A program made the translations under genes and the position numbers. Below the pieces are notes generated by a model. The model was not told the origin of the DNA, ran no database searches, and saw only the letters and a program-made list of their open reading frames with translations. Shown in pieces: positions 1-64,000 of a DNA stretch of 64,000 bases (positions within the stretch are counted from its first letter, which is position 1; each line of letters begins with the position of its first letter). This DNA is from an uncultured Bacteroidales bacterium (GTDB lineage: Bacteria; Bacteroidota; Bacteroidia; Bacteroidales; UBA11471), in NCBI GenBank assembly GCA_947589325.1, contig CANQAM010000004.1:49122-113121 (forward strand), given 5' to 3'.

Positions 1-93
1 TTGCAAAAAGTACAGGGTGCATGGACATACCGGGCATCGGGAGAATGCGATATATATATCGACGGCAGAAAATGGGAACCGGAGAAAAAATAA
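1..93 (+). CDS. C-terminal tail of an upstream gene (partial)
   Basis: Frame 1 is open from the first base to a TAA at 91-93. It encodes about 30 residues (motifs GAWTYRASGE and YIDGRKW) and lies 36 bp before the GH97 gene on the same strand, so it is probably the last part of an upstream member of the same operon. The family cannot be named from so short a piece. A glycoside hydrolase or other glycan enzyme is likely only from context. Confidence 0.5.
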   Translation: MQKVQGAWTYRASGECDIYIDGRKWEPEKK

Positions 94-129
94 ATCCTCA
101 ATTTTCAAACGAATATTTATTTCTACCAC

Positions 130-2076
130 ATGAACACGAGAAAAGCCACCCTTTGCCTGTTTCTTACCTTATCGTTATCGGTACAGGCACAAGAGAAATC
201 CGAATTACGTATCACCTCACCCGATGGACGGCAGGAAATCTGCTTCTTTCAGTCGATCAAAGAATCAGGGGCAAAACAAGTACAATATACGCTCTCTTAT
301 GACGGAAAAGAGATATTGAAGCCTTCACAGGCAGGACTCGACCTCGACAACATGGTATGGGAAAAAGCCACCGGTCTGCGCAAACTGCCTCAACCCGAAT
401 GTTGGATGGACGGCATGGAAACGGATTCGGTGTCGTATGGAGCCTACGATGAAACATGGCACCCGCTTTACGGAGAACGTTCCACCATACACAACGCTTA
501 TCGATGCGGTACGATGTATCTGTCTCGCAAAGACGGGTCCAATTACCGTCTCAATATCGAAGTGCGGGCTTATAACGAAGGAGTGGCATTCCGCTACTAT
601 TTTCCCGAACATCCGCAGGCCATTTTCCACAAAGTGGTAAAAGACCTTACTGAATATACTTTTGCCGATGATAAGGCCGAGGCATGGTGCGAAGACTGGG
701 CGCAGGATTTCTTTGCAAAACGCAACATCAATGAAATAGAACGTCCTGTGGAACGGGCCTTGACCATCGAATTGACAGACAACCGCTGGGTGGCCATTAC
801 CGATGCCGATGTAGATGACTGGTGCCTCACTAAATTCATCTCATCGAAAAAACGCCGCAATACCCTCGAATCGGTCATGTACAGCCCCGTAGATATCGTA
901 ACCTATTATGCTACCCCGTGGAAAGTAATACTGACGGCCGAAACTCCGGGCAAGCTGCTCGAAAACAACGACATCATACAGAATCTGAATCCACCTTGTG
1001 AAATCGCCGATGCCGCCGAATGGATAAAACCCGGAAAAATCATGCGCGAAACGACAATCACGACAGAAGGCGCCATGACCACCATCGACTTCTGCGCGGC
1101 ACACCATATTTCCTATATGCTGTTCGACTGGAAATGGTATATGCCTTGCACAAGTCATGACGGCGATGCAACGAAAGTGGTAGACGCAATAGACATGCCG
1201 CGTGTCGTCAATTACGGAAAGGAAAAGGGCGTCGGTATATGGCTTTACGTAAACCAACATGCCCTGATGAAACAAGCCAAAGAGCTTTTTCCTCTGCTTC
1301 ATGAATGGGGTATTGCAGGCATAAAATTAGGATTTGTACAATACGCCAGCCACCGCTGGGCAACATGGGTGCACGACTTGGTGCGTCTGGCAGCAGAGAA
1401 CCATTTACAGGTAAACATACACGATGAATTTCGTCCGTCGGGATTCAGCCGTACCTACCCCAACCTGCTGACTCAGGAAGGCATCTGCGGCAACGAAGAA
1501 TTTCCCGATGCAACGCACGATGTAACTCTGCCGTTTACCCGTATGATAAACGGAGCGGCAGACTACACCATCTGTTATTACGACACACGCCTAAAAAACA
1601 CACATGGGCATCAGCTTGCAGCCTCTCTGATATACTACAGTCCGCTGCTGACGATTTTTTGGTACGACCGCCCCTCGTTCTACAACGGAGAACCTGAAAT
1701 CGAATGGTTTGAAAACTTGGAGACGACATTCGACGAAAGCCGCGTACTGGCAGGATACCCTGGCAAACATATTGTAATGGCTCGTCGCAAAGGCAGCGTA
1801 TGGTTCGCCGCCGCCATGACCAACAACGATGGCTCGACCGAAAACATACCGCTTTCTTTTTTGGATTCCGATAAAACCTATCTGGCACAAATCTATACCG
1901 ATGGTGGAGACAAAATAAAAACCGCGACACAAATAAAGTGCAGTTACTTTACCGTAAAATCGTCTCAGACACTGCACTTTCAACTGAAACCGAGCGGAGG
2001 TGCCGCCATTCGTTTCATACCGATCGGAGAAAAAGAGAAAAAACAATATCGAAGCTACAAAGAGCAGATATTATAA
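130..2076 (+). CDS. GH97 glycoside hydrolase, SusB-like (inverting type)
   Basis: This is a predicted exported alpha-glycosidase of 648 aa, a normal length for GH97. Residues 1-20 are a signal peptide ending in VQAQ, so it probably acts in the periplasm. An N-terminal beta-sandwich precedes a TIM barrel. In retaining GH97 enzymes the nucleophile is the Asp of a KVDF-like strand; here the strand reads IKLGF with Gly401, as in the inverting enzyme SusB. Carboxylates matching SusB are visible at HDEFRPSG (Glu433) and GNEEFPD (Glu456/457). The SusB HHETSG glutamate appears to be replaced around VNQHAL, so base use may differ. SusB-type enzymes are alpha-glucosidases; the substrate here is not certain. 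The gene lies 125 bp before a GH88 gene and is probably co-transcribed with it. Confidence 0.9.
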   Translation: MNTRKATLCLFLTLSLSVQAQEKSELRITSPDGRQEICFFQSIKESGAKQVQYTLSYDGKEILKPSQAGLDLDNMVWEKATGLRKLPQPECWMDGMETDSVSYGAYDETWHPLYGERSTIHNAYRCGTMYLSRKDGSNYRLNIEVRAYNEGVAFRYYFPEHPQAIFHKVVKDLTEYTFADDKAEAWCEDWAQDFFAKRNINEIERPVERALTIELTDNRWVAITDADVDDWCLTKFISSKKRRNTLESVMYSPVDIVTYYATPWKVILTAETPGKLLENNDIIQNLNPPCEIADAAEWIKPGKIMRETTITTEGAMTTIDFCAAHHISYMLFDWKWYMPCTSHDGDATKVVDAIDMPRVVNYGKEKGVGIWLYVNQHALMKQAKELFPLLHEWGIAGIKLGFVQYASHRWATWVHDLVRLAAENHLQVNIHDEFRPSGFSRTYPNLLTQEGICGNEEFPDATHDVTLPFTRMINGAADYTICYYDTRLKNTHGHQLAASLIYYSPLLTIFWYDRPSFYNGEPEIEWFENLETTFDESRVLAGYPGKHIVMARRKGSVWFAAAMTNNDGSTENIPLSFLDSDKTYLAQIYTDGGDKIKTATQIKCSYFTVKSSQTLHFQLKPSGGAAIRFIPIGEKEKKQYRSYKEQIL

Positions 2077-2201
2077 TTTACAATAAATAATATGATACAT
2101 CTTTATATTCGAAATATTAAAATATACAAAAAAACATCCATTGTATTAGGAACAAAAGATATATCATTCGTACTTATAAAAAACAAAAAACATAAATAAA
2201 A

Positions 2202-3422
2202 ATGAACACACAAAATTTGATAATAGGTTTCAGCATGTGCGCGCTTGTGTCTTGCAGCCAAGACAAGGTCATGATAAATACAGCACAGGAACTCGACTAT
2301 TGCCATTCACAGATAGAACGCACGCTGAACGATCTACGCGACTCAAGCGGTGAAATAAATTACCAAATGACACCTTTTGCCAGTGCCGACAGTGCCACAG
2401 TGTGGAGTCTCAACAAAGTATGCAAAGATGAATGGCGGGCAGGATTCTGGCCCGGCATATTATGGTATGACTACGAATACACAGGAAACCCGGAAATCGA
2501 ACAAGAAGCCGAAAATTTTACCGAGCAGCTTGAATTTCTGTCGAAAACGCCGGCTTTCGATCACGACTTGGGATTTTTAGTATTTTGCAGTTATGGAAAC
2601 GGTTATCGTCTGACGAAAAATCCCGCTTACAAACAAGTCATACTCGATACGGCCGATACATTGGCAACACTGTTCAACCCGCAGGCGGGTACGATTCTTT
2701 CCTGGCCCCGACAAGTAGAATCATTGGGCGGACACAATACTATCATGGACAATCTGATGAACCTCGAAATGCTGTTTTGGGCAGCCAAAAACGGTGGCAG
2801 CCAGAAATTAGCCGACATTGCCATAAGTCATGCCGACCAAACCATGAAATACAATTTCCGTCCGGACTATACGAGTTACCATGTCGCTGTGTATGATATG
2901 ACGACAGGGAAGTTCATTCGCGGCTGCACACATCAAGGATATGCCGACAATTCGATGTGGGCACGCGGGCAGGCATGGGCTATTTACGGATATACGATGA
3001 TATATCGCGAAACCGGCGATACCAAATACCTCGACTTCGTACAAAAAGCAACCGATACTTATCTGAAACGCCTTCCCGACGACTACATTCCCTACTGGGA
3101 TTTCGATGCTCCCGACATTCCCAATGCACCTCGCGATGCGTCTGCAGCAGCCATTGTCGCTTCGAGTCTGTTGGAGTTATCGACCTATGCCGACAGCGAA
3201 AAAAGTGAAAAATATAAAAAAGCTGCGATAAAGATGCTGACCTCACTAAGTTCCGACAAGTATAAAGGCGGTACACAAAAGTCGGCATTTCTGCGTCATG
3301 CAACCGGACATTATCCCGCAGGGTCCGATATCAATGCTTCGCTCATTTATGCCGACTATTACTACATCGAGGCTCTTTTACGCTTACAACGATTAGAAAA
3401 AGGAGAACCAATAGTTCATTAG
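2202..3422 (+). CDS. GH88 unsaturated glucuronyl/galacturonyl hydrolase, lipoprotein
   Basis: 406 aa. The N-terminus MNTQNLIIGFSMCALVSC is a lipoprotein signal with Cys18 as the lipidation site. The rest is an alpha/alpha barrel of the GH88 type. Family hallmarks are GFWPG near residue 80, HDLGF with Asp122, and MDNLMNLEMLFW with Asp183. The two Asp match the catalytic pair of Bacillus unsaturated glucuronyl hydrolase. The family hydrates and removes the 4,5-unsaturated uronic acid left by polysaccharide lyases, but no lyase is present in the window, so the substrate may be processed elsewhere. A strong terminator follows 31 bp after the stop. Confidence 0.92.
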   Translation: MNTQNLIIGFSMCALVSCSQDKVMINTAQELDYCHSQIERTLNDLRDSSGEINYQMTPFASADSATVWSLNKVCKDEWRAGFWPGILWYDYEYTGNPEIEQEAENFTEQLEFLSKTPAFDHDLGFLVFCSYGNGYRLTKNPAYKQVILDTADTLATLFNPQAGTILSWPRQVESLGGHNTIMDNLMNLEMLFWAAKNGGSQKLADIAISHADQTMKYNFRPDYTSYHVAVYDMTTGKFIRGCTHQGYADNSMWARGQAWAIYGYTMIYRETGDTKYLDFVQKATDTYLKRLPDDYIPYWDFDAPDIPNAPRDASAAAIVASSLLELSTYADSEKSEKYKKAAIKMLTSLSSDKYKGGTQKSAFLRHATGHYPAGSDINASLIYADYYYIEALLRLQRLEKGEPIVH

Positions 3423-3453
3423 TTTTTATATTGTAAAAAAGGATTGTTCCTGT

Positions 3454-3490
3454 AAAATCGACCGATACTCAAAGTTTTCGGTCGATTTTT
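3454..3490 (+). terminator. Rho-independent terminator after GH97-GH88
   Basis: A perfect 12-bp stem (AAAATCGACCGA / TCGGTCGATTTT) with a 12-nt loop ends in a T run. It separates the GH97-GH88 unit from the transporter unit downstream. Confidence 0.9.
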
Positions 3491-3562
3491 ATTAGAAATA
3501 TCCATGCTTTTCATCGATTGTCAAGGTAAAGATTTTTCTTGCAATTGTTGTATTTTTTTTTC

Positions 3563-3570
3563 TAACTTTG
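3563..3570 (+). promoter_or_regulatory. Bacteroidota -7 box for the MFS-ROK-manA operon
   Basis: TAACTTTG matches the TAnnTTTG -7 consensus, with TTG-containing sequence about 20-25 bp upstream. It would leave a leader of about 160 nt before the ATG at 3736. This accounts for the 313-bp gap 3423-3735 together with the terminator; no other gene was seen there. The shared 35-bp element found at other promoters is absent here. Confidence 0.6.
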
Positions 3571-3735
3571 TTTGGTTTATAGCAGAAGCTCAGGAAACAG
3601 ATTCTCTCAATCATGTAAATATGAAAATGATACTTCGTGGAAAAGAGTTTTTCGTTGAGTAAATTGTAAATGGTATTCGTACTTATATTATTATAAACCG
3701 TTTGTACCGCAAGCGCAAACATAAACAGTATTTGT

Positions 3736-4914
3736 ATGAAAAAAAACTCGGTAAGTAAAATTCTTCCTGTCCTGTTCGGATTTTTCGTAATGGGATTTTG
3801 CGACATCGTCGGCATATCGTCCGATTATGCCAAAGATGCGTTCGGCTGGTCCAATACAATGACCGGCCTCATTCCGTCCATGGTTTTCGTCTGGTTCCTG
3901 TTTTTGGGCATACCGGTAGGTATACTGATGAATCGTTTTGGCCGTAAAAACACGGTATTGCTTAGCATGGTCATCACAGTATTGGGCATGATTATTCCGC
4001 TGCTCTCTTATAACAGCGCAACGTGCATGACAGCCTATGCTCTGCTCGGCATCGGCAATGCCATACTGCAAGTATCGTTGAATCCTCTGCTGAGCAACGT
4101 CGTAAAAGACCCGAAATTACTCACGAGCAGCCTTACGGCAGGACAGGTAGTAAAAGCCGTATCTTCACTCGTAGGCCCTTACATCGTGATGTTTGCCGTA
4201 ACATTTTTCGGCAAAGGGAATGAACAACTGTGGTACTATTGCTTCCCCATATTGGGAGCAATCACCCTTGTATCGGGACTTTGGCTGATGTTCACCCCCA
4301 TCGAACGCGAACACATCGAGGAGTCGGCCGAACGCGCCACCGTAAGCCAAACTCTCGCTTTACTGAAAAGCAAAACAATACTTCTGTTGTTCTTGGGTAT
4401 ATTTTTCGTCGTCGGCGTAGACGTTGCTACCAACTTCATCAGTTCCAAAATCATGACGGCGCGTTTTTCGTGGACAAAAGAAGCTGCCGGCACAGCGCCC
4501 CAGATTTATTTTCTCTGTCGTACCGTCGGAGCTTTCATCGGCGTATTCATTATGACCAAAATAGCCGACATCAACTATTTTCGCATCAATATCGTAACCT
4601 GCATAGCGGCATTGCTGGTATTGGCATTTGTCGAAACCGAGGTGGTCGATTTGGTTTGCATCGGAGCCGTAGGATTTTTGTGCTCGTGCATTTTCCCCAT
4701 TATCTACTCCATGGCGGTAAGTGCGCGTCCCGACAAAGCCAACCTCATATCGGGCTTGATGATTACAGCGGTAGCCGGCGGCGGAGCTGTAACGCCGGTC
4801 ATCGGTGCAGCTACCGACAGTGTGGGCATCATCGGCGGAATATTCGTCATTCTGATATGTGTGGGCTATCTTACATACTGTGCATTCGGAATAAATGTAT
4901 CTGACAAAAAATAA
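3736..4914 (+). CDS. MFS sugar permease, FucP-like
   Basis: 392 aa with about 12 hydrophobic membrane segments across its whole length. The loop after the second helix carries NRFGRKN, the usual MFS signature. The N-terminus (GFFVMGFCDIVG) resembles the fucose/glucose permease branch. It would import a monosaccharide across the inner membrane by proton symport. It is followed by a ROK kinase 15 bp later and mannose-6-phosphate isomerase, so the imported sugar is most likely a hexose and probably mannose (inferred from neighbours). It starts at the first ATG; the ATG at residue 19 would delete the first helix. Confidence 0.9.
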   Translation: MKKNSVSKILPVLFGFFVMGFCDIVGISSDYAKDAFGWSNTMTGLIPSMVFVWFLFLGIPVGILMNRFGRKNTVLLSMVITVLGMIIPLLSYNSATCMTAYALLGIGNAILQVSLNPLLSNVVKDPKLLTSSLTAGQVVKAVSSLVGPYIVMFAVTFFGKGNEQLWYYCFPILGAITLVSGLWLMFTPIEREHIEESAERATVSQTLALLKSKTILLLFLGIFFVVGVDVATNFISSKIMTARFSWTKEAAGTAPQIYFLCRTVGAFIGVFIMTKIADINYFRINIVTCIAALLVLAFVETEVVDLVCIGAVGFLCSCIFPIIYSMAVSARPDKANLISGLMITAVAGGGAVTPVIGAATDSVGIIGGIFVILICVGYLTYCAFGINVSDKK

Positions 4915-4929
4915 ATTAAATCATTACCT

Positions 4930-5895
4930 ATGGAAAAAAACATGGAAAAGCCTTACGTTGCAGGCATGGATATCGGCGGTACCAATACTATATTCGGCAT
5001 CGTAAACGCACGGGGCGAAATATTGGGCAGCAGTGCCATAAAAACGCGAGATTACGAAAAAATCGAAGATTACATCGAGGCTATCTGCTCGAATCTGAAT
5101 GAATTGATAGTTTCGCTCGACTGTGTCGGAAAAATCAGAGGCATGGGGGTCGGCGCGCCCAACGGCAACTACTATCGCGGAACGATAGAGCAGGCTCCGA
5201 ATCTGCGATGGAAAGGCATTATTCCGCTGGCTCAGATGCTTCAAGACAAACTCGGATTTCCGGTGGCGCTCACCAACGACGCCAACGCGGCGGCTATCGG
5301 CGAAATGACCTACGGTGTCGCCAAAGGCATGAAACATTTTATCATGATAACGCTGGGCACGGGTGTTGGCAGCGGCATCGTGGTAGACGGCAAACTGGTA
5401 TACGGCAAAGACGGATTCGCCGGAGAGCTGGGGCATGTCATCGTACGCGAGAACGGACGGCCTTGCGGCTGCGGACGCAAAGGCTGTTTGGAAGCCTATT
5501 GCTCGGCTACCGGCATCGCCCGTACCGCCAAAGAGATTTTGGAGACTACCGACAAGCCCAGCCTGCTGCGGGATATTCCGCGCGAAGCACTCACGTCGAA
5601 AGACCTCTACGATGCCGCCGTAAAAGGCGATGCCGTAGCCTTAGAAATATTCAAGCAGACGGGCGAACTTCTCGGAAAAGCATTTGCCAACTTCGTCGTC
5701 TTTTCCAGTCCCGAAGCCATTATTCTTTTCGGCGGCCTCACCAAAGCGGGCGATTACATTTTCAAGCCCATCAAAGAGGCGATGGAAGCCAACATGTTAA
5801 ATATTTTCAAAGGGAAAACCAAGCTGCTCGTTTCCGGCATGAAAGATACCGATGCCGCCGTGCTGGGTGCGAGTGCGTTGGGTTGGGAAGCCTGA
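4930..5895 (+). CDS. ROK family sugar kinase (glucokinase/mannokinase)
   Basis: 321 aa, the usual ROK length. The phosphate-binding motif DIGGTN is at 14-19. The catalytic Asp117 is in TNDANAAA, and the glycine-rich GTGVGSG follows. The ROK zinc site is complete, with GELGH (His169) and CGCGRKGC (Cys179, Cys181, Cys186). It phosphorylates a hexose at C6 in the cytoplasm with ATP. Between the permease and ManA, a role on mannose (with or without glucose) is a reasonable inference. A second Met at residue 5 could also be the start. The downstream gene begins 13 bp after the stop. Confidence 0.93.
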   Translation: MEKNMEKPYVAGMDIGGTNTIFGIVNARGEILGSSAIKTRDYEKIEDYIEAICSNLNELIVSLDCVGKIRGMGVGAPNGNYYRGTIEQAPNLRWKGIIPLAQMLQDKLGFPVALTNDANAAAIGEMTYGVAKGMKHFIMITLGTGVGSGIVVDGKLVYGKDGFAGELGHVIVRENGRPCGCGRKGCLEAYCSATGIARTAKEILETTDKPSLLRDIPREALTSKDLYDAAVKGDAVALEIFKQTGELLGKAFANFVVFSSPEAIILFGGLTKAGDYIFKPIKEAMEANMLNIFKGKTKLLVSGMKDTDAAVLGASALGWEA

Positions 5896-5908
5896 AAAAA
5901 CGAAACGT

Positions 5909-6871
5909 ATGTGGAAATTCGAACCGATATTGAAACAGACTTTATGGGGCGGTGAAAGCATCGCCCCATTCAAACACCTGCATACCGGCTTGCATCACGT
6001 GGGCGAAAGCTGGGAGCTTTCCGGCGTGAAAGGCGACGAGTCGGTCGCAGCCGACGGCGATGATGCGGGCAAAAGCATCACTCAACTGTTGCAGGAACAG
6101 AAAGAAAAATTAGTCGGAAAAGCCAATTATGCCCGTTTCGGCGACACCTTTCCCCTGCTCGTGAAATTCATCGATGCCCGCGAAGACCTTTCGATACAGG
6201 TGCACCCGAACGACGAACAGGCCATGGCCCGGCACGGGAAACGCGGGAAGACCGAAATGTGGTACATCATCGATGCGGCACCCGATGCGCGCCTGCGTTC
6301 GGGATTTTCGAAAGCCATTACGCCCGAAGAATATGCCGCTCGGGTGAACGATTCGACCATCACCGACGTACTGCAAGAGCACCATGTAAAACCGGGCGAT
6401 GTGTTTTTCCTTCCGGCCGGCCGCATACACAGCATCGGGGCGGGAACTTTTCTTGCCGAGATACAGGAAACGTCGGACATCACCTACCGCATATTCGACT
6501 TCAACCGCCGCGACGCCGACGGGCATACCCGCGAACTGCACACCGACATGGCCAAAGAGGTAATCGACTACACCGTGCTTCCCGACTACCGCACGCACTA
6601 CAAAACGGTCGAAAACCAGCGGGTGAATTTGGCGCGCTGCGACTACTTCACCACGAATCTTTATGTGCTGAACCGCGACATCGAAGCCGACTACTCCGAC
6701 TTGGATTCGTTTGTGGTGCTTATCGGCATCGAAGGCGGGTGCACCGTTGCCGCCGGCAGCCGGAGCGTAAGCCTGCAAGCGGGCGAGACACTGCTGCTGC
6801 CGGCAACTGCCGGACGCATTGCCATTCGTCCCTGCCGCACGTGCAAATTGCTGGAAACGTATATCGTATAA
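5909..6871 (+). CDS. manA: Mannose-6-phosphate isomerase, type I
   Basis: The ATG at 5909 (MWKFEPILKQTLWGG) is preferred over the track start at 5852, because the extra 19 residues overlap the ROK gene and do not belong to the family. This gives 320 aa. Zinc ligands of class I enzymes are visible: Gln97 and His99 in IQVHPND, Glu116 in GKTEMWY, and His174 in GRIHSIGAG. It converts mannose-6-phosphate to fructose-6-phosphate in the cytosol. With the permease and kinase it makes a short mannose-entry pathway that fits the GH92 and GH125 mannosidases further along. A strong terminator follows. Confidence 0.94.
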   Translation: MWKFEPILKQTLWGGESIAPFKHLHTGLHHVGESWELSGVKGDESVAADGDDAGKSITQLLQEQKEKLVGKANYARFGDTFPLLVKFIDAREDLSIQVHPNDEQAMARHGKRGKTEMWYIIDAAPDARLRSGFSKAITPEEYAARVNDSTITDVLQEHHVKPGDVFFLPAGRIHSIGAGTFLAEIQETSDITYRIFDFNRRDADGHTRELHTDMAKEVIDYTVLPDYRTHYKTVENQRVNLARCDYFTTNLYVLNRDIEADYSDLDSFVVLIGIEGGCTVAAGSRSVSLQAGETLLLPATAGRIAIRPCRTCKLLETYIV

Positions 6872-6952
6872 AAGATTTTATCGGGAAAATACTATCGAAC
6901 GGAAAGAATCCGTCTGCGGCGGAGTAATGCTTTCTATAAAACCCTGCCGCCC

Positions 6953-6998
6953 AAAAGGAATATTCCTATACCCTCACGGGCGAAAGAATATTCCTTTT
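6953..6998 (+). terminator. Terminator between converging units
   Basis: A perfect 13-bp stem (AAAAGGAATATTC / GAATATTCCTTTT) with a 20-nt loop and a T tail lies downstream of manA. The convergent - strand gene ends at 7054, so the hairpin may also act weakly on that strand, where the T run is only four bases. Confidence 0.85.
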
Positions 6999-7053
6999 TT
7001 CATCTTACCTTAAAAAATTAAAAACCTGTTGAAAATCCTCAACCTATTACAAA

Positions 7054-10000
7054 CTATAAAAACAACCTAAAAACTTCAACTTTTTTTTTCATCATTACAG
7101 AAACAATATAAGCACCTTTACTCAACTGTGTCGTTAAAATGCCTTTTCCGTCCACTGCGACTTTGGAAACAATTGCCGCTGCCGTATTGTAGACACACAA
7201 GACGGCTTTTTGGGGCACATCGTAGCAGATACGACCGTCGTTCACATAAACATTAACGTCTGCGGCCTCTTTTTTTTTAAGGGCATCGGTCGTTTTCGGA
7301 TTGAAAGACGACTTGGCAAACGCGCTGCCGCGCTTTCCGTTGTCGATGGCCTGCACTCCCCATTCATAATCGGCGTTTTCGTCGGGTACCGACATCGAAT
7401 ACGAAGTAGTCGTTATCTGTCCGGATATTTCGCCGACTTTTATAAAACCGGTTTGCAAATCAGCCGGGACGGTCATAAAGAAATTCGGGGAGTCGGATTT
7501 TTTCAAATACAGATTATATTGCAAGGCAGCTGCGGGAGTGACATCGTCGGACGAGGCGCTCCACGTAAAAGTTGCCATTTTTTTGTTTTTATCGTACGTG
7601 CATTTCAGATTTTGGGGAGCCGAAGGGGCTTCGTTGGCGGCTATGTCTTTTGTGGAGGAGACATTTTGCCACAACTGGGCCGAGCATTCTTTCGAGCATA
7701 CTCCATTCTGAGCCCACCCCATATTCCATGCGTCCAGATAACCGTCGTTGTCGTAATCTATCAGGTGGTTGTTTCCATGACTGATTCGGCTGAAAGCGCC
7801 TTTTTTACCAAACGGGTCGGTATAATATGCGCCGAAATCATCGAAAGCGAAATCTCCGAGATTGAGGTAGAGCCATGTCGTAATTTCGTGCTGCTGTCCA
7901 TGACCGCCGACCAGAATATCGGGCAAACCGTCGTGATTGACGTCGGCTATCGAAGGGGTGGCGCCATCTACGCCTTCAAAACCGCAAAAGGCATCGTTCA
8001 GCATTTCAAAAGTTCTTCCTCCGTTGTTTTTATATATAAAAAAAGATTTTGTGCTGCCGCCTCCTTTGTTTCGGGAGAAACCGGTTACGAGAATATCCAT
8101 GAGGCCGTCGGCATCGAAGTCTGCCGTTGCACAGGAGGAGTCGTAGGAGCCGAAAAGCTGTTGGTCGGTTTCACTGAATGTTCCGTCGCCGTTGTTCCAG
8201 TAAACATGCAGATTTCCTTCGTTGGGGCCATATCCCGACGATACGATGTCGAGCCAGCCGTCATTATCCATGTCGGCAAATTGCACGGAGCCTCTTGCCA
8301 AGCCGAGAAAGGGAGCGGTGCCATCGAGCGGGGTTTCCTGCAAGACGAAGCCTGTTCCGCCGTTGTTTTTGTAAAGATATACAGCGCGGCGGTCGTGATG
8401 TACGACTACTTCGCCCGTCTCCGAAAGCAAGCCGTCAGGGTCTTCGTAATCGTCTCTGCCGGTAACGACGATATCCTGATAGCCGTCTTTATCGTAATCG
8501 CCCACCGATACCCATGCCCGGGAGCGGCCGCCGTCCATCGGATTGTATATCGGGGCTATTCCCATGCGGTTTCCCGACTTGTCGGCAAGGTTCACCTCTT
8601 CGAAAGTGCAGGTGCCGTCGGGCTGCACTCCCTTGTTTTCGTAAAGGAAAGCGGCTACGTCGTTCAAATCGTTTTCATATTCTTTTTTTTTCAATCCGGG
8701 CATAAACAGGTCGAGCAGGCCGTCGTTGTTGTAGTCGAGCCACACGGGGCAGGCATAAAAGCATACATCGAAAGGGCTTTTTTCACGTACGAACGTATTG
8801 TTACCGGTATATTCGTAATACACGGACGCATCTTGGCGCGAGCCGGAAAGGTGGGGATTTCTGCCCGAATAGACGAGTTCCAGCGTACCGTCGTTGTCGA
8901 AGTCGCCCCAAGCCACGTTCGAGCGGTCTGCCGTATGATAGAATTCGTGAAGGACGCCGGAGGTTTCAGCGGGTACGGGATTGGCAATTTTTGTGAATTT
9001 CGGTGTCGGAGCGGTTCCGGCAGCGGGCATTTCCGTGTATGCGGGATTTTCCAAGTCGTCGTAATTTTCGGTATAGGCAAAGTCTTCGGTAACGAAAGCC
9101 GTGATGCCGATATCCATAATCTGCTGCCCCGTGCCCTGTTTTCCGGCAAGAGCTATCAGATTCCAGCTATTCGGCTTCAATGTTTTTTTGGCATCGTCTG
9201 ATATGTCCTGCGGCACGTAATTGAATACGCAGCCCGGGCGCGATGCCGCCCACACGCCGTTGATATACACTTCTACATCGTCGTCGTGGAAGATAAGGAA
9301 GCGCAGTTTATCGATATTTTCCTGCGAGATATCGCCCAGATAGAACCAGCGGCGCATGTAGATTTGGTTTGTATTCCATTCGGTGGAAACATATTCGCTG
9401 GCGGGTTCGGACATATTCGCTCCGAAGGCGGCAAGGCCTTTCGACCAGCTTCGGTCGTCGAATTCCTTGGCAAACCAGTGGCGCGGCACCTCGGTCGTCG
9501 TGTTGTAGCGCCAGAGGTATTTATGGTCTTTTGCCGTGGAGAGCACCGTTTTCAGCTGCACTTTGCTTTGCGGCATGGCGATGCACTCTTCGATTTTGGC
9601 TTTCAGTTCGCCGGTCGGCGAATAGGGTTTCAGCACGCGGCGGTCGTAGGTGAGTATGCCGTTTTTCTCTATTTCGACATCGGAAATCTGAGTATATACG
9701 GCGGCGTTCAAGCCCTGATAGTAAAAGTCTTTTATCTTGTCGCACAAGGAGCTGAAATATGCCGTAAAGTCGCGGTCGGTTTCTACGGTAGTGTATTGGA
9801 AGTCGCCGCCGGGCCAGATATGGCCGGGCACTTTCAGCGTGATGCCGCCATATTCGCCGCACACGGCAGCCCGATTGGCATTCGAGGGGCACGACGGGTC
9901 GGGATAGTTGTGGGTATCGATGACGTTTCCTACTTCGGCATCGGTCCAGCCGCTGGCGCAGCATATCAACGAGGCACTGCCGTAGCGGGAAGGCACCAGC

Positions 10001-11385
10001 GAATTCACATTCGCGTCCATGTTCATGGTTTCGACCACGGTATTGAACTGTCCCCACCCTTCGTTGAATACGATCCAATGGACGATACTCGGGGCGTTTT
10101 TGATGGCTTTGATATCGCGTATCGATTCCTCCTCAAAATTCCTCATGGCAAAACTTTCGTGTCCTTGCGGCAGATTGGGGCTCGGCAGGTCCTGCCATAC
10201 CAATATGCCTTCTTTGTCGCAATGGTAATACCAGCGGGCGGGTTCTATTTTGATATGTTTCCGCACCATATTGAATCCCATCTCTTTCATGACCCGGATA
10301 TCGTACAGCAGGGCTTCGTCGCTCGGGGCTGTGTACAGGCCGTCGGGCCACCAGCCCTGATCCAGCGTACCCATTTGAAATATCTGTTCATCGTTCAAAA
10401 AGATGCGGGGTATGCCGTTTACTTTTTTCACTTCTATTTTACGCATACCGCAGTAGCTTTTCACGGCATCGGTTTCCACGCCGTCTTTCCGGAGCGATAT
10501 TTCAAGGTCGTAGAGATAGGGGTCGGCCACCGACCAGAGGCGGGGATTTTCGATCTGTATGATTGCGATACGGTTGGGAGCGGCATTCTGCACCGAGCCC
10601 ACAACGGCGCCGGAGCGGTCTTTCACCTGCGCGGTGAAGGTTACTCCCTCGGTGTTATCATCGGAACAGACTTTCAGATAGAGCAACGACTGTTCGACGC
10701 AGGGTTCCATTTCTATGGAGCTGATATGCACTTCGTTCACCGGTTCCAGCCATACGGTCTGCCAGATTCCGCTCACGGCGGTATACCAGCATATCGATGG
10801 ATTTTTGGACTGTTTGCCGGTAGGCTGGCCTTCGACGCCGGTATTATCATATATATATACGGCTATTTCCTGCTCGCCTTCGGATTTCAAGGCCGACGTT
10901 ATGTCGAAATAGAAGGGGTCGTATCCGCCCGTATGCGTACCGACTTGCACTCCATTGACATAGACGGCCGTTTTCCAATCGACGGCGCCGAAATGGAGCA
11001 AGATGTTTTTGCCTTTCATTTCGGCGGGAATCGTTACTTTGCGGCGATACCACCATACCTGTTCATCGTTTTTTTCCATGACACCCGACAGGGCCGACTC
11101 TATGGGGAAGGGCACCAGTATGCTCTTGTCGTAATTGAAATCGACCGAATAGGCTTCATCGGCGGTTCCCCGGCGGAGATCCCACACGCCGTTCAGATTG
11201 AGCCACGACGGCCGCACCATTTGCGGACGCGGGTATTCGGGCAGGACGTTGTTCGGGTCTATCGTTTCCGACCATTTCGTCATCATGGGGCCCTGTTTCA
11301 TCTGCCACTCGGCAGCAAAAGAAAATTCGGCGAGCAGCAGCGCTGCGCCTGCGAACAAATTTCTCAAATAAAAACGTTGTTTCAT
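7054..11385 (-). CDS. GH2 enzyme fused to FG-GAP repeats, fibronectin-like domain and T9SS tail
   Basis: The start was moved to the ATG at 11385, which begins a clear signal peptide (MKQRFYLRNLFAGAALLL). This gives 1443 aa. Residues ~40-620 are a GH2 sugar-binding, immunoglobulin-like and TIM-barrel set; Glu442 in FNEGWGQ is the likely acid/base and Glu511 in CGEYGG the likely nucleophile. A further beta-sandwich follows. Residues ~800-1210 hold several FG-GAP/VCBS repeats with Ca-binding motifs such as DFDNDG and DYDKDG. Then come a fibronectin-III-like domain and a C-terminal T9SS type A sorting domain (ends GAYIVSVMMKKK). The protein should be secreted or cell-surface attached by T9SS. The C-terminal half is closely similar to the stand-alone protein at 18628-20628. 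The sugar it cleaves is unknown; beta-galactose or beta-glucuronic acid are typical of GH2. Confidence 0.88.
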   Translation of the reverse strand: MKQRFYLRNLFAGAALLLAEFSFAAEWQMKQGPMMTKWSETIDPNNVLPEYPRPQMVRPSWLNLNGVWDLRRGTADEAYSVDFNYDKSILVPFPIESALSGVMEKNDEQVWWYRRKVTIPAEMKGKNILLHFGAVDWKTAVYVNGVQVGTHTGGYDPFYFDITSALKSEGEQEIAVYIYDNTGVEGQPTGKQSKNPSICWYTAVSGIWQTVWLEPVNEVHISSIEMEPCVEQSLLYLKVCSDDNTEGVTFTAQVKDRSGAVVGSVQNAAPNRIAIIQIENPRLWSVADPYLYDLEISLRKDGVETDAVKSYCGMRKIEVKKVNGIPRIFLNDEQIFQMGTLDQGWWPDGLYTAPSDEALLYDIRVMKEMGFNMVRKHIKIEPARWYYHCDKEGILVWQDLPSPNLPQGHESFAMRNFEEESIRDIKAIKNAPSIVHWIVFNEGWGQFNTVVETMNMDANVNSLVPSRYGSASLICCASGWTDAEVGNVIDTHNYPDPSCPSNANRAAVCGEYGGITLKVPGHIWPGGDFQYTTVETDRDFTAYFSSLCDKIKDFYYQGLNAAVYTQISDVEIEKNGILTYDRRVLKPYSPTGELKAKIEECIAMPQSKVQLKTVLSTAKDHKYLWRYNTTTEVPRHWFAKEFDDRSWSKGLAAFGANMSEPASEYVSTEWNTNQIYMRRWFYLGDISQENIDKLRFLIFHDDDVEVYINGVWAASRPGCVFNYVPQDISDDAKKTLKPNSWNLIALAGKQGTGQQIMDIGITAFVTEDFAYTENYDDLENPAYTEMPAAGTAPTPKFTKIANPVPAETSGVLHEFYHTADRSNVAWGDFDNDGTLELVYSGRNPHLSGSRQDASVYYEYTGNNTFVREKSPFDVCFYACPVWLDYNNDGLLDLFMPGLKKKEYENDLNDVAAFLYENKGVQPDGTCTFEEVNLADKSGNRMGIAPIYNPMDGGRSRAWVSVGDYDKDGYQDIVVTGRDDYEDPDGLLSETGEVVVHHDRRAVYLYKNNGGTGFVLQETPLDGTAPFLGLARGSVQFADMDNDGWLDIVSSGYGPNEGNLHVYWNNGDGTFSETDQQLFGSYDSSCATADFDADGLMDILVTGFSRNKGGGSTKSFFIYKNNGGRTFEMLNDAFCGFEGVDGATPSIADVNHDGLPDILVGGHGQQHEITTWLYLNLGDFAFDDFGAYYTDPFGKKGAFSRISHGNNHLIDYDNDGYLDAWNMGWAQNGVCSKECSAQLWQNVSSTKDIAANEAPSAPQNLKCTYDKNKKMATFTWSASSDDVTPAAALQYNLYLKKSDSPNFFMTVPADLQTGFIKVGEISGQITTTSYSMSVPDENADYEWGVQAIDNGKRGSAFAKSSFNPKTTDALKKKEAADVNVYVNDGRICYDVPQKAVLCVYNTAAAIVSKVAVDGKGILTTQLSKGAYIVSVMMKKKVEVFRLFL

Positions 11386-11409
11386 GGCGTTTGTTTTTTC
11401 GTTGTCGGT

Positions 11410-11466
11410 CAAAATTAATTTCATTGAAATTGTTTTTATAGCATAAAACGTTCAATAAATAAAAAG
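11410..11466 (-). promoter_or_regulatory. Promoter with conserved upstream element (copy 1)
   Basis: On the - strand, TAATTTTG (11417-11410) is an exact TAnnTTTG -7 box, 24 nt before the ATG. Exactly 31 nt upstream of it lies GAACG within a conserved element, TTTTTATTTATTGAACG-N7-CTATAAAAAC. The same element and the same spacing occur at 13587-13643, 20653-20709 and 31874-31929. There is no good -33 TTG, which suggests that an activator is needed. Confidence 0.75.
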
Positions 11467-11592
11467 AAAGTATCGACCGCACATTTTTTCGGCAACTTCG
11501 CAGCTGTGAGGCAGTTTCCGGCGCCGGTGCCGGCGCGACTCCGGCGAAAGGCGGCGCCGCTTGGCGGGCGGGCGCTTCAGGAAAGGAAAAAA
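11467..11592. other. GC-rich intergenic stretch with CCGGCG repeats
   Basis: Between the promoter at 11410-11466 and the terminator at 11593 the DNA becomes very GC-rich, with repeated GGCGCC/CCGGCG blocks (about 11515-11575) that can pair with each other. No ORF or known element was recognised. It could be a REP-like repeat or a decayed structured RNA. Confidence 0.4.
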
Positions 11593-11624
11593 TTGCCCGA
11601 AATAATCGGTATTATTTCGGGCAA
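11593..11624 (-). terminator. Rho-independent terminator of the CBM/T9SS gene
   Basis: A perfect 14-bp stem (TTGCCCGAAATAAT / ATTATTTCGGGCAA) with a four-base loop is followed on the - strand by TTTTTT. It ends transcription of the gene at 11650-13557 before the next promoter. Confidence 0.92.
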
Positions 11625-11649
11625 AACAACTTAAAATTAACCTTATGGT

Positions 11650-13557
11650 TTATTTCACGATTACTTTATAAGTATGTTCCTTACCGTTTTCATTAACCGT
11701 TACCAGATAGAGACCTTTGTCGGCACGGCAAGCGGTCATACCGGGTTGGGCAACGCCTTCCGATACCAAAGCGCCCACCAGCGATACCACTTTGTAGGAC
11801 AAAGGCTTGTCGGCATCGACTACGATTTGTCCGTCGGCACCATAAACGGTTACGCCTCCGTCAAAAGATTCTGCTACGGCACCGGGTTCCGGATCGGGAT
11901 CGGGATCGGGATCAGGATCTGGATCTGGGTCAGGGTCAGGAGTAACTGTCGGCCTGTTTTCAAAATAGATGTCGAATACATTTGCACCGGCGTCATTGCT
12001 CTTCAAAAGGGTATAAACCATATAGAGCTCGTGCTTTCCGGTTACCGGAGTGGTTATGGCGCCGGACGTATGTTTCTTAACGCCCCATGTGCCTGTGGCC
12101 TGAAGCCAAACTCGGGCTATCGGTTCGTGGCCTTCGAGAATCATATCCCGCTCATTTTCCCATTGGTTGCTGTCATATATCCCGTCAGCCTCCAAATCGA
12201 TGTAGAACGCGAAATTGGCTTCGTCGATTTCGCCCCACCATTCTCCTTGTGAAGCATAATTTACAACAATCGTATTGTAACTTCCATCGCCAAAATCGAT
12301 ACCTTCTTCATCTTCCGGATTATAGAAGTGAAGTACGGTTCCATTGCCCGTATAGCCGACATTTCCACCGTCTTCAAACCGGCCTTTATACATAACCTCG
12401 CACACCAACGTGTCGCTTAGTTGCCCTCCTGTCGTACCGGAAAAAGCGATATGGAAAGGATCTTCGGTAACAGGTACGTCATCGATTAATGTTATGCCGC
12501 AGCCGTCGCTCGGCTCCCAGAGATTTCCTTTCCAAAAAACGATATCCCCTATATTGAAATCGCCGCCGACCCATTTGGCAAGCACACGGTGCGTACCCGT
12601 AGTTTCTTCGATATTGGCAACCACGGGATAAGCCAGCTGCAAGTTTGAAATTCCTGTCCATATCCTTGCCAGCAGATTTTCGGGATTCGTTTCATCATCG
12701 AGATAGAGTTCGAGGTAGCGCTGCATGTCGGCAGTTTCAAAATTGCGACGCAGATAGGTTACCACCTGATTATAACCCTCACCGAAATCCACTTCACCGT
12801 AGTCGATAACCACGCCTTCGCTGGTCCAGCCCCACGTGTTTTCGCCGTCTACATCTATGCGGGGAGTGATTTTGGCTGGATCTTCTTCGTGCTCAACCCC
12901 TTTTATCGCCTTAGCTTCGGTAGCTTTCAAACGGAAAGCATTTTCGAGCGTATCGCTCTTCATATCGGGCCGGCGCAGGCAACGGCCATAGAGCCAATCG
13001 TGGTCTTCCGGGCCCATAATATCCTCGGCGGAGAAAAGTTTTTCGTAAAATCTTACCGCCTTGATATTGCCGCTGCCATCGAACAACGAAAGAAAGACAT
13101 TCTGTTTTCCCTTAGGTTGTACAAATTCGATACCCTCTAATGCGGCGAGTCGTTCGGGCAGGGGCGCCTGCTTCTTCGCAGTTACCGTATCGGTAAAGGT
13201 AAAATAGCGCGAATAGCCCTGCGTGTCACCGAGGAAGATATAGGCAAAGGGTTTGGCGTCTTCGTAAGTGGTGCCCGCATGCAGAATGGCATATCCATCT
13301 CCACTCCAACCTCTTGCAAAATCGATTCCGACTGCGGCATATTTCGAGCCGTCTTCGCCGAAATCCACTTCACCCAAGGAAGCGTAAAACGTTTCCGTAT
13401 TAACGTTGTCGATACACAAAAGAAGACGGTTGAATTGGGCTCCTTCGATCTCGACACCGCTTTTGTAGTTGGTCTTAATGACCAAATCCTCTGCCACAGC
13501 CGATGTAGCAAACGACAGAGACAGCAATGCTGTCAAAATTGTAAATTTCTTTTTCAT
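11650..13557 (-). CDS. Secreted protein with three CBM6-like modules, DP linker and T9SS tail
   Basis: The start was set at the ATG at 13557 (MKKKFTILTALLSLSFATSAVA, a signal peptide), giving 635 aa. Three similar beta-sandwich modules begin with a DFGE/DFGD motif near residues 65, 255 and 425 and resemble carbohydrate-binding family 6. A (Pro-Asp)n linker near 540-560 is followed by a T9SS type A sorting domain ending in YLVTVNENGKEHTYKV. No catalytic domain is visible, so it is probably a surface or secreted glycan-binding protein that brings cells or enzymes to the substrate. It has its own promoter with the shared element and its own terminator. CBM subfamily and ligand are not certain. 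Confidence 0.8.
   Translation of the reverse strand: MKKKFTILTALLSLSFATSAVAEDLVIKTNYKSGVEIEGAQFNRLLLCIDNVNTETFYASLGEVDFGEDGSKYAAVGIDFARGWSGDGYAILHAGTTYEDAKPFAYIFLGDTQGYSRYFTFTDTVTAKKQAPLPERLAALEGIEFVQPKGKQNVFLSLFDGSGNIKAVRFYEKLFSAEDIMGPEDHDWLYGRCLRRPDMKSDTLENAFRLKATEAKAIKGVEHEEDPAKITPRIDVDGENTWGWTSEGVVIDYGEVDFGEGYNQVVTYLRRNFETADMQRYLELYLDDETNPENLLARIWTGISNLQLAYPVVANIEETTGTHRVLAKWVGGDFNIGDIVFWKGNLWEPSDGCGITLIDDVPVTEDPFHIAFSGTTGGQLSDTLVCEVMYKGRFEDGGNVGYTGNGTVLHFYNPEDEEGIDFGDGSYNTIVVNYASQGEWWGEIDEANFAFYIDLEADGIYDSNQWENERDMILEGHEPIARVWLQATGTWGVKKHTSGAITTPVTGKHELYMVYTLLKSNDAGANVFDIYFENRPTVTPDPDPDPDPDPDPDPDPEPGAVAESFDGGVTVYGADGQIVVDADKPLSYKVVSLVGALVSEGVAQPGMTACRADKGLYLVTVNENGKEHTYKVIVK
11891..11940 (-). 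repeat. Hexanucleotide repeat encoding a (Pro-Asp)n linker
   Basis: About eight imperfect copies of a GGATCG/GGATCT/GGGTCA-type hexamer encode alternating Pro and Asp between the third CBM-like module and the T9SS domain. Such repeats can change copy number by slippage without breaking the frame, altering linker length. Confidence 0.85.
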
Positions 13558-13586
13558 AAACACAGATTTTAAGGTTATTTGTAGGG

Positions 13587-13643
13587 TAAAAGTAGTTGTT
13601 CGAATTTTGTTTTTATAACACGTACCGTTCAATAAATAGAAAT
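13587..13643 (-). promoter_or_regulatory. Promoter with conserved upstream element (copy 2)
   Basis: On the - strand, TACTTTTA (13594-13587) resembles the TAnnTTTG box with one mismatch and lies 29 nt before the ATG. GAACG of the shared element (TTTCTATTTATTGAACG-N7-TTATAAAAAC) ends exactly 31 nt upstream. The site lies in the 102-bp gap after the esterase gene, so the CBM/T9SS gene can be transcribed separately. Confidence 0.7.
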
Positions 13644-13659
13644 CATGTCCGAAATGCAG

Positions 13660-15597
13660 TTACTCGAAAGCATCGGTGCGGAAAGGGGCAACGGGCAGCC
13701 CGTTTTTCCCGTAGAGATTGCAGGGGGGATTGTCGGCCCAGCCGTAGCGTGCCGCCACCGGACAGGGCACCGCCTCGCATTTCAGCGTTACCTTGTCGCC
13801 GGAGAGGCTCGCTTCTGCGGGATAAAATTTCATATCGGGGCCGGCGACGGCAAATGCGGCGGGCGCGCCGCCTTTCACCACAAGGGGCGAATCGAACGAA
13901 AGCACGACGGTGCCTTTTTCGATTTTATAACCGACGCAAGCCGGCGTTTCGCAGCGTCCTTTTCCGTAGGTGCGGGCCAAAGCCAGCCGAGCCAGCCGGG
14001 CGGCGACCTCCTGCTTGTTCTTGGGGTGAATATCGTATGCCTCGCCGATGTCGATAGCGACAGCCATGCCGGTGCGTTCAAGATGCAGGGCCTCGGCCTG
14101 CGCCTCGCGAAGATGCGCCCAAGCGGAAGAGGGCTGCACGTCGCGCCGCTCCATGAAATTGGCCAGCTGCACGAAATAGAAGGGGAAATCGTTTTTCCAC
14201 AGCTTACGCCAGTCGGCAATCATGGCTTGAAAAAGCGGAGCGTATTGCACCGCTCTATCGACATTGGCTTCGCCCTGATACCAGATGACGCCCTTTATGG
14301 GGAAGTTGCGGAAGGGATAGACCATGGCATTGTAAAGCACCGCAGGATAATTCTGACTGTCGGGCGACGGGGGTAGCGGGGGCTGCTGCGACAGAGGGAC
14401 TCCGATATGATAGTCCCATGCACCGGCCAACGGAATCACAGCGCCGCCGGCTGCGGACAAGGCGAGGTCATCGGGCGCGCCGCAGATTCCGCCGGCTCCG
14501 CTGTCGTCCTGCACCTTAACGGCAATGATATTTTTTCCGGCTTTCACCAGCGGGGCCGGCACGGTGTAGGAGCGTTTCACATAATATCCATTGCCTTCAC
14601 CCACCTTCACGCCGTTGAAATAGACCACGTCTTTGTCGTCGATCATGCCCAGATTCAGCGTCAAGGCTTTTCCGGCCTGTTCGCAGGAAATTTCGACCTC
14701 TTTGCGGAACCATACGGAGCCGTCGTAGTCGGGAAGTCCTGCATTTTCCCAAGCGGTGGGCAGATTCATTTCGCCCCAGCCTTCGCCGGAGGGCTCGCCG
14801 GTCGTCCAACGCGGCACATCGCCGCGCATACCCGGGTCGCAGGCGTTCATCGCGTGTTCCCGACGAAGCATGTCGGCGCGATGTTTTGCCCAAAGGGCTT
14901 CCGTGCGCGCTTCGCAGCGCTCGATGCCGGCGACATCGCTGCCAAAGCCCCACACCTGCTTCAATGCGGCGAGACTCGTCCATGCCTCGGCCGGCGTTCC
15001 GCCCCACGAACAGTCGATGACACCGACCGGCACTTTCAACTTCTGCCACAAAGAACGGGCGTAAAAATAGGCTACGGCCGAGAAGTTCTCCACAGCGGCG
15101 GGAGCGCATACGGCCCACCCGCCGCCATTGACGCCGACGGCATCGGCAGGGGTATGCGATTTCGACTTTTTCACCTGCAACAAACGAATGGAGGGATAGT
15201 CGGCAGCAGCGGTTTCCTGCTCGCAATTCATCACCCGCCCCCACCCGACGACAGGCATTTCCATATTGGACTGTCCGGAGCAAAACCAAACTTCGCCGAC
15301 CAAAACATTCTGCAATACGAGCGGGTCGCCGTCGTCGATGACAATGGTGTACGGCCCGCCGGCCTTCGGCGTGGGAACGGCAATTTCAAATTTGCCGCCG
15401 GCCACAGCGCCGACGAAACTTTCAGACTTCCAGCCGACTTTCACGGATACCGGCCCCTGCCGCGTCGATGTTCCCGAAACGACAAGCGTACTCTTTTGCT
15501 GCACGACCATATTGTCGGAAAAATAGGCGGGCAGCGAAACTTCGGCCTGCACCGGCAAGGCAAATGCCCCCAACAATATCCACCAATACTTTTTCAT
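13660..15597 (-). CDS. Sialate O-acetylesterase-like SGNH esterase
   Basis: The start was moved to the ATG at 15597, which begins a signal peptide (MKKYWWILLGAFALPVQA), giving 645 aa. The SASA-type SGNH fold shows the nucleophile Ser110 in FCSGQSNMEMP, the block GVIWYQGEAN, and the C-terminal Asp/His pair in YDIHPKN. A GH2-like jelly-roll insert (GSVWFRKEVE, about residues 290-390) interrupts the fold, a known arrangement in this family. It would remove acetyl groups from a sugar in the periplasm. In this locus the acetylated residue need not be sialic acid. The gene ends the three-gene unit with 15661-18600 and 18628-20628. Confidence 0.88.
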   Translation of the reverse strand: MKKYWWILLGAFALPVQAEVSLPAYFSDNMVVQQKSTLVVSGTSTRQGPVSVKVGWKSESFVGAVAGGKFEIAVPTPKAGGPYTIVIDDGDPLVLQNVLVGEVWFCSGQSNMEMPVVGWGRVMNCEQETAAADYPSIRLLQVKKSKSHTPADAVGVNGGGWAVCAPAAVENFSAVAYFYARSLWQKLKVPVGVIDCSWGGTPAEAWTSLAALKQVWGFGSDVAGIERCEARTEALWAKHRADMLRREHAMNACDPGMRGDVPRWTTGEPSGEGWGEMNLPTAWENAGLPDYDGSVWFRKEVEISCEQAGKALTLNLGMIDDKDVVYFNGVKVGEGNGYYVKRSYTVPAPLVKAGKNIIAVKVQDDSGAGGICGAPDDLALSAAGGAVIPLAGAWDYHIGVPLSQQPPLPPSPDSQNYPAVLYNAMVYPFRNFPIKGVIWYQGEANVDRAVQYAPLFQAMIADWRKLWKNDFPFYFVQLANFMERRDVQPSSAWAHLREAQAEALHLERTGMAVAIDIGEAYDIHPKNKQEVAARLARLALARTYGKGRCETPACVGYKIEKGTVVLSFDSPLVVKGGAPAAFAVAGPDMKFYPAEASLSGDKVTLKCEAVPCPVAARYGWADNPPCNLYGKNGLPVAPFRTDAFE

Positions 15598-15660
15598 TTT
15601 ATCCTGTTTCTTATTTTTCGTCCGGCGGGAAGCGGCAGTTCCGCCTCCCTGCCTCACGTG

Positions 15661-18600
15661 TCATTTTTTCTGTTTTCCACTCCCCACCCGCAGCGAACGC
15701 ACGGAACATTCGCCCGAGAGCAATCCGTCGGAATGGGCTTTCACCGTTATCTTTCCGGCCCGGAAAGTGGTGCGAACAGCCACCCGCATCAAACCGCCTT
15801 CGGCTTGCAGTTCGCAATCGCCCGGGGCATGATAGGAAAGTTCTTTTCCCTCTGTTACATAAAAATTGTACGAACCTTTGTACACGCCTTCGCCCTCGAC
15901 CTCGAAACGGAGGAGATTGCCGGCATGGGGACAGAGGCGCCCCGCTCTATCGACGACCTTCGCCGTAACGATAACGGCATCGGAAGCGTTTGCCCGCAAG
16001 GGAAATGTCTCGCCGTCGGGTTTCGAAGCGGGCGTTTCCGCCACCAGCTCTATGGCGTAAGGAGCCCCCGCCGATTCTACCGATTCGGAACAGCAGGGCT
16101 TTTTGTCGAAATCCAGGCCTACGGCTTCGACCCGGCCGGGCTGCCACGGAATGCCGTGCCACGTACAGCGGCGCGTACGGGCATCGGGAACAGCGACCCC
16201 GCAGGAGTTTCCATCGACGAACAACTCCACATAGGGACAATTGCTCCACGCATCGACATCTTGCCTGCCGGAAGCATTCCATTGACTTTGCAGAGCGACG
16301 CCCGGACGACGGGAAAAAGGCACCCACAGCGCTTTTTCGTAAATTCGGTATTTCAATTTGGGAAAGCGGTTTCCGTCCATGGCGCACGAGCCGAGGCTTT
16401 TCTGATTCCGTTTTCCGTTGAGGTAAATCGTATATCCTTCGCCGTAGGTTTCGGCCAGCATCCAGTCGATCCAGCCGCAGGCTCTGTTGTCGAGGTCGGC
16501 CAGGTAGTTTTCGACATAATATTGCGAAAAGCGTTTTTCGTTGTCGTAGTCGAATCGGGCAATGCACCAACTCGGATTTCCACTCCAATTGGCGCCATAG
16601 ACCTCGGCATTGAACGAAGGGCAGCCCTCCTTTTTCTCATAGCGGTTGGTATAAGCAATCAAAACCGGATCTGCGGCATTCCAACACGGCGGATAACCAT
16701 CGCGATTGGAAACGATGCGGGGCTGTATGTAGTCCCACTTCCTTACCTGTTCAAGGGTATAGGTAGGATAATATTTTTCGCCCTCGTAGGCCAATCCGTT
16801 GTTAGACTCCCAGACAGCGACCGAAGGGTGACTGCGGTAAGCAATCATCACATCGCGGTCGTAATCGCGCTTGTATGAAATGGCGGGGTCGTTTTTCAAA
16901 GACCACTCGTTGTCGCCGCTATTGACAATCAAGAGTATGCCGTACATATCGCAGGCATCGAACATTCCGGCAAAAGGAGGCTGGTGCCCCACCCGATAAG
17001 CATTGCCGCCGCAGCGTGCAATGAGAGCCATATCCTGCCATTGCAGCGCAACGGGCACAGCCGCCCCCAGACCCGGGTATATGTTGCGACCGCCGAATCC
17101 GCGCAAAATACATTTCTCGCCATTGACATAGCAATAATCGGCGTCCCATGTAATCTCGCGCACGCCGCAATGTTCCGTCCGCGCATCGACCAAACGGCCA
17201 TCGACATACACGCGGTTGGAAACCGTGTACAAATAAGGCTCGCCCGAACAGCCGACGGGATACCACAAGCGGGGATTCGCCAACGTATCGGTACGGTCGA
17301 ACAGGCGGGTTTCTCCCGCCGGAATAACGGCTTTGTCGGAAAACGCCAAAACGGCCTTTCCCTGCTTATCGAGAAGCTCGGTGCGCAGCTCGACGGACTG
17401 CTCCTGCGCGGAAGAATTTTCGACATTGGTCTGAAAACGCAACACCGCACGCCGCGCATCGGCCGAAAGCGTGCCGAAATAAGTGCCCCACTTCTGCAAC
17501 GGCGTATAACTGTTGAAAGGTATATGCACTTTGTGCTTCTCGTGCAGATAGACAGCGCCGACAATTCCGCCCATGGCCTGCCCGAAGCCTTCGTTTTCGC
17601 CGAATCCCGGCCACGTAAAGAAAGTGCCTTCGGCATTTGAAACCCGGACGGCAATCTGGTTCGTCTCTCCCCATTTTACATAATCCGTAATATCGACTAC
17701 AAAGGGAATGAAACTGCCGACATGGGTAACCGGCCCGGGCTGGGGCGCACGGAAACGGCCCTCCACCGGAATGCCGTTGATATAGACAAGCGCCCCTATA
17801 TTGACGCTTTCAAACTCGATGAAGATTTTTTTATCGCTCTCCTTGCGAGAGAAAAAGAGTTTTTTCCGATACCATACCTCCCCTCGCCAGCAGCGTTCGC
17901 CGGTCGTGGCATTCAGGTAAGTATCGCGCTCATTGAAACAATGCGGCAGGCCGACCTCCTCCCAACCGCTGTCGTCGAAATCGGCGGCAGCCAATTCTTC
18001 GGGCGGCATCGTATTGCCGGCTATCGGGTGAAAAACGACCTCTCCTACCGGCGCCGCCACCTCTTTCTGTACCGACGAAAGCAACTTTACGACGGCCAAA
18101 CGCACGTACCGCCACCTGCCGGAAACGGGAAACTCGAACGACGTGCCGGTAATCTGCTCGACATGACCTACGGTATTATTGACCGATGTTATATTGTTTT
18201 CCTTATGCAATTCGCACGGAGCCGGAGAAGCCCCGTCGGACAAAAGCGTCCAATGGCTGTTGTCATTGCTCACCTCTATCCGGCAGGCAGCATAACGCAC
18301 GGAATCGCCGGAAAAAATCAAACATATCCGCCCGAGCGCTTTTTCCTGCAAGAAATCGACAAAACAAGGCTCTCCGCCGACCGGCAGCAGCACGCCGGTG
18401 TCGTATCGTCCATCGTTCAGTGCAGGCGCTGCCGCATCGCCGACAAGCACGACAAGGCCTTTTGCCAAATTGCTCTCCTGCCGAATGACTTTTGAAAATC
18501 GCCAAGGGGTCTCTCCTATATTCGTCGCCGGCCGCGCACAAACGAATTGTGCGACAAAGACAAGCGATAAAAAGGATAATATGCGATAAGGCTTCAACAT
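15661..18600 (-). CDS. GH2 family protein with inserted F5/8C-like domain, atypical active site
   Basis: The ATG at 18600 (MLKPYRILSFLSLVFVAQFVCA) gives a better signal peptide than the track start, giving 979 aa. The N-terminal region contains an F5/8 type C-like sandwich (about 40-190) before the usual GH2 jelly roll (GLPHCFNERD, WYRKKLFF), immunoglobulin-like domain and TIM barrel. Where GH2 enzymes have WS-x-GNE with the acid/base Glu, this protein reads HPSVAVWESNNG, so the Glu seems absent or moved to WES. A possible nucleophile is the Glu in FNAEVYGAN. It may be a divergent hydrolase or an inactive binding protein. It lies 27 bp after the FG-GAP gene and 63 bp before the esterase. Confidence 0.82.
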   Translation of the reverse strand: MLKPYRILSFLSLVFVAQFVCARPATNIGETPWRFSKVIRQESNLAKGLVVLVGDAAAPALNDGRYDTGVLLPVGGEPCFVDFLQEKALGRICLIFSGDSVRYAACRIEVSNDNSHWTLLSDGASPAPCELHKENNITSVNNTVGHVEQITGTSFEFPVSGRWRYVRLAVVKLLSSVQKEVAAPVGEVVFHPIAGNTMPPEELAAADFDDSGWEEVGLPHCFNERDTYLNATTGERCWRGEVWYRKKLFFSRKESDKKIFIEFESVNIGALVYINGIPVEGRFRAPQPGPVTHVGSFIPFVVDITDYVKWGETNQIAVRVSNAEGTFFTWPGFGENEGFGQAMGGIVGAVYLHEKHKVHIPFNSYTPLQKWGTYFGTLSADARRAVLRFQTNVENSSAQEQSVELRTELLDKQGKAVLAFSDKAVIPAGETRLFDRTDTLANPRLWYPVGCSGEPYLYTVSNRVYVDGRLVDARTEHCGVREITWDADYCYVNGEKCILRGFGGRNIYPGLGAAVPVALQWQDMALIARCGGNAYRVGHQPPFAGMFDACDMYGILLIVNSGDNEWSLKNDPAISYKRDYDRDVMIAYRSHPSVAVWESNNGLAYEGEKYYPTYTLEQVRKWDYIQPRIVSNRDGYPPCWNAADPVLIAYTNRYEKKEGCPSFNAEVYGANWSGNPSWCIARFDYDNEKRFSQYYVENYLADLDNRACGWIDWMLAETYGEGYTIYLNGKRNQKSLGSCAMDGNRFPKLKYRIYEKALWVPFSRRPGVALQSQWNASGRQDVDAWSNCPYVELFVDGNSCGVAVPDARTRRCTWHGIPWQPGRVEAVGLDFDKKPCCSESVESAGAPYAIELVAETPASKPDGETFPLRANASDAVIVTAKVVDRAGRLCPHAGNLLRFEVEGEGVYKGSYNFYVTEGKELSYHAPGDCELQAEGGLMRVAVRTTFRAGKITVKAHSDGLLSGECSVRSLRVGSGKQKK

Positions 18601-18627
18601 CGGACAATACAAAATATCGATTCGTTT

Positions 18628-20628
18628 TTAACGGATATGAACCATTTGCCTTTTTACACCGGAGGCAGTCGCAATCTCAACGATATAGATGCCCGTTTCG
18701 GGACGGAACAACGCCCCCGCACCCGCTACCTGCAGCTGAAATACAAGAGCGCCATTGAGCGCTATCAAAGAGAGCCGCCCGCTCCCTTCGAGCGTATAAC
18801 AGATTCTATGGCCTTCGGCCCAAATGCCAATGGCTTCGGGCGCAGCTGTTTTCACATCGTCGATTACACCGGAGACCGTCAGGAGCGCCCCGGCAAAGAG
18901 ACTGCCTCGGTTTCCGTTGTCGATTGCCTGCACACCCCATTGGTATTCGCCATTGGTGTTTATTTTCATTCGGTACGAACAACGGACGATTGCGCCAGAC
19001 AGGCTGCCTGTGCGAATGAAACCGGTATTGATATCGGCCGGCAAAGTCATAAAGCACTCTCCGGCATCTTTTTTGCGAAGGTAGAGATTGTAGCGCAAAG
19101 CCTCCGCCGGAGTGACATCGTCAAGGGGCGCACTCCATGTAAAGAGCGCCTCTCCCGTAGCGGAATCGAACGTGGCGGCAAGTTGGGCCGGCGCAGCCGG
19201 CGCTTCGTTGGGAAGGGTATTTTTCGTCGCAGACGTATTTCTGTACAGCATGACATCGCAGCCTTTTGAGCACGAACCATTAACCCAACCCGAAAACCAT
19301 GCGTCCAAAAAACCGTCGTTGTCGTAATCGATCAAATGATGGCTGCCGTGCGTTATACGGCCGAAATGCCCTTTCTTATTCAGCGGGTCGTCATAATATG
19401 CGCCCCATGAAGCGAATGTAAAATCGCCCTGATTGACATATATCCAAGTCGTATGTTCATGCGTTTCGCCATGACCGCCGACCAGAATGTCGGGGAGACC
19501 GTCATGGTTGATGTCGCCAAAAGAGAGCTGCCCGCCATCGATATGCTCCATGTCCGTCTCGACTTTCTCGAAGCGGCGCTTACCGAGATTCTTCCATATA
19601 TAGAAATTTTTGGCTTTGGTATTGAAATAAATGCCGGTAGCCACAATATCGGCAAAGCCGTCATTGTTGAAATCGCATATTCCGAACGAAGAATCGTTCA
19701 ACCCCGAAAGGGCTTGGTCGCCTTCGGAAAACGTACCGTCTCCGTTGTTCCAGTAAACATGCAGCTCCGAATTTCGGGAAAGACCGTATCCCGATGATAC
19801 GAGATCCAGCCAGCCGTCGCCGTCTAAATCGGACAGGCAAACACTTCCGTCGGTTTCGCCATGGAATGGAAGTGTACCATTCAAAGGGTTCTGTTGCAGC
19901 CGGAAAGACTCTCCGCCGATATTTTTATAGAGATAAACCGCCCGCACCGCATCTTCGGGGTGGTCGGTTTCGGGTCGCATATTGTCATCGAAACCGGTCA
20001 TGACAATGTCAATATATCCGTCGTTGTCGTAGTCGCCCGTTGCAACCCAATTATGGCCTTTTCCGCCGGTTTTTCCGTTGTATATGGGGCGGATTCCGGC
20101 CTCCGCAGCCGAAATTTCACGATATGACACAGTCCCGTCGTCAGCAATGCCCTCACTTATATAAAGGAGCGTTTCTATTTGATCGAAACGGGTATTCTCG
20201 TCGGCCCACGCATAATTATAATTGTTCAATCCGGGAAGGAGCAAATCCAACAGACCGTCATTATTCATATCGAACCACACAGGGCAGGAAAATGCCAAGC
20301 CCTTGAACGGGGAACGAAGCCGTGAAAATGTACCGTCGCCCTTATTCTTGTAAAAATTGGATTGAATAGCCGACGAACTGACATGTTCATTTCTATCGCT
20401 GTAAAAGAGGTCTAAATACCCGTCGTTGTCATAATCGCCCCACGCACTGCCAGAATAGAGCGCATGATAAAAACCGCCGGCATCTCCCGCCGATACAGAT
20501 TGTCCCGGCACAGGCGTTTTCACCTCCTCGAACTTCACATTCGCTACATCGCCAGCCACTTGGGCATGCAACAAGGTCGGAGCAGACAACAAAAGAACAA
20601 GAGAAATTTTTCCAATCATCGTTTTCAT
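18628..20628 (-). CDS. FG-GAP/VCBS repeat protein with fibronectin-like domain and T9SS tail
   Basis: The start was set at the ATG at 20628 (MKTMIGKISLVLLLSAPTLLHAQ), giving 666 aa. Several FG-GAP repeats with Ca-binding loops (DYDNDG, DMNNDG, DINHDG) make up a probable beta-propeller over residues ~45-450. A fibronectin-III-like domain (ATFDSATGEALFTWSA) and a T9SS type A sorting domain (ends GIYIVEIATASGVKRQ) follow. No catalytic residues are recognised. Sequence and domain order match the C-terminal half of the GH2 fusion at 7054-11385, so one arose from the other by fusion or fission. It is likely a surface-attached glycan-binding or scaffold protein and the first gene of a three-gene operon. 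Confidence 0.85.
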   Translation of the reverse strand: MKTMIGKISLVLLLSAPTLLHAQVAGDVANVKFEEVKTPVPGQSVSAGDAGGFYHALYSGSAWGDYDNDGYLDLFYSDRNEHVSSSAIQSNFYKNKGDGTFSRLRSPFKGLAFSCPVWFDMNNDGLLDLLLPGLNNYNYAWADENTRFDQIETLLYISEGIADDGTVSYREISAAEAGIRPIYNGKTGGKGHNWVATGDYDNDGYIDIVMTGFDDNMRPETDHPEDAVRAVYLYKNIGGESFRLQQNPLNGTLPFHGETDGSVCLSDLDGDGWLDLVSSGYGLSRNSELHVYWNNGDGTFSEGDQALSGLNDSSFGICDFNNDGFADIVATGIYFNTKAKNFYIWKNLGKRRFEKVETDMEHIDGGQLSFGDINHDGLPDILVGGHGETHEHTTWIYVNQGDFTFASWGAYYDDPLNKKGHFGRITHGSHHLIDYDNDGFLDAWFSGWVNGSCSKGCDVMLYRNTSATKNTLPNEAPAAPAQLAATFDSATGEALFTWSAPLDDVTPAEALRYNLYLRKKDAGECFMTLPADINTGFIRTGSLSGAIVRCSYRMKINTNGEYQWGVQAIDNGNRGSLFAGALLTVSGVIDDVKTAAPEAIGIWAEGHRICYTLEGSGRLSLIALNGALVFQLQVAGAGALFRPETGIYIVEIATASGVKRQMVHIR

Positions 20629-20652
20629 GATATCTCGGTTTATTATCGCTTT

Positions 20653-20709
20653 CAAAGGTAGATTCTAAAAAAATTTTTTTATAACGCATGGCGTTCAATA
20701 AATAAAAAT
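20653..20709 (-). promoter_or_regulatory. Promoter with conserved upstream element (copy 3)
   Basis: On the - strand, TACCTTTG (20660-20653) is an exact -7 box 24 nt before the ATG. GAACG of the shared element (TTTTTATTTATTGAACG-N7-TTATAAAAAA) ends exactly 31 nt upstream. It should drive the FG-GAP, GH2 and esterase operon. Confidence 0.78.
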
Positions 20710-20772
20710 CTCGAATCATCAATTTTTCTACTTCAAAGCAAAAAGGAGACGAAAACGATGTTTTACGGCAAC

Positions 20773-21801
20773 TTACTTTTCACCCAACAACGCAGATGTC
20801 ATATTTCCCAACAGCCATCTGTCTTTCCAAAAAATCGTAAGCCCATCACCGTTAAAGGCAATTGGCAACCAAATATATTTTGACTCTTTCAAATCGGTCT
20901 TGCACCACTTGTCGAGCATCATTATATAACAGTCTTTTTCACCTGCCACCGGCAGCACGAATGTGCTTTGTCCATAAAAAGTTTTATCGGCATCTTTTCC
21001 GCGACAAGGATTCTCCACGGCCGTCCAAACGCCCAACAGGGAATCGGCAACCGCGTACTCGGCTTCGTTAGGATCCCACCCCGAACAACCTGAGGTTACA
21101 AGGTAATACTTATTTTCCCGCTTAAATACAGCAGGAGCTTCCCGAAACCTATTTTGAAAATTTTTCGTATATACTCCCGAGTGACTCAGATAATCGTCGG
21201 AAAGCAGACTGACGCAAAGAGTCGAATTTTCTTCCGACGAATATATATGATACGCCTTTCCATCATCGTCCTTGAACAGTGTCATATCGCGGCTGTTCTG
21301 ACCGTTGGGTCGCATCGACCCCAAATAAGTGAATTTGCCAACCGGCGAATCGCTGACAGCAACGCCAGCCGACGCCACCCTATAATTATAATTGTCTATG
21401 TGCATCCACATGACGAATTTTCCGGTTTTGTCATTATATATGACTTTCGGCCGTTCGATAACCCTTGTAGGGTGTATATCCGACTGCGGATCGAGCGTGT
21501 CTGATTCCAATACAAGCCCTTCAAACTTCCAATGATACAAATCTTTCGACGAATAACATGATACTCCTAACACGTCGGTACGATAACAATCCCAATCGAC
21601 GCCGGGCGAACGATAAGTACATCCGCCCTTATATTCGCCATACCAATAATATACGCCCTCGTGATACAAAATGCCTCCGCCATGCGCATTTATCGGATTG
21701 CCATCGGTATCGAGCCACTCCTCGCCCGGCACGATGTATTGCGCATAACCTGAAAATATCGAAAACAAGCCGAATATCAATATCCAAATTCTATATTTCA
21801 T
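20773..21801 (-). CDS. GH43 glycoside hydrolase (subfamily 24/34-like, probable exo-galactan/galactofuranoside activity)
   Basis: 342 aa with a signal peptide (MKYRIWILIFGLFSIFSGYAQ). A five-bladed propeller is indicated by the repeated blade patterns. The likely acid is Glu221 in RFREAPAVF and the pKa-tuning Asp is Asp172 in SRDMTLF. The usual N-terminal base Asp is missing: the first blade reads INAHGGG. This is typical of the exo-beta-1,3-galactanase-type GH43 branch, which lacks a normal base. It probably removes galactose from a side chain in the periplasm; the exact linkage is inferred. It lies 17 bp after the regulator gene and is likely co-transcribed with it. Confidence 0.85.
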   Translation of the reverse strand: MKYRIWILIFGLFSIFSGYAQYIVPGEEWLDTDGNPINAHGGGILYHEGVYYWYGEYKGGCTYRSPGVDWDCYRTDVLGVSCYSSKDLYHWKFEGLVLESDTLDPQSDIHPTRVIERPKVIYNDKTGKFVMWMHIDNYNYRVASAGVAVSDSPVGKFTYLGSMRPNGQNSRDMTLFKDDDGKAYHIYSSEENSTLCVSLLSDDYLSHSGVYTKNFQNRFREAPAVFKRENKYYLVTSGCSGWDPNEAEYAVADSLLGVWTAVENPCRGKDADKTFYGQSTFVLPVAGEKDCYIMMLDKWCKTDLKESKYIWLPIAFNGDGLTIFWKDRWLLGNMTSALLGEK

Positions 21802-21818
21802 ATTTTACCGTTTTATAA

Positions 21819-24800
21819 TCATGATTCATTCGACGATGTTTGATGCACCTGTTTTTCAAACTGTTTCGGAGTCATACCGAATTGTTTTTGAAATAACTTT
21901 ATGAAATACGACGGAGAGTTTATTCCGACGAGATAACATATTTCTCCTATTCGGTAACGCCCTTCAATGATTAAGTCCGTCGCTTTTTTAAGTCTAATCA
22001 AACGGATAAAATCGGTCGGCGATGTCCCTGCTACCGCCTTTATTTTACGATGCAGCGTCGAGCGGCTCATAAACACGATTTCCGAAAGCCGCTCTACGCC
22101 GAAATTCGTGTCCATGATATTATCTTCTATGATTCCGATGAGTTTGTTCATCAATTCTTCATCTGCCTTATTCATGCCCATCGCCGAAATAGGCAGAAAC
22201 GGCTTGCGCATGAAAGCATCTTTTTCTCTTTTCTTATTGTCGAAAAGCGATGTCAATTGGGTCAGCAGATATTGGAATGAGAACGGTTTTTCGATATAGG
22301 CATCAGCCCCCATTTTAAGGCCTTCGATTTTACTGTCCAAATCATTTTTTGCAGTCAGCAAGACAACCGGTATATGACATATTTCAATATCGGACTTGAT
22401 TTTATGGCAAAGTTCAAAGCCGTCCATTTCGGGCATCATTATATCGGTAATAACACAATCAATATTTTTCTCTTCCAATATTTTCATCGCTTCGACACCG
22501 TTTTGTGCCGATTCTACCGCAAAATGATGTTTAAGTTTATCGACCATAAAGTCGAGCATCTCCACATTGTCTTCAACGACGAGCAGCACTTCACGTCTTT
22601 CGTCGTCGATATTTGAATCATCTTTCTCATGGTCATCTTCATTGGCAGGAAGAATCTCCAAATTTTCCCCGTCTTGCTTTATGGGAAGTTCCAGTGTAAA
22701 TCCATTCAAACCGTCAATTTCTTCAAAGACGAGCGTACCATGGTGGAGTTCACTCAAAGATCTTGCCAAAGACAAGCCTATTCCCGAACTTGAAGAAGCA
22801 TTTGCGTTCTTTTTCATCTGATAAAAAGGGTCGAATATCTTTTCCCGCTGCTCTAACGGCACCAATTCACCATCGTTGAGGAAAATTATTTTGAAACAGC
22901 CTTCTTTCAACACCAATTTTACTTCGATTTTTTTATCGGAGTAGCGTATGGCATTCGAGAAAAGATTGTTCAATATTTTTACGAACGAACTTTTATCTGC
23001 CAACGCATACACATCGGCCTCCGGCATGAGCAGTTTCATCTTCCGTTTTTCAGACAAAGCCATGACCTCAAAACGTTGATATGTATCTTTCAATATATCC
23101 GATACATTGATCGTCGTAAAATTCATCTGCATTTGATTGCTGTCGATTTTTCTGAAATCGAGCAATTGATTGATCAACGTCATCAATTCAGAGGTATTCC
23201 GACTCATTATGAGGAGATTCTTTTTTATTTCCGCATCGGCGATATTCATTTCCAGCATCGACTCCAACGGACCGCTAATCAAAGTTAAAGGAGTACGTAT
23301 TTCATGGGCTATATGCGTAAAGAAAAGCATTTTGGAATTATACAGTTCTTTCTCTTTTTCCTGTTCAAAAAAACCGCGCTTTTCTGCCAGCTTTTGTTTC
23401 ATCTGATTTTTGTACCACCGAAACCACAAGTAAAACACGATTATGACCAACAGGCAATAAAAAATATTCGCCGGCAGGCTGCGCCACCACGGCGGCAAAA
23501 CCGTAATTTCTATTGCTGTACCGACATTATTCCACACGCCGTCGTTGTTAGCTCCTTTCACCCGAAATACATATTTCCCCGGCGGAATTTTTATGTAAGA
23601 GGCTTTGTGGCTTCCACGCATATATATCCAATCGTCGTCTATATTGTCCATCTTATAGGCATATTCGTTTGCCGATGGCGCTACGTAACTCAGTATGGCA
23701 TATTCAAATCCGACATTTGCCTGATTGTAATTCAAGGTTATTTTATCGGTGTACAATATACTCTTTTTCAGCAGTGTATTATCGGTATGCACCGAAACTT
23801 CTTTATTGTCCACCAGCAATTTGGTAATAAACACAGGCGGCAGATATTCGTTTTTTCTTATTTGATACGGGTCAAATGAAATGAGACCTTCGTTGTTTCC
23901 GAAATAAAATATTCCGGAAGATGATGCGAGTGCCGATTTATAGTTGAACTGATTGCCCGGCAAGCCGTTGTCGGTAGTGAATATTTCGCACGTTTCTTTT
24001 TTCGGATCGAATTTTACCAATCCTTTATTTGTACCGAACCACAAATTTTTGTTTTTATCTTCCAATATTTTATAGGCAGTATCGTCGGGTAAGCCCTCTT
24101 TTTCGGAAAATGTGGTAAACGTTCCCGTATTTTTATCGTAGCGGCATATTCCACCTCGATCGGTGGAAAACCAAATTTCACCGGTAGAGGTTTCTTTGAT
24201 ATTGCTTACGGAATTGGAGCTCAAAGAAGTGGAATCTCCCTCGCAATGCATGAAATGAGTTACAGCAGATTCTTTCGGATTATATCGGTAGACGCCGTTA
24301 CCCATAGTCGCGACCCATATATAACCGTCCAAATCTTCAATAATGTCATATATGAAATTCAAACCGAATTCCGGTCGTCGGGAAAAATTCATTGTTTTTT
24401 TATCGCCTACATACACACCCCAGCCGTTTCCTATCCATACATTCCCATTGCGGTCTTCGCACAACGCATATATACTGGATTCATTCAAGGCCATTCGTTC
24501 GGCAGAATAATGCTTGACGGCATAATTTTTACAATCGACAATATCGAGCCCTTGTTTGAAAAATCCGACCCACACATGATCGTCGAGTCTCAATAAGGCC
24601 AATGTCCTTTCAGAATTCAACTTCGAGCCGATATCTTGTTCGAATTTTCGGAATTTTCCTGTCCGGGGGTCATAAATATCTACTCCGGCATCTTCTGTAC
24701 CGACCCAAATATTGCCGTTTTCATCTTCGGACAGTTCGCGGACTTTTTTGCTGCTGATCGTATAGGGACGGGTCAATGGTATATGGCGGGTAAATTCCAA

Positions 24801-25820
24801 TCCCCAATAGGGCAAGTAATTGACACCGCCCGAATTGGTACCGACCCATATTCCTTTCTCCCTATCACGGTATATCCGACCTATTTGATTGTCGGATAGC
24901 GAATAAGGGCACATCGGGTCGTTATAAATATGAACTACTGAACCTTTATTTTCGTTAACGATGTAAATGCCCGATTGTGTTCCGATCCACAATTCATCGT
25001 CGAAACAAACAATGTCGCGAATAATTTTATAATGGACTTCGGAGGCATCGACATCGGAAAGCGTGTTTTTCCACTTGTTGAGTTTTCGCAGCTTGCCTTC
25101 ATGAATACCTATAACCAGATTATCGCCATAATCGCACATGCGGTAGATATTTTCGCCAAGCAGCGTCTCACCGGTGTTGTTATCGCCCAAATACTGTATA
25201 AACTCATCTTCATTCCGGTTATAGAGATAGACACCTTTTCCATTGGTGCCGACCCACAGCCGCGCACTTTGATCCAAACAAAGGCATTGGGGATTTCCCT
25301 GATCGGGAAGTTCTACTCCGCCGACTGTATAACAAGTAAGAAGTGTTCCTTCCCGATATTTGAACAGACCCTGATTCGGCAAAACGATCCAAATATTCCC
25401 ATAGGCATCTTCTTTTATATCGGAGACCCAGTCTTTCATCGCAACCCCTTCACGTGTCGTATCGTTTATGAACGTGAATGTATCGGAAAGCGGATCGAAT
25501 ACAAAAACACCATTATCGGTTCCGACCCATAGATGTCCGGCACTATCTTCAAAAAGCGATGATATATTATTGTTTCTTTTGTTCAGGACAGGATCGAAAC
25601 AATCGTACACCCGTATGGCATTTCCATCGAAACGATTTAATTTGTTTCGTGTGCCGAACCACATAAATCCTCTCGTATCCTGCAATATCGCTTTGACGTC
25701 AGTCTGTGAAAGACCGTCGTGTCCGGTTATGACTCTAAAATAATGTTTGAACGAATAATCTTGTGCCGACAATGTCATACATGCCAGCAACAAAATCGCT
25801 TTCAAAAGTCGTTTTTTCAT
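21819..25820 (-). CDS. Hybrid two-component system sensor/regulator (HTCS)
   Basis: The start was set at the ATG at 25820 (MKKRLLKAILLLACMTLSAQ), giving 1333 aa. Residues ~25-780 are a periplasmic sensor of two beta-propellers built from Reg_prop repeats (FMWFGTRNKLNRFDG and many like it) and a Y_Y_Y domain, followed by one membrane helix near 790. The cytoplasmic part has a HisKA domain with His839 in FFTHIAHEIRTPL, a HATPase (GIGLSLARSL), a receiver with Asp1126 in VITDIMMPEMDG, and a C-terminal AraC-type helix-turn-helix (SPSYFIKLFQKQFG). It should sense a released oligosaccharide and activate the surrounding genes. It lies centrally between the divergent enzyme clusters and is a natural candidate for the activator that binds the shared promoter element. 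Confidence 0.95.
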   Translation of the reverse strand: MKKRLLKAILLLACMTLSAQDYSFKHYFRVITGHDGLSQTDVKAILQDTRGFMWFGTRNKLNRFDGNAIRVYDCFDPVLNKRNNNISSLFEDSAGHLWVGTDNGVFVFDPLSDTFTFINDTTREGVAMKDWVSDIKEDAYGNIWIVLPNQGLFKYREGTLLTCYTVGGVELPDQGNPQCLCLDQSARLWVGTNGKGVYLYNRNEDEFIQYLGDNNTGETLLGENIYRMCDYGDNLVIGIHEGKLRKLNKWKNTLSDVDASEVHYKIIRDIVCFDDELWIGTQSGIYIVNENKGSVVHIYNDPMCPYSLSDNQIGRIYRDREKGIWVGTNSGGVNYLPYWGLEFTRHIPLTRPYTISSKKVRELSEDENGNIWVGTEDAGVDIYDPRTGKFRKFEQDIGSKLNSERTLALLRLDDHVWVGFFKQGLDIVDCKNYAVKHYSAERMALNESSIYALCEDRNGNVWIGNGWGVYVGDKKTMNFSRRPEFGLNFIYDIIEDLDGYIWVATMGNGVYRYNPKESAVTHFMHCEGDSTSLSSNSVSNIKETSTGEIWFSTDRGGICRYDKNTGTFTTFSEKEGLPDDTAYKILEDKNKNLWFGTNKGLVKFDPKKETCEIFTTDNGLPGNQFNYKSALASSSGIFYFGNNEGLISFDPYQIRKNEYLPPVFITKLLVDNKEVSVHTDNTLLKKSILYTDKITLNYNQANVGFEYAILSYVAPSANEYAYKMDNIDDDWIYMRGSHKASYIKIPPGKYVFRVKGANNDGVWNNVGTAIEITVLPPWWRSLPANIFYCLLVIIVFYLWFRWYKNQMKQKLAEKRGFFEQEKEKELYNSKMLFFTHIAHEIRTPLTLISGPLESMLEMNIADAEIKKNLLIMSRNTSELMTLINQLLDFRKIDSNQMQMNFTTINVSDILKDTYQRFEVMALSEKRKMKLLMPEADVYALADKSSFVKILNNLFSNAIRYSDKKIEVKLVLKEGCFKIIFLNDGELVPLEQREKIFDPFYQMKKNANASSSSGIGLSLARSLSELHHGTLVFEEIDGLNGFTLELPIKQDGENLEILPANEDDHEKDDSNIDDERREVLLVVEDNVEMLDFMVDKLKHHFAVESAQNGVEAMKILEEKNIDCVITDIMMPEMDGFELCHKIKSDIEICHIPVVLLTAKNDLDSKIEGLKMGADAYIEKPFSFQYLLTQLTSLFDNKKREKDAFMRKPFLPISAMGMNKADEELMNKLIGIIEDNIMDTNFGVERLSEIVFMSRSTLHRKIKAVAGTSPTDFIRLIRLKKATDLIIEGRYRIGEICYLVGINSPSYFIKLFQKQFGMTPKQFEKQVHQTSSNES

Positions 25821-25837
25821 AACATTATTCTTCGCGA

Positions 25838-25845
25838 CAAATATA
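25838..25845 (-). promoter_or_regulatory. -7 box of the HTCS gene
   Basis: On the - strand, TATATTTG matches TAnnTTTG and lies 17 nt before the ATG at 25820. A direct repeat lies just upstream (see 25852-25882). Confidence 0.6.
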
Positions 25846-25851
25846 AACAGG

Positions 25852-25882
25852 CAAAAAATAACATGCCGGTCAAAAAATAACA
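25852..25882 (-). repeat. Direct repeat upstream of the HTCS promoter
   Basis: CAAAAAATAACA occurs at 25852-25863 and again at 25871-25882, 19 bp apart centre to centre, immediately upstream of the -7 box and over the expected -33 region. Two sites about two helical turns apart would suit a dimeric AraC-type regulator, perhaps autoregulation. This is inferred. Confidence 0.5.
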
Positions 25883-25981
25883 CATTGGTCGTATTCCGAA
25901 GGTTTTGCTGCCCCGGTACGAAATGATACGAATCGTTGAAAAATTGACTCTTTTATTACAATCATATATCTGTTTTCGTTT

Positions 25982-25989
25982 TATCTTTG
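25982..25989 (+). promoter_or_regulatory. -7 box of the GH2-GH92-GH125 operon
   Basis: TATCTTTG matches TAnnTTTG and leaves a very short leader (about 15-20 nt) before the ATG at 26010. The shared 35-bp element is not present at the 31-nt distance. Confidence 0.6.
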
Positions 25990-26009
25990 GACAGAATTAA
26001 TATGTGTTT

Positions 26010-28007
26010 ATGCATCGAATAAAAATTTCATTATTTCTCTTCATTCTCCCTTTCTTCCTATCAGCACAACTTCGGGAAGAAATTATGTTATCGGGGAAAT
26101 GGCGTTTTTTCAAGAGCGGCATGGAATCGTCGAATATCGAATATGTTTCCATTCCCCACACATGGAATGACAAAGACGGTACTTCGTCCGATTATTACAG
26201 GGGAGAAGGGTGCTATTCCTATTCATTCCGACTCGGGAAAAAAGTTGGCAAGAATCGAGTTTTCCTGCGTTTCGGGGCTGTAAGTCAAGAAGCAGATGTA
26301 TTCCTGAACGGCCATTACATCGGGAATCACAAGGGTGGGTTTACGGCATTCTGCTTCGAAATAACGCCTTATATCAAAGGCGGCAAAGAGAACGAATTGA
26401 CTGTCATAGCCAGCAACGCCCCCAATTCCGATATTGCACCGTTAGAAGGAGATTTCACTATATTCGGGGGCATATACCGTCCGGTGTCTCTTTTGATTCT
26501 GCCCACGACGTGCATTACCCCACTTGACTATGCATCATCAGGGATCTACATAAAACAGACCGATATTTCGGCTCGGTCAGCGACCATAGATATTACGGCG
26601 AAAATCGACGGAAATATCCGAAAAGATATTTCATTCCGGACATCGGTATACGACCCGAACGGCAAAGCCGTTACATTTGCAGATAACGGAAGAATCGAAA
26701 AATCGGGAAACATCGCGACCGTCGAACAACGCATAATCATTCCGAATCCGATTTTGTGGAACGGGAAAAAGGCTCCGCGACAATATCGTTTTCTGTGTGA
26801 AGTGCTACGGAACGGAAAGGTTGTCGATAGTTTGTCGGTATATACCGGACTGCGTTATTTTTCCATCGACAGAGAAAAAGGTTTCTTCTTGAACGGAGCT
26901 TCTTATCAAATACGAGGCGTGAACCGGCATCAGGACAGGCAGGGAAAAGGTTGGGCCATCGATGAACACGACCAATACGAAGATATGCAGCTTCTAAAAG
27001 AAATCGGGGCAAACGGAGTGCGGCTGGCGCATTATCCGCATTCCGATTTCTTCTATACACTTTGCGACCGTGAAGGGCTGCTGGTATGGGCTGAGATTCC
27101 TTTCGTGGGCAAGGGTATCGAATCGGAAGAATTCGGAGAAAATTTGAAATTGCAATTAACAGAACTTATCAGACAAAATTTTAATCACCCCTCGATATTT
27201 TGTTGGAGTCTTTTCAACGAATTGTCGAAAGAATCTCCTGAAGGAGTGCTAACCGAGCTAAACGAAATTGCCCATCGTGAAGACCCGATGCGTTTCACCG
27301 TAGCGGCAGCCAATGTCGAAGGCCGTCCAGAGAATGGCATTACCGACCTTATGGCATTCAACACTTATCCGGGTTGGTATTGGGCGCAACCCGAAACTAT
27401 GGGCCCGTCGATAGAATGGAAAAACAATTCGGTCGGCAAGAAAGGTGTAGGCATAAGTGAATACGGTGCCGGTGCAAGTATCAAACACCACCTTCAAGGC
27501 ATGAAAGAGGCGCCGAAATGCGACGGCAATTTCCATCCGGAAGAATGGCAAGCCATCGTACACGAACGAAATTATGAGGAAATAGACAAAAGGGCCTATG
27601 TATGGGGAACATTCGTATGGAATATGTTCGACTTCGCAAGCGCCGGTCGAAACGAGGGCGATACCTGCGGCATGAACGACAAAGGGCTGGTTACATACGA
27701 CCGGAAAATCAAAAAAGACGCTTTCTATTTTTACAAAGCCAATTGGTCGGATATGCCGGTACTGTATATAACAAGCCGGCGCCATACGGAACGAAACGAC
27801 AAAAATACCGACGTAAAAATATATTCCAACTGCTCGAATGTCGTTTTATATGTAAACGGTGTACCATTTCAAGCGACACCAAAAGGACATTGCATTTTTA
27901 TCGGTGAAAACATCGAATTGAAGCCGGGCAAAAACGAGATATGCGTATCGGGAGACTTCGACGGAGAACTGATAACCGACCGATGCGAATGGTTCTTGAA
28001 CGATTAA
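26010..28007 (+). CDS. GH2 glycoside hydrolase (beta-galactosidase-like)
   Basis: The track start at 26004 is a GTG; the ATG at 26010 (MHRIKISLFLFILPFFLSAQ) starts a normal signal peptide, giving 665 aa. The GH2 order is complete: jelly roll (PHTWNDKDG, VFLNGHYIGNHKGG), immunoglobulin-like domain, and TIM barrel (GVNRHQD, GVRLAHYPHS). Catalytic residues are intact: acid/base Glu404 in CWSLFNE and nucleophile Glu484 in GISEYGAG. It removes a beta-linked sugar, most likely galactose, in the periplasm. It is the first gene of an operon with GH92 (18 bp later) and GH125, so it may uncap a mannose-rich glycan. Confidence 0.92.
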   Translation: MHRIKISLFLFILPFFLSAQLREEIMLSGKWRFFKSGMESSNIEYVSIPHTWNDKDGTSSDYYRGEGCYSYSFRLGKKVGKNRVFLRFGAVSQEADVFLNGHYIGNHKGGFTAFCFEITPYIKGGKENELTVIASNAPNSDIAPLEGDFTIFGGIYRPVSLLILPTTCITPLDYASSGIYIKQTDISARSATIDITAKIDGNIRKDISFRTSVYDPNGKAVTFADNGRIEKSGNIATVEQRIIIPNPILWNGKKAPRQYRFLCEVLRNGKVVDSLSVYTGLRYFSIDREKGFFLNGASYQIRGVNRHQDRQGKGWAIDEHDQYEDMQLLKEIGANGVRLAHYPHSDFFYTLCDREGLLVWAEIPFVGKGIESEEFGENLKLQLTELIRQNFNHPSIFCWSLFNELSKESPEGVLTELNEIAHREDPMRFTVAAANVEGRPENGITDLMAFNTYPGWYWAQPETMGPSIEWKNNSVGKKGVGISEYGAGASIKHHLQGMKEAPKCDGNFHPEEWQAIVHERNYEEIDKRAYVWGTFVWNMFDFASAGRNEGDTCGMNDKGLVTYDRKIKKDAFYFYKANWSDMPVLYITSRRHTERNDKNTDVKIYSNCSNVVLYVNGVPFQATPKGHCIFIGENIELKPGKNEICVSGDFDGELITDRCEWFLND

Positions 28008-28025
28008 CCTTTTTATTTTCATCTT

Positions 28026-30269
28026 ATGAAAAACTTCTATTCACTCGTTTTGGCGTTTTCGCTGTTTACTATTCCGGTCGGTGCACGACGGACAGCCGTC
28101 GATTATGTCAATCCGATGATAGGTACCGCACTGAAAGGCGAAGGCGGCACTGCGCCATTTGTGGGACGGCCGTTCGCTATGACGAATTTTCTGCCGCAAA
28201 CCCGCGAAAACAAGATGGGTACCATGGCTTATGTCTACGATGACAAATATATTATGGGCTTTATGGCATCGCACCAACCGACCGTATGGATGGGCGACTA
28301 CGGCTACGTGTCGCTGATGCCTCAAACCGGAGAGTCGATACGGGTGTTGCCGGAAGATCGGAAAATGACTTTCGACCATTGCGATGAAAAAGCGACACCT
28401 TATTGTTATTCCGTCATCCTGTCTTCGGAAGAAGGAACAATAAAAACAGAAATGGCAGCAGCCAGCCGCTGTAGCCTGCTACGCTTTACGTTTCCCCAAA
28501 ACGGACATGTACGGCTTATTATACAGGGAATAAATCTGAATCCCGATTTGAGCGATTGGTGCAACGATTACACCCATCGCATGCAGAATATAAAGGGGTG
28601 GCTCAGAATCGACCCCGAGCGCAACGAAATAGTCGGATACAACCCCGACCGGCAATCGGAGCAATTGGGGCCGGAACTTCCTAATTTCAAAGGCTACTTT
28701 GTCATTCGTTTCAATAAAAAAATATCGGATTTCGGTACATGGAACGAATCGGAAATTTTCAATGGCGAAAGAGAACAAATGGGGCGCCGCATGGGTGCAT
28801 TTGTAGAATTTTCTTCTTCCGAAAGACAAATTTCCGTACAAGTTTCCACTTCGTTCATCAGTATAGAGCAAGCCCGCCTCAACATGGAAAAAGAGTTGCC
28901 GGAATGGGATTTCGACCGGCTGTGCAAAGAGACAAAAACGGCGTGGAACCAAAAATTGTCGAAAATAAAAGTATCGGGTATCAGCGAAAACGATAAAAGC
29001 ATTTTCTATACTGCCTTGTATCACTGTTATCTGTTTCCCCGTGAATTTTCGGAATACGGAAAATATTACAGCGCTTTCGACGATAAAGTGCACGAAGGTA
29101 TATCGTATAACGATTACTCTCTATGGGATACATTCCGAGCCTTCCACCCGTTGATGACACTTCTTGAACCGGAACTGACAGGCAACTGGATTACTTCCCT
29201 ATTGCAAATGTACAAAGAGGGCGGCTGGATACCCATGTGGCCGAACCCCACCTATACCAACATCATGATAGGTACGCATGCCGACGCTCTTATCGCCGAC
29301 GCCTACATGAAGGGAATACGCAACTACGATACGGCACTGGCCTATGAAGCCATGCGAAAAAACGCCATGACTCCTCCGGATTGCGATACGCAAAGACGCT
29401 ACGGCGACCGTGACCGGTGGAGCGCATTTGAAGGCCGGGCAGGGGCAAGCTACTATCATACACTCGGCTACGTGCCCGACGACAAAACCGCTGAATCGGT
29501 ATCGCGAACATTGGAGTATGCCTACGACGACTGGTGCACGGCACAAGTGGCCGAAGAGATGGGCAAAAGTGAAGATTATCATCGTCTGATACAATGGTCG
29601 CAGAACTACAAGAACATATACAATGCCGAAAAAGGATTCATGCTTCCGCGAAAATACGACGGCGAATGGATAGACTTGGACGACCATAACCACCACGGCT
29701 TTACAGAAGGGTCGAAATGGACTTATTTATTCTGTGTGCTTCAAGATATTCCGGGTATGATAAAATTGTTCGGCGGCACCGATGCCTTTACAGCCAAACT
29801 CGATGAGAATTTCGAGAATAATCATTATCGGCACGACAACGAACCCGGACATCACTATATTTACCTTTACGATTATTGCGGAAAACCGTGGAAAACGCAG
29901 GAATTGGTGCGAACGCATACCCGCATCAATTACCAAAACAGGCCCGATGGCGTGAACGGTAACGACGATTGCGGACAGATGTCGGCGTGGTACATTTTCT
30001 CCGTCATGGGATTTTATCCCGTAACTCCCGGGAGTAACGAATTTGCTATCGGGGCACCGCAATTTCCGGAAATTCAATTGGAATTGACCGTAAACGGGAA
30101 GGCCAAAACCTTAACTATCAAAGCCGATAACCTCTCAGAAAGAAACAAATATATCAAAGATATTTATATCGACGAAAAGAAATCCGACAGTTCATTTATC
30201 AATTATTTCGATTTGATAAATGCCCGAACGATACGTTTCGTCATGAGCGACAAACCGGCTATGCCATAA
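28026..30269 (+). CDS. GH92 exo-alpha-mannosidase
   Basis: 747 aa, normal for GH92, with signal peptide MKNFYSLVLAFSLFTIPVGA. The N-terminal beta-sandwich begins at VDYVNPMIGT, followed by an alpha/alpha barrel. The general acid is probably Glu561 in GFTEGSKW, and the base lies in GNDDCGQMSAWY (Asp647/648). GH92 enzymes are calcium-dependent inverting alpha-mannosidases that remove terminal mannose. It lies next to a GH125 alpha-1,6-mannosidase, so the pair likely trims an alpha-mannan or high-mannose core. A second, divergent GH92 is at 41793. Confidence 0.94.
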   Translation: MKNFYSLVLAFSLFTIPVGARRTAVDYVNPMIGTALKGEGGTAPFVGRPFAMTNFLPQTRENKMGTMAYVYDDKYIMGFMASHQPTVWMGDYGYVSLMPQTGESIRVLPEDRKMTFDHCDEKATPYCYSVILSSEEGTIKTEMAAASRCSLLRFTFPQNGHVRLIIQGINLNPDLSDWCNDYTHRMQNIKGWLRIDPERNEIVGYNPDRQSEQLGPELPNFKGYFVIRFNKKISDFGTWNESEIFNGEREQMGRRMGAFVEFSSSERQISVQVSTSFISIEQARLNMEKELPEWDFDRLCKETKTAWNQKLSKIKVSGISENDKSIFYTALYHCYLFPREFSEYGKYYSAFDDKVHEGISYNDYSLWDTFRAFHPLMTLLEPELTGNWITSLLQMYKEGGWIPMWPNPTYTNIMIGTHADALIADAYMKGIRNYDTALAYEAMRKNAMTPPDCDTQRRYGDRDRWSAFEGRAGASYYHTLGYVPDDKTAESVSRTLEYAYDDWCTAQVAEEMGKSEDYHRLIQWSQNYKNIYNAEKGFMLPRKYDGEWIDLDDHNHHGFTEGSKWTYLFCVLQDIPGMIKLFGGTDAFTAKLDENFENNHYRHDNEPGHHYIYLYDYCGKPWKTQELVRTHTRINYQNRPDGVNGNDDCGQMSAWYIFSVMGFYPVTPGSNEFAIGAPQFPEIQLELTVNGKAKTLTIKADNLSERNKYIKDIYIDEKKSDSSFINYFDLINARTIRFVMSDKPAMP

Positions 30270-30289
30270 CCTAAAAATTTTTATTTTCC

Positions 30290-31738
30290 ATGAAAGCGAC
30301 AGCCCGGCTGCTTCTCAGCCTTTCTCTTTCGGCCGTTTGTTTTTTAGAAGTACAAGCGCTTTCCCTAAACTATGCGGAAAAAGACAATACATCGGTATAT
30401 ATATCGAAACGTCCCGACAACCGGTTATTTGTCTCCCGCGCCGTAGATGAGGAGATAGAACGAATATGCACGATGCTGAAAAACAAGAAACTGGCTTGGG
30501 TATTTTCAAATTGTCTGCCCAATACGCTCGATACGACCATTCACTATAAAGAAACGGACGACGGCGACGATACTTTCGTATACACGGGCGACATACATGC
30601 CATGTGGCTCCGAGATTCGGGGGCTCAGGTGTGGCCGTATATACGATTCGCCAATAAAGACGACAAACTGAAAAAAATGCTGCGCGGGGTTATACGCCGC
30701 CAGTTCAAATGTATACTTCTCGACCCTTATGCCAACGCATTCAACGATGGACCTACGGGCAGTTACTGGTCGAGCGACTTGACTCAAATGAAACCTGAAC
30801 TGCATGAAAGAAAATGGGAGATAGACTCACTCTGTTATCCGATACGGCTGGCCTATGAATATTGGAAAGCGACAGGCGACACGTCGGTTTTCGACGACAA
30901 ATGGGTTGCGGTCGTCGCGGCTGTCTTGCGGACTTTCAAAGAGCAACAACGGAAAAACGGCATAGGCCCATACTCGTTCATGCGAAAAACGGAGCGGGCA
31001 TCAGACACCATGCTCAACGGAGGTTACGGAAATCCTGTGAAACCGGTCGGTTTGATTGCCTCGGCATTTCGCCCGTCCGACGATGCGACGACATTTTTAT
31101 TTCTCGTGCCATCGAATTTCTTTGCTGTATCTTCGCTGAAAAAAGCCGCTGAAATACTCGAAACCGTGAACAAACGCGCCGACCTCGCCGGCCAGTGCCG
31201 CACTCTGGCACAAGAGATAACCCGAGCCTTAAAGAAATACGCCGTGTGCAATCATGCCAAATACGGTAAAATTTATGCTTTCGAGGTCGATGGCTTCGGG
31301 AATCAATTGCTCATGGACGATGCCAATGTTCCGAGCCTCCTAGCCATGGCATATCTGGGCGATGTAAGCCCGAACGACCCTATATATAAAAATACGCGCA
31401 AATTCGTATGGAGCGAGGATAATCCCTATTTTTTCAAAGGGAAGGCAGGCGAAGGTATCGGCGGGCCGCATATCGGATACAACATGATATGGCCGATGAG
31501 TATCATGATGAAAGCGTTTACGAGCAACGATGACAAAGAAATAAAGGAGTGTATCATTCAACTGTTGAAGAACGACGCTAATACGGGATTCATGCACGAA
31601 TCTTTTCACAAAGACAATGCAGCCGATTATACGCGGGCATGGTTTGCATGGCAGAATTCGCTGTTCGGAGAGCTTATTCTCAAATTAATCGATGAGGGAA
31701 AGATTGGATTGCTGAACGAAATTCCCGATATAAAATAG
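30290..31738 (+). CDS. GH125 exo-alpha-1,6-mannosidase
   Basis: 482 aa with a signal peptide (MKATARLLLSLSLSAVCFLEVQA). The alpha/alpha barrel shows GH125 landmarks: TGDIHAMWLRDSG, DPYANAFN and WEIDSLCYPIRLAY. The likely base is Glu437 in GFMHESF. Known members remove alpha-1,6-linked mannose from N-glycans or mannan. Gaps to the GH92 gene are about 20 bp, so they are co-transcribed. A perfect hairpin terminator follows at 31774. Confidence 0.94.
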   Translation: MKATARLLLSLSLSAVCFLEVQALSLNYAEKDNTSVYISKRPDNRLFVSRAVDEEIERICTMLKNKKLAWVFSNCLPNTLDTTIHYKETDDGDDTFVYTGDIHAMWLRDSGAQVWPYIRFANKDDKLKKMLRGVIRRQFKCILLDPYANAFNDGPTGSYWSSDLTQMKPELHERKWEIDSLCYPIRLAYEYWKATGDTSVFDDKWVAVVAAVLRTFKEQQRKNGIGPYSFMRKTERASDTMLNGGYGNPVKPVGLIASAFRPSDDATTFLFLVPSNFFAVSSLKKAAEILETVNKRADLAGQCRTLAQEITRALKKYAVCNHAKYGKIYAFEVDGFGNQLLMDDANVPSLLAMAYLGDVSPNDPIYKNTRKFVWSEDNPYFFKGKAGEGIGGPHIGYNMIWPMSIMMKAFTSNDDKEIKECIIQLLKNDANTGFMHESFHKDNAADYTRAWFAWQNSLFGELILKLIDEGKIGLLNEIPDIK

Positions 31739-31773
31739 CTGCAATTTACAACTTGCATTGCTTCTAATCCGTA

Positions 31774-31815
31774 GCCGATGTTCCCTCCAAAACGGGCAGA
31801 ACATCGGCAATATTT
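31774..31815 (+). terminator. Terminator of the GH2-GH92-GH125 operon
   Basis: A perfect 10-bp stem (GCCGATGTTC / GAACATCGGC) with a 15-nt loop is followed by AATATTTTT. Confidence 0.88.
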
Positions 31816-31873
31816 TTATGCTTCCGGAGAACGTATTCTCCTCTTTTTGCATTTCCAATCTTTTGAGCCGAGA

Positions 31874-31929
31874 TTTTTATTTTTTGAACAACATGTATAA
31901 TAAAAAGGATTGGGCATAAAATATATTTG
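31874..31929 (+). promoter_or_regulatory. Promoter with conserved upstream element (copy 4), SusC/D operon
   Basis: TATATTTG (31922-31929) matches the -7 consensus. Upstream lies TTTTTATTTTTTGAACA, 7 nt, then TAATAAAAAG, the same element as the three - strand copies, and the GAACA ends exactly 31 nt before the -7 box. It should drive the operon 31987-41681, which contains SusC and SusD. Confidence 0.75.
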
Positions 31930-31986
31930 CTTCGTCGAAGAAGATAAATATTCCATCGGCACAGCAAAAAAGAAAAAAATACCGTT

Positions 31987-34140
31987 ATGAGAGACACGAC
32001 TATTTTCAACCGTTTTATACGTATCATCACTATCTTCTGTATAGGAGCTTTACCTGCCATTACTTCCGTGCAAGCCGAAGTAAAAGATATGACTACGGGC
32101 AAGTGGACTATCCGTTTCGACAATACAACAAAAACCTGTCAATTTCTAAAAGAAGGGACAGCAGTGCTACAAGGGGTACGTGTCCGGTTCAAATACAATT
32201 CGACCATTATCGAAAGCACTTCATACAGCGACATAAAATTTCAAGAGGAGAATTTCTCCGACGCTACGGGGTCGGGTACAAAAATAGTCTTGGAATACAG
32301 CGACAAGGAGAATACGGATAATCCAATAATACAACAGTGTTTTTATCTTTATCCGAACAAAGACTATTTTCTGACCGACGTATTTTTAGTGTCGGCGGGT
32401 TCATCGGATATAGCCAGCAATTACATCGCGCCGGTCTATACCGAAGCGTCAAATTTGTTTTTACCGCAAGATGCCGATAATCGTCTCTTATGCGTACCGT
32501 TCGACAACGACGGATTCATTACGTATGGTTCGCTGCCGCTGTCACAGTCGCGGGGTGTAAACACTACCGGTGCCGGACAACTCGCACGAGATACTATATC
32601 GTTTGAAGTAACGGCCATATTCAACGGCGAAACGCAAAAAGGGTTGGTCATAGGGTCGGTAGAACACGATACGTGGAAATCGGCGATAAGAATGACAGGG
32701 AGTCCGCTAAGAGAAGGAAGCGTCAATAAATTAGAATGTTACAGCGGTGCGACACATTCCATTACGCGCGACGCTCTCGAAAATAATTATGTGCAGCCAC
32801 ATGGCACCGTAAAAGGGCCAAAAATAAAATCAGCCCGCATGATGGTGGGACTTTTCGACGACTGGCGCACGGGACTGGAAACATTCGGTGAAATCAATGC
32901 GTCCATCGCTCCGAAAAGGACGTGGGGCAAAGCGGCTCCGTTCGGGTGGAATAGTTGGGGCGGCATGGAAAGAAATGTCAATTACGAGGGTGTCATTTCC
33001 GTTTCGGATCTTATCAAGGCCGATATCCAGAACAAAGGGCATTTCGGAGAAGACGGAATCGTTTTCGTGGGACTCGATTCCTTTTGGGACAACTTGAATT
33101 GGGAAGAGTTGAAACAATTTGCCGACCATTGTATTGCCAACGGACAGATTCCCGGCATTTACTGGACACCTTTCTGCGACTGGTTTCCCGAGAACGATCG
33201 GGCTGTTGAAGGAAACAACGGCTATCTTTACAGTCAGACCCATTTGAAGGTAAACGGACAGACAAAAAAACTGTGCGGAGCCGGGTGTATGGACCCGACG
33301 GCACCGGCGACACTGTCGCGCATAAATTTTTTCATCGACAAATTCAAAGCAGCCGGATTCAAATACCTAAAACTCGACTTTCTGACAAACGGCATCGTGG
33401 AAGCCGACAGTTATTACAGGAAAGAGATCACAACCGGTGTACAGGCATTCAACTTCGGCATGAAGCATTTGCGAGAGCGGTGTGGCGACGATATGTTCAT
33501 TGTGGAATCCATTTCGCCCCTTTTCCCTGCCAATTATGCTCATGCACGACGTATCAGTTGCGACGCATGGGGCGAAATGTGGCACACCAATTATATGATG
33601 AACAGCCTTTCTTTCGGGTGGTGGCTCGACAGAGTATATTGCTTCAACGACCCCGACCACTTGGTAATGGGTAACCGCAGCGATGCCGAAAATATATCCC
33701 GAATGACGACCGGAGCCATAACCGGATACTGCATGTTGGGCGACAATCTGAGCACACAAGGCAGTTATCCGGGTTCACCGGTCTCCATAATAAAAGCGAT
33801 GAATTATGCTACACACGAGAAAGTGAACGATGTAATACGGCTCGGAAAATCTTTCCGTCCGGCATACGGGCATCGCGTTTTTGGCAGCAACAATGCTGTC
33901 GATTTGTTCTATTTGGAAACCGAGGACTCTTATTATATCGCCTATTTCAATTACAGTGAAGGCGCAAAGAGCGGTTCTCTGGATTTGTCAAAGCTGAATA
34001 TAAATGCCGATAATATAGACACGGGAAAAAGTTTTGAATGCTGGTCGTCGGAGCCGGTAAACATCACGGACGGACAGTTGCAATATAATCTTCCGAACGA
34101 CCAAGCCAAACTGTATCATTTATTCAAAAAAAATCCCTGA
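31987..34140 (+). CDS. Clan GH-D glycoside hydrolase (GH27/GH36-like, alpha-galactosidase type)
   Basis: 717 aa with a signal peptide (to TSVQAEV). An N-terminal beta-supersandwich precedes a TIM barrel starting at PFGWNSWGGM, the classic clan D opening. The nucleophile is Asp464 in KYLKLDFL and the acid/base probably Asp526 in ISCDAWG. It should remove an alpha-linked galactose or related sugar with retention. It lacks the full GH36 catalytic block (SGD), so it is best called clan D rather than forced into one family. It opens the SusC/D operon. Confidence 0.82.
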   Translation: MRDTTIFNRFIRIITIFCIGALPAITSVQAEVKDMTTGKWTIRFDNTTKTCQFLKEGTAVLQGVRVRFKYNSTIIESTSYSDIKFQEENFSDATGSGTKIVLEYSDKENTDNPIIQQCFYLYPNKDYFLTDVFLVSAGSSDIASNYIAPVYTEASNLFLPQDADNRLLCVPFDNDGFITYGSLPLSQSRGVNTTGAGQLARDTISFEVTAIFNGETQKGLVIGSVEHDTWKSAIRMTGSPLREGSVNKLECYSGATHSITRDALENNYVQPHGTVKGPKIKSARMMVGLFDDWRTGLETFGEINASIAPKRTWGKAAPFGWNSWGGMERNVNYEGVISVSDLIKADIQNKGHFGEDGIVFVGLDSFWDNLNWEELKQFADHCIANGQIPGIYWTPFCDWFPENDRAVEGNNGYLYSQTHLKVNGQTKKLCGAGCMDPTAPATLSRINFFIDKFKAAGFKYLKLDFLTNGIVEADSYYRKEITTGVQAFNFGMKHLRERCGDDMFIVESISPLFPANYAHARRISCDAWGEMWHTNYMMNSLSFGWWLDRVYCFNDPDHLVMGNRSDAENISRMTTGAITGYCMLGDNLSTQGSYPGSPVSIIKAMNYATHEKVNDVIRLGKSFRPAYGHRVFGSNNAVDLFYLETEDSYYIAYFNYSEGAKSGSLDLSKLNINADNIDTGKSFECWSSEPVNITDGQLQYNLPNDQAKLYHLFKKNP

Positions 34141-34201
34141 TATAAAACGCTTGTTTTTCCCAGAAATGCACATCAAAACATCACATAATAATCCTAATAA
34201 T

Positions 34202-35527
34202 ATGAAAAAACCTAAAAGTTTCAAAGCCGCAAACACTTTGTTGGCACTATCGTTGATACTCGCTTTCATGTCTTGTAAAGACGACAACGAAATTTCGACG
34301 GTATATGATCCGGACAAGCCTATCACGCTTACAGATTTTTATCCGCTCGAAGGCGGGGTGGCGACCAAAATGATCCTGAACGGAAACAATTTCGGGTCGG
34401 ATACAAAAAACATAAAAGTTTTTGTCAACGACAAAGAGGCCGCCGTCGTATCTGCCATCGGTAACAAGATATATGCCATCTGTCCCAGAAAGCCGGGCGA
34501 TGGCGACGAAAATCAAGTTATAGACTGTTCGGTAAAAGTCGAAATCGGCAAACAGTCGGCCGAATATCAGGAGCATTTTTCATATCAGATACAGACTGTC
34601 ATAACAACGGTCTGCGGTATTCCCGGTGCACCCGACGATGTAATAACGGGCAGCCTCGCGCAGACTTCCATGCCTCACGTAACTTATCTGGCCATCGATG
34701 AAGACGACAATATCATTGCCTGTCTTCGCAACCAGAACAATTACTATCACGAAAACAAAGTCATTTTAGTAAATGAAACGGAAGATAGAAGCCGACTTCT
34801 GATTCCGGATACCGGAAGCCCGCTAAACCAACCTTGTATGCTGAACGACGGGAAAACCGTGTATATTCCTGCCGACGGCGGGACGGAATATTGGACCATG
34901 TCATCGGAAAATATGTGGAGTCCGATGAAATTGTCAATGAAATCGACCAGCACCTCTATCAATATCAACTACAAGCATTCATTTGCCATGTGCACCGTGG
35001 ACGGCTACATGTATACCCGTGCAAAAAACGGCACTCTGTACAAGTTCAATCCGGAAACGGGTGTAACTACTCAGGTCGCTACCAATCTCATGTCGGAAAG
35101 CGACTCCTATATGGCATTCAGCAAGAAAGAACCGACAAAACTCTATTTGGCATACACCAACAGCAATTGCATCTTCACCTATGATATAATAACCCAAGAG
35201 CACAAATTGCTGGCGGGAATATCGGGGCAAGCGGGTTATCTCGACGGAATCGGAGAGAAAGCCATGTTCAACGAGCCTCGCCAACTGATTCTGGACGAAG
35301 ACGACAATTTGTATATAGCCGATACGAAGAATCATGTCATACGGAAAATCTCACCGGAGGGTGCTGTCAGCACGGTTATCGGCCAGCCCAATGTTGCCGG
35401 TTATCAGGACGGCGATCCGGAAACAGCATTATTTGACGAGCCTTACGGTGTAGCTATCAACAAAGAGGGTATCATTTATGTCGGAGATTATAAAAATCAA
35501 TGTATCCGCCGATTGGCTATCGAATAA
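34202..35527 (+). CDS. Surface lipoprotein with IPT/TIG domain and NHL propeller
   Basis: The ATG at 34202 (MKKPKSFKAANTLLALSLILAFMSC) is preferred over the track start, giving 441 aa. Cys after FMS is lipidated, and the next residues KDDNE match the Bacteroidota surface export signal. An IPT/TIG immunoglobulin-like domain (about 40-130, FYPLEGGVATKMILNG) is followed by a propeller of NHL repeats (GYLDGIGEKAMFNEPRQL). Such proteins sit at SusE/F positions and bind glycan at the cell surface; no catalytic residues are known. It lies 61 bp after the clan D gene and 28 bp before SusC. Confidence 0.86.
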   Translation: MKKPKSFKAANTLLALSLILAFMSCKDDNEISTVYDPDKPITLTDFYPLEGGVATKMILNGNNFGSDTKNIKVFVNDKEAAVVSAIGNKIYAICPRKPGDGDENQVIDCSVKVEIGKQSAEYQEHFSYQIQTVITTVCGIPGAPDDVITGSLAQTSMPHVTYLAIDEDDNIIACLRNQNNYYHENKVILVNETEDRSRLLIPDTGSPLNQPCMLNDGKTVYIPADGGTEYWTMSSENMWSPMKLSMKSTSTSININYKHSFAMCTVDGYMYTRAKNGTLYKFNPETGVTTQVATNLMSESDSYMAFSKKEPTKLYLAYTNSNCIFTYDIITQEHKLLAGISGQAGYLDGIGEKAMFNEPRQLILDEDDNLYIADTKNHVIRKISPEGAVSTVIGQPNVAGYQDGDPETALFDEPYGVAINKEGIIYVGDYKNQCIRRLAIE

Positions 35528-35555
35528 ATATAATTCATCGCATAAACACTATCAT

Positions 35556-38500
35556 ATGAAAAAAACACTATTTATAATCGTACTCGCTTGTTGTCAATTC
35601 ATTGCATTTGCACAACGACCGGCTGCGCCGATCACCATATCGGGTAAGGTAGTAGATGAAACCAATACGCCGATTGCGGGAGCTAGCGTATATGCCAAAG
35701 ACCGACCCGGAACAGGTACGGCAACAGACGTCGATGGAAAATTCACGCTGAAAGTACAGAAAAATGATGCTATCGTAGTATCTTTCATCGGTTATTCCAC
35801 GTGGGAGACCATCGTTACGGAGCCGATGAAAGATATCGAAGTGAAACTGACTCCGACAAGCCACCAAATGGAAGAGGCTGTGGTCGTAGGTATGGGCACC
35901 CAACGTAAAATAAGTATTGTGGGCGCAGTAACGAATGTCGATGTAAAAGATCTTCAAACGCCTGCGACCAATCTGGTCAATATGTTGGGCGGACGAGTCC
36001 CCGGTGTCATATCCATACAGAAAAGCGGAGAACCCGGAAAAAACATTTCGGAATTCTGGGTACGCGGTATCGGAACATTCGGCGCCAACAGCAGCGCACT
36101 CGTATTGATCGACGGATTGGAAGGGAATCTGAGCGAAGTAGACCCGGCCGATATCGAAAGTTTTTCGGTTTTGAAAGATGCTTCGGCTACAGCCGTATAC
36201 GGAGTACGGGGTGCCAACGGTGTCATACTGGTAACTACAAAGCGCGGTACTGCCGACCGGCTGCAAATCACAGGGCGTATCAACCTCACCGTTTCGCACC
36301 TGAACAACATGCCGGAGTATTTGGGTGCTTACGACTATGCCCGACTTGCCAATGAAGCACGTGTGGTACGCGGAGATCAGCCGCTGTATTCCGACATAGA
36401 GATGGACCTGATAAAATACCACCTCGACCCCGACCTCTATCCCGACGTGAATTGGCAGAAAGAGCTGCTCCACCGGAATGCTTTGCAGCAAACCTATTTC
36501 ATCAACGCACGAGGAGGCGGCAGCTTAGCCCGCTATTATCTGAGTTTGGGCATGTCGAACGAATCGGCAGCTTACCGACAGGACAAAAATTCAAAATATT
36601 CGGCAAAAGTCGGATACCGTACGGTAAATTATCGTTCCAATCTGGATATAAACCTGACCAAAAGCACAACGCTCTATTTCGGTGCAGACGGATTCTTCTC
36701 CAATAAATCGGAACCCGGCAACAACAACACCGATGCCCTTTGGACTATACAGCAAAATCTGACCCCTCTCACCATTCCGACAGTCTATTCTACGGGACAT
36801 CTGCCCGCCTATGGTGTAGACAATGCCTATTCGCCCTACGTCATGCTGAACAACACCGGTATGACCAGCATACGGCACTACAAAGGAAAAGCGACCTTGG
36901 AATTGAAACAAGACCTGTCAATGCTTCTGAAAGGCTTGAAGGTGCGGATACAAGGCGCTTACGATACCGAAACCAATATGAAAGAAATACGTTCTATCCG
37001 TCCGGAGATGTACTACGCATCGACACGCAAGTACACGGGCGAACTCGGTATCGTCAAACGTGTCGATGCAGAGCCGGCCAAATACAGCCACGAAGACGAA
37101 CAATTCTACAAACTGCATTTCGAAGCGACAGCGACCTATGAGGCTAACTTTGCACAAAAGCACTGGCTCACGGCATTGCTTTACTTCTATTTGAGCAGTG
37201 AACAGCGCATGAACAAGGATATCGATTCCAGAGCCGAAAGCGTACGAAGCATGTATGCCATACCTATCCGGTACGAAGGACTGTCGGGTCGTATCACTTA
37301 CGGATACAAAGACACTTATTTCATCGATTTGAACTTCGGATACACCGGTTCGGAGAACTTTGAATCGGGCAACAGATTCGGATTTTTCCCGTCAGTGGCC
37401 ATCGGCTGGGTGCCTACCAACTATACTTTCATGAAAGAAAGAGCCCCATGGATCAATTTCTTGAAAATACGAGCATCATACGGAACTGTCGGAAACGACC
37501 GTCTGACCGATGAACGTTTCCCGTATCTGACCTTGATGCAATCCAGCAACAGTGGTGGCGGCTGGGGCAGCACAAACGGATATATAACGGAAGAACGTGT
37601 GGGCGCCAACAATCTGCGCTGGGAAAAGGCCCAGAAAGCGGATATCGGTATCGAAGGCCGGTTATTCAATGAAAAACTGGAATTCGTTTTGGATTTCTTC
37701 CAAGACAAACGCAACGGCATCTATCAGCGCCGGACCCAAATCCCTGGCTATGTAGGTCTGGCCCAGATGCCATTCGGAAATGTCGGCAAAATGAAGAGTT
37801 ACGGTTCCGACGGCAATATAGCATTTACCCAAGATTTCGGAAAAGATATATCGCTCACATTTCGCGGTAATTTCACCTACTCGGCCAACAAAGTCGAAAA
37901 TTGGGAGCAGGCATTCCAAAACTACGAATATCAAAACTACTCGGGATATGTCTACAATGCTTTCCGCGGATATATCGCATTGGGACTTTTCCGTGACGAA
38001 CAAGATGTCGCACAAAGTCCGAAACAAACATTCGGTACGTATACGGCAGGCGATATAAAATATAAAGATGTCAATGGCGACGGTGTCATCGACCCCGACG
38101 ATATGGTGCCGCTGTCTTATCCCAACTATCCCCGCCTGATGTACGGTTTCGGTGCCGAATTGCGATACAAGCAATTCACTTTGGGGCTTTTGTTCAAAGG
38201 TACGGGAAACAACGACTATTATTATGTAGACAACAGTTGGGCATCGAACGGACAGGGTTATATTCCGTTCTACAATGGGGAAACGGGCAATGTGCTGAAG
38301 ATTGTTGCCGACCCGAAGAACAGATGGATTCCGGCTTCATATTCAGGTGACCCGGCCACCGAAAACCCGAATGCCAGATTCCCGAGGTTGAGCTACGGAC
38401 GCAATGAAAACAATACTCAACTCTCGACATTTTGGAAAGCCAATTCCCGCTATCTGAGACTGCAAGAAATCAATTTGAACTACAATCTTGCTGCGGGCAA

Positions 38501-38666
38501 GGTGTTGAAAGCCTTAGGTGTAAAATCGCTCGACTTGCAATTTGTCATATCGAATCTTTGCGTATGGGGGCCTGAAAAACTGTGGGATCCGGAACAAGCC
38601 GACGCCAACGGCGGCGCTTATCCTATCCCGACACAATATGCCTTCCAGATGTATGTGAACTTCTAA
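35556..38666 (+). CDS. susC: SusC-like TonB-dependent outer-membrane transporter
   Basis: The ATG at 35556 (MKKTLFIIVLACCQFIAFAQ) is chosen because it starts a signal peptide; the track start overlaps the previous gene. The protein is 1036 aa, normal for SusC. It has an N-terminal carboxypeptidase-regulatory-like domain (ISGKVVDETNTPIAGASV, about 28-105), a TonB box/plug start at EEAVVVGMG, a plug (VRGIGTFGANSSALVLIDG) and a 22-strand barrel ending in an aromatic strand (MYVNF). It imports oligosaccharides through the outer membrane with SusD as lid. This pair defines the locus as a polysaccharide utilisation locus. Confidence 0.97.
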   Translation: MKKTLFIIVLACCQFIAFAQRPAAPITISGKVVDETNTPIAGASVYAKDRPGTGTATDVDGKFTLKVQKNDAIVVSFIGYSTWETIVTEPMKDIEVKLTPTSHQMEEAVVVGMGTQRKISIVGAVTNVDVKDLQTPATNLVNMLGGRVPGVISIQKSGEPGKNISEFWVRGIGTFGANSSALVLIDGLEGNLSEVDPADIESFSVLKDASATAVYGVRGANGVILVTTKRGTADRLQITGRINLTVSHLNNMPEYLGAYDYARLANEARVVRGDQPLYSDIEMDLIKYHLDPDLYPDVNWQKELLHRNALQQTYFINARGGGSLARYYLSLGMSNESAAYRQDKNSKYSAKVGYRTVNYRSNLDINLTKSTTLYFGADGFFSNKSEPGNNNTDALWTIQQNLTPLTIPTVYSTGHLPAYGVDNAYSPYVMLNNTGMTSIRHYKGKATLELKQDLSMLLKGLKVRIQGAYDTETNMKEIRSIRPEMYYASTRKYTGELGIVKRVDAEPAKYSHEDEQFYKLHFEATATYEANFAQKHWLTALLYFYLSSEQRMNKDIDSRAESVRSMYAIPIRYEGLSGRITYGYKDTYFIDLNFGYTGSENFESGNRFGFFPSVAIGWVPTNYTFMKERAPWINFLKIRASYGTVGNDRLTDERFPYLTLMQSSNSGGGWGSTNGYITEERVGANNLRWEKAQKADIGIEGRLFNEKLEFVLDFFQDKRNGIYQRRTQIPGYVGLAQMPFGNVGKMKSYGSDGNIAFTQDFGKDISLTFRGNFTYSANKVENWEQAFQNYEYQNYSGYVYNAFRGYIALGLFRDEQDVAQSPKQTFGTYTAGDIKYKDVNGDGVIDPDDMVPLSYPNYPRLMYGFGAELRYKQFTLGLLFKGTGNNDYYYVDNSWASNGQGYIPFYNGETGNVLKIVADPKNRWIPASYSGDPATENPNARFPRLSYGRNENNTQLSTFWKANSRYLRLQEINLNYNLAAGKVLKALGVKSLDLQFVISNLCVWGPEKLWDPEQADANGGAYPIPTQYAFQMYVNF

Positions 38667-38693
38667 TAAAACCTAATAAAAATTTCCGACAAT

Positions 38694-40712
38694 ATGGACA
38701 AACAATATAAAAAATTAGGATGGCTCGCAGTTTTATTGCCAATAATGGGAATATTCTGTTCTTGCAATTTTTTAGATGTAGATCATTATTTCGATGATAC
38801 ATTGAAATACGACTCGGTGTTTTCTTCACAGCTGAATCTCGAAAAATATCTTTGGGGTGCAGCAGGAGAACTTCCCGATGAAAGCGCCATCTTCGGAAAC
38901 GATGTAATTCCGGGAGTAACGGCCGGAGATGAAATTTTCACGCTCATGCACGACGATCTGTTTCACGGAAAGGCGCTGACACTCGGTGAGGTAAATCCGT
39001 CGAATCTGTGTGGCATGGATTCGTGGACCCCGGCTTACAAAGTCATCAGAAAAGCCAACATGATTCTGGCGCGAATAGACGAATGCAAAGACTTGTCTTC
39101 GCTTCAAAAAACCGAATTGATAGGATACACCCATTTTCTACGGGGATATGCTTACAGTTTCATTCTTATGAACTACGGTCCCGCAGTCATTCTCGGTGAT
39201 GAAGTTTTCGACAATAACCAAGATGCTGAATATTACGAACGGCAGCGCAGCACATTCGATGAGACGGTAGAATATATCTGTTCCGAACTCGAACTGGCCG
39301 CCCAAAACATTCCAGAAGATGTACCTCTCGTAAATTTCGGACGTCCCAGCAAAGGCGCAGCATACGCATTGATAGCGCGTATACGGCTTCATGCAGCATC
39401 GCCTGCATTTAACGGCGGAAGTGCGGCATACCGCTATTTCGGTTCGTGGAAGCGGAAATCGGACGACGTATATTATGTATCACAAACATACGACGAAGGG
39501 AAATGGGCTCTGGCCGCTGCAGCCGCCAAACGGGTAATGGATATGAACCGCTACCAATTGCATACGGCCGAAAAGATCACTTCCGGTCAGGGCAGTTCGA
39601 CAGATGTAACTCCTGCCCTTCCGGAAGGTGTCCCGACAGCAGATTTTCCCAATGGAGCCGGCAACATAGACCCATTGAAATCCTACGCCAACATGTTCAA
39701 CGGGACGACCTATCCCGTCCAAAACAAAGAACTCATTTGGGGAAAATATTCCGATGGAATAAGAGAATTTACGCGCCAGTCGTTCCCCCTCTACATGGGA
39801 GGGTACAATGCCATGTGTCTGCCGCAGAAAATTGTCGATGCTTATTTGATGAGAGACGGAAAAACGATTGAAGAAGCTCAATCGGCCGGTGAATATACCG
39901 AAGAAGGGAACGCGCGAAGAGCAGACAATTTTTCGGGATATTCTCTTCCACGAGGAACATACAATATGTACATCAACAGGGAAATGCGTTTCTATGCCTG
40001 CGTAGGCTTCAACGGCTGCGTATGGCCCGGAACTTCCTGCTCAAATACTAATTACCGGAATCAAACCGTATATTATTACACCGGTGGAAATGCAGGGCCG
40101 CAAACAGCGACCTCCTCGAATAGTCCCCAGAACCAATGTGTTACCGGATATGTGTTGAAAAAATACATTCACCCCGAAGACAACTGGTACAACGGCGATG
40201 GCTCGACCCGTGTAAACAAAATCTTCCCGATTATCCGGTATGCCGAGATATTGCTTTCTTTTGCCGAGGCAGTCAATCATTTGACCAGCCCCCATACCGT
40301 AACACTGGAAAGCGGACAGACCTACACGCTGTCGCGCGATATGAATCTGAACGAGATGCTGTCGGCATTCAATCAGGTGCGCTATCGCGTAGGCCTGCCG
40401 GGATTGAGAGAAGAACAATACGCAACCGAGGAGGCAATGGACCAACAAATAAAAAGAGAACGCCTCATTGAATTTCTCTGCGAAGGACGCCGCTTCTACG
40501 ACGTGCGCCGCTGGGGAACCTATGAGGAGGAGGAAAACAAACCGATGACAGGAATGAACGTCAATGCCACTTCGGCGGGTTACTATCAACGCACCATATT
40601 GAATCACGCAGATTACAGAAACCGTGTCGTAGACAAAAAAACGGTATTCCTGCCTATTTCCCGAGACGAAACGTTAAAGAGCAGACTGTTGGATCAGAAT
40701 CCCGGCTGGTAA
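38694..40712 (+). CDS. susD: SusD/RagB-like surface glycan-binding lipoprotein
   Basis: 672 aa. Lipoprotein signal with Cys at CSCNFLDVD. The all-helical TPR-containing SusD fold is recognised by LRGYAYSFILMNYGPAVIL, YALIARIRLHAASP and the C-terminal IKRERLIEFLCEGRRFYDVRRWG. It captures glycan and closes over the SusC barrel. It follows SusC by 27 bp. Confidence 0.96.
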   Translation: MDKQYKKLGWLAVLLPIMGIFCSCNFLDVDHYFDDTLKYDSVFSSQLNLEKYLWGAAGELPDESAIFGNDVIPGVTAGDEIFTLMHDDLFHGKALTLGEVNPSNLCGMDSWTPAYKVIRKANMILARIDECKDLSSLQKTELIGYTHFLRGYAYSFILMNYGPAVILGDEVFDNNQDAEYYERQRSTFDETVEYICSELELAAQNIPEDVPLVNFGRPSKGAAYALIARIRLHAASPAFNGGSAAYRYFGSWKRKSDDVYYVSQTYDEGKWALAAAAAKRVMDMNRYQLHTAEKITSGQGSSTDVTPALPEGVPTADFPNGAGNIDPLKSYANMFNGTTYPVQNKELIWGKYSDGIREFTRQSFPLYMGGYNAMCLPQKIVDAYLMRDGKTIEEAQSAGEYTEEGNARRADNFSGYSLPRGTYNMYINREMRFYACVGFNGCVWPGTSCSNTNYRNQTVYYYTGGNAGPQTATSSNSPQNQCVTGYVLKKYIHPEDNWYNGDGSTRVNKIFPIIRYAEILLSFAEAVNHLTSPHTVTLESGQTYTLSRDMNLNEMLSAFNQVRYRVGLPGLREEQYATEEAMDQQIKRERLIEFLCEGRRFYDVRRWGTYEEEENKPMTGMNVNATSAGYYQRTILNHADYRNRVVDKKTVFLPISRDETLKSRLLDQNPGW

Positions 40713-40736
40713 TGTAATCATTAAAATATTACTATC

Positions 40737-41681
40737 ATGAAAAAATTATTGAATATGACTTTTTGTGCCGTAGCCATTATGGCTATGGCCGGGTGCAATG
40801 AAGACGCGCAATTTGAAGGAGAATTATATAAAAAGGTAATTTATCTGTTAAGCAACAATGATTATACGTTTCAATCCGTATTCGAGTTGGGGAAGGAAAG
40901 CACCGGATATGTAAGCATCTGCTGCGGAGGCACTGAACATATAAATGCCGATGTAACCGTAGAATTGGAACCGGACGACGAAATACTTGCCCAATACAAC
41001 AAAATAAACTACGACATAGAGGAAGACAAGTTTGCCAAAGTATTGGATCCGGAGAAATACAATATTCCATCTTTCAAAACCGTATTGACAGCCGACAATG
41101 AAGACAATTATGCTTTGCTGCCTATCACGGTCAATCCCGATGGATTGAGCCCGGACTCGTCATACATGATTCCTCTGCGAATAAAAAGCACTTCGAATTA
41201 CGAAATCAACACCGATAAACAGAGCGTATTGTTCCAAGTCATTATCAAAAATAAATACGCAACCATGGAATCTGCGACCTACTATCAGACGACAGGGTCA
41301 GAGGTGCGGGAAACAAGTTCTGGAAATCTCGCCAGTGGAACGTCTATAACGCGGTGCGTCGTCCCTCTCAGTAAAAATCAGGTGCGAATATTTGCCGGCA
41401 CTCACAGCTATACGCCGTCAAACGTAACACGGGAAGAAATAGACAAATATGCCTTGATACTGACCATCAACGACGACAATTCGATAAGCATCGCTCCGTA
41501 TGGCAGCATAGAGGTCGAAATGCTCGGCGGCGCAACAGACAATTATTTCTATATCGATGACAAGAATCGATATATATTTGCGCTCCACTACCGCTACAAG
41601 GATACCGTAAGTGTAAACGGCACATCGGAAGAGTGCTGGATATCCACCGAAGAAAAATGTATCCGAGACAGAATATCCTGA
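40737..41681 (+). CDS. SusE-position lipoprotein (DUF1735/DUF4361-like)
   Basis: 314 aa. The lipoprotein signal ends in AGCNED (Cys20), again with acidic residues typical of surface export. An N-terminal DUF1735-like Ig domain (ELGKESTGYVSICCGG, VTVELEPDDEILAQYN) is followed by a DUF4361-like region. Relatives lie next to SusD in mannan and host-glycan loci and act as surface glycan-binding proteins. No catalytic motif is visible. It is the last gene before a perfect terminator. Confidence 0.84.
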   Translation: MKKLLNMTFCAVAIMAMAGCNEDAQFEGELYKKVIYLLSNNDYTFQSVFELGKESTGYVSICCGGTEHINADVTVELEPDDEILAQYNKINYDIEEDKFAKVLDPEKYNIPSFKTVLTADNEDNYALLPITVNPDGLSPDSSYMIPLRIKSTSNYEINTDKQSVLFQVIIKNKYATMESATYYQTTGSEVRETSSGNLASGTSITRCVVPLSKNQVRIFAGTHSYTPSNVTREEIDKYALILTINDDNSISIAPYGSIEVEMLGGATDNYFYIDDKNRYIFALHYRYKDTVSVNGTSEECWISTEEKCIRDRIS

Positions 41682-41705
41682 CGTTAAATTTCACCCATCT
41701 ATTTT

Positions 41706-41740
41706 ATGAGCCTAAAATACCATTTTTAGGCTCATTTATT
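41706..41740 (+). terminator. Terminator of the SusC/D operon
   Basis: A perfect 12-bp stem (ATGAGCCTAAAA / TTTTAGGCTCAT) with a 6-nt loop is followed by a T-rich stretch. Confidence 0.92.
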
Positions 41741-41765
41741 TTATAATTGTCGATAGATTTCAAAG

Positions 41766-41773
41766 TACCTTTA
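41766..41773 (+). promoter_or_regulatory. Probable -7 box for the GH92-GH30-GH3-GH43 operon
   Basis: TACCTTTA is a one-mismatch match to TAnnTTTG, 19 nt before the ATG at 41793 and just after the terminator. The shared upstream element is not found here. Confidence 0.45.
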
Positions 41774-41792
41774 CACCATAATTATTTTTTTC

Positions 41793-44042
41793 ATGCAAAA
41801 GATTTACCGGATTACACTGCTCGCGGCTTTGATTTTTACGACAAATGCATTTGCAGACAAAAAGCCTGTCGATTATGTAAATCCCTATATGGGAAACATT
41901 AGTCACCTGCTGCAACCGACCTACCCTACGGTGCATCTGCCAAACGGTATGCTGCGCATATATCCCCAACGAGGAAATTACACGGAAAGTACGATTCACG
42001 GGCTGCCCATCATCGTCGTCAATCATCGGGAAAACTGCTGTTTCAACCTGTCGGCATTTCAAGGAGAGGAGAGCCGTCTGGCTCCGACAGTATCTACCGA
42101 CTACGACAATGAACAGATAACACCCTATTATTACAGAACCGAACTCGACAAACAACAAGTCAAGGCAGAATTTTCACCAGCCTATCGTGCGGCTATTTAT
42201 CGAATAGAATACCGAGAAGACAAGCCGGCCTATCTCGTTCTCAATTCCGGAAACGGAGAGTTGGAAATAAAGGATAATGTCATAAAAGGCTATCAAAATA
42301 CATGGGGCAACACCAAAGTGTATATATATTTTGAAACCGACACAAGACCTCAAAAATCGGGCGTACTGAAAGGTAATACATTGGATACCGGAAACTCGAA
42401 AATTGCAGGGCAGAATTCGTGCGCGGTTTTCTGTTTCAAAAACAATGCCTGCATAAATGCCAAATATGGCATTTCGTTTATCAGCATCGAACAGGCAAAA
42501 AAAAACATGGACAACGAGATTCCTGATTTCGATTTCGACAAAATACGGAAACAAGGTCGAAAAATCTGGAACAAAACATTAGGTAAGATAATTGTAAAGG
42601 GCGGCAGCGAAAATGACAAATATGTTTTCTATACCTCCTTATACCGTTGTTACGAACGACCCGTCAATATCAGCGAAGATGGATATTATTACTCGGCCGC
42701 CGACCGGAAAGTACATAATGACGGAGGACACGCTTTCTATACCGACGACTGGCTGTGGGACACTTATCGGGCGGCTCACCCGCTGCGCATATTGCTCGAT
42801 GCCGACATCGAAAACGATATTATCATTTCGTTTATCCGTACAGCCGAACAGTCAGACAAGCAATGGTTTCCGACATTTCCGTCGATAACGGGCGATTCCC
42901 GTCGCATGAATTGCAATCATGGGGTAGCCGTCATTGCCGATGCGTGGGAAAAAGGAATACGCAATTTCGATTTGCAAAAAGCTTATGAATACGGACGAAA
43001 GGGTATCGAAGAAAAAACACTCGCTCCGTGGTCGTCGTGCGAAGCCGGACTATTGAATGATTTTTATGCCAAAAACGGATATGTTCCGGCTTTGACTCCC
43101 GACGAAGAGGAAACATTACCGGAGGTCAATCGATTTGAAAAACGACAACCGATACCCGTTACATTGGGAACGGCTTACGACCAATGGTGCTTGTCTCGCA
43201 TCGCTTCGGCTCTGAACAAAAAGGAAGATGCCCGCCATTACCTGAAATGCTCTTACAACTATCGAAATGTTTTCAATTCCCGCACATCGTTTTTTCACCC
43301 GAAAGACAGAAACGGGAATTTCATAGAACCGTTCGATTACCGTTTTTCGGGCGGATTGGGAGCCCGTGAATATTATGACGAAAACAACGGGTGGACATAC
43401 CGCTGGGACGTACAGCATAACATCGGGGATTTGATAGCCCTAATGGGCGGGGCCGAAATGTTCGACCGGAATTTGGACCAGACATTCAACGAATGGCTCG
43501 GTCGCAGCAAATTTGAATTTTATGCTCAATTGCCCGATCAAACAGGCAATGTAGGGCAATTTTCGATGGCGAATGAGCCGTCTCTGCATATTCCATATCT
43601 ATACAACTACGCGGGAAAGCCCTATAAAACCCAAAAAAGAATCCGCGCACTCATACATCAATGGTTCAGAAACGACTTGATGGGTGTTCCCGGCGATGAA
43701 GACGGCGGCGGGCTTTCATCGTTCGTCGTATTTTCCATGATGGGATTTTATCCGGTCACACCCGGGTCGCCTTATTACAATATCGGCAGTCCGTTTTTCA
43801 AAAAGATAAAAATAAAACTGGACAATGGAAAAACATTCCATATCATCGGAAAAAAATGTTCCGAGGAGAACAAATACATTCAATCGGCTACATTGAACGG
43901 AGAAAAATGGGATAAAGCGTTCTTCGGTCATGAACAAATAAAAGATGGCGGAAAACTGAAATTCATAATGGGGAACAAATGCCATACCCAATGGGGAGCA
44001 AATGAAGCGCCGCCATCGGCACTCCCCTATCCAACTGATTAA
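41793..44042 (+). CDS. GH92 family alpha-mannosidase, divergent active-site subgroup
   Basis: 749 aa with signal peptide MQKIYRITLLAALIFTTNAFA. It has the GH92 start (VDYVNPYMGN) and C-terminal landmark (VVFSMMGFYPVTPG). The base region reads GDEDGGGLSSFVVF instead of GNDDCGQMSAWY, and the acid region YDENNGWTYRWDV instead of TEGSKW. The carboxylates are still present, so it is likely active but with a different subsite or linkage from the GH92 at 28026. It leads a five-gene operon whose intergenic gaps are all short (4-15 bp). Confidence 0.9.
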   Translation: MQKIYRITLLAALIFTTNAFADKKPVDYVNPYMGNISHLLQPTYPTVHLPNGMLRIYPQRGNYTESTIHGLPIIVVNHRENCCFNLSAFQGEESRLAPTVSTDYDNEQITPYYYRTELDKQQVKAEFSPAYRAAIYRIEYREDKPAYLVLNSGNGELEIKDNVIKGYQNTWGNTKVYIYFETDTRPQKSGVLKGNTLDTGNSKIAGQNSCAVFCFKNNACINAKYGISFISIEQAKKNMDNEIPDFDFDKIRKQGRKIWNKTLGKIIVKGGSENDKYVFYTSLYRCYERPVNISEDGYYYSAADRKVHNDGGHAFYTDDWLWDTYRAAHPLRILLDADIENDIIISFIRTAEQSDKQWFPTFPSITGDSRRMNCNHGVAVIADAWEKGIRNFDLQKAYEYGRKGIEEKTLAPWSSCEAGLLNDFYAKNGYVPALTPDEEETLPEVNRFEKRQPIPVTLGTAYDQWCLSRIASALNKKEDARHYLKCSYNYRNVFNSRTSFFHPKDRNGNFIEPFDYRFSGGLGAREYYDENNGWTYRWDVQHNIGDLIALMGGAEMFDRNLDQTFNEWLGRSKFEFYAQLPDQTGNVGQFSMANEPSLHIPYLYNYAGKPYKTQKRIRALIHQWFRNDLMGVPGDEDGGGLSSFVVFSMMGFYPVTPGSPYYNIGSPFFKKIKIKLDNGKTFHIIGKKCSEENKYIQSATLNGEKWDKAFFGHEQIKDGGKLKFIMGNKCHTQWGANEAPPSALPYPTD

Positions 44043-44056
44043 TAAAACTGAGCGTT

Positions 44057-45484
44057 ATGAAAACAAAAAAATTTTTCATCGGAATTTTATGTTGTGTGGG
44101 AGTCGTGTGGAATAGTGCTGCCCAACAAATAGAATGGATATACTCTACCGACAGCGAACGGTGGCAGCACGAACGCAATATAACAATCAGCGAAGCTAAA
44201 AATGATGTCAAATACGATGTTTTGATTACGAAATACAAAGAGCAAATCATCGACGGATTCGGCGGGTGTTTCAACGAATTGGGCTGGTATGCACTGAATC
44301 TTCTCGACCCCGATGTCAAGACGCAAGTTCTGAACGCCTTATTCGACCCGACAACGGGCGTAGGCTTTTCATATTGCCGAACGACTATCGGGGGAAATGA
44401 TTTTTCCCGCGACTGGTACAGTCTCAACGAAACGGAAGGCGATTTCAAAATGAAAAATTTTAGTATCAAAAGAGAGAAAGAGGCTCTTATTCCGTACATA
44501 AAATCGGCAATGGAAATAAACCCGAATTTGAAATTATGGGCATGTCCATGGAGCCCGCCTACATGGATGAAAACGAACAAACATTATGCAACCATATCGG
44601 GAGACCACAACGACCTGAAAAAAGAAAACCAAGTCGTGGAAGGCGACCATTTTATACAAAAGAAAAAATACCTCAATGCGTATGCTCTTTATTTGTCGAA
44701 ATATATCGACGCTTACGATAAAGAAGGTATCCATATTTCGATGCTGCAATTCCAGAATGAGCCATACTCCCGCCAACAGTGGCCGACTTGTTTGTGGACA
44801 CCAGAGGCTATGCGCAATTTCATTGCCAATTATTTAGGGCCTCTGTTCAGCAAAAAACATGCCGATGTGGAGTTATGGCTCGGTACACTCAATTGCAACC
44901 GCATGGAAGATGTAAACTATATCATGAACGATTCCATTGTTAGAAAATACGTGCGCGGCATCGGTCTACAATGGGAGGGGAAGGATATTATCGCCGAAAT
45001 ACACCGGAAATACAAAAAAATGAGATTGATGCAAACCGAGAATGAATGTGGCGGAGGAAGTTTCGATTGGGGGGCAGCAGAACATACGTTCGATTTAATC
45101 AGAAAATATATCGGTAATGGAGCTAATTCTTATATGTATTGGAACATGGTTTTGCAAGATAAAGGTACCAGTACATGGGGGTGGAACCAAAATGCGATGA
45201 TCGTTATCGACTCAAAAACAAAGCACGTGAATTATACACCCGAATTCTATGTTATGAAACACCTCAGCCATTTTGTAAAGCAAGGTGCCTACAAAATGAA
45301 AACCATGGGACTCGATGAAAATATGTTGTCATTCAAAAATCCGGACGGTGAAACCATCATCTTTATAGCCAACAAAAAAGATTCGATTCATCAAATGACT
45401 ATCGTACTGAATGGCAAAGTATTGCATTTGAGCCTCAAACCAAAGTCATTCAATACACTGGCAGTAAAACCGATTATTCAATAA
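44057..45484 (+). CDS. GH30 glycoside hydrolase (first of tandem pair)
   Basis: 475 aa, signal peptide to SAAQQ. The TIM barrel with a flanking beta domain matches GH30 (GFGGCFNELGW, CPWSPPTWMKTN). The acid/base is Glu235 in FQNEPYS and the nucleophile probably Glu328 in MQTENECGG. Family members include beta-1,6-glucanases, glucosylceramidases and beta-xylosidases; the subfamily 3-like signature (SPPTWMKTN) favours a beta-glucan or beta-glucoside. It is followed 10 bp later by a paralogue with the same architecture. Confidence 0.92.
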   Translation: MKTKKFFIGILCCVGVVWNSAAQQIEWIYSTDSERWQHERNITISEAKNDVKYDVLITKYKEQIIDGFGGCFNELGWYALNLLDPDVKTQVLNALFDPTTGVGFSYCRTTIGGNDFSRDWYSLNETEGDFKMKNFSIKREKEALIPYIKSAMEINPNLKLWACPWSPPTWMKTNKHYATISGDHNDLKKENQVVEGDHFIQKKKYLNAYALYLSKYIDAYDKEGIHISMLQFQNEPYSRQQWPTCLWTPEAMRNFIANYLGPLFSKKHADVELWLGTLNCNRMEDVNYIMNDSIVRKYVRGIGLQWEGKDIIAEIHRKYKKMRLMQTENECGGGSFDWGAAEHTFDLIRKYIGNGANSYMYWNMVLQDKGTSTWGWNQNAMIVIDSKTKHVNYTPEFYVMKHLSHFVKQGAYKMKTMGLDENMLSFKNPDGETIIFIANKKDSIHQMTIVLNGKVLHLSLKPKSFNTLAVKPIIQ

Positions 45485-45494
45485 ACGAAACGCC

Positions 45495-46913
45495 ATGCAT
45501 AGCAAATTTCTATCACTTATACTTATCGGAGTTGGTATAACCGGCGCTTTTGCCCAAAAGGCGGAATGGAGATATTCCACGCCGAACAATTACTGGAAAA
45601 GCGATAAAAGCGCCAAATGGTCAAACGCACCTCTATCTACCTACGAAACAATATTTATATCGGACGAAAAAGCACAGTACATCGAAGGATTGGGAGGCAC
45701 TTTCAACGAACTCGGCTGGGACGCATTGTGTACATTGCCCGAAGAGAAAAAAAACGATATCATCTATCACCTGTTCAGTAACAAAGAGGCTAACTTCACA
45801 TACTGCCGAATACCTATCGGGGCAAGTGATTTCGGCATGAACTTCTATTCGCTCAACGATGTGGCAGACGATTTCGAAATGATCAATTTCAGTATCGCCC
45901 GAGACAGACATATTTTAATCAAATACATCAAAGAGGCTCAAAAAATACAACCAGACTTGAAAATCTGGGCATCGCCTTGGAGCCCGCCTGCATGGATGAA
46001 AACGAACAACCACTATGCGAGTGAATATGACGAAAGTCCGACAAATCATAACGGGCTGAGTCGGGAAAGGGCGTTGGAACTTCCCACGACAGGATTCAAA
46101 ATGCAACCCGGCTATTTGAATGCCTACGCCCTCTACTTTGCCAAATTCGTCCAGGCATACGGGAAAGAGGGTATCCGTATCGAAGCCATAAACATTCAAA
46201 ACGAACCCTGTTCGACACAAAAATACGCCAGCTGTACGTGGCGGCCGGAAGATATGGCTTATTTCATCGGGAAATTTTTAGGGCCGAAATTTGAAAAAGA
46301 ACACATCGCAACAGAGATATTTTTCGGCACCATCAATCGGGACAATCCGCAATTTACAAGAATTGCGCTCGACGATCCTGCCGCATCGAGATATATCAAA
46401 GGGGTAGGCTTTCAATGGGACGGGAAAGGAGCGATAGGTGCCATTCATAAAGAATATCCGCAGCTGAAAATCATGCACACCGAAGCAGAATGCGGAAATG
46501 GCTCGAACGATTGGAGCGCCGCAGAAAACACCTGGTGGCAGATAAGCCATTATATGCGAAACGGAGCCAGCGTATTTACCTATTGGAACATGATTCTCGA
46601 CCATACGGGTACCAGTCCGTGGGGCTGGAAACAGAACTCGCTGATTACCATAAACACCGAAACCCAAGCAGTCGTGTACAATCCCGAATTTTATCTTATG
46701 AAACATTTATGTCACGATATCATACCCGGCGCTTACCGGTTACAGACCCCCTCCGACAGAGACGATATATTAGCATTTGAAAATCCTGACGGAAAAATCA
46801 TCATTCTGATTGCCAATCGTGATGTACAAGAGAAAAAATTTTCGCTCTCAATAAAAGGCAAGTTTTTGAATTTGCAGATAAAAGGAAAATCTTTCAACAC
46901 CATAACTTTATAA
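45495..46913 (+). CDS. GH30 glycoside hydrolase (second of tandem pair)
   Basis: 472 aa with a signal peptide (to TGAFAQ). It has the same motif set as its neighbour: GLGGTFNELGWDA, SPWSPPAWMKTN, acid/base Glu237 in IQNEPCST and nucleophile Glu330 in MHTEAECG. The two copies are clearly paralogous but well diverged, so the duplication is old and the specificities may differ. The next gene begins 4 bp after the stop. Confidence 0.92.
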   Translation: MHSKFLSLILIGVGITGAFAQKAEWRYSTPNNYWKSDKSAKWSNAPLSTYETIFISDEKAQYIEGLGGTFNELGWDALCTLPEEKKNDIIYHLFSNKEANFTYCRIPIGASDFGMNFYSLNDVADDFEMINFSIARDRHILIKYIKEAQKIQPDLKIWASPWSPPAWMKTNNHYASEYDESPTNHNGLSRERALELPTTGFKMQPGYLNAYALYFAKFVQAYGKEGIRIEAINIQNEPCSTQKYASCTWRPEDMAYFIGKFLGPKFEKEHIATEIFFGTINRDNPQFTRIALDDPAASRYIKGVGFQWDGKGAIGAIHKEYPQLKIMHTEAECGNGSNDWSAAENTWWQISHYMRNGASVFTYWNMILDHTGTSPWGWKQNSLITINTETQAVVYNPEFYLMKHLCHDIIPGAYRLQTPSDRDDILAFENPDGKIIILIANRDVQEKKFSLSIKGKFLNLQIKGKSFNTITL

Positions 46914-46917
46914 TACT

Positions 46918-49488
46918 ATGAATGCTCATAAATTCACACGTGAAATCATATCCGCAATTTTTCTGTTATCGGCATTTAGCATTCAGGCTCAAAGCACGAA
47001 AGAACCATACAAAGATATGAATGTTCCGATCCATGACAGGGTCATGGATCTTTTGTCGCGAATGACCATCGAAGAGAAAGTGTCATTAATGACGCACAAT
47101 GCACCGGGTATTCCACGCTTGGAAATCGACAAATATTACCATGGAAACGAGGCTTTGCACGGGGTGGTACGTCCGGGAAAATTCACCGTATTTCCACAGG
47201 CGATAGGCATGGCGGCGACATGGAATCCGAATTTAATACACCGCGTATCGACTGCTATATCTGACGAAGCCCGTGGTAAATGGAACGAATTGGGTTTCGG
47301 CAGAAGACAACTCGACGGGTCGAGCGACCTGCTCACCTTTTGGTCGCCTACTGTAAACATGGCACGCGATCCCCGTTGGGGTCGCACACCGGAGACTTAC
47401 GGTGAAGACCCTTTTCTATCCGGCGAACTGGGGAAATCTTTTGTAAAAGGACTTCAAGGAGACAACCCGAGATATATAAAGGTCGTATCGACACCGAAAC
47501 ACTTTGCAGCCAACAATGAAGAACACAACCGTGCCAGCTGCAATGCAATAATATCGGAACGAGATTTAAGGGAATACTACTTCCCCGCTTTTGAAAAATG
47601 TATCGTGGAAGGAAAAGCCCAGTCGATAATGACGGCTTATAATGCCATTAACGGAACGCCTTGTACTATAAATGCGTATCTGATAAAAAAAATTCTCCGC
47701 GAAGATTGGGGCTTTCGCGGCTATGTGGTATCGGATTGCAGCGCACCAGCATGGATGGTAACCCAACATAAATATGTAAAAGATTACGAAGGTGCCGCCG
47801 TCCTTGCCATAAAAGCAGGATTGGATTTGGAATGTTCAAACGAAGTCTATTCCCAACCTCTTCTCAACGCCTATTACAATTACCGTGTAAGTGAAGCCGA
47901 CATCGACTCGGCGGTCTATCATCTTCTTCGCGGGCGCATGTTGTTGGGGCTTTTCGATGACCCGAAACAAAATCCTTACAATAAAATCTCTCCGTCGGTC
48001 GTCGGATGTAAAAAACATCAGGAACTGGCGCTCGAAACAGCACGTCAAAGTTTGGTCTTGCTGAAAAACGAAAATGACTTTTTGCCATTGGACATAACCA
48101 AAATAAAATCAATTGCCGTTGTCGGCATCAACGCCGGACGCTGCGAATTCGGCGATTACAGCGGCACCCCGGTAAACGAACCGGTAACAATACTCGACGG
48201 AATAAAGAAACGTGTCGGCAATAAGGTAAAAATCATTTACGCGCCATGGGTTTCTTATACAATGGGCTACGAACCTGTTCACAAAAACTTCTTTCCCGAT
48301 GGAGTGAAAGCGGAATATTTCAACAACAAAAATCTCGAAGGCTCTCCGTCTGTCCGTCGAGAAGAAGAGATCTTCTACGACCCGGCCAACAGGCCACCCG
48401 ACCCTTTCCTCCCAACAGCGCCTATGTCGGCACGCTGGTCCGGAGATTTGCAACCTACCATCTCGGGAGAATATATACTTACCCTTAAAACGGACGATGG
48501 GTGCCGGCTCTATTTGGACGGGAAAAAGCTAATCGATTCTTGGGTAGAACGCCCTGCAACCGAAGACAAAATTACCGTCACTCTCGAAGCAGGAAAACGG
48601 TATAGACTCGAAATAGAATATTTCGACGGAGGTGGCGACAGTTTTGCCCGTCTGTATTGGAAAGCCCCCGACACCAATATCCGTGATCGCATTGAATTGT
48701 TCGGCGAAGCCGGAAAAGCAGCAAAAGAGTGCGACATTACGATTGCCGTACTGGGTATAGACAAATCCATCGAACGCGAAGGGCAAGATCGCTATACGCT
48801 CGAACTGCCAGTCGATCAGCAAGAGTTTATCCGTGAAATTTACAAAATCAATCCGAAAACTATTGTCGTTCTGGTTGCCGGAAGTTCTATCGCCATCAAT
48901 TGGATCGACAAAAATATTCCTGCTATCTTAGAGGCTTGGTATCCAGGCGAACAAGGCGGAACAGCAGTTGCAGAAGCATTATTCGGCGATTACAATCCGG
49001 GCGGACGGTTACCCTTGACATTCTTCAAATCGATGGAGCAACTGCCTCCGTTCAATGACTACGCAATAAAGAACGGTCGTTCGTATCAATATTTTACAGG
49101 GGAACCGCTCTATGAATTCGGGTATGGATTGAGTTATACCAAATTCAATTACAAAAATCTGAATATAACCGATGACAATGAAAACGTCAAAATAGAATTT
49201 GCGATAACGAACGTCGGCAAATACAATGGCGATGAAGTAGCCCAAGTGTACGTACAATATCCGGAAACGGGTACGTATATGCCTATCAAACAGTTAAAAG
49301 GATTCCAAAGAACTTATATCAAAAAAGGCAAAACGGAAAGCATATCAATCTTCATTCCCAAAAAGGAGCTTCGCTATTGGGACGAAAACAGCAAAAAATT
49401 CGTCACCCCCACAGGAAAATATATTTTCCAAATAGGCAGTTCATCACAAAGAATCGAACTCGAACAACCTTTTTATATGAAAAATTAA
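46918..49488 (+). CDS. GH3 beta-glycosidase with inserted PA14 domain
   Basis: 856 aa with a signal peptide (to SIQAQS). The GH3 N-domain (MTIEEKVSLM, RWGRTPETYGEDP, KHFAANNEEHNR) carries the nucleophile Asp273 in YVVSDCSAP. The second alpha/beta domain is interrupted by a PA14 domain (about 455-600, DDGCRLYLDGKKLIDSW), which often shapes substrate choice. A fibronectin-III-like C-terminal domain follows. Likely a beta-glucosidase or beta-xylosidase acting on oligosaccharides released by the two GH30 enzymes. It is in the same operon. Confidence 0.94.
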   Translation: MNAHKFTREIISAIFLLSAFSIQAQSTKEPYKDMNVPIHDRVMDLLSRMTIEEKVSLMTHNAPGIPRLEIDKYYHGNEALHGVVRPGKFTVFPQAIGMAATWNPNLIHRVSTAISDEARGKWNELGFGRRQLDGSSDLLTFWSPTVNMARDPRWGRTPETYGEDPFLSGELGKSFVKGLQGDNPRYIKVVSTPKHFAANNEEHNRASCNAIISERDLREYYFPAFEKCIVEGKAQSIMTAYNAINGTPCTINAYLIKKILREDWGFRGYVVSDCSAPAWMVTQHKYVKDYEGAAVLAIKAGLDLECSNEVYSQPLLNAYYNYRVSEADIDSAVYHLLRGRMLLGLFDDPKQNPYNKISPSVVGCKKHQELALETARQSLVLLKNENDFLPLDITKIKSIAVVGINAGRCEFGDYSGTPVNEPVTILDGIKKRVGNKVKIIYAPWVSYTMGYEPVHKNFFPDGVKAEYFNNKNLEGSPSVRREEEIFYDPANRPPDPFLPTAPMSARWSGDLQPTISGEYILTLKTDDGCRLYLDGKKLIDSWVERPATEDKITVTLEAGKRYRLEIEYFDGGGDSFARLYWKAPDTNIRDRIELFGEAGKAAKECDITIAVLGIDKSIEREGQDRYTLELPVDQQEFIREIYKINPKTIVVLVAGSSIAINWIDKNIPAILEAWYPGEQGGTAVAEALFGDYNPGGRLPLTFFKSMEQLPPFNDYAIKNGRSYQYFTGEPLYEFGYGLSYTKFNYKNLNITDDNENVKIEFAITNVGKYNGDEVAQVYVQYPETGTYMPIKQLKGFQRTYIKKGKTESISIFIPKKELRYWDENSKKFVTPTGKYIFQIGSSSQRIELEQPFYMKN

Positions 49489-49503
49489 AAAACGAGCAAT
49501 GTC

Positions 49504-50499
49504 ATGAAAAAGAGATGTATAATATTATCGATATGTGTTGCAACGGTAATGGCATTTTTTACCGTTTTCTCTGTTTACAGCCGAAACAATAAAAAAACGG
49601 CACCCATTGTTTTAGGACCTAATCCTTTTATAACTCATATGTTTACAGCCGATCCGTCGGCACATGTATGGAAAGACGGACGTTTGTATGTATATCCGTC
49701 GCACGATATAGACCCTCCGAGGGGGTGCGATTTGATGGATCGTTATCACGTGTTTTCAACCGACGATATGGTACATTGGACCGATCACGGAGAAATACTC
49801 AATTCGAGTCAAGTACCTTGGGGAAGACCGGAAGGCGGATTTATGTGGGCTCCTGACTGTGCTTACAAAAACGGAACTTACTATTTCTATTTTCCACACC
49901 CGAGCAGCAGTGATGTGCATTGCTCGTGGAAAGTAGGTATCGCCACAAGTAAATATCCGGCAAAAGATTTCAAAGTACAAGGTTATATCGAAGGTCTCGA
50001 AGACGAATGTGATATGATAGATCCTTGCGTATTCGTAGACGACGACGGACAAGCCTATCTCTACCACGGCGGCGGAGGCAAAATTATCGGAGCAAAAATG
50101 AAAGACAATATGATGGAACTTGCCGAAAAGCCCCGAAACATGGAAGGCCTGATAGACTTTCACGAGGGTTCCTGGGTACACAAAAGAAACGGCATCTATT
50201 ATTTGTCGTATTCCGACAATCTGCCTGCTCCGAAAGGAAACAGACTGCTCTACGCCACCAGTACAAGCCCTTTGGGGCCATGGACATATCGGGGCGTACT
50301 TCTGGAAGCTACCGGTTCCGGAACAAGCCACGGCTCGATTGTGCAATACAAAGGAGAATGGTTTCTCTTTTACCACAACAGCGCCATATCCGGCAAAATG
50401 GAACTGCGCTCCATCTGTGTCGATAAATTGTATTACAATCCCGATGGAACGATACAGACAGTGAAACAGACTTTTGTCGCTGCCGATCCCTCTATCTGA
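49504..50499 (+). CDS. GH43 glycoside hydrolase (arabinofuranosidase/xylosidase-like)
   Basis: 331 aa with an N-terminal signal or anchor helix. The five-bladed propeller has all three GH43 carboxylates: base Asp50 in TADPSAHVW, Asp173 in DMIDPCVF, and acid Glu221 in FHEGSWVH. This contrasts with the GH43 at 20773, which lacks the base. It probably removes an alpha-L-arabinofuranosyl, xylosyl or galactosyl side chain. It is the last gene of the operon; an insertion-sequence remnant begins 35 bp downstream and no terminator is seen. Confidence 0.9.
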   Translation: MKKRCIILSICVATVMAFFTVFSVYSRNNKKTAPIVLGPNPFITHMFTADPSAHVWKDGRLYVYPSHDIDPPRGCDLMDRYHVFSTDDMVHWTDHGEILNSSQVPWGRPEGGFMWAPDCAYKNGTYYFYFPHPSSSDVHCSWKVGIATSKYPAKDFKVQGYIEGLEDECDMIDPCVFVDDDGQAYLYHGGGGKIIGAKMKDNMMELAEKPRNMEGLIDFHEGSWVHKRNGIYYLSYSDNLPAPKGNRLLYATSTSPLGPWTYRGVLLEATGSGTSHGSIVQYKGEWFLFYHNSAISGKMELRSICVDKLYYNPDGTIQTVKQTFVAADPSI

Positions 50500-50533
50500 G
50501 TCCACATGATGAGACGTCTTCACGCTGCGGAAA

Positions 50534-50817
50534 TCAATGATACCCATGCTTGGACTTTCTTCCGGACAAGGGAATGGAGAGTGTCCATGATGTCCTAATC
50601 ACGCCCTCCAACTTCCATTTGCGGAAGTAGTAATAGACCGTCTGCCACGGAGCGAAGTGGCATGGAAGCATCCGCCACAGACATCCGGTACTGTTGATGT
50701 AGAGGATGGCGTTCATGATGTCCCGAAGTTGATGCTTACGCTCTCTTTCTTGCGGATTAATGATTTTTCGATAATTTGCCACTGTTTGTCAGTGAGGTTA
50801 GTTGAATATTGACTCAT
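50534..50817 (-). pseudogene. IS5-type transposase remnant (N-terminal part, frameshifted)
   Basis: Read on the - strand from the ATG at 50817, the protein starts MSQYSTNLTDKQWQIIEK, the usual start of an IS5-group transposase (DUF4096). One base is missing in an A run, so the frame then shifts to KIINPQERERKHQLRDIMNA and runs to KWKLEGVI. A second single-base loss then shifts it again, with EDIMDTLH visible in the restored frame. The DDE catalytic region is absent. It is a dead fragment, marking the junction between the glycan region and the accessory island. Confidence 0.85.
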
Positions 50818-51236
50818 AACTTTAATTATTTGGTAATCATAAAGTTACGGAAAATATTTCTACTAACCTGTTGATTTTCTATTATTTATAGACTTTCATA
50901 GCAATTTTTTTCATTCATTTCAAAAACAGCTTCTTAATTTTCTGCTACCCGATAATCTAAATATGGCGTTGAACTTTCAGAAAACAACTTTGAAAGGCTT
51001 GAAACTAATTGTAACATTTCAAAGTATGCAGTATTTTCTTGCCACCCGACTATAAATTCTTCAAGATTACGATGCTATTTATTCACATTTCTGACGGTCA
51101 GCACGTTGCTGCACAAATCGGTACGAGGTGCCTTTCGGAATGTAGGCAGAAAATTACGGGAATTTCACCCCCCCCATTGATTCTAAGGCTTTTGGGAATC
51201 GGCTCGTACCGCGTCTTTTTGCCTGTTTTTTGTGCC
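50818..51236. other. AT-rich gap with a 9-bp inverted repeat
   Basis: No credible gene was found. The track ORF at 51039-51335 has no recognisable features and runs into the repeat. CGGTACGAG at 51119-51127 and CTCGTACCG at 51203-51211 form a perfect inverted repeat around a 75-nt spacer with a C-run. It may be an old mobile-element end or a structured site. Confidence 0.4.
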
Positions 51237-51380
51237 GTAACTCTGTACTGCAAATATATCTATAAATCAACAAATAACAATATAAAAGGCAACCTTTTTA
51301 TTATGCCTGCAAAACGTTATGCCCATGCAGCATAATTCTACTAAAAAACTTTTTTTCGTGTCTACTTTCGAGCCGGTACA
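51237..51380 (+). repeat. Long direct repeat, copy A (144 bp)
   Basis: It begins GTAACTCTGTACTGC and ends GAGCCGGTACA. A second copy in the same orientation is at 56396-56540, with only a few differences (three substitutions and two small length changes in T runs). The two copies bracket exactly the WYL/methylase-kinase/receiver operon. Each copy contains an internal imperfect inverted repeat (ATTATGCCTGC / GCAGCATAAT). Confidence 0.92.
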
Positions 51381-51422
51381 TAGGGGCGAAAGGATTTTAT
51401 AAATTTCCCTTTCGCCCCTATG
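51379..51422 (-). terminator. 15-bp hairpin downstream of the receiver gene
   Basis: CATAGGGGCGAAAGG pairs perfectly with CCTTTCGCCCCTATG around a 14-nt loop. It lies 57 bp after the stop of the - strand operon and touches the edge of repeat copy A. There is no T run, so terminator function is likely but not certain. Confidence 0.6.
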
Positions 51423-51478
51423 TTATCCATATTCTGCTCTTTCTGAGTTTCTATCCGACCTCTAATTCTGCCTTAGAA

Positions 51479-52567
51479 TTACGAGTTTTTGAGACGCCAG
51501 TATTTTTCTGGATTATTCTTTACAAACTTATCATACCATAAGATAAAATCACATAGTCCCATAGCAAGAGCTCGAAGCATATACGGAGAACCTCCGACAT
51601 GAGGCAGGTAATTATCAAGATTCATGGCAATCTCTTCCCTTTCGGTTGAAGTGTGTACGGCACCACCTGTTTGGAAAACAGCTGCTTTCAGCCATTGCCC
51701 AAGTTGTTTTGGTAATAATGGCGTATCCGTTTTGCGCTCAACTTTTTCCCAAAACTTCTTTTCGCTTTCCGCGAGATTATCAATATTATCAGGCTGAGAT
51801 GCTCCGAGAAAGAGGCTGCTCCAAGATAAATTAACGTTTTCCTTCGGGCTTTTCCCTATGACTATCGGCGGCAGAATACCCTTCTCGACCATATCGCGGA
51901 ACAGATACTCCAGAGCCTTGCGAAGATCGACATAAAGCCTGTTGTAATCATTAGATGTGTCTCCAAAATGAATCGGTACGAGTAGCCGCATCAGATGAAA
52001 TCCAACCGCATCAGCTAAGTCTAAACAATCAAGTGCATTGAAAACATCGGGATAAAGATTGCGTTCTATCGATAATTCATGGCAATGATATGTCACATAA
52101 GTTTTGATACGCTCGAAAAGGACACAACGTTCATTCTCTTCTTTGCCATTCCACATAACCTTGTCGTTTTTGGAGTAGAATCGACGGTTTGCAATACGCA
52201 TCCAGTCATTATCCCACTCATTGTCTACAGGGATTAAATCGCGAATATCATCTTCGCCCTGACCTGAAAGGACATACCATGGAATTGTCCTCTTATTCCG
52301 CTCGGCGAGTTTTTCAATTCGACGAAATACATTAACGAGAAACCTATCGGCTTTATCGGCATCATCTTTTTCGTAACGGCACTTTGCATCCAGTATGATT
52401 GCATCCCACCGTTTGTAGTCTTCTTCCAGTGCAGATTCAGCATCCTTCCAACACGGGAAAGGACAAAGTTCAATTCCTGCTACCATCTCTGCCTCCCTCG
52501 GGTAGGCAGAGGTAATCATGGGGTCATTCTCGACCCACAAAACCTGTATGAGCTTGTTGTCGCGCAT
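51479..52567 (-). CDS. Receiver-domain protein paired with the methylase-kinase
   Basis: 362 aa, no signal peptide. The N-terminal ~135 residues look like a complete phospho-receiver: acidic pocket Glu13/Asp15 in VLWVENDP, phospho-acceptor Asp60 in WDAIILDAKC, Ser101 in YVLSGQ, and Lys133 in RFYSKND. The remaining ~225 residues are an unrecognised, mostly helical domain (motifs DLRKALEYLFRDM, LPKQLGQWLKAA). No DNA-binding or nuclease motif is seen. It begins 15 bp after a gene encoding a histidine-kinase-type ATPase domain, so phosphotransfer from that protein to Asp60 is a reasonable inference. It would be the output arm; how it acts is unknown. Confidence 0.72.
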   Translation of the reverse strand: MRDNKLIQVLWVENDPMITSAYPREAEMVAGIELCPFPCWKDAESALEEDYKRWDAIILDAKCRYEKDDADKADRFLVNVFRRIEKLAERNKRTIPWYVLSGQGEDDIRDLIPVDNEWDNDWMRIANRRFYSKNDKVMWNGKEENERCVLFERIKTYVTYHCHELSIERNLYPDVFNALDCLDLADAVGFHLMRLLVPIHFGDTSNDYNRLYVDLRKALEYLFRDMVEKGILPPIVIGKSPKENVNLSWSSLFLGASQPDNIDNLAESEKKFWEKVERKTDTPLLPKQLGQWLKAAVFQTGGAVHTSTEREEIAMNLDNYLPHVGGSPYMLRALAMGLCDFILWYDKFVKNNPEKYWRLKNS

Positions 52568-52582
52568 AGTTGTATAAGTTTT

Positions 52583-54988
52583 TTAGAATACAAAAATAGT
52601 TTCCAAATTAGTTTTCTCGAAGGTGAGTTTGTAAATCACAGGGAACTCTGCTTCGGGCTGTGATATGACCTCGACCGTTCCGAGTCCTTCCATCAGAGAT
52701 TTAATTTCGAATCCGCCTTGTCCCGAATGAAGTGTACCATCCGCAGCATCTTCGTTAAGAGCTGTTGAAAACCCACTCATCAAAACATCTTCACCAGACA
52801 CACCCGATTTCAACGGACGACCGTTATTGGCAATCGTAATCACGATTCCTCCATTTTCCGACGTCCAATCAAAACGGATTTCATTGTTTGTCGAGTCGGG
52901 AGTAAAGCCATGTGCTTTAGCATTGGCTACAATATTGTTGAAGATCCGTTCAAGCAACTTTTCGGGCGCATAAAATATGTGCAACGCATCCGTATGTTCA
53001 TTCTTTATACCGCCAGTTTCATCATCAAAGTCAGGTATATCAGCCACATTGTTATAGCCCAGGTTCACCATTCTCACAGAAGGATCTGCGTGATTAGCAA
53101 TATATTCGTTGATGAACTTGTAGGGATTGATTTCCGCGTCCTTTCCCCAGTCAGACTTTTCAAACCGTAAAGACTCGACTTGCCTTTGAAGAGTTGATAC
53201 AGCATACTCAATGCTCTTCATCAGATTTTCTACGGTGATCGGGTTGTTACGGCCAATGATATCCGTCAGCTTGATACCCTCCTTGTGCTGCTCTGCAAAC
53301 ATCTTGAACACTTCCCAGTTTGAAGAAAAAGCGGAAAGAGTCTGAATCATCGCATGACGTATGCTGCGCACTTCACGCTTCTGTGAATCCAGCGTTTTTT
53401 GGAGTTCTTCCTCCAAGTTACCCATTTCAGATGAAAGCACATCGGAAATCAACTGTTCACGTTCCTCTGCAGTTTCAGGTACGGGGACAATAATTTGTCT
53501 AAGATCCAATCTGTTCAGGCGAGGAATATTTTCACCGGTCGTCTGTGCTTTTATTTGGTCGGACACTATTTTTGTTGATAGAACAGCGGCAAGGTATTTG
53601 GCACTAATACTTTCTTCAACAGGTCTAAATACCTTTACAAAATCGGAAGGAAATGCAATTTTCCCGGTAAATCCTTCGGTATAGACCGTTCGTATATTAC
53701 CGTTGGCAATAGCCAGTATAACTGCGTTCTCCGGGACTTGTATTCGCTTTTTACTGGTTGACACCTTTTCGCCCTCAACTTTCGTAGGAATATATGGTTT
53801 ACGGTGCATTGCCGCCGGAATCGATGACCCTGTGATAAAATATTCAGCAAAAATGTCTTTACCCCAACCAAGTTCCGGTATTTCTTCAACGAGCACCGAT
53901 AGAGGAATACCATTTTCTGGCTTCGGAGTAAAATAGAAAAACGGTGTAAGATCCGAGCCAACTAAGTTTGCGTATGGTACGACAACGCCAGCCCGATCTC
54001 CATCTGGTTCATATCCTTCTTGAGTATCCTCAATGTCGGCTTCGAAGGCTTCCATGAAGCTCTCCAAATCAAAAGTCGTGGTCCGATACACGTTTTTGGC
54101 GAATCGAGTATGCCCGCTCGCATCGCCAAAATGAATTTCTTTATTCTCAACACCTTTCGTAAGCACTATGACTGCCTGAGCTGCAGATGAGCCTGTAAAA
54201 ATATTGGAAGGAAGCATAACAACCGTAGAGATTGCTTTCTCCTCGATTAACTTTTCTCGAATGGATCGAACCCTGCTATCTTTACGGAAAAGGAACTCCG
54301 CAGAGACAATGCACGCCAGTTTACCGCCATCGGCCAATTTATCGTAGAGAACCCTTACTATATCCGATATTGCTTTATTTTCCTCATGAAGATAGACCGG
54401 AGAGGCAATGATAGCCGAGAATTTTTCGTTTGTCTTCATTCGCTCAAACGAATCAGCCAAAGCAATATCAGCCCGTTTATCAGCAAAATTCGCAAACAAA
54501 CGTATTTGACCAAGCGCCCAAGTAGTTTGATTCAGTTCCTCGCCAACCACAGGGTTTGAAAGAGCAATGGCATACGAATTTGTCCCTGCAAATGGATTGT
54601 AAACAGTAACATTTTCAGGGAATGAAGCCATCTTGCACATAAAGTCAGTAACTTCCTGCGGCTGAATATCAACGATGTTTGTATAGGAATTCGCTTCCAT
54701 TGCAAACAACTCATTAAGATGTTTTGAAAGGAAATTAAGCTCCTCTTGTGTGAGAATATCTCTCTTGAATTCGTATTGATTCAAAATATTCAGCACATCC
54801 TGCCGAACCCTATTTCCGGCAGCAATTCGGTAAGTTTCTGTAAGAAGACCAAGAAGACCAGACTTGTTAAGAAAGTTTCCTGAAATTATCTCGTACCGAT
54901 TTACTAATTCGGTTACATCGTAACGAGTTTCTTCGACGTTGGCGATATTGAGCGACTGGTCTGCGGAAGTAGAGTTGTTTTTTTGCAT
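52583..54988 (-). CDS. Type I methylase/specificity-like protein fused to a histidine-kinase ATPase domain
   Basis: 801 aa, no signal peptide. Residues ~100-280 resemble the HsdM-type N6-adenine methylase fold, with the SAM loop NPFAGTNS (131-138) and helices such as LADGGKLACIVSAEFLF. The catalytic NPPY/F motif reads SPVY (196-199, in IIASPVYL), so methylation is probably lost. Residues ~345-515 resemble half of a type I specificity subunit (GENIPRLNRLDLRQIIVPVP). A coiled segment with His545 in VRSIRHAMIQTL recalls a histidine-kinase dimerisation helix. Residues ~675-795 are a HATPase_c domain: N-box NNIVANAKAHGF, G1 IANNGRP, and G2 HSGQGGFEIKSL. It likely detects a DNA feature and signals to the receiver protein next door. 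It could instead be a moonlighting HATPase with no kinase role. Confidence 0.8.
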   Translation of the reverse strand: MQKNNSTSADQSLNIANVEETRYDVTELVNRYEIISGNFLNKSGLLGLLTETYRIAAGNRVRQDVLNILNQYEFKRDILTQEELNFLSKHLNELFAMEANSYTNIVDIQPQEVTDFMCKMASFPENVTVYNPFAGTNSYAIALSNPVVGEELNQTTWALGQIRLFANFADKRADIALADSFERMKTNEKFSAIIASPVYLHEENKAISDIVRVLYDKLADGGKLACIVSAEFLFRKDSRVRSIREKLIEEKAISTVVMLPSNIFTGSSAAQAVIVLTKGVENKEIHFGDASGHTRFAKNVYRTTTFDLESFMEAFEADIEDTQEGYEPDGDRAGVVVPYANLVGSDLTPFFYFTPKPENGIPLSVLVEEIPELGWGKDIFAEYFITGSSIPAAMHRKPYIPTKVEGEKVSTSKKRIQVPENAVILAIANGNIRTVYTEGFTGKIAFPSDFVKVFRPVEESISAKYLAAVLSTKIVSDQIKAQTTGENIPRLNRLDLRQIIVPVPETAEEREQLISDVLSSEMGNLEEELQKTLDSQKREVRSIRHAMIQTLSAFSSNWEVFKMFAEQHKEGIKLTDIIGRNNPITVENLMKSIEYAVSTLQRQVESLRFEKSDWGKDAEINPYKFINEYIANHADPSVRMVNLGYNNVADIPDFDDETGGIKNEHTDALHIFYAPEKLLERIFNNIVANAKAHGFTPDSTNNEIRFDWTSENGGIVITIANNGRPLKSGVSGEDVLMSGFSTALNEDAADGTLHSGQGGFEIKSLMEGLGTVEVISQPEAEFPVIYKLTFEKTNLETIFVF

Positions 54989-55025
54989 AACTTAAAAGTA
55001 TTTGTTTTGTTTCGATAGCGCAAAA

Positions 55026-56051
55026 TTAATGGGGACTTTTGCAGTCATTCTTCAAAAGTCCATAATTTTTACAACTCTCTTTCATAATCTCAATAATTTC
55101 ATTGCGCAGATGCTCCGGTTCAACCACTTCTACATCTTTGCCAAAACCAAGAATGATTGCTTCAAGTTCTTTATTAGGAATTACATCGATGGAAATCGTA
55201 CGATTAATTTCATCGGTTTTCTGTGTATGATGAATAGGTTTTGCTGAAACGTACTGAAACCGCCTTTGTGTAAATTTAAGCACAACTCGCTCTACTTCTC
55301 CATGATTGGGAATAGTAATGCCTATTACATCGAAAAAATAGTCAAACGGATCTTCAATCAGAGAGTCAGGGATAAACCGTGCATTTATCGATTCGACATT
55401 CTTTATCCTGTCGAGAGCAAATACCGATATGTCTTTATACTCCGGATTATAACCAAGAATAAACCACCGGTTATTATATTGTTTGAGATAATATGGATGA
55501 ATTACAGCATCAAATGCGGATTTTCCAAATGGTTCGTATGTAATCTTTATAGGCTGCTCATTGATAATGAAGTTGAATAGCTCCTTGAATCGGTCGATAC
55601 CTCGTAAATCCACATTCGAATCAAAAGACAAGACATTCTTTTGAGTCTCCGATACCTTATATTTCTTTTTAAGTTTACGAATGATATCTGTCATCCAATC
55701 AAACTGAGGCATTCCGCGAAATGAAGCAAGCATATTCACCGTCGCCTCAAGTCCCATCAACTCATCATCTGTCAAATCCACGATTGAAAATCCCTCTTGC
55801 GAGTAACGATAATATTTTCGCTGACCATCTTGGTATGCGATTATCGGCGCTTGCATCGAAGGAGATAATTCCATTGCTTTCAAATCTGCGTAAACTTGAC
55901 GTTTACTTACGGTTGTTTCTGTACTCAGTTCCTTAGTGAGATAATCGCAACAAGCCTTTTGCAAGTCCTCTATATAGTACTTGCGAGAAAAGTTACTCAG
56001 ACACTTATCAAGGGCTTCATAACGTAATCGAGCGTTCTTGTTAGTAGCCAC
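55026..56051 (-). CDS. WYL-domain transcriptional regulator
   Basis: 341 aa starting at a GTG. The N-terminal winged helix-turn-helix (YEALDKCLSNFSRKYYIEDL, TVSKRQVYADLKAME) is followed by a WYL domain (ITYEPFG, HPYYLKQYNNRWFILGYN) and a C-terminal WCX extension (FGKDVEVVEPEHLRNEI). WYL regulators often control phage-defence operons and may bind nucleotides or nucleic acid. It is the first gene of the - strand operon, 37 bp before the methylase-kinase. A palindrome overlapping its promoter suggests autorepression. Confidence 0.92.
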   Translation of the reverse strand: MATNKNARLRYEALDKCLSNFSRKYYIEDLQKACCDYLTKELSTETTVSKRQVYADLKAMELSPSMQAPIIAYQDGQRKYYRYSQEGFSIVDLTDDELMGLEATVNMLASFRGMPQFDWMTDIIRKLKKKYKVSETQKNVLSFDSNVDLRGIDRFKELFNFIINEQPIKITYEPFGKSAFDAVIHPYYLKQYNNRWFILGYNPEYKDISVFALDRIKNVESINARFIPDSLIEDPFDYFFDVIGITIPNHGEVERVVLKFTQRRFQYVSAKPIHHTQKTDEINRTISIDVIPNKELEAIILGFGKDVEVVEPEHLRNEIIEIMKESCKNYGLLKNDCKSPH

Positions 56052-56395
56052 AATTATATAACCTTAGTCAGAATCCGCCAGTTGAAAGACCGGCCAATAC
56101 CAATTGCCGGTTTACTTCGTATATCGGATTTCGCCGTCCCATATCTGTGTTTTGATCGTATGCCGAAAGCATTTGCTCCGCAGGCGCATTCATTGTTCAG
56201 ATAGCTGCCGTAGTGACAGGCGCATTACCCCAAATATGCAGTATATCTTTAACGGCAAAGATAGTAAATTTGTACAGAAAATCAAGTTTTTGTATTATTT
56301 TCTGTTCCGGATTTCGCTTGTTATGCCTGTGGCCTAATAGACTTTACTTTCAAATTGACCTTCACTGAAAAAGGTTGTCACTTTTAGAGTGGTTA
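56052..56395. other. Leader and promoter region of the WYL operon
   Basis: No gene was found. The promoter and operator at 56244-56263 are the only signals recognised. About 190 nt separate the -7 box from the GTG start, leaving room for a structured leader. The track ORF at 56104-56337 has no family features. Confidence 0.5.
56244..56263 (-). promoter_or_regulatory. WYL operon promoter and candidate operator
   Basis: On the - strand, TATCTTTG (56263-56256) is an exact -7 box with TTG about 22 nt upstream. It forms one arm of an inverted repeat, TATCTTT-aacggc-AAAGATA on the + strand (56244-56250 and 56257-56263), extended imperfectly on both sides. A dimeric regulator binding here would block the promoter. 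Confidence 0.65.
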
Positions 56396-56540
56396 GTAAC
56401 TCTGTACTGCAAATATAGCTATAAATCAACAAATAACAATATAAAAGGCAACCTTTTTATTATGCCTGCAAAACCTTATGCCCATGCAGCATAATTCTAC
56501 TAAAAAACTTTTTTCGTGTCTACTTTTTCGAGCCAGTACA
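56396..56540 (+). repeat. Long direct repeat, copy B (145 bp)
   Basis: The same orientation and nearly the same sequence as 51237-51380, from GTAACTCTGTACTGC to GAGCCAGTACA. It lies between the WYL operon and the type III restriction-modification genes. The sequence just outside each copy is unrelated, so the repeat has sharp ends. Confidence 0.92.
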
Positions 56541-56647
56541 CAGGCGACCTTCAACCGAATAAATAAACAAGAGTATATTTATTAAACTTTGACAAACTTA
56601 TAGCAAACTTTTGATGTGATTGTGGCGAATATCTGAAGAATACGTAC

Positions 56648-56655
56648 TATATTTG
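56648..56655 (+). promoter_or_regulatory. Probable -7 box of the Mod-Res operon
   Basis: TATATTTG matches TAnnTTTG. It lies about 230 nt before the Mod ATG, upstream of the remnant gene at 56677. Confidence 0.5.
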
Positions 56656-56676
56656 TGAAGTCTAACGTGCAAAAAT

Positions 56677-56860
56677 AACCGTGTCGAGATTACCAACCCG
56701 GAGACCTGTTGCTTGTTGTAGCGCAAAACTACGGTCGTAAAAGTTTGTTTCACAATTCATTGATATTCGGATTGTTTATACGAATGAACTTGGTTGAACA
56801 TATCGGCGCCGGCATTCCTCAATACCGGATAACAACATCGATATCGTTAGCCGCACTAAT
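56677..56860 (+). pseudogene. Remnant of an AlbA_2/RecG-like ATP-binding protein (C-terminal piece)
   Basis: One frame reads RVEITNPE and, after a one-base loss, another reads LLLVVAQNYGRKSLFHNSLIFGLFIRMNLVEHIGAGI. Together they match the C-terminal VEITNPG, RNPLI and MNLVEQIGSGIGRI signature of AlbA_2-type ATP-binding regulators. The N-terminal part and normal end are missing. It is a decayed neighbour gene typical of accessory islands. Confidence 0.7.
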
Positions 56861-56886
56861 AATGTCAATAATAGCACTTATAATAA

Positions 56887-58566
56887 ATGGATAATCTTAA
56901 CCAATACCGTGAACTTGAACAGCTCTTGCGTAACGAGAGTGAGTTCTGTACAGAGGACGGGCATTTGTTGAAAAATGCCATAGTAGAGGCGGCTTTAGCT
57001 ATGTGTCCCAAACTGCTGCGGTTGCTTATGTCTAATGAAGCATTACGCAAGAACTTCTTTGTCGATATCGATGGTGTTACAGTATTTGACAAAGTGAGAT
57101 TTCAGAAGTTCGTGATGAACAAACGTTTTTTACCGGACAGCTATACAAGTTTCAAAAACAAAATAGGGCTGGTAGATGATAATGAAAACTTCATTGCGGA
57201 TAGTCGTGAAATCGTATTGGCGTGGCCATATAAAGATTGTATTTTAGAAGGGGGTGCTACACGAGAATCAGAAAAACGGTCGGAGATTTTTTGGAATGAA
57301 ATATTAGCACCAAATGAGATAAACCGTATATGCGAGCCAAAAGTGTTAACTAAATTCGAATATTTTGATGGCACAGGTCTGAATAATAAGGCTGGATGTA
57401 TCGTTAAAGGAAACAATTTGTTAGTTCTTTGTTCTCTTTTGAAAAAATATAGAGGAAAAGTCAAAATGATATATATCGACCCTCCGTATAATACAGGGAA
57501 TGATAGTTTTGCATATAATGATACATTCAATCATTCAACATGGTTAACATTTATGCGTAATCGTCTTGAAATTGCGAAAGACCTTCTTGCAGACGATGGT
57601 AGTATATTCGTTCAGTTAGATTGGAACGAAGTGCATTATTGTAAGGTGCTTATGGATGAAATATTTGGCCGTAATTGTTTTAGAAATGAGATTATTTGGT
57701 GTTATAATGGCCCCGGTTCACCCAATATGAAGCAGCTTAACAGAAAGCATGATAATATTCTTTGGTACTCAAAGAATTCTGAAAAATGGATATTTAATGG
57801 TGACGCTATACGCATGGAATCGGAAGTCCACCAAGGTGGGTTTAATGGAGAAATGAATGCAGATGTTAGTAATGATTATACGGAAAAGGGTAAAATCCCG
57901 GAAGATTGGTGGACATTATTTCATACAACAGAAGATCTTGAAAAAGAATTGAGGCAACTTTATAACAATGAGACATTCATAAAAGATGCAGATTGGTTTA
58001 AGGCAGCAGTTGCAGCTCGCATTCGGATTGATGGCAAGAAGAGAACCGGATATTTAACCGAAAAGCCCTATCGTTTATTGGAACGATTAATTAAACAATC
58101 CACAAATGAGAATGATTTGATAATTGACTTTTTTGCAGGGAGCGGTACAACCGGTTATGTGGCGAATTATTTAAATCGTAAATTTATATTGGTGGAACAA
58201 TTAGATGATATCATATCATTAATAAAAAAACGATTTGAAAACGATAATGTTTATTACTGTGAACTGGCTACGGCCAATCAGAAGTTTATCGAACAGATTG
58301 AGAAGGCAAACTCTAATGCGGAATTGGCAAATATATGGAATGAAATGCAGCAATTCGGATTTTTGTCGTGGAAAATCCAACCTGAACAAATCAATGAATA
58401 TGCTTCCGACTTTGCAGCTCTTTCACTGGATGACCAAAAACGTTTCCTAATCGAATGCTTGGACAAGAATCTACTCTATGTGCCTCTTTCGGAAATTGAT
58501 AACGAAGAGTTCGGAATAAGTGATGAAGATAAAAAGTTGAATAAGGACTTTTATTCCGTAGATTGA
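56887..58566 (+). CDS. mod: Type III restriction-modification methyltransferase (Mod)
   Basis: 559 aa. A beta-class N6-adenine methylase: catalytic DPPY in IYIDPPYNTGN (~197-207) precedes the SAM motif FFAGSGTTGY (~417-426). The region between, about 240-390, is the target-recognition part. N- and C-terminal extensions are typical of Mod, though the total is short for the family (often 600-700 aa). Both catalytic motifs are intact. It methylates one strand of a short site and sets the specificity for the Res partner, which starts 1 nt after its stop. The track ATG fits the family start. Confidence 0.93.
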   Translation: MDNLNQYRELEQLLRNESEFCTEDGHLLKNAIVEAALAMCPKLLRLLMSNEALRKNFFVDIDGVTVFDKVRFQKFVMNKRFLPDSYTSFKNKIGLVDDNENFIADSREIVLAWPYKDCILEGGATRESEKRSEIFWNEILAPNEINRICEPKVLTKFEYFDGTGLNNKAGCIVKGNNLLVLCSLLKKYRGKVKMIYIDPPYNTGNDSFAYNDTFNHSTWLTFMRNRLEIAKDLLADDGSIFVQLDWNEVHYCKVLMDEIFGRNCFRNEIIWCYNGPGSPNMKQLNRKHDNILWYSKNSEKWIFNGDAIRMESEVHQGGFNGEMNADVSNDYTEKGKIPEDWWTLFHTTEDLEKELRQLYNNETFIKDADWFKAAVAARIRIDGKKRTGYLTEKPYRLLERLIKQSTNENDLIIDFFAGSGTTGYVANYLNRKFILVEQLDDIISLIKKRFENDNVYYCELATANQKFIEQIEKANSNAELANIWNEMQQFGFLSWKIQPEQINEYASDFAALSLDDQKRFLIECLDKNLLYVPLSEIDNEEFGISDEDKKLNKDFYSVD

Positions 58567-58567
58567 T

Positions 58568-61315
58568 ATGGCAAAGGCACAGGCATTTAATATGGAAGAT
58601 TTCTTGCGCAACAACCTGCAAAGCAAGTTGCGCGAAGAACTGGGTCGTAAAACGATTGAGGAGAGGACAAAATTGCCGGACTATTTACTCACATCGCTTA
58701 ATCCCTCGATGCCTTTGCGTCCATATCAGGAACTGGCATTCAAGTATTTCCTGAACTATTGGGACAATGATTTCGACGACAAGCCGTTGAAACCGCATTT
58801 GTTGTTTCATATGGCGACTGGTAGCGGAAAAACACTTATCATGGCCGGCCTTATTCTCTATCTTTACACAAAAGGATATCGTAATTTCCTATTCTTTGTA
58901 GGCAGCAGCAATGTTGTAGGTAAGACAGAGGACAATTTCTTTAATCCAGCATCTCCCAAATATCAGTTTGCCCCATCTGTAAACATCGATGGTAAACAAG
59001 TGGAGATTCGCCGTGTAGATAACTTTCAAGGTGCAGATGAGAACTGCATCAACTTTTGTCTGACGACCACACAGGGTCTGCATAGCGACCTGAATACGCC
59101 CAAGGAAGGCGGCGTCAGCTATAATGATTTCAGCAGCAAAGGTCTGGTATTGATTTCAGATGAAGCCCACCACATGAATAGCGCTGCAAAGAAAGGTATT
59201 GATGTTGCAGAACAATTTAACCTGTTTAACGCAGATGATTTTGAACCATCTGATGACTGGGAGACAACGGTTATGCGCATATTTCATCGCTCTTCGGAAG
59301 ATGATCTGTCTAACGTCTTGCTGGAATTTACGGCGACGGAAGATTTTACAGACCCCAATATCGCAGATAAGTATGCGGACAAGATTATATTTGACTATCC
59401 ACTGAAGAAATTCCGAGAAGACGGCTATTCAAAAGATATCGCTGTTGTCCAAAGCGATGCGACGCCAGTGGAACGAGCGATTCAGGCTATCATATTGAGT
59501 CAATATCGACGAAAATTATTTGCATCAATCAAACAGAATGTGAAACCCGTGGTGATGTTCAAATCAAAGACAATAGCCGAAAACAAAAATTTCCACGATG
59601 AATTTATTGATGTCGTTAAGAATTTGACCGTTGATACCTTACGGCGAATTCGCTCTCACGCGAACAACGATATACTATCAGCGTTTAGTTACTTCGAAGA
59701 GAAAGGTATCACCGGTGAAAACCTTTTGCTTGAATTGCAAGAGGATTTCAAAGATGATAATCTGCTTTTGGTTGACGGTAATAATATCACTCCCGAAAAA
59801 CAAACATATCTCAACTCATTGGAAGCGAAAGACAACGAATATAGAGCTGTATTTGCGGTCGATATGCTGAACGAAGGATGGGATGTATTGAATCTATATG
59901 ATATAGTGCGCTTGTATGATACCCGCGATGCCAATTCAAATAAGCCGGGCAAGACAACAAATGCAGAAGCGCAGTTAATCGGTCGTGGAGCTCGTTATAT
60001 GCCATTTTCGGTGCCGGTAACGGCACTCAACACCAAACAGACAGAAACGACAGACACTATTGGCAACGACCAAGTCAATGCGTCTGTTCCGGTGAACGCC
60101 AGAAAATTCGATAATGATCTTTCCAACCGGTTAAGGGTATTGGAAACTCTGCACTATCATAGTTCTCACAACCCCAAATATGTGCAAGAATTGAAAACGG
60201 CTCTTACAAATTCAGGAATCATCGCGCCCAGAAGCCGCGAGGTTTCCGAAAAATTGAAAGACAGTTTTAAGAAAACGAGATTTTATACTGAAGGGTATGT
60301 GTTTGCTAATGAACAGGAAAGATATATTCTTAATGAGAAAGTAACAAGTATCGGAGCCGCTATATTAGATAGGGAATATTCAGTGCGTGTCAAAAGCGGT
60401 GATATGGAGCAAAGTTCTGCATTCAGCAAAACAACAGCCCAAGACAATGCTGCCTTACAGCAAAAACTGGAATTTCTCGGTGATTTTAGTAATCATATAA
60501 TTAGAGCTGCCATTAACAGATTTCCCGAGTTGGTCTTTCGTTCATTGTTAGGATATTTCCCTAACTTGAAATCTGTGAGGGAATTCATTGAGAGTGAAGC
60601 ATACTTATCAAAAATACGAGTGAAAATCATTGGGCAGGAAGCGGTGGTTAATAACTTATCTCCAAAAGAACAGCTTAATGTGGTTATTGAGGTTCTTCGT
60701 CAGATAATACCGCTGCTTGCAAAAGGAGGGATCGGCACTCGCGGAACAAAAGAGTTCAAAGGGCGTATGGTGCGAGATGTGTTCAAAGACCATACTTTCA
60801 AAGTCTCTGAGGGGACTGAAAATAAAGAAGAAGGAACATCGATCAAGACAACGACAAATACGCTTCTGCGTTTTGATGTTGATAATGCTGAATGGTATGC
60901 CTATGATGATAATTTCGGTACAGATGAAGAGAAATATCTCATCAAATACATTGAAAGTATCATAGATAAGCTGCAAAAGAAGTACGATGATATTTATCTT
61001 GTCCGCAACGAAAAGGACTTAAAAATATATGATTTTGAATCAGGCAAAGCCACCGAACCGGATTTTGTGTTATTTATGAGACGCAAACACGAGATCGGAA
61101 TCTATGATAATATTCAGATATTCATTGAACCCAAAGGGCAACATCTCAGAGGGACTGATGCATGGAAAGCCGAATTCGAGAAAAAAATTCATGTAGATGG
61201 TTATATTCAGTTCCATACACAAAATCAAAATTTTGAGATATGGGGTATGCCATTCTATACTGAATCCATGAAACAAGAATTTGACGATGCAATAAAAGAA
61301 AATTTTGAGATATGA
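58568..61315 (+). CDS. res: Type III restriction enzyme helicase/nuclease (Res)
   Basis: 915 aa, normal for Res. Superfamily 2 helicase motifs are intact: Walker A HMATGSGKTL, DEAH box in LISDEAHH, FTATEDF, and motif VI AQLIGRGARY. The C-terminal nuclease has the PD-(D/E)XK pattern PDFVLF ... IFIEPKG. It cleaves DNA lacking the Mod methyl mark after translocating or diffusing between two sites. It is translationally coupled to Mod. All key motifs are present, so the system should be active. Confidence 0.95.
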   Translation: MAKAQAFNMEDFLRNNLQSKLREELGRKTIEERTKLPDYLLTSLNPSMPLRPYQELAFKYFLNYWDNDFDDKPLKPHLLFHMATGSGKTLIMAGLILYLYTKGYRNFLFFVGSSNVVGKTEDNFFNPASPKYQFAPSVNIDGKQVEIRRVDNFQGADENCINFCLTTTQGLHSDLNTPKEGGVSYNDFSSKGLVLISDEAHHMNSAAKKGIDVAEQFNLFNADDFEPSDDWETTVMRIFHRSSEDDLSNVLLEFTATEDFTDPNIADKYADKIIFDYPLKKFREDGYSKDIAVVQSDATPVERAIQAIILSQYRRKLFASIKQNVKPVVMFKSKTIAENKNFHDEFIDVVKNLTVDTLRRIRSHANNDILSAFSYFEEKGITGENLLLELQEDFKDDNLLLVDGNNITPEKQTYLNSLEAKDNEYRAVFAVDMLNEGWDVLNLYDIVRLYDTRDANSNKPGKTTNAEAQLIGRGARYMPFSVPVTALNTKQTETTDTIGNDQVNASVPVNARKFDNDLSNRLRVLETLHYHSSHNPKYVQELKTALTNSGIIAPRSREVSEKLKDSFKKTRFYTEGYVFANEQERYILNEKVTSIGAAILDREYSVRVKSGDMEQSSAFSKTTAQDNAALQQKLEFLGDFSNHIIRAAINRFPELVFRSLLGYFPNLKSVREFIESEAYLSKIRVKIIGQEAVVNNLSPKEQLNVVIEVLRQIIPLLAKGGIGTRGTKEFKGRMVRDVFKDHTFKVSEGTENKEEGTSIKTTTNTLLRFDVDNAEWYAYDDNFGTDEEKYLIKYIESIIDKLQKKYDDIYLVRNEKDLKIYDFESGKATEPDFVLFMRRKHEIGIYDNIQIFIEPKGQHLRGTDAWKAEFEKKIHVDGYIQFHTQNQNFEIWGMPFYTESMKQEFDDAIKENFEI

Positions 61316-61649
61316 ATCAAAAGATAGCAGAAAAGCAAAGGCGGCGATAAACCTTGCGTATAAATCGTCTCAGATTATTAAACTCAAACAATGTTTAGAA
61401 GTTAGAACAACGAGGTAATGCGAGTGTGTCTGTTCACTTTGAGTATGATGCTGATTTTGTTAATAAAGAACTGAGCCCTCTCCCATTATGATGCCCATGC
61501 GTCCGGGGCGAGTTTCTTCTTTTGGGAGCCTCGATCGAAATATTTATTGGATATTTGACACATTATAGGTTCTATCGCTTGGAATTTCAGAAAAACATTA
61601 TCTTTACAAATGATATTATTATATCAGTAGTATTGATGTTTTTCGAGCA
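61316..61649. other. Gap downstream of Res with gene debris
   Basis: No intact gene. A short open stretch around 61400-61490 reads LEQRGNASVSVHFEYDADF, which looks protein-like but cannot be placed. A weak -7-like TATCTTTA lies just before the HipB-like gene. No terminator hairpin was seen after Res. Confidence 0.4.
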
Positions 61650-61967
61650 ATGAATAATATATTATCTGTTATTGATAAAATGCCGCAGGACGTGGCGGTG
61701 CGCATAGCCCGACAGGTGAAGGCGCGGCGGCTGGAAATGAATCTGACGCAGGAAGGATTGTGTGTACGTGCCGGCATCAAACTGCCTACATACCGGAGAT
61801 TCGAGCGGACGGGAGAAATATCGCTGCGCGGGCTGTTGCAGATTGCATTTGCACTCAATGCGCTGCGGGATTTTGAATCATTGTTTGCGCAGCGGCAGTA
61901 TCAATCGCTCGATGATGTACTTGCTGAAAGCAATGTGAAACGAAAACGGGGCAAGAAAAATGAATAA
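61650..61967 (+). CDS. HipB-like XRE-family regulator (antitoxin of a broken pair)
   Basis: 105 aa. A Cro/C1-type helix-turn-helix occupies ~18-80 (VKARRLEMNLTQEGLCVRAGI, LPTYRRFERTGEISLRGLLQ). Its basic C-terminus and its overlap with the start of a HipA-like reading frame show it was the antitoxin and repressor of a HipBA-type toxin-antitoxin pair. The toxin gene is now cut short, so this gene is an orphan that may still bind DNA. Confidence 0.82.
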   Translation: MNNILSVIDKMPQDVAVRIARQVKARRLEMNLTQEGLCVRAGIKLPTYRRFERTGEISLRGLLQIAFALNALRDFESLFAQRQYQSLDDVLAESNVKRKRGKKNE

Positions 61968-62040
61968 TATCAAATCTGTTGAAGTCCGGTGGGAGGATCG
62001 AACGGTCGGTCGTCTGGCACGGGGCTCTTTCGGCTCGTAA
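61960..62040 (+). pseudogene. Truncated HipA-like toxin (first ~20 codons)
   Basis: An ATG overlapping the HipB-like stop begins MNNIKSVEVRWEDRTVGRLA, which matches the N-terminal couple_hipA region. The following codons (RGSFGS, then stop) come from unrelated DNA of a mobile-element gene read in antisense. The kinase domain is missing, so no toxin is made. Confidence 0.68.
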
Positions 62041-62234
62041 TCCTCGACGAGTTCTGGCAGCGACCGCTCGTTGATTCGGAATCCGAAGGGCGTAAAGTCC
62101 ATTGCGCGGAGGTGCAGCGATTCGACTTTGCTGATCTCTTTGTCATCTTTGTCTTTCTCGATCAGTATCACCGTTTCCGCTTTGTTGTTCAGTTCCGTGC
62201 CGATATGTCCGCGCGCATTCTCGTCGCCTTTGTT
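62018..62234 (-). pseudogene. C-terminal fragment of a mobile-element AAA ATPase (RepA/DnaB-like)
   Basis: On the - strand the frame starts abruptly after a TAG at NKGDENARGHIGTELNNKAE, and runs on through IEKDKDDKEISKVESLHLRAMDF to ELVEDYEPKEPRA before merging with the antisense of the hipA fragment. The ARGHIGTELNNKAE pattern is typical of the AAA ATPase of integrative elements in Bacteroidota. It has no Walker A and no start, so it is debris from an excised or decayed element. Confidence 0.6.
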
Positions 62235-62354
62235 CTAATAGAGAATTATGTCCGTGCTATGGTAATTAGAAATCGTTATTGAAATCTATTTTAGTATGTG
62301 ATAACTTTCCCAATTGCAAATATATACAGAGGCTATATTTTTTAACAAATTAAT

Positions 62355-63281
62355 CTATCGCAATTCTGGTATCATTTTCAAGTATTCGTATATTTCATTA
62401 ACAGATATATTAGATTTAAGCATATTGACTATTTCTAATGCCTTATAATACTCAAATTTAGTAATGTCTCGCTTGCTTGTAATTAGCTTTTGAGTTAATT
62501 CATACTCAAAATAATCATAGAGTGTTATAGAAATTCTTTTCTTTTGTATACCATAATATTTTATCACCAAATTTAACAATTTGATATGAATTGTGGGCAT
62601 ATAAACCGAACCGTTGGTAATTTTATTTGATAGATTATCAAATATCTTTAATTGCAATTTACCTTCTTCTACTGCATTTGGATTGCAGGTTAGTTCTTCT
62701 GGATATGTTATTACTCTATTTGGTAATTCAGAATTCGTTTTTTCAATGTATTTATTTTTGATAGTTTTAATTATTAGTGTATGGTCGGTTTTCTGCTTTA
62801 ATTGATTGATAATATCTATCGCTATCTCGCATTCATATCGCGTAGTTCCTTTAATCGCTGTTTCTTTTTGATTGGTAAGTTCTCTATTGGCAAATGTATA
62901 TAAATCTTCGCCACAGAACACACCTTTATCAATATACTTTCTATAATAACTACTAATTTTGTGAATCGCTCTTTGGAGTGATTTATTTAAATCTGTTTTT
63001 TCACATTCTTTTAAAAACTTGGAAACTTCGTCGCATTGATTAAGCCCCTCTTTGCGAACGTCCAATACTTGTAGTTTTTCTCTATTTCTTTCCTGTCGCT
63101 CTAATTTATTAGATTTAGTAATATATTTCGGTTTATGACTTCTGAATAAATCAAAAATACTGACAGTTGTTAGATTATAAACTTTATTATATGCTGATTT
63201 TTTTGAATTCTGTGTAATAGCTCTTTCCTTTTTGACTATACCCCGGCAAAATGACCTTTTTAAGAGCGCGTGTTGCTGCAC
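62355..63281 (-). CDS. Hypothetical protein, AT-rich, no good start
   Basis: The frame is open for 308 codons, Lys- and Ile-rich, with no family I can recognise. The track start is a GTG and there is no internal ATG until about codon 229, so the true start is lost, is non-ATG, or lies in another frame. A second frame just upstream begins with an ATG and reads MTRGAATRALKKVILPGYSQ before stopping, which could be the original N-terminus separated by a frameshift. The low GC is unlike the glycan region and suggests transfer. Confidence 0.5.
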   Translation of the reverse strand: MQQHALLKRSFCRGIVKKERAITQNSKKSAYNKVYNLTTVSIFDLFRSHKPKYITKSNKLERQERNREKLQVLDVRKEGLNQCDEVSKFLKECEKTDLNKSLQRAIHKISSYYRKYIDKGVFCGEDLYTFANRELTNQKETAIKGTTRYECEIAIDIINQLKQKTDHTLIIKTIKNKYIEKTNSELPNRVITYPEELTCNPNAVEEGKLQLKIFDNLSNKITNGSVYMPTIHIKLLNLVIKYYGIQKKRISITLYDYFEYELTQKLITSKRDITKFEYYKALEIVNMLKSNISVNEIYEYLKMIPELR

Positions 63282-63906
63282 CTCTTGTCATAGCAGACAA
63301 ACTTCGTTTAAACGAAGGCGTCTGAACCCAAATTTCATCTTTGAATCTAATTTTCGCGAAAATAAGAATCTTTTGGTAAATAAAAAAAATTGCGAATCAA
63401 AATAGTTATGGCTGTTTCGACCCTCTCACTTGCCGATGCAGTAGGTATATATAGTTGATTATAAGTATAATACGCCTTAAATGATAGAAAAATTTTGAGG
63501 CATGAAAAATTTGTTGAAAAAATTTGCTTTGGTAGCTCTTTTTTAACAATTTTTAAGGAGCTTTTTATGTACAACGGGATATGTTGCCTCGAATCACCCA
63601 ACAAGCCTTCGATGGTTGCACGTGGTTATTTCGCCTTTCATTTCTCCGAGATTATAGATAGTTTCGCCTATAACAGGACTCTCCCACTCCGTTCGACGGT
63701 CGCAACAGAGGACAAAATTAAATCCCGATAAGCGGGGAGAAAAAGAGAATTTCTTTTTCTTTCCCTGAATTTGACTTTATTATTCGTGAACATATAGAAC
63801 GTCAATAAAGTCAAGTTGGAGATTAAATTGTCACTAAATTTTCGTTTATTCTGTACTTAATATATAATAAAAATCAAAATTCAGCACGATATAAACGAAT
63901 TTTGAT
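63282..63906. other. AT-rich gap with an 11-bp inverted repeat
   Basis: No gene could be supported. The track ORFs at 63347-63604 (-) and 63495-63731 (+) overlap and have no family features. TTGACTTTATT at 63771-63781 and AATAAAGTCAA at 63804-63814 form a perfect inverted repeat around 22 nt, placed upstream of the next promoter. It could be an operator or a terminator. Confidence 0.45.
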
Positions 63907-63914
63907 TATTTTTG
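63907..63914 (+). promoter_or_regulatory. -7 box of the AAA ATPase gene at the right edge
   Basis: TATTTTTG matches TAnnTTTG and lies 26 nt before the ATG at 63941. Confidence 0.55.
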
Positions 63915-63940
63915 CGCGCGGATACGAATTTGACAACGCT

Positions 63941-64000
63941 ATGATAATAGGCAGAAAGAGAGAACAACAAGAGCTATTAAAGGCTTACGAATCGGAATAT
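63941..64000 (+). CDS. AAA ATPase, N-terminal end only (cut by the window)
   Basis: The first 20 codons begin MIIGRKREQQELLKAYES, the usual start of the Bacteroidota ATP-binding proteins with an archaeal-type ATPase domain and a C-terminal PD-(D/E)XK-like (DUF1703) domain. These are widespread in gut Bacteroidales. The Walker A motif would lie just beyond the window, so the assignment rests on the start alone. Confidence 0.6.
   Translation, partial: MIIGRKREQQELLKAYESEY

What the first reader, a model, noticed from the sequence alone, without database searches (positions are those of the whole stretch)
54391..54405. Methylase catalytic motif is SPVY instead of NPPY
The domain keeps a SAM-type loop (NPFAGTNS), but the catalytic tetrapeptide that holds the target adenine is SPVY. 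In the N6-adenine methylase family the first Asn/Asp is essential. The domain has probably changed from a modifying enzyme to a DNA or SAM sensor, which fits its fusion to a kinase-type ATPase.
Basis: partly seen in the sequence, partly recalled or inferred. Interest (0 to 1): 0.72.

Follow-up and report, generated by a model that had tools for sequence, protein, structure and literature searches.

The report
Dead DNA-methylase sensor fused to kinase
A bacterial protein that looks like a DNA-methylating enzyme has lost its catalytic motif and is fused to a histidine kinase with its own partner receiver protein, so it most likely acts as an internal sensor that signals next to restriction (anti-virus DNA-cutting) systems rather than as an enzyme.

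Summary
SPVY is encoded at 54392-54403 (-) in an 801-aa protein (52583-54988 -) made of an HsdM-like N6-methylase domain, an HsdS-like specificity domain (TRD), a DHp helix and a HATPase. The gene sits in a three-gene unit: WYL regulator, fusion, receiver protein. I found 26 further full-length members in Bacteroidota genomes, a Myroides plasmid and a viral contig. The receiver gene lies directly downstream in all 26 full-length members whose contig continues; its Asp and Lys are invariant, as are the kinase His, N-box and glycine boxes. The methylase motif IV is not: [DN]PP[FYW] occurs in 4 of 27 fusions against 16 of 16 ordinary HsdM genes in the same loci. The near subfamily (5 of 5) reads SP[VA][FY]. 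The motif I acid is Asn in nearly all of the core clade. Best reading: a cytoplasmic two-component system whose sensor is a recycled, non-catalytic type I methylase/specificity unit, beside type I, III or IV restriction systems. Ligand (DNA, methylation state, SAM or protein) and output are inferred, not shown. It resembles HEF_HK/Response_reg_2 systems but fails their Pfam test.

The parts
55026..56051 (-). WYL-WCX transcription regulator, first gene of the three-gene unit
   Evidence: Pfam WYL 2.8e-12 and WCX 2.4e-12; a homologue lies near the fusion in 20 of the 28 loci, window included
52583..54988 (-). 801-aa fusion: HsdM-like domain, HsdS-like TRD, DHp helix, HATPase (sensor histidine kinase with pseudo-methylase input)
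   Evidence: 37 bp after the WYL gene
54029..54661 (-). N6_Mtase (HsdM-like) domain, residues 110-320
   Evidence: Pfam PF02384 E=3.5e-22; PDB 3lkd type I M protein 6.1e-10
54575..54598 (-). degenerate SAM motif I, NPFAGTNS (residues 131-138); canonical DPxxG in HsdM neighbours
54392..54403 (-). motif IV SPVY (residues 196-199) in place of NPPF/NPPY
53402..53797 (-). Methylase_S (type I specificity/TRD) domain, residues 398-529
   Evidence: Pfam PF01420 5.6e-6, above gathering score; 18 of 26 relatives match
53354..53356 (-). predicted phospho-acceptor His545 of the DHp helix
   Evidence: invariant in 27 of 27 and 23 of 23; the family profile aligns it with the H of SHELRTPL in the HK853 chain 2c2a
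52652..52963 (-). HATPase_c domain, residues 676-779 (N-box N685/N689, G1 N721-G723, G2 G756-G758)
   Evidence: Pfam HATPase_c 2.5e-4, below gathering for this one sequence but 25 of 26 members match; profile to PDB kinases 2.3e-13
51479..52567 (-). partner receiver protein, 362 aa: receiver domain (about residues 4-164, phospho-acceptor D60, K133) plus all-helical C-terminal region of unknown function
   Evidence: D60 and K133 invariant in 24; AlphaFold2 model matches receiver domains at Z about 13, rmsd 2.1-2.6 A; 15 bp after the fusion gene
56887..58566 (+). context: divergent type III modification gene (mod), with a canonical DPPY motif
   Evidence: Pfam N6_N4_Mtase 8.1e-54, TypeIII_RM_meth 3.5e-22; 'IDPPYNTG' in the translation
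58568..61315 (+). context: type III restriction gene (res)
   Evidence: PADLOC REase_III 1.2e-126

Best explanation
The protein is a soluble sensor histidine kinase whose input module is a recycled type I methylase plus specificity domain that no longer catalyses methyl transfer. Inferred mechanism: the HsdM/TRD-like part binds a DNA- or restriction-complex-related signal (most likely DNA in a particular sequence or methylation state). Binding is relayed through the TRD-to-DHp helices, the HATPase phosphorylates His545, and the phosphate passes to Asp60 of the receiver protein encoded by the next gene. That protein then acts, through its C-terminal region, on the neighbouring restriction system or another effector. 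The WYL protein controls the operon. Shown here: domain make-up, loss of the catalytic motif, invariance of the kinase and receiver residues, and the fixed gene pair. Inferred: lack of methylase activity, phosphotransfer, ligand and output.
For: Motif IV is degenerate in 23 of 27 fusions ([DN]PP[FYW]; 22 of 27 if S is allowed first), against 0 of 16 HsdM genes in the same loci (Fisher p=7.7e-8 for the looser test, rows not independent). Invariant across the family: DHp His, N-box Asn and His, G1 N-x-G, G2 G-x-G. The HK-region profile finds PDB sensor kinases over DHp+CA (2c2a, 3dge: 3.2e-12; 3a0r: 2.3e-13) with the His in register. A receiver gene follows on the same strand within -44 to +15 bp in every one of the 27 members whose contig continues (26 full-length fusions and one partial), with invariant Asp and Lys and a receiver fold in the model. 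Purifying selection: L111/L112 dN 0.013, dS 0.083; L005/L003 dN 0.09, dS 0.72. A type I M gene follows the receiver gene in 14 loci; others sit beside type III (window), HsdR (L104) or McrBC (L109).
Against: Four members keep NPPF/NPPW, two of them near-identical, so some could still methylate. No ligand, phosphorylation or activity data exist. The fusion model was poor (mean pLDDT 50.7), so domain contacts are not modelled. The acidic pair of the receiver is E-N in the window copy (D-D in most), which may weaken metal binding. The window copy alone scores below Pfam's gathering cut-off for HATPase_c.
Confidence: 0.72

Rival explanations
1. The methylase domain is still an active, unusual DNA methylase (SPVY tolerated), and the kinase part regulates it.
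For: Motif II acid (GEE/GQE) and the first glycine of motif I are kept in the core clade; an aromatic residue is kept at motif IV position 4 in 16 of 27; four members have NPPF/NPPW. Ser is accepted at position 1 in N4-cytosine methylases (general knowledge).
Against: Motif IV takes 21 different forms in 27 proteins, including forms without N/D/S or without any aromatic; motif I has Asn for Asp in nearly all the core clade; in some members the methylase domain has lost motif I altogether while the kinase stays intact.
Confidence: 0.1
2. It is a GHKL ATPase clamp of the MORC/paraMORC type working on DNA in the restriction complex, not a phospho-relay kinase.
For: GHKL ATPases beside restriction genes are known as paraMORCs (PMC8011034, citing Iyer 2008). 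HATPase_c is weak in the window copy.
Against: Matches are to HATPase_c (25 of 26), with no HATPase_c_3 among the families listed; the DHp His is invariant and in register with HK853; a receiver gene with invariant Asp/Lys always follows.
Confidence: 0.08
3. A variant of the sensor model: the HsdM/TRD-like part is a docking module that binds the restriction complex (HsdM-HsdS) or competes with it, so the kinase senses the state of the enzyme rather than DNA directly.
For: In L111/L112 the fusion is 97% identical although the HsdS recognition domains are swapped (12-40%), so the core of the sensor does not follow the site recognised by the enzyme.
Against: L111/L101 share 91% identical HsdM but only 38% identical fusions, so the sensor is not tied to one HsdM either. 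The module also occurs without HsdM: type III in the window, McrBC in L109, a viral contig in L046.
Confidence: 0.25
4. Decaying pseudogene or dispensable remnant.
For: Degenerate catalytic motifs; the window copy lacks the 190-aa N-terminal domain found in L002, L004 and L005.
Against: No stops inside any full-length member in the genome searches; low dN/dS; invariant kinase residues; fixed operon with the receiver gene.
Confidence: 0.03

Closest known systems
HEF_HK / Response_reg_2 two-component-like pairs (PF19191/PF19192; Bellieny-Rabelo 2021, PMC8011034)
   Same: Predicted soluble kinase and receiver genes side by side, enriched next to restriction-modification genes, function unknown.
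   Different: Their sensor part is a paraMORC-type HATPase_c_3 and their neighbours are mostly type II with C5 methylases. Here the sensor is a pseudo-HsdM plus TRD, neighbours are mostly type I, a WYL gene is usual, and no member matches either Pfam model.
Type I methylase HsdM and specificity subunit HsdS
   Same: N6_Mtase and Methylase_S domains by profile.
   Different: Motif IV and the motif I acid are not conserved; M and S parts lie in one chain that ends in a histidine kinase.
Sensor histidine kinases of the HK853 type (PDB 2c2a, 3dge)
   Same: DHp His, N, G1 and G2 boxes; partner receiver.
   Different: The input is a methylase/specificity unit; the usual membrane or PAS/GAF inputs were not among the Pfam matches.
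MADS (methylation-associated defence system), MAD2/MAD5
   Same: Weak profile matches to its methylase and specificity proteins.
   Different: Far below the NCBIfam cut-off (30 against 400 bits for MAD5). Absence of the other MADS genes was not searched for specifically.
Detocs defence two-component system (own knowledge)
   Same: A kinase-receiver relay used in defence.
   Different: Different sensor; a single receiver gene here; no homology test could be run.

Membership tests
Active N6-adenine methylase (HsdM/N6_Mtase) | N6_Mtase profile match above gathering score | tested here: met
   79.5 bits against 20.4
Active N6-adenine methylase (HsdM/N6_Mtase) | motif IV [DN]PP[FYW] | tested here: not met
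   SPVY in the window; 4 of 27 family members meet it, 16 of 16 HsdM neighbours do
Active N6-adenine methylase (HsdM/N6_Mtase) | acidic residue opening motif I (DPxxG) | tested here: not met
   NPFAGTNS; 17 of 18 core members have N, 16 of 16 HsdM neighbours have D
Active N6-adenine methylase (HsdM/N6_Mtase) | methyl transfer to DNA | not testable with these tools
   needs a methylome or in vitro assay
Two-component system | DHp domain with phospho-acceptor His | tested here: met
   invariant His aligned to SHELRTPL of HK853
Two-component system | HATPase_c catalytic domain with N, G1, G2 boxes | tested here: met
   25 of 26 members match HATPase_c; invariant residues; profile to PDB kinases 2.3e-13
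Two-component system | cognate receiver domain with Asp and Lys | tested here: met
   adjacent gene in all 27 testable loci; D60 and K133 invariant; receiver fold Z about 13
Two-component system | phosphotransfer from His to Asp | not testable with these tools
   biochemistry needed
HEF_HK / Response_reg_2 | match to PF19191 in the kinase or PF19192 in the receiver | tested here: not met
   0 of 26 fusions and 0 of 24 receivers at E up to 0.1
HEF_HK / Response_reg_2 | location beside restriction-modification genes | tested here: met
   type III in the window; type I M gene next to the receiver in 14 loci
MADS | MAD5 equivalog cut-off (NF047740) | tested here: not met
   30.3 bits against 400
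Detocs | homology of its kinase and receiver genes | not tested
   no named Detocs sequence was available; no PADLOC (2023) model matches the window receiver protein

The most novel reading that the evidence does not exclude
A two-component system in which a dead type I methylase/specificity unit reads the sequence or methylation state of DNA inside the cell and, through a histidine-to-aspartate phosphorelay, switches restriction or another defence effector on or off, so that restriction is under direct epigenetic feedback.
Probability: 0.35. Interest if true: 0.85.

Novelty: new variant of a known kind. Interest (0 to 1): 0.6.

Why it matters
If the reading holds, bacteria have turned a restriction enzyme's own recognition unit into a signalling sensor, which would give restriction systems a phosphorelay input that could report foreign or unmethylated DNA. 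It would also mean that genes now annotated as 'N-6 DNA methylase' (for example WP_131541126.1 on the Myroides plasmid) are probably not methylases, which matters for methylome assignment and for defence-gene catalogues. The three genes are compact and testable in a laboratory strain.

Tried and rejected
(1) HEF_HK/Response_reg_2 membership: rejected by Pfam scans of all members. (2) MADS: below cut-off. (4) Output domain of the receiver protein: Foldseek/VIA matches cover only the receiver part; the C-terminal region stays untested as a fold. (5) 'Sensor reads the same site as the neighbouring HsdS': not upheld, since fusions 97% identical sit beside swapped HsdS (L111/L112). Only the N-terminal domain of the Bacteroides members varies like an HsdS TRD (L002/L005). 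(6) Similarity of that N-terminal domain to the locus's own HsdS: none found by hhalign (at most 3% probability); its similarity to the family's own TRD is weak (69%, P=5.5e-6). (7) Phyla outside Bacteroidota: among 72,556 plasmids only Myroides has a full-length match, and no phage record has one covering 80%; chromosomes of other phyla could not be searched. (8) Literature: ten searches found no description of an N6_Mtase/Methylase_S/HATPase fusion; open-access papers only.

Full report
What is there. The ORF 52583-54988 (-) encodes 801 residues; SPVY is residues 196-199, at 54392-54403, and the motif I-like loop NPFAGTNS is residues 131-138. Pfam gives N6_Mtase at 110-320 (E=3.5e-22), Methylase_S at 398-529 (5.6e-6) and HATPase_c at 676-779 (2.5e-4, below gathering for this one sequence). 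In PDB sequence space the best matches are type I M proteins (3lkd, EcoR124II). The window's genome (2.35 Mb, 61 contigs) holds one copy.

Neighbourhood. On the same strand, 37 bp upstream, lies a WYL-WCX protein (55026-56051), and 15 bp downstream a 362-aa protein (51479-52567) with no Pfam match of its own. A complete type III restriction-modification pair starts divergently at 56887.

Homologues. Four Bacteroides or Porphyromonadaceae MAG loci (54-70% identical), a Myroides plasmid (24%), a viral-collection contig with a phage-type muramidase nearby (muramidase) and further Bacteroidota genomes give 27 full-length fusions including the window's, plus one partial. By my count of the hit tables, 22 genomes out of roughly 1,110 searched, about 2%, hold one; this is a lower bound because only a few candidates per genome were scored. 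The WYL-fusion-receiver order recurs: the receiver gene is the next gene on the same strand in all 27 members whose contig continues (gap -44 to +15 bp), and a WYL gene is nearby in 20 of 28 loci. An ordinary HsdM gene follows the receiver gene in 14 loci; other loci sit beside HsdR (L104), McrBC (L109) or, in the window, type III.

Catalytic motif. In one alignment with 16 HsdM proteins from the same loci, HsdM has NPP[FY] in 16 of 16 and DPxxG in 16 of 16. The fusions have [DN]PP[FYW] in 4 of 27 (5 of 27 if Ser is allowed first) and 21 different tetrapeptides, for example SPVY, SPVF, SPAY, NFPF, NAPF, TPPF, VPPF, YPPM, DLPI, DLPS. The window's nearest relatives all have SP[VA][FY]. Motif I opens with Asn in 17 of 18 core members; a second clade (L106, L109, L114) keeps the canonical DPVAGTGG or DPVAGSGG but has DLP[IS] for motif IV; a third group has lost motif I. 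On a tree built without motif IV, the NPP state needs three changes; several branches are long and the deep order is uncertain. For the most diverged rows (L104, L105, L107, L108, L110, L115, L116) the exact placing of motif IV is also uncertain; without them the count is 3 of 20 by the strict consensus.

Kinase and receiver. Across the family the only invariant columns outside the TRD helix are His545, the N-box Asn and His, and the G1 and G2 residues. A profile of the C-terminal 270 residues finds solved sensor kinases across DHp and CA domains (3a0r 2.3e-13; 2c2a and 3dge 3.2e-12), and its invariant His falls on the phospho-acceptor His of SHELRTPL in HK853. A profile of the partner proteins finds receiver domains (5.5e-5), its Asp60 and Lys133 are invariant among 24, and the AlphaFold2 model of the window copy matches receiver domains over residues 4-164 at Z about 13. 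So 'kinase-type ATPase' can be sharpened to a sensor histidine kinase with a cognate receiver. Phosphotransfer itself is inferred.

Selection and modular evolution. The fusions are under purifying selection (L111/L112 dN 0.013 against dS 0.083; L005/L003 0.09 against 0.72). The Bacteroides members L002, L004 and L005 carry an extra N-terminal region of about 190 residues, weakly similar to the family's own TRD (hhalign probability 69%). Between L002 and L005 this region is 22-50% identical while the rest of the fusion is mostly 82-100%, M is 94% and R is 93%; the HsdS recognition domains are 10-30%. That is the mosaic expected of an exchangeable recognition domain. The window copy lacks this region cleanly in frame, and L003 has a 78-bp tandem repeat there. 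Conversely, L111 and L112 have 97% identical fusions beside swapped HsdS genes, and L111 and L101 have 91% identical HsdM beside 38% identical fusions, so the sensor is not locked to the neighbouring enzyme.

Output. The receiver proteins' C-terminal regions vary: an all-helical part in the window, a matching S1/CSD-like tail in one member and a Schlafen AlbA_2 domain in L109. This fits an output on nucleic acids, but it is a weak hint.

Known relatives. The closest published idea is the HEF_HK/Response_reg_2 pair next to restriction genes, with a paraMORC-type ATPase as presumed sensor (PMC8011034). None of our 26 fusions or 24 receivers matches those Pfam models, so this is an analogous but separate family by that test. 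WYL regulators of restriction-like systems are known from BREX (BrxR, PMC9122589). MADS models match only weakly.

Verdict. What it senses and what the receiver does remain open. The finding is a new variant of a known kind (cytoplasmic two-component systems and restriction-linked kinase/receiver pairs), with a sensor domain that I did not find described in the literature that could be searched.

Noticed in passing
L109:2438-3385: The receiver partner in this genome is fused to a Schlafen AlbA_2 domain and is followed by McrBC-type genes, so the relay may drive a different effector there.
   Followed up: partly
L002:9416-10060, L005:5453-6140: The N-terminal TRD-like region of the fusion differs strongly between two otherwise near-identical loci, like a swapped specificity domain.
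   Followed up: partly
L003:4132-4435: A 78-bp tandem repeat (3.9 copies) stands where relatives have the N-terminal domain; the MAG sequence has ambiguous bases there, so the reading frame cannot be judged.
   Followed up: partly
L046:5948-11313: The fusion and receiver genes lie near a phage-type N-acetylmuramidase on an IMG/VR contig, so the module may travel on a prophage.
   Followed up: partly
L100, L106, L114, L116: Several fusions begin with a HARE-HTH-like domain (4 of 26 match Pfam HARE-HTH; which four was read from their similar N-termini), another domain known from restriction and chromatin proteins.
   Followed up: no
window 50537-50782 (-): Fragment of an IS4/5-family transposase (DUF4096, 3.4e-19) at the downstream edge of the island, next to a carbohydrate-use locus.
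   Followed up: no
window 61650-61967 (+) and 62355-63281 (-): Small HTH protein resembling restriction control proteins after the type III pair, and an orphan 308-aa protein without a convincing family.
   Followed up: no
L106:5446-8328: A NACHT/STAND-type NTPase gene lies just upstream of the fusion in this locus.
   Followed up: no
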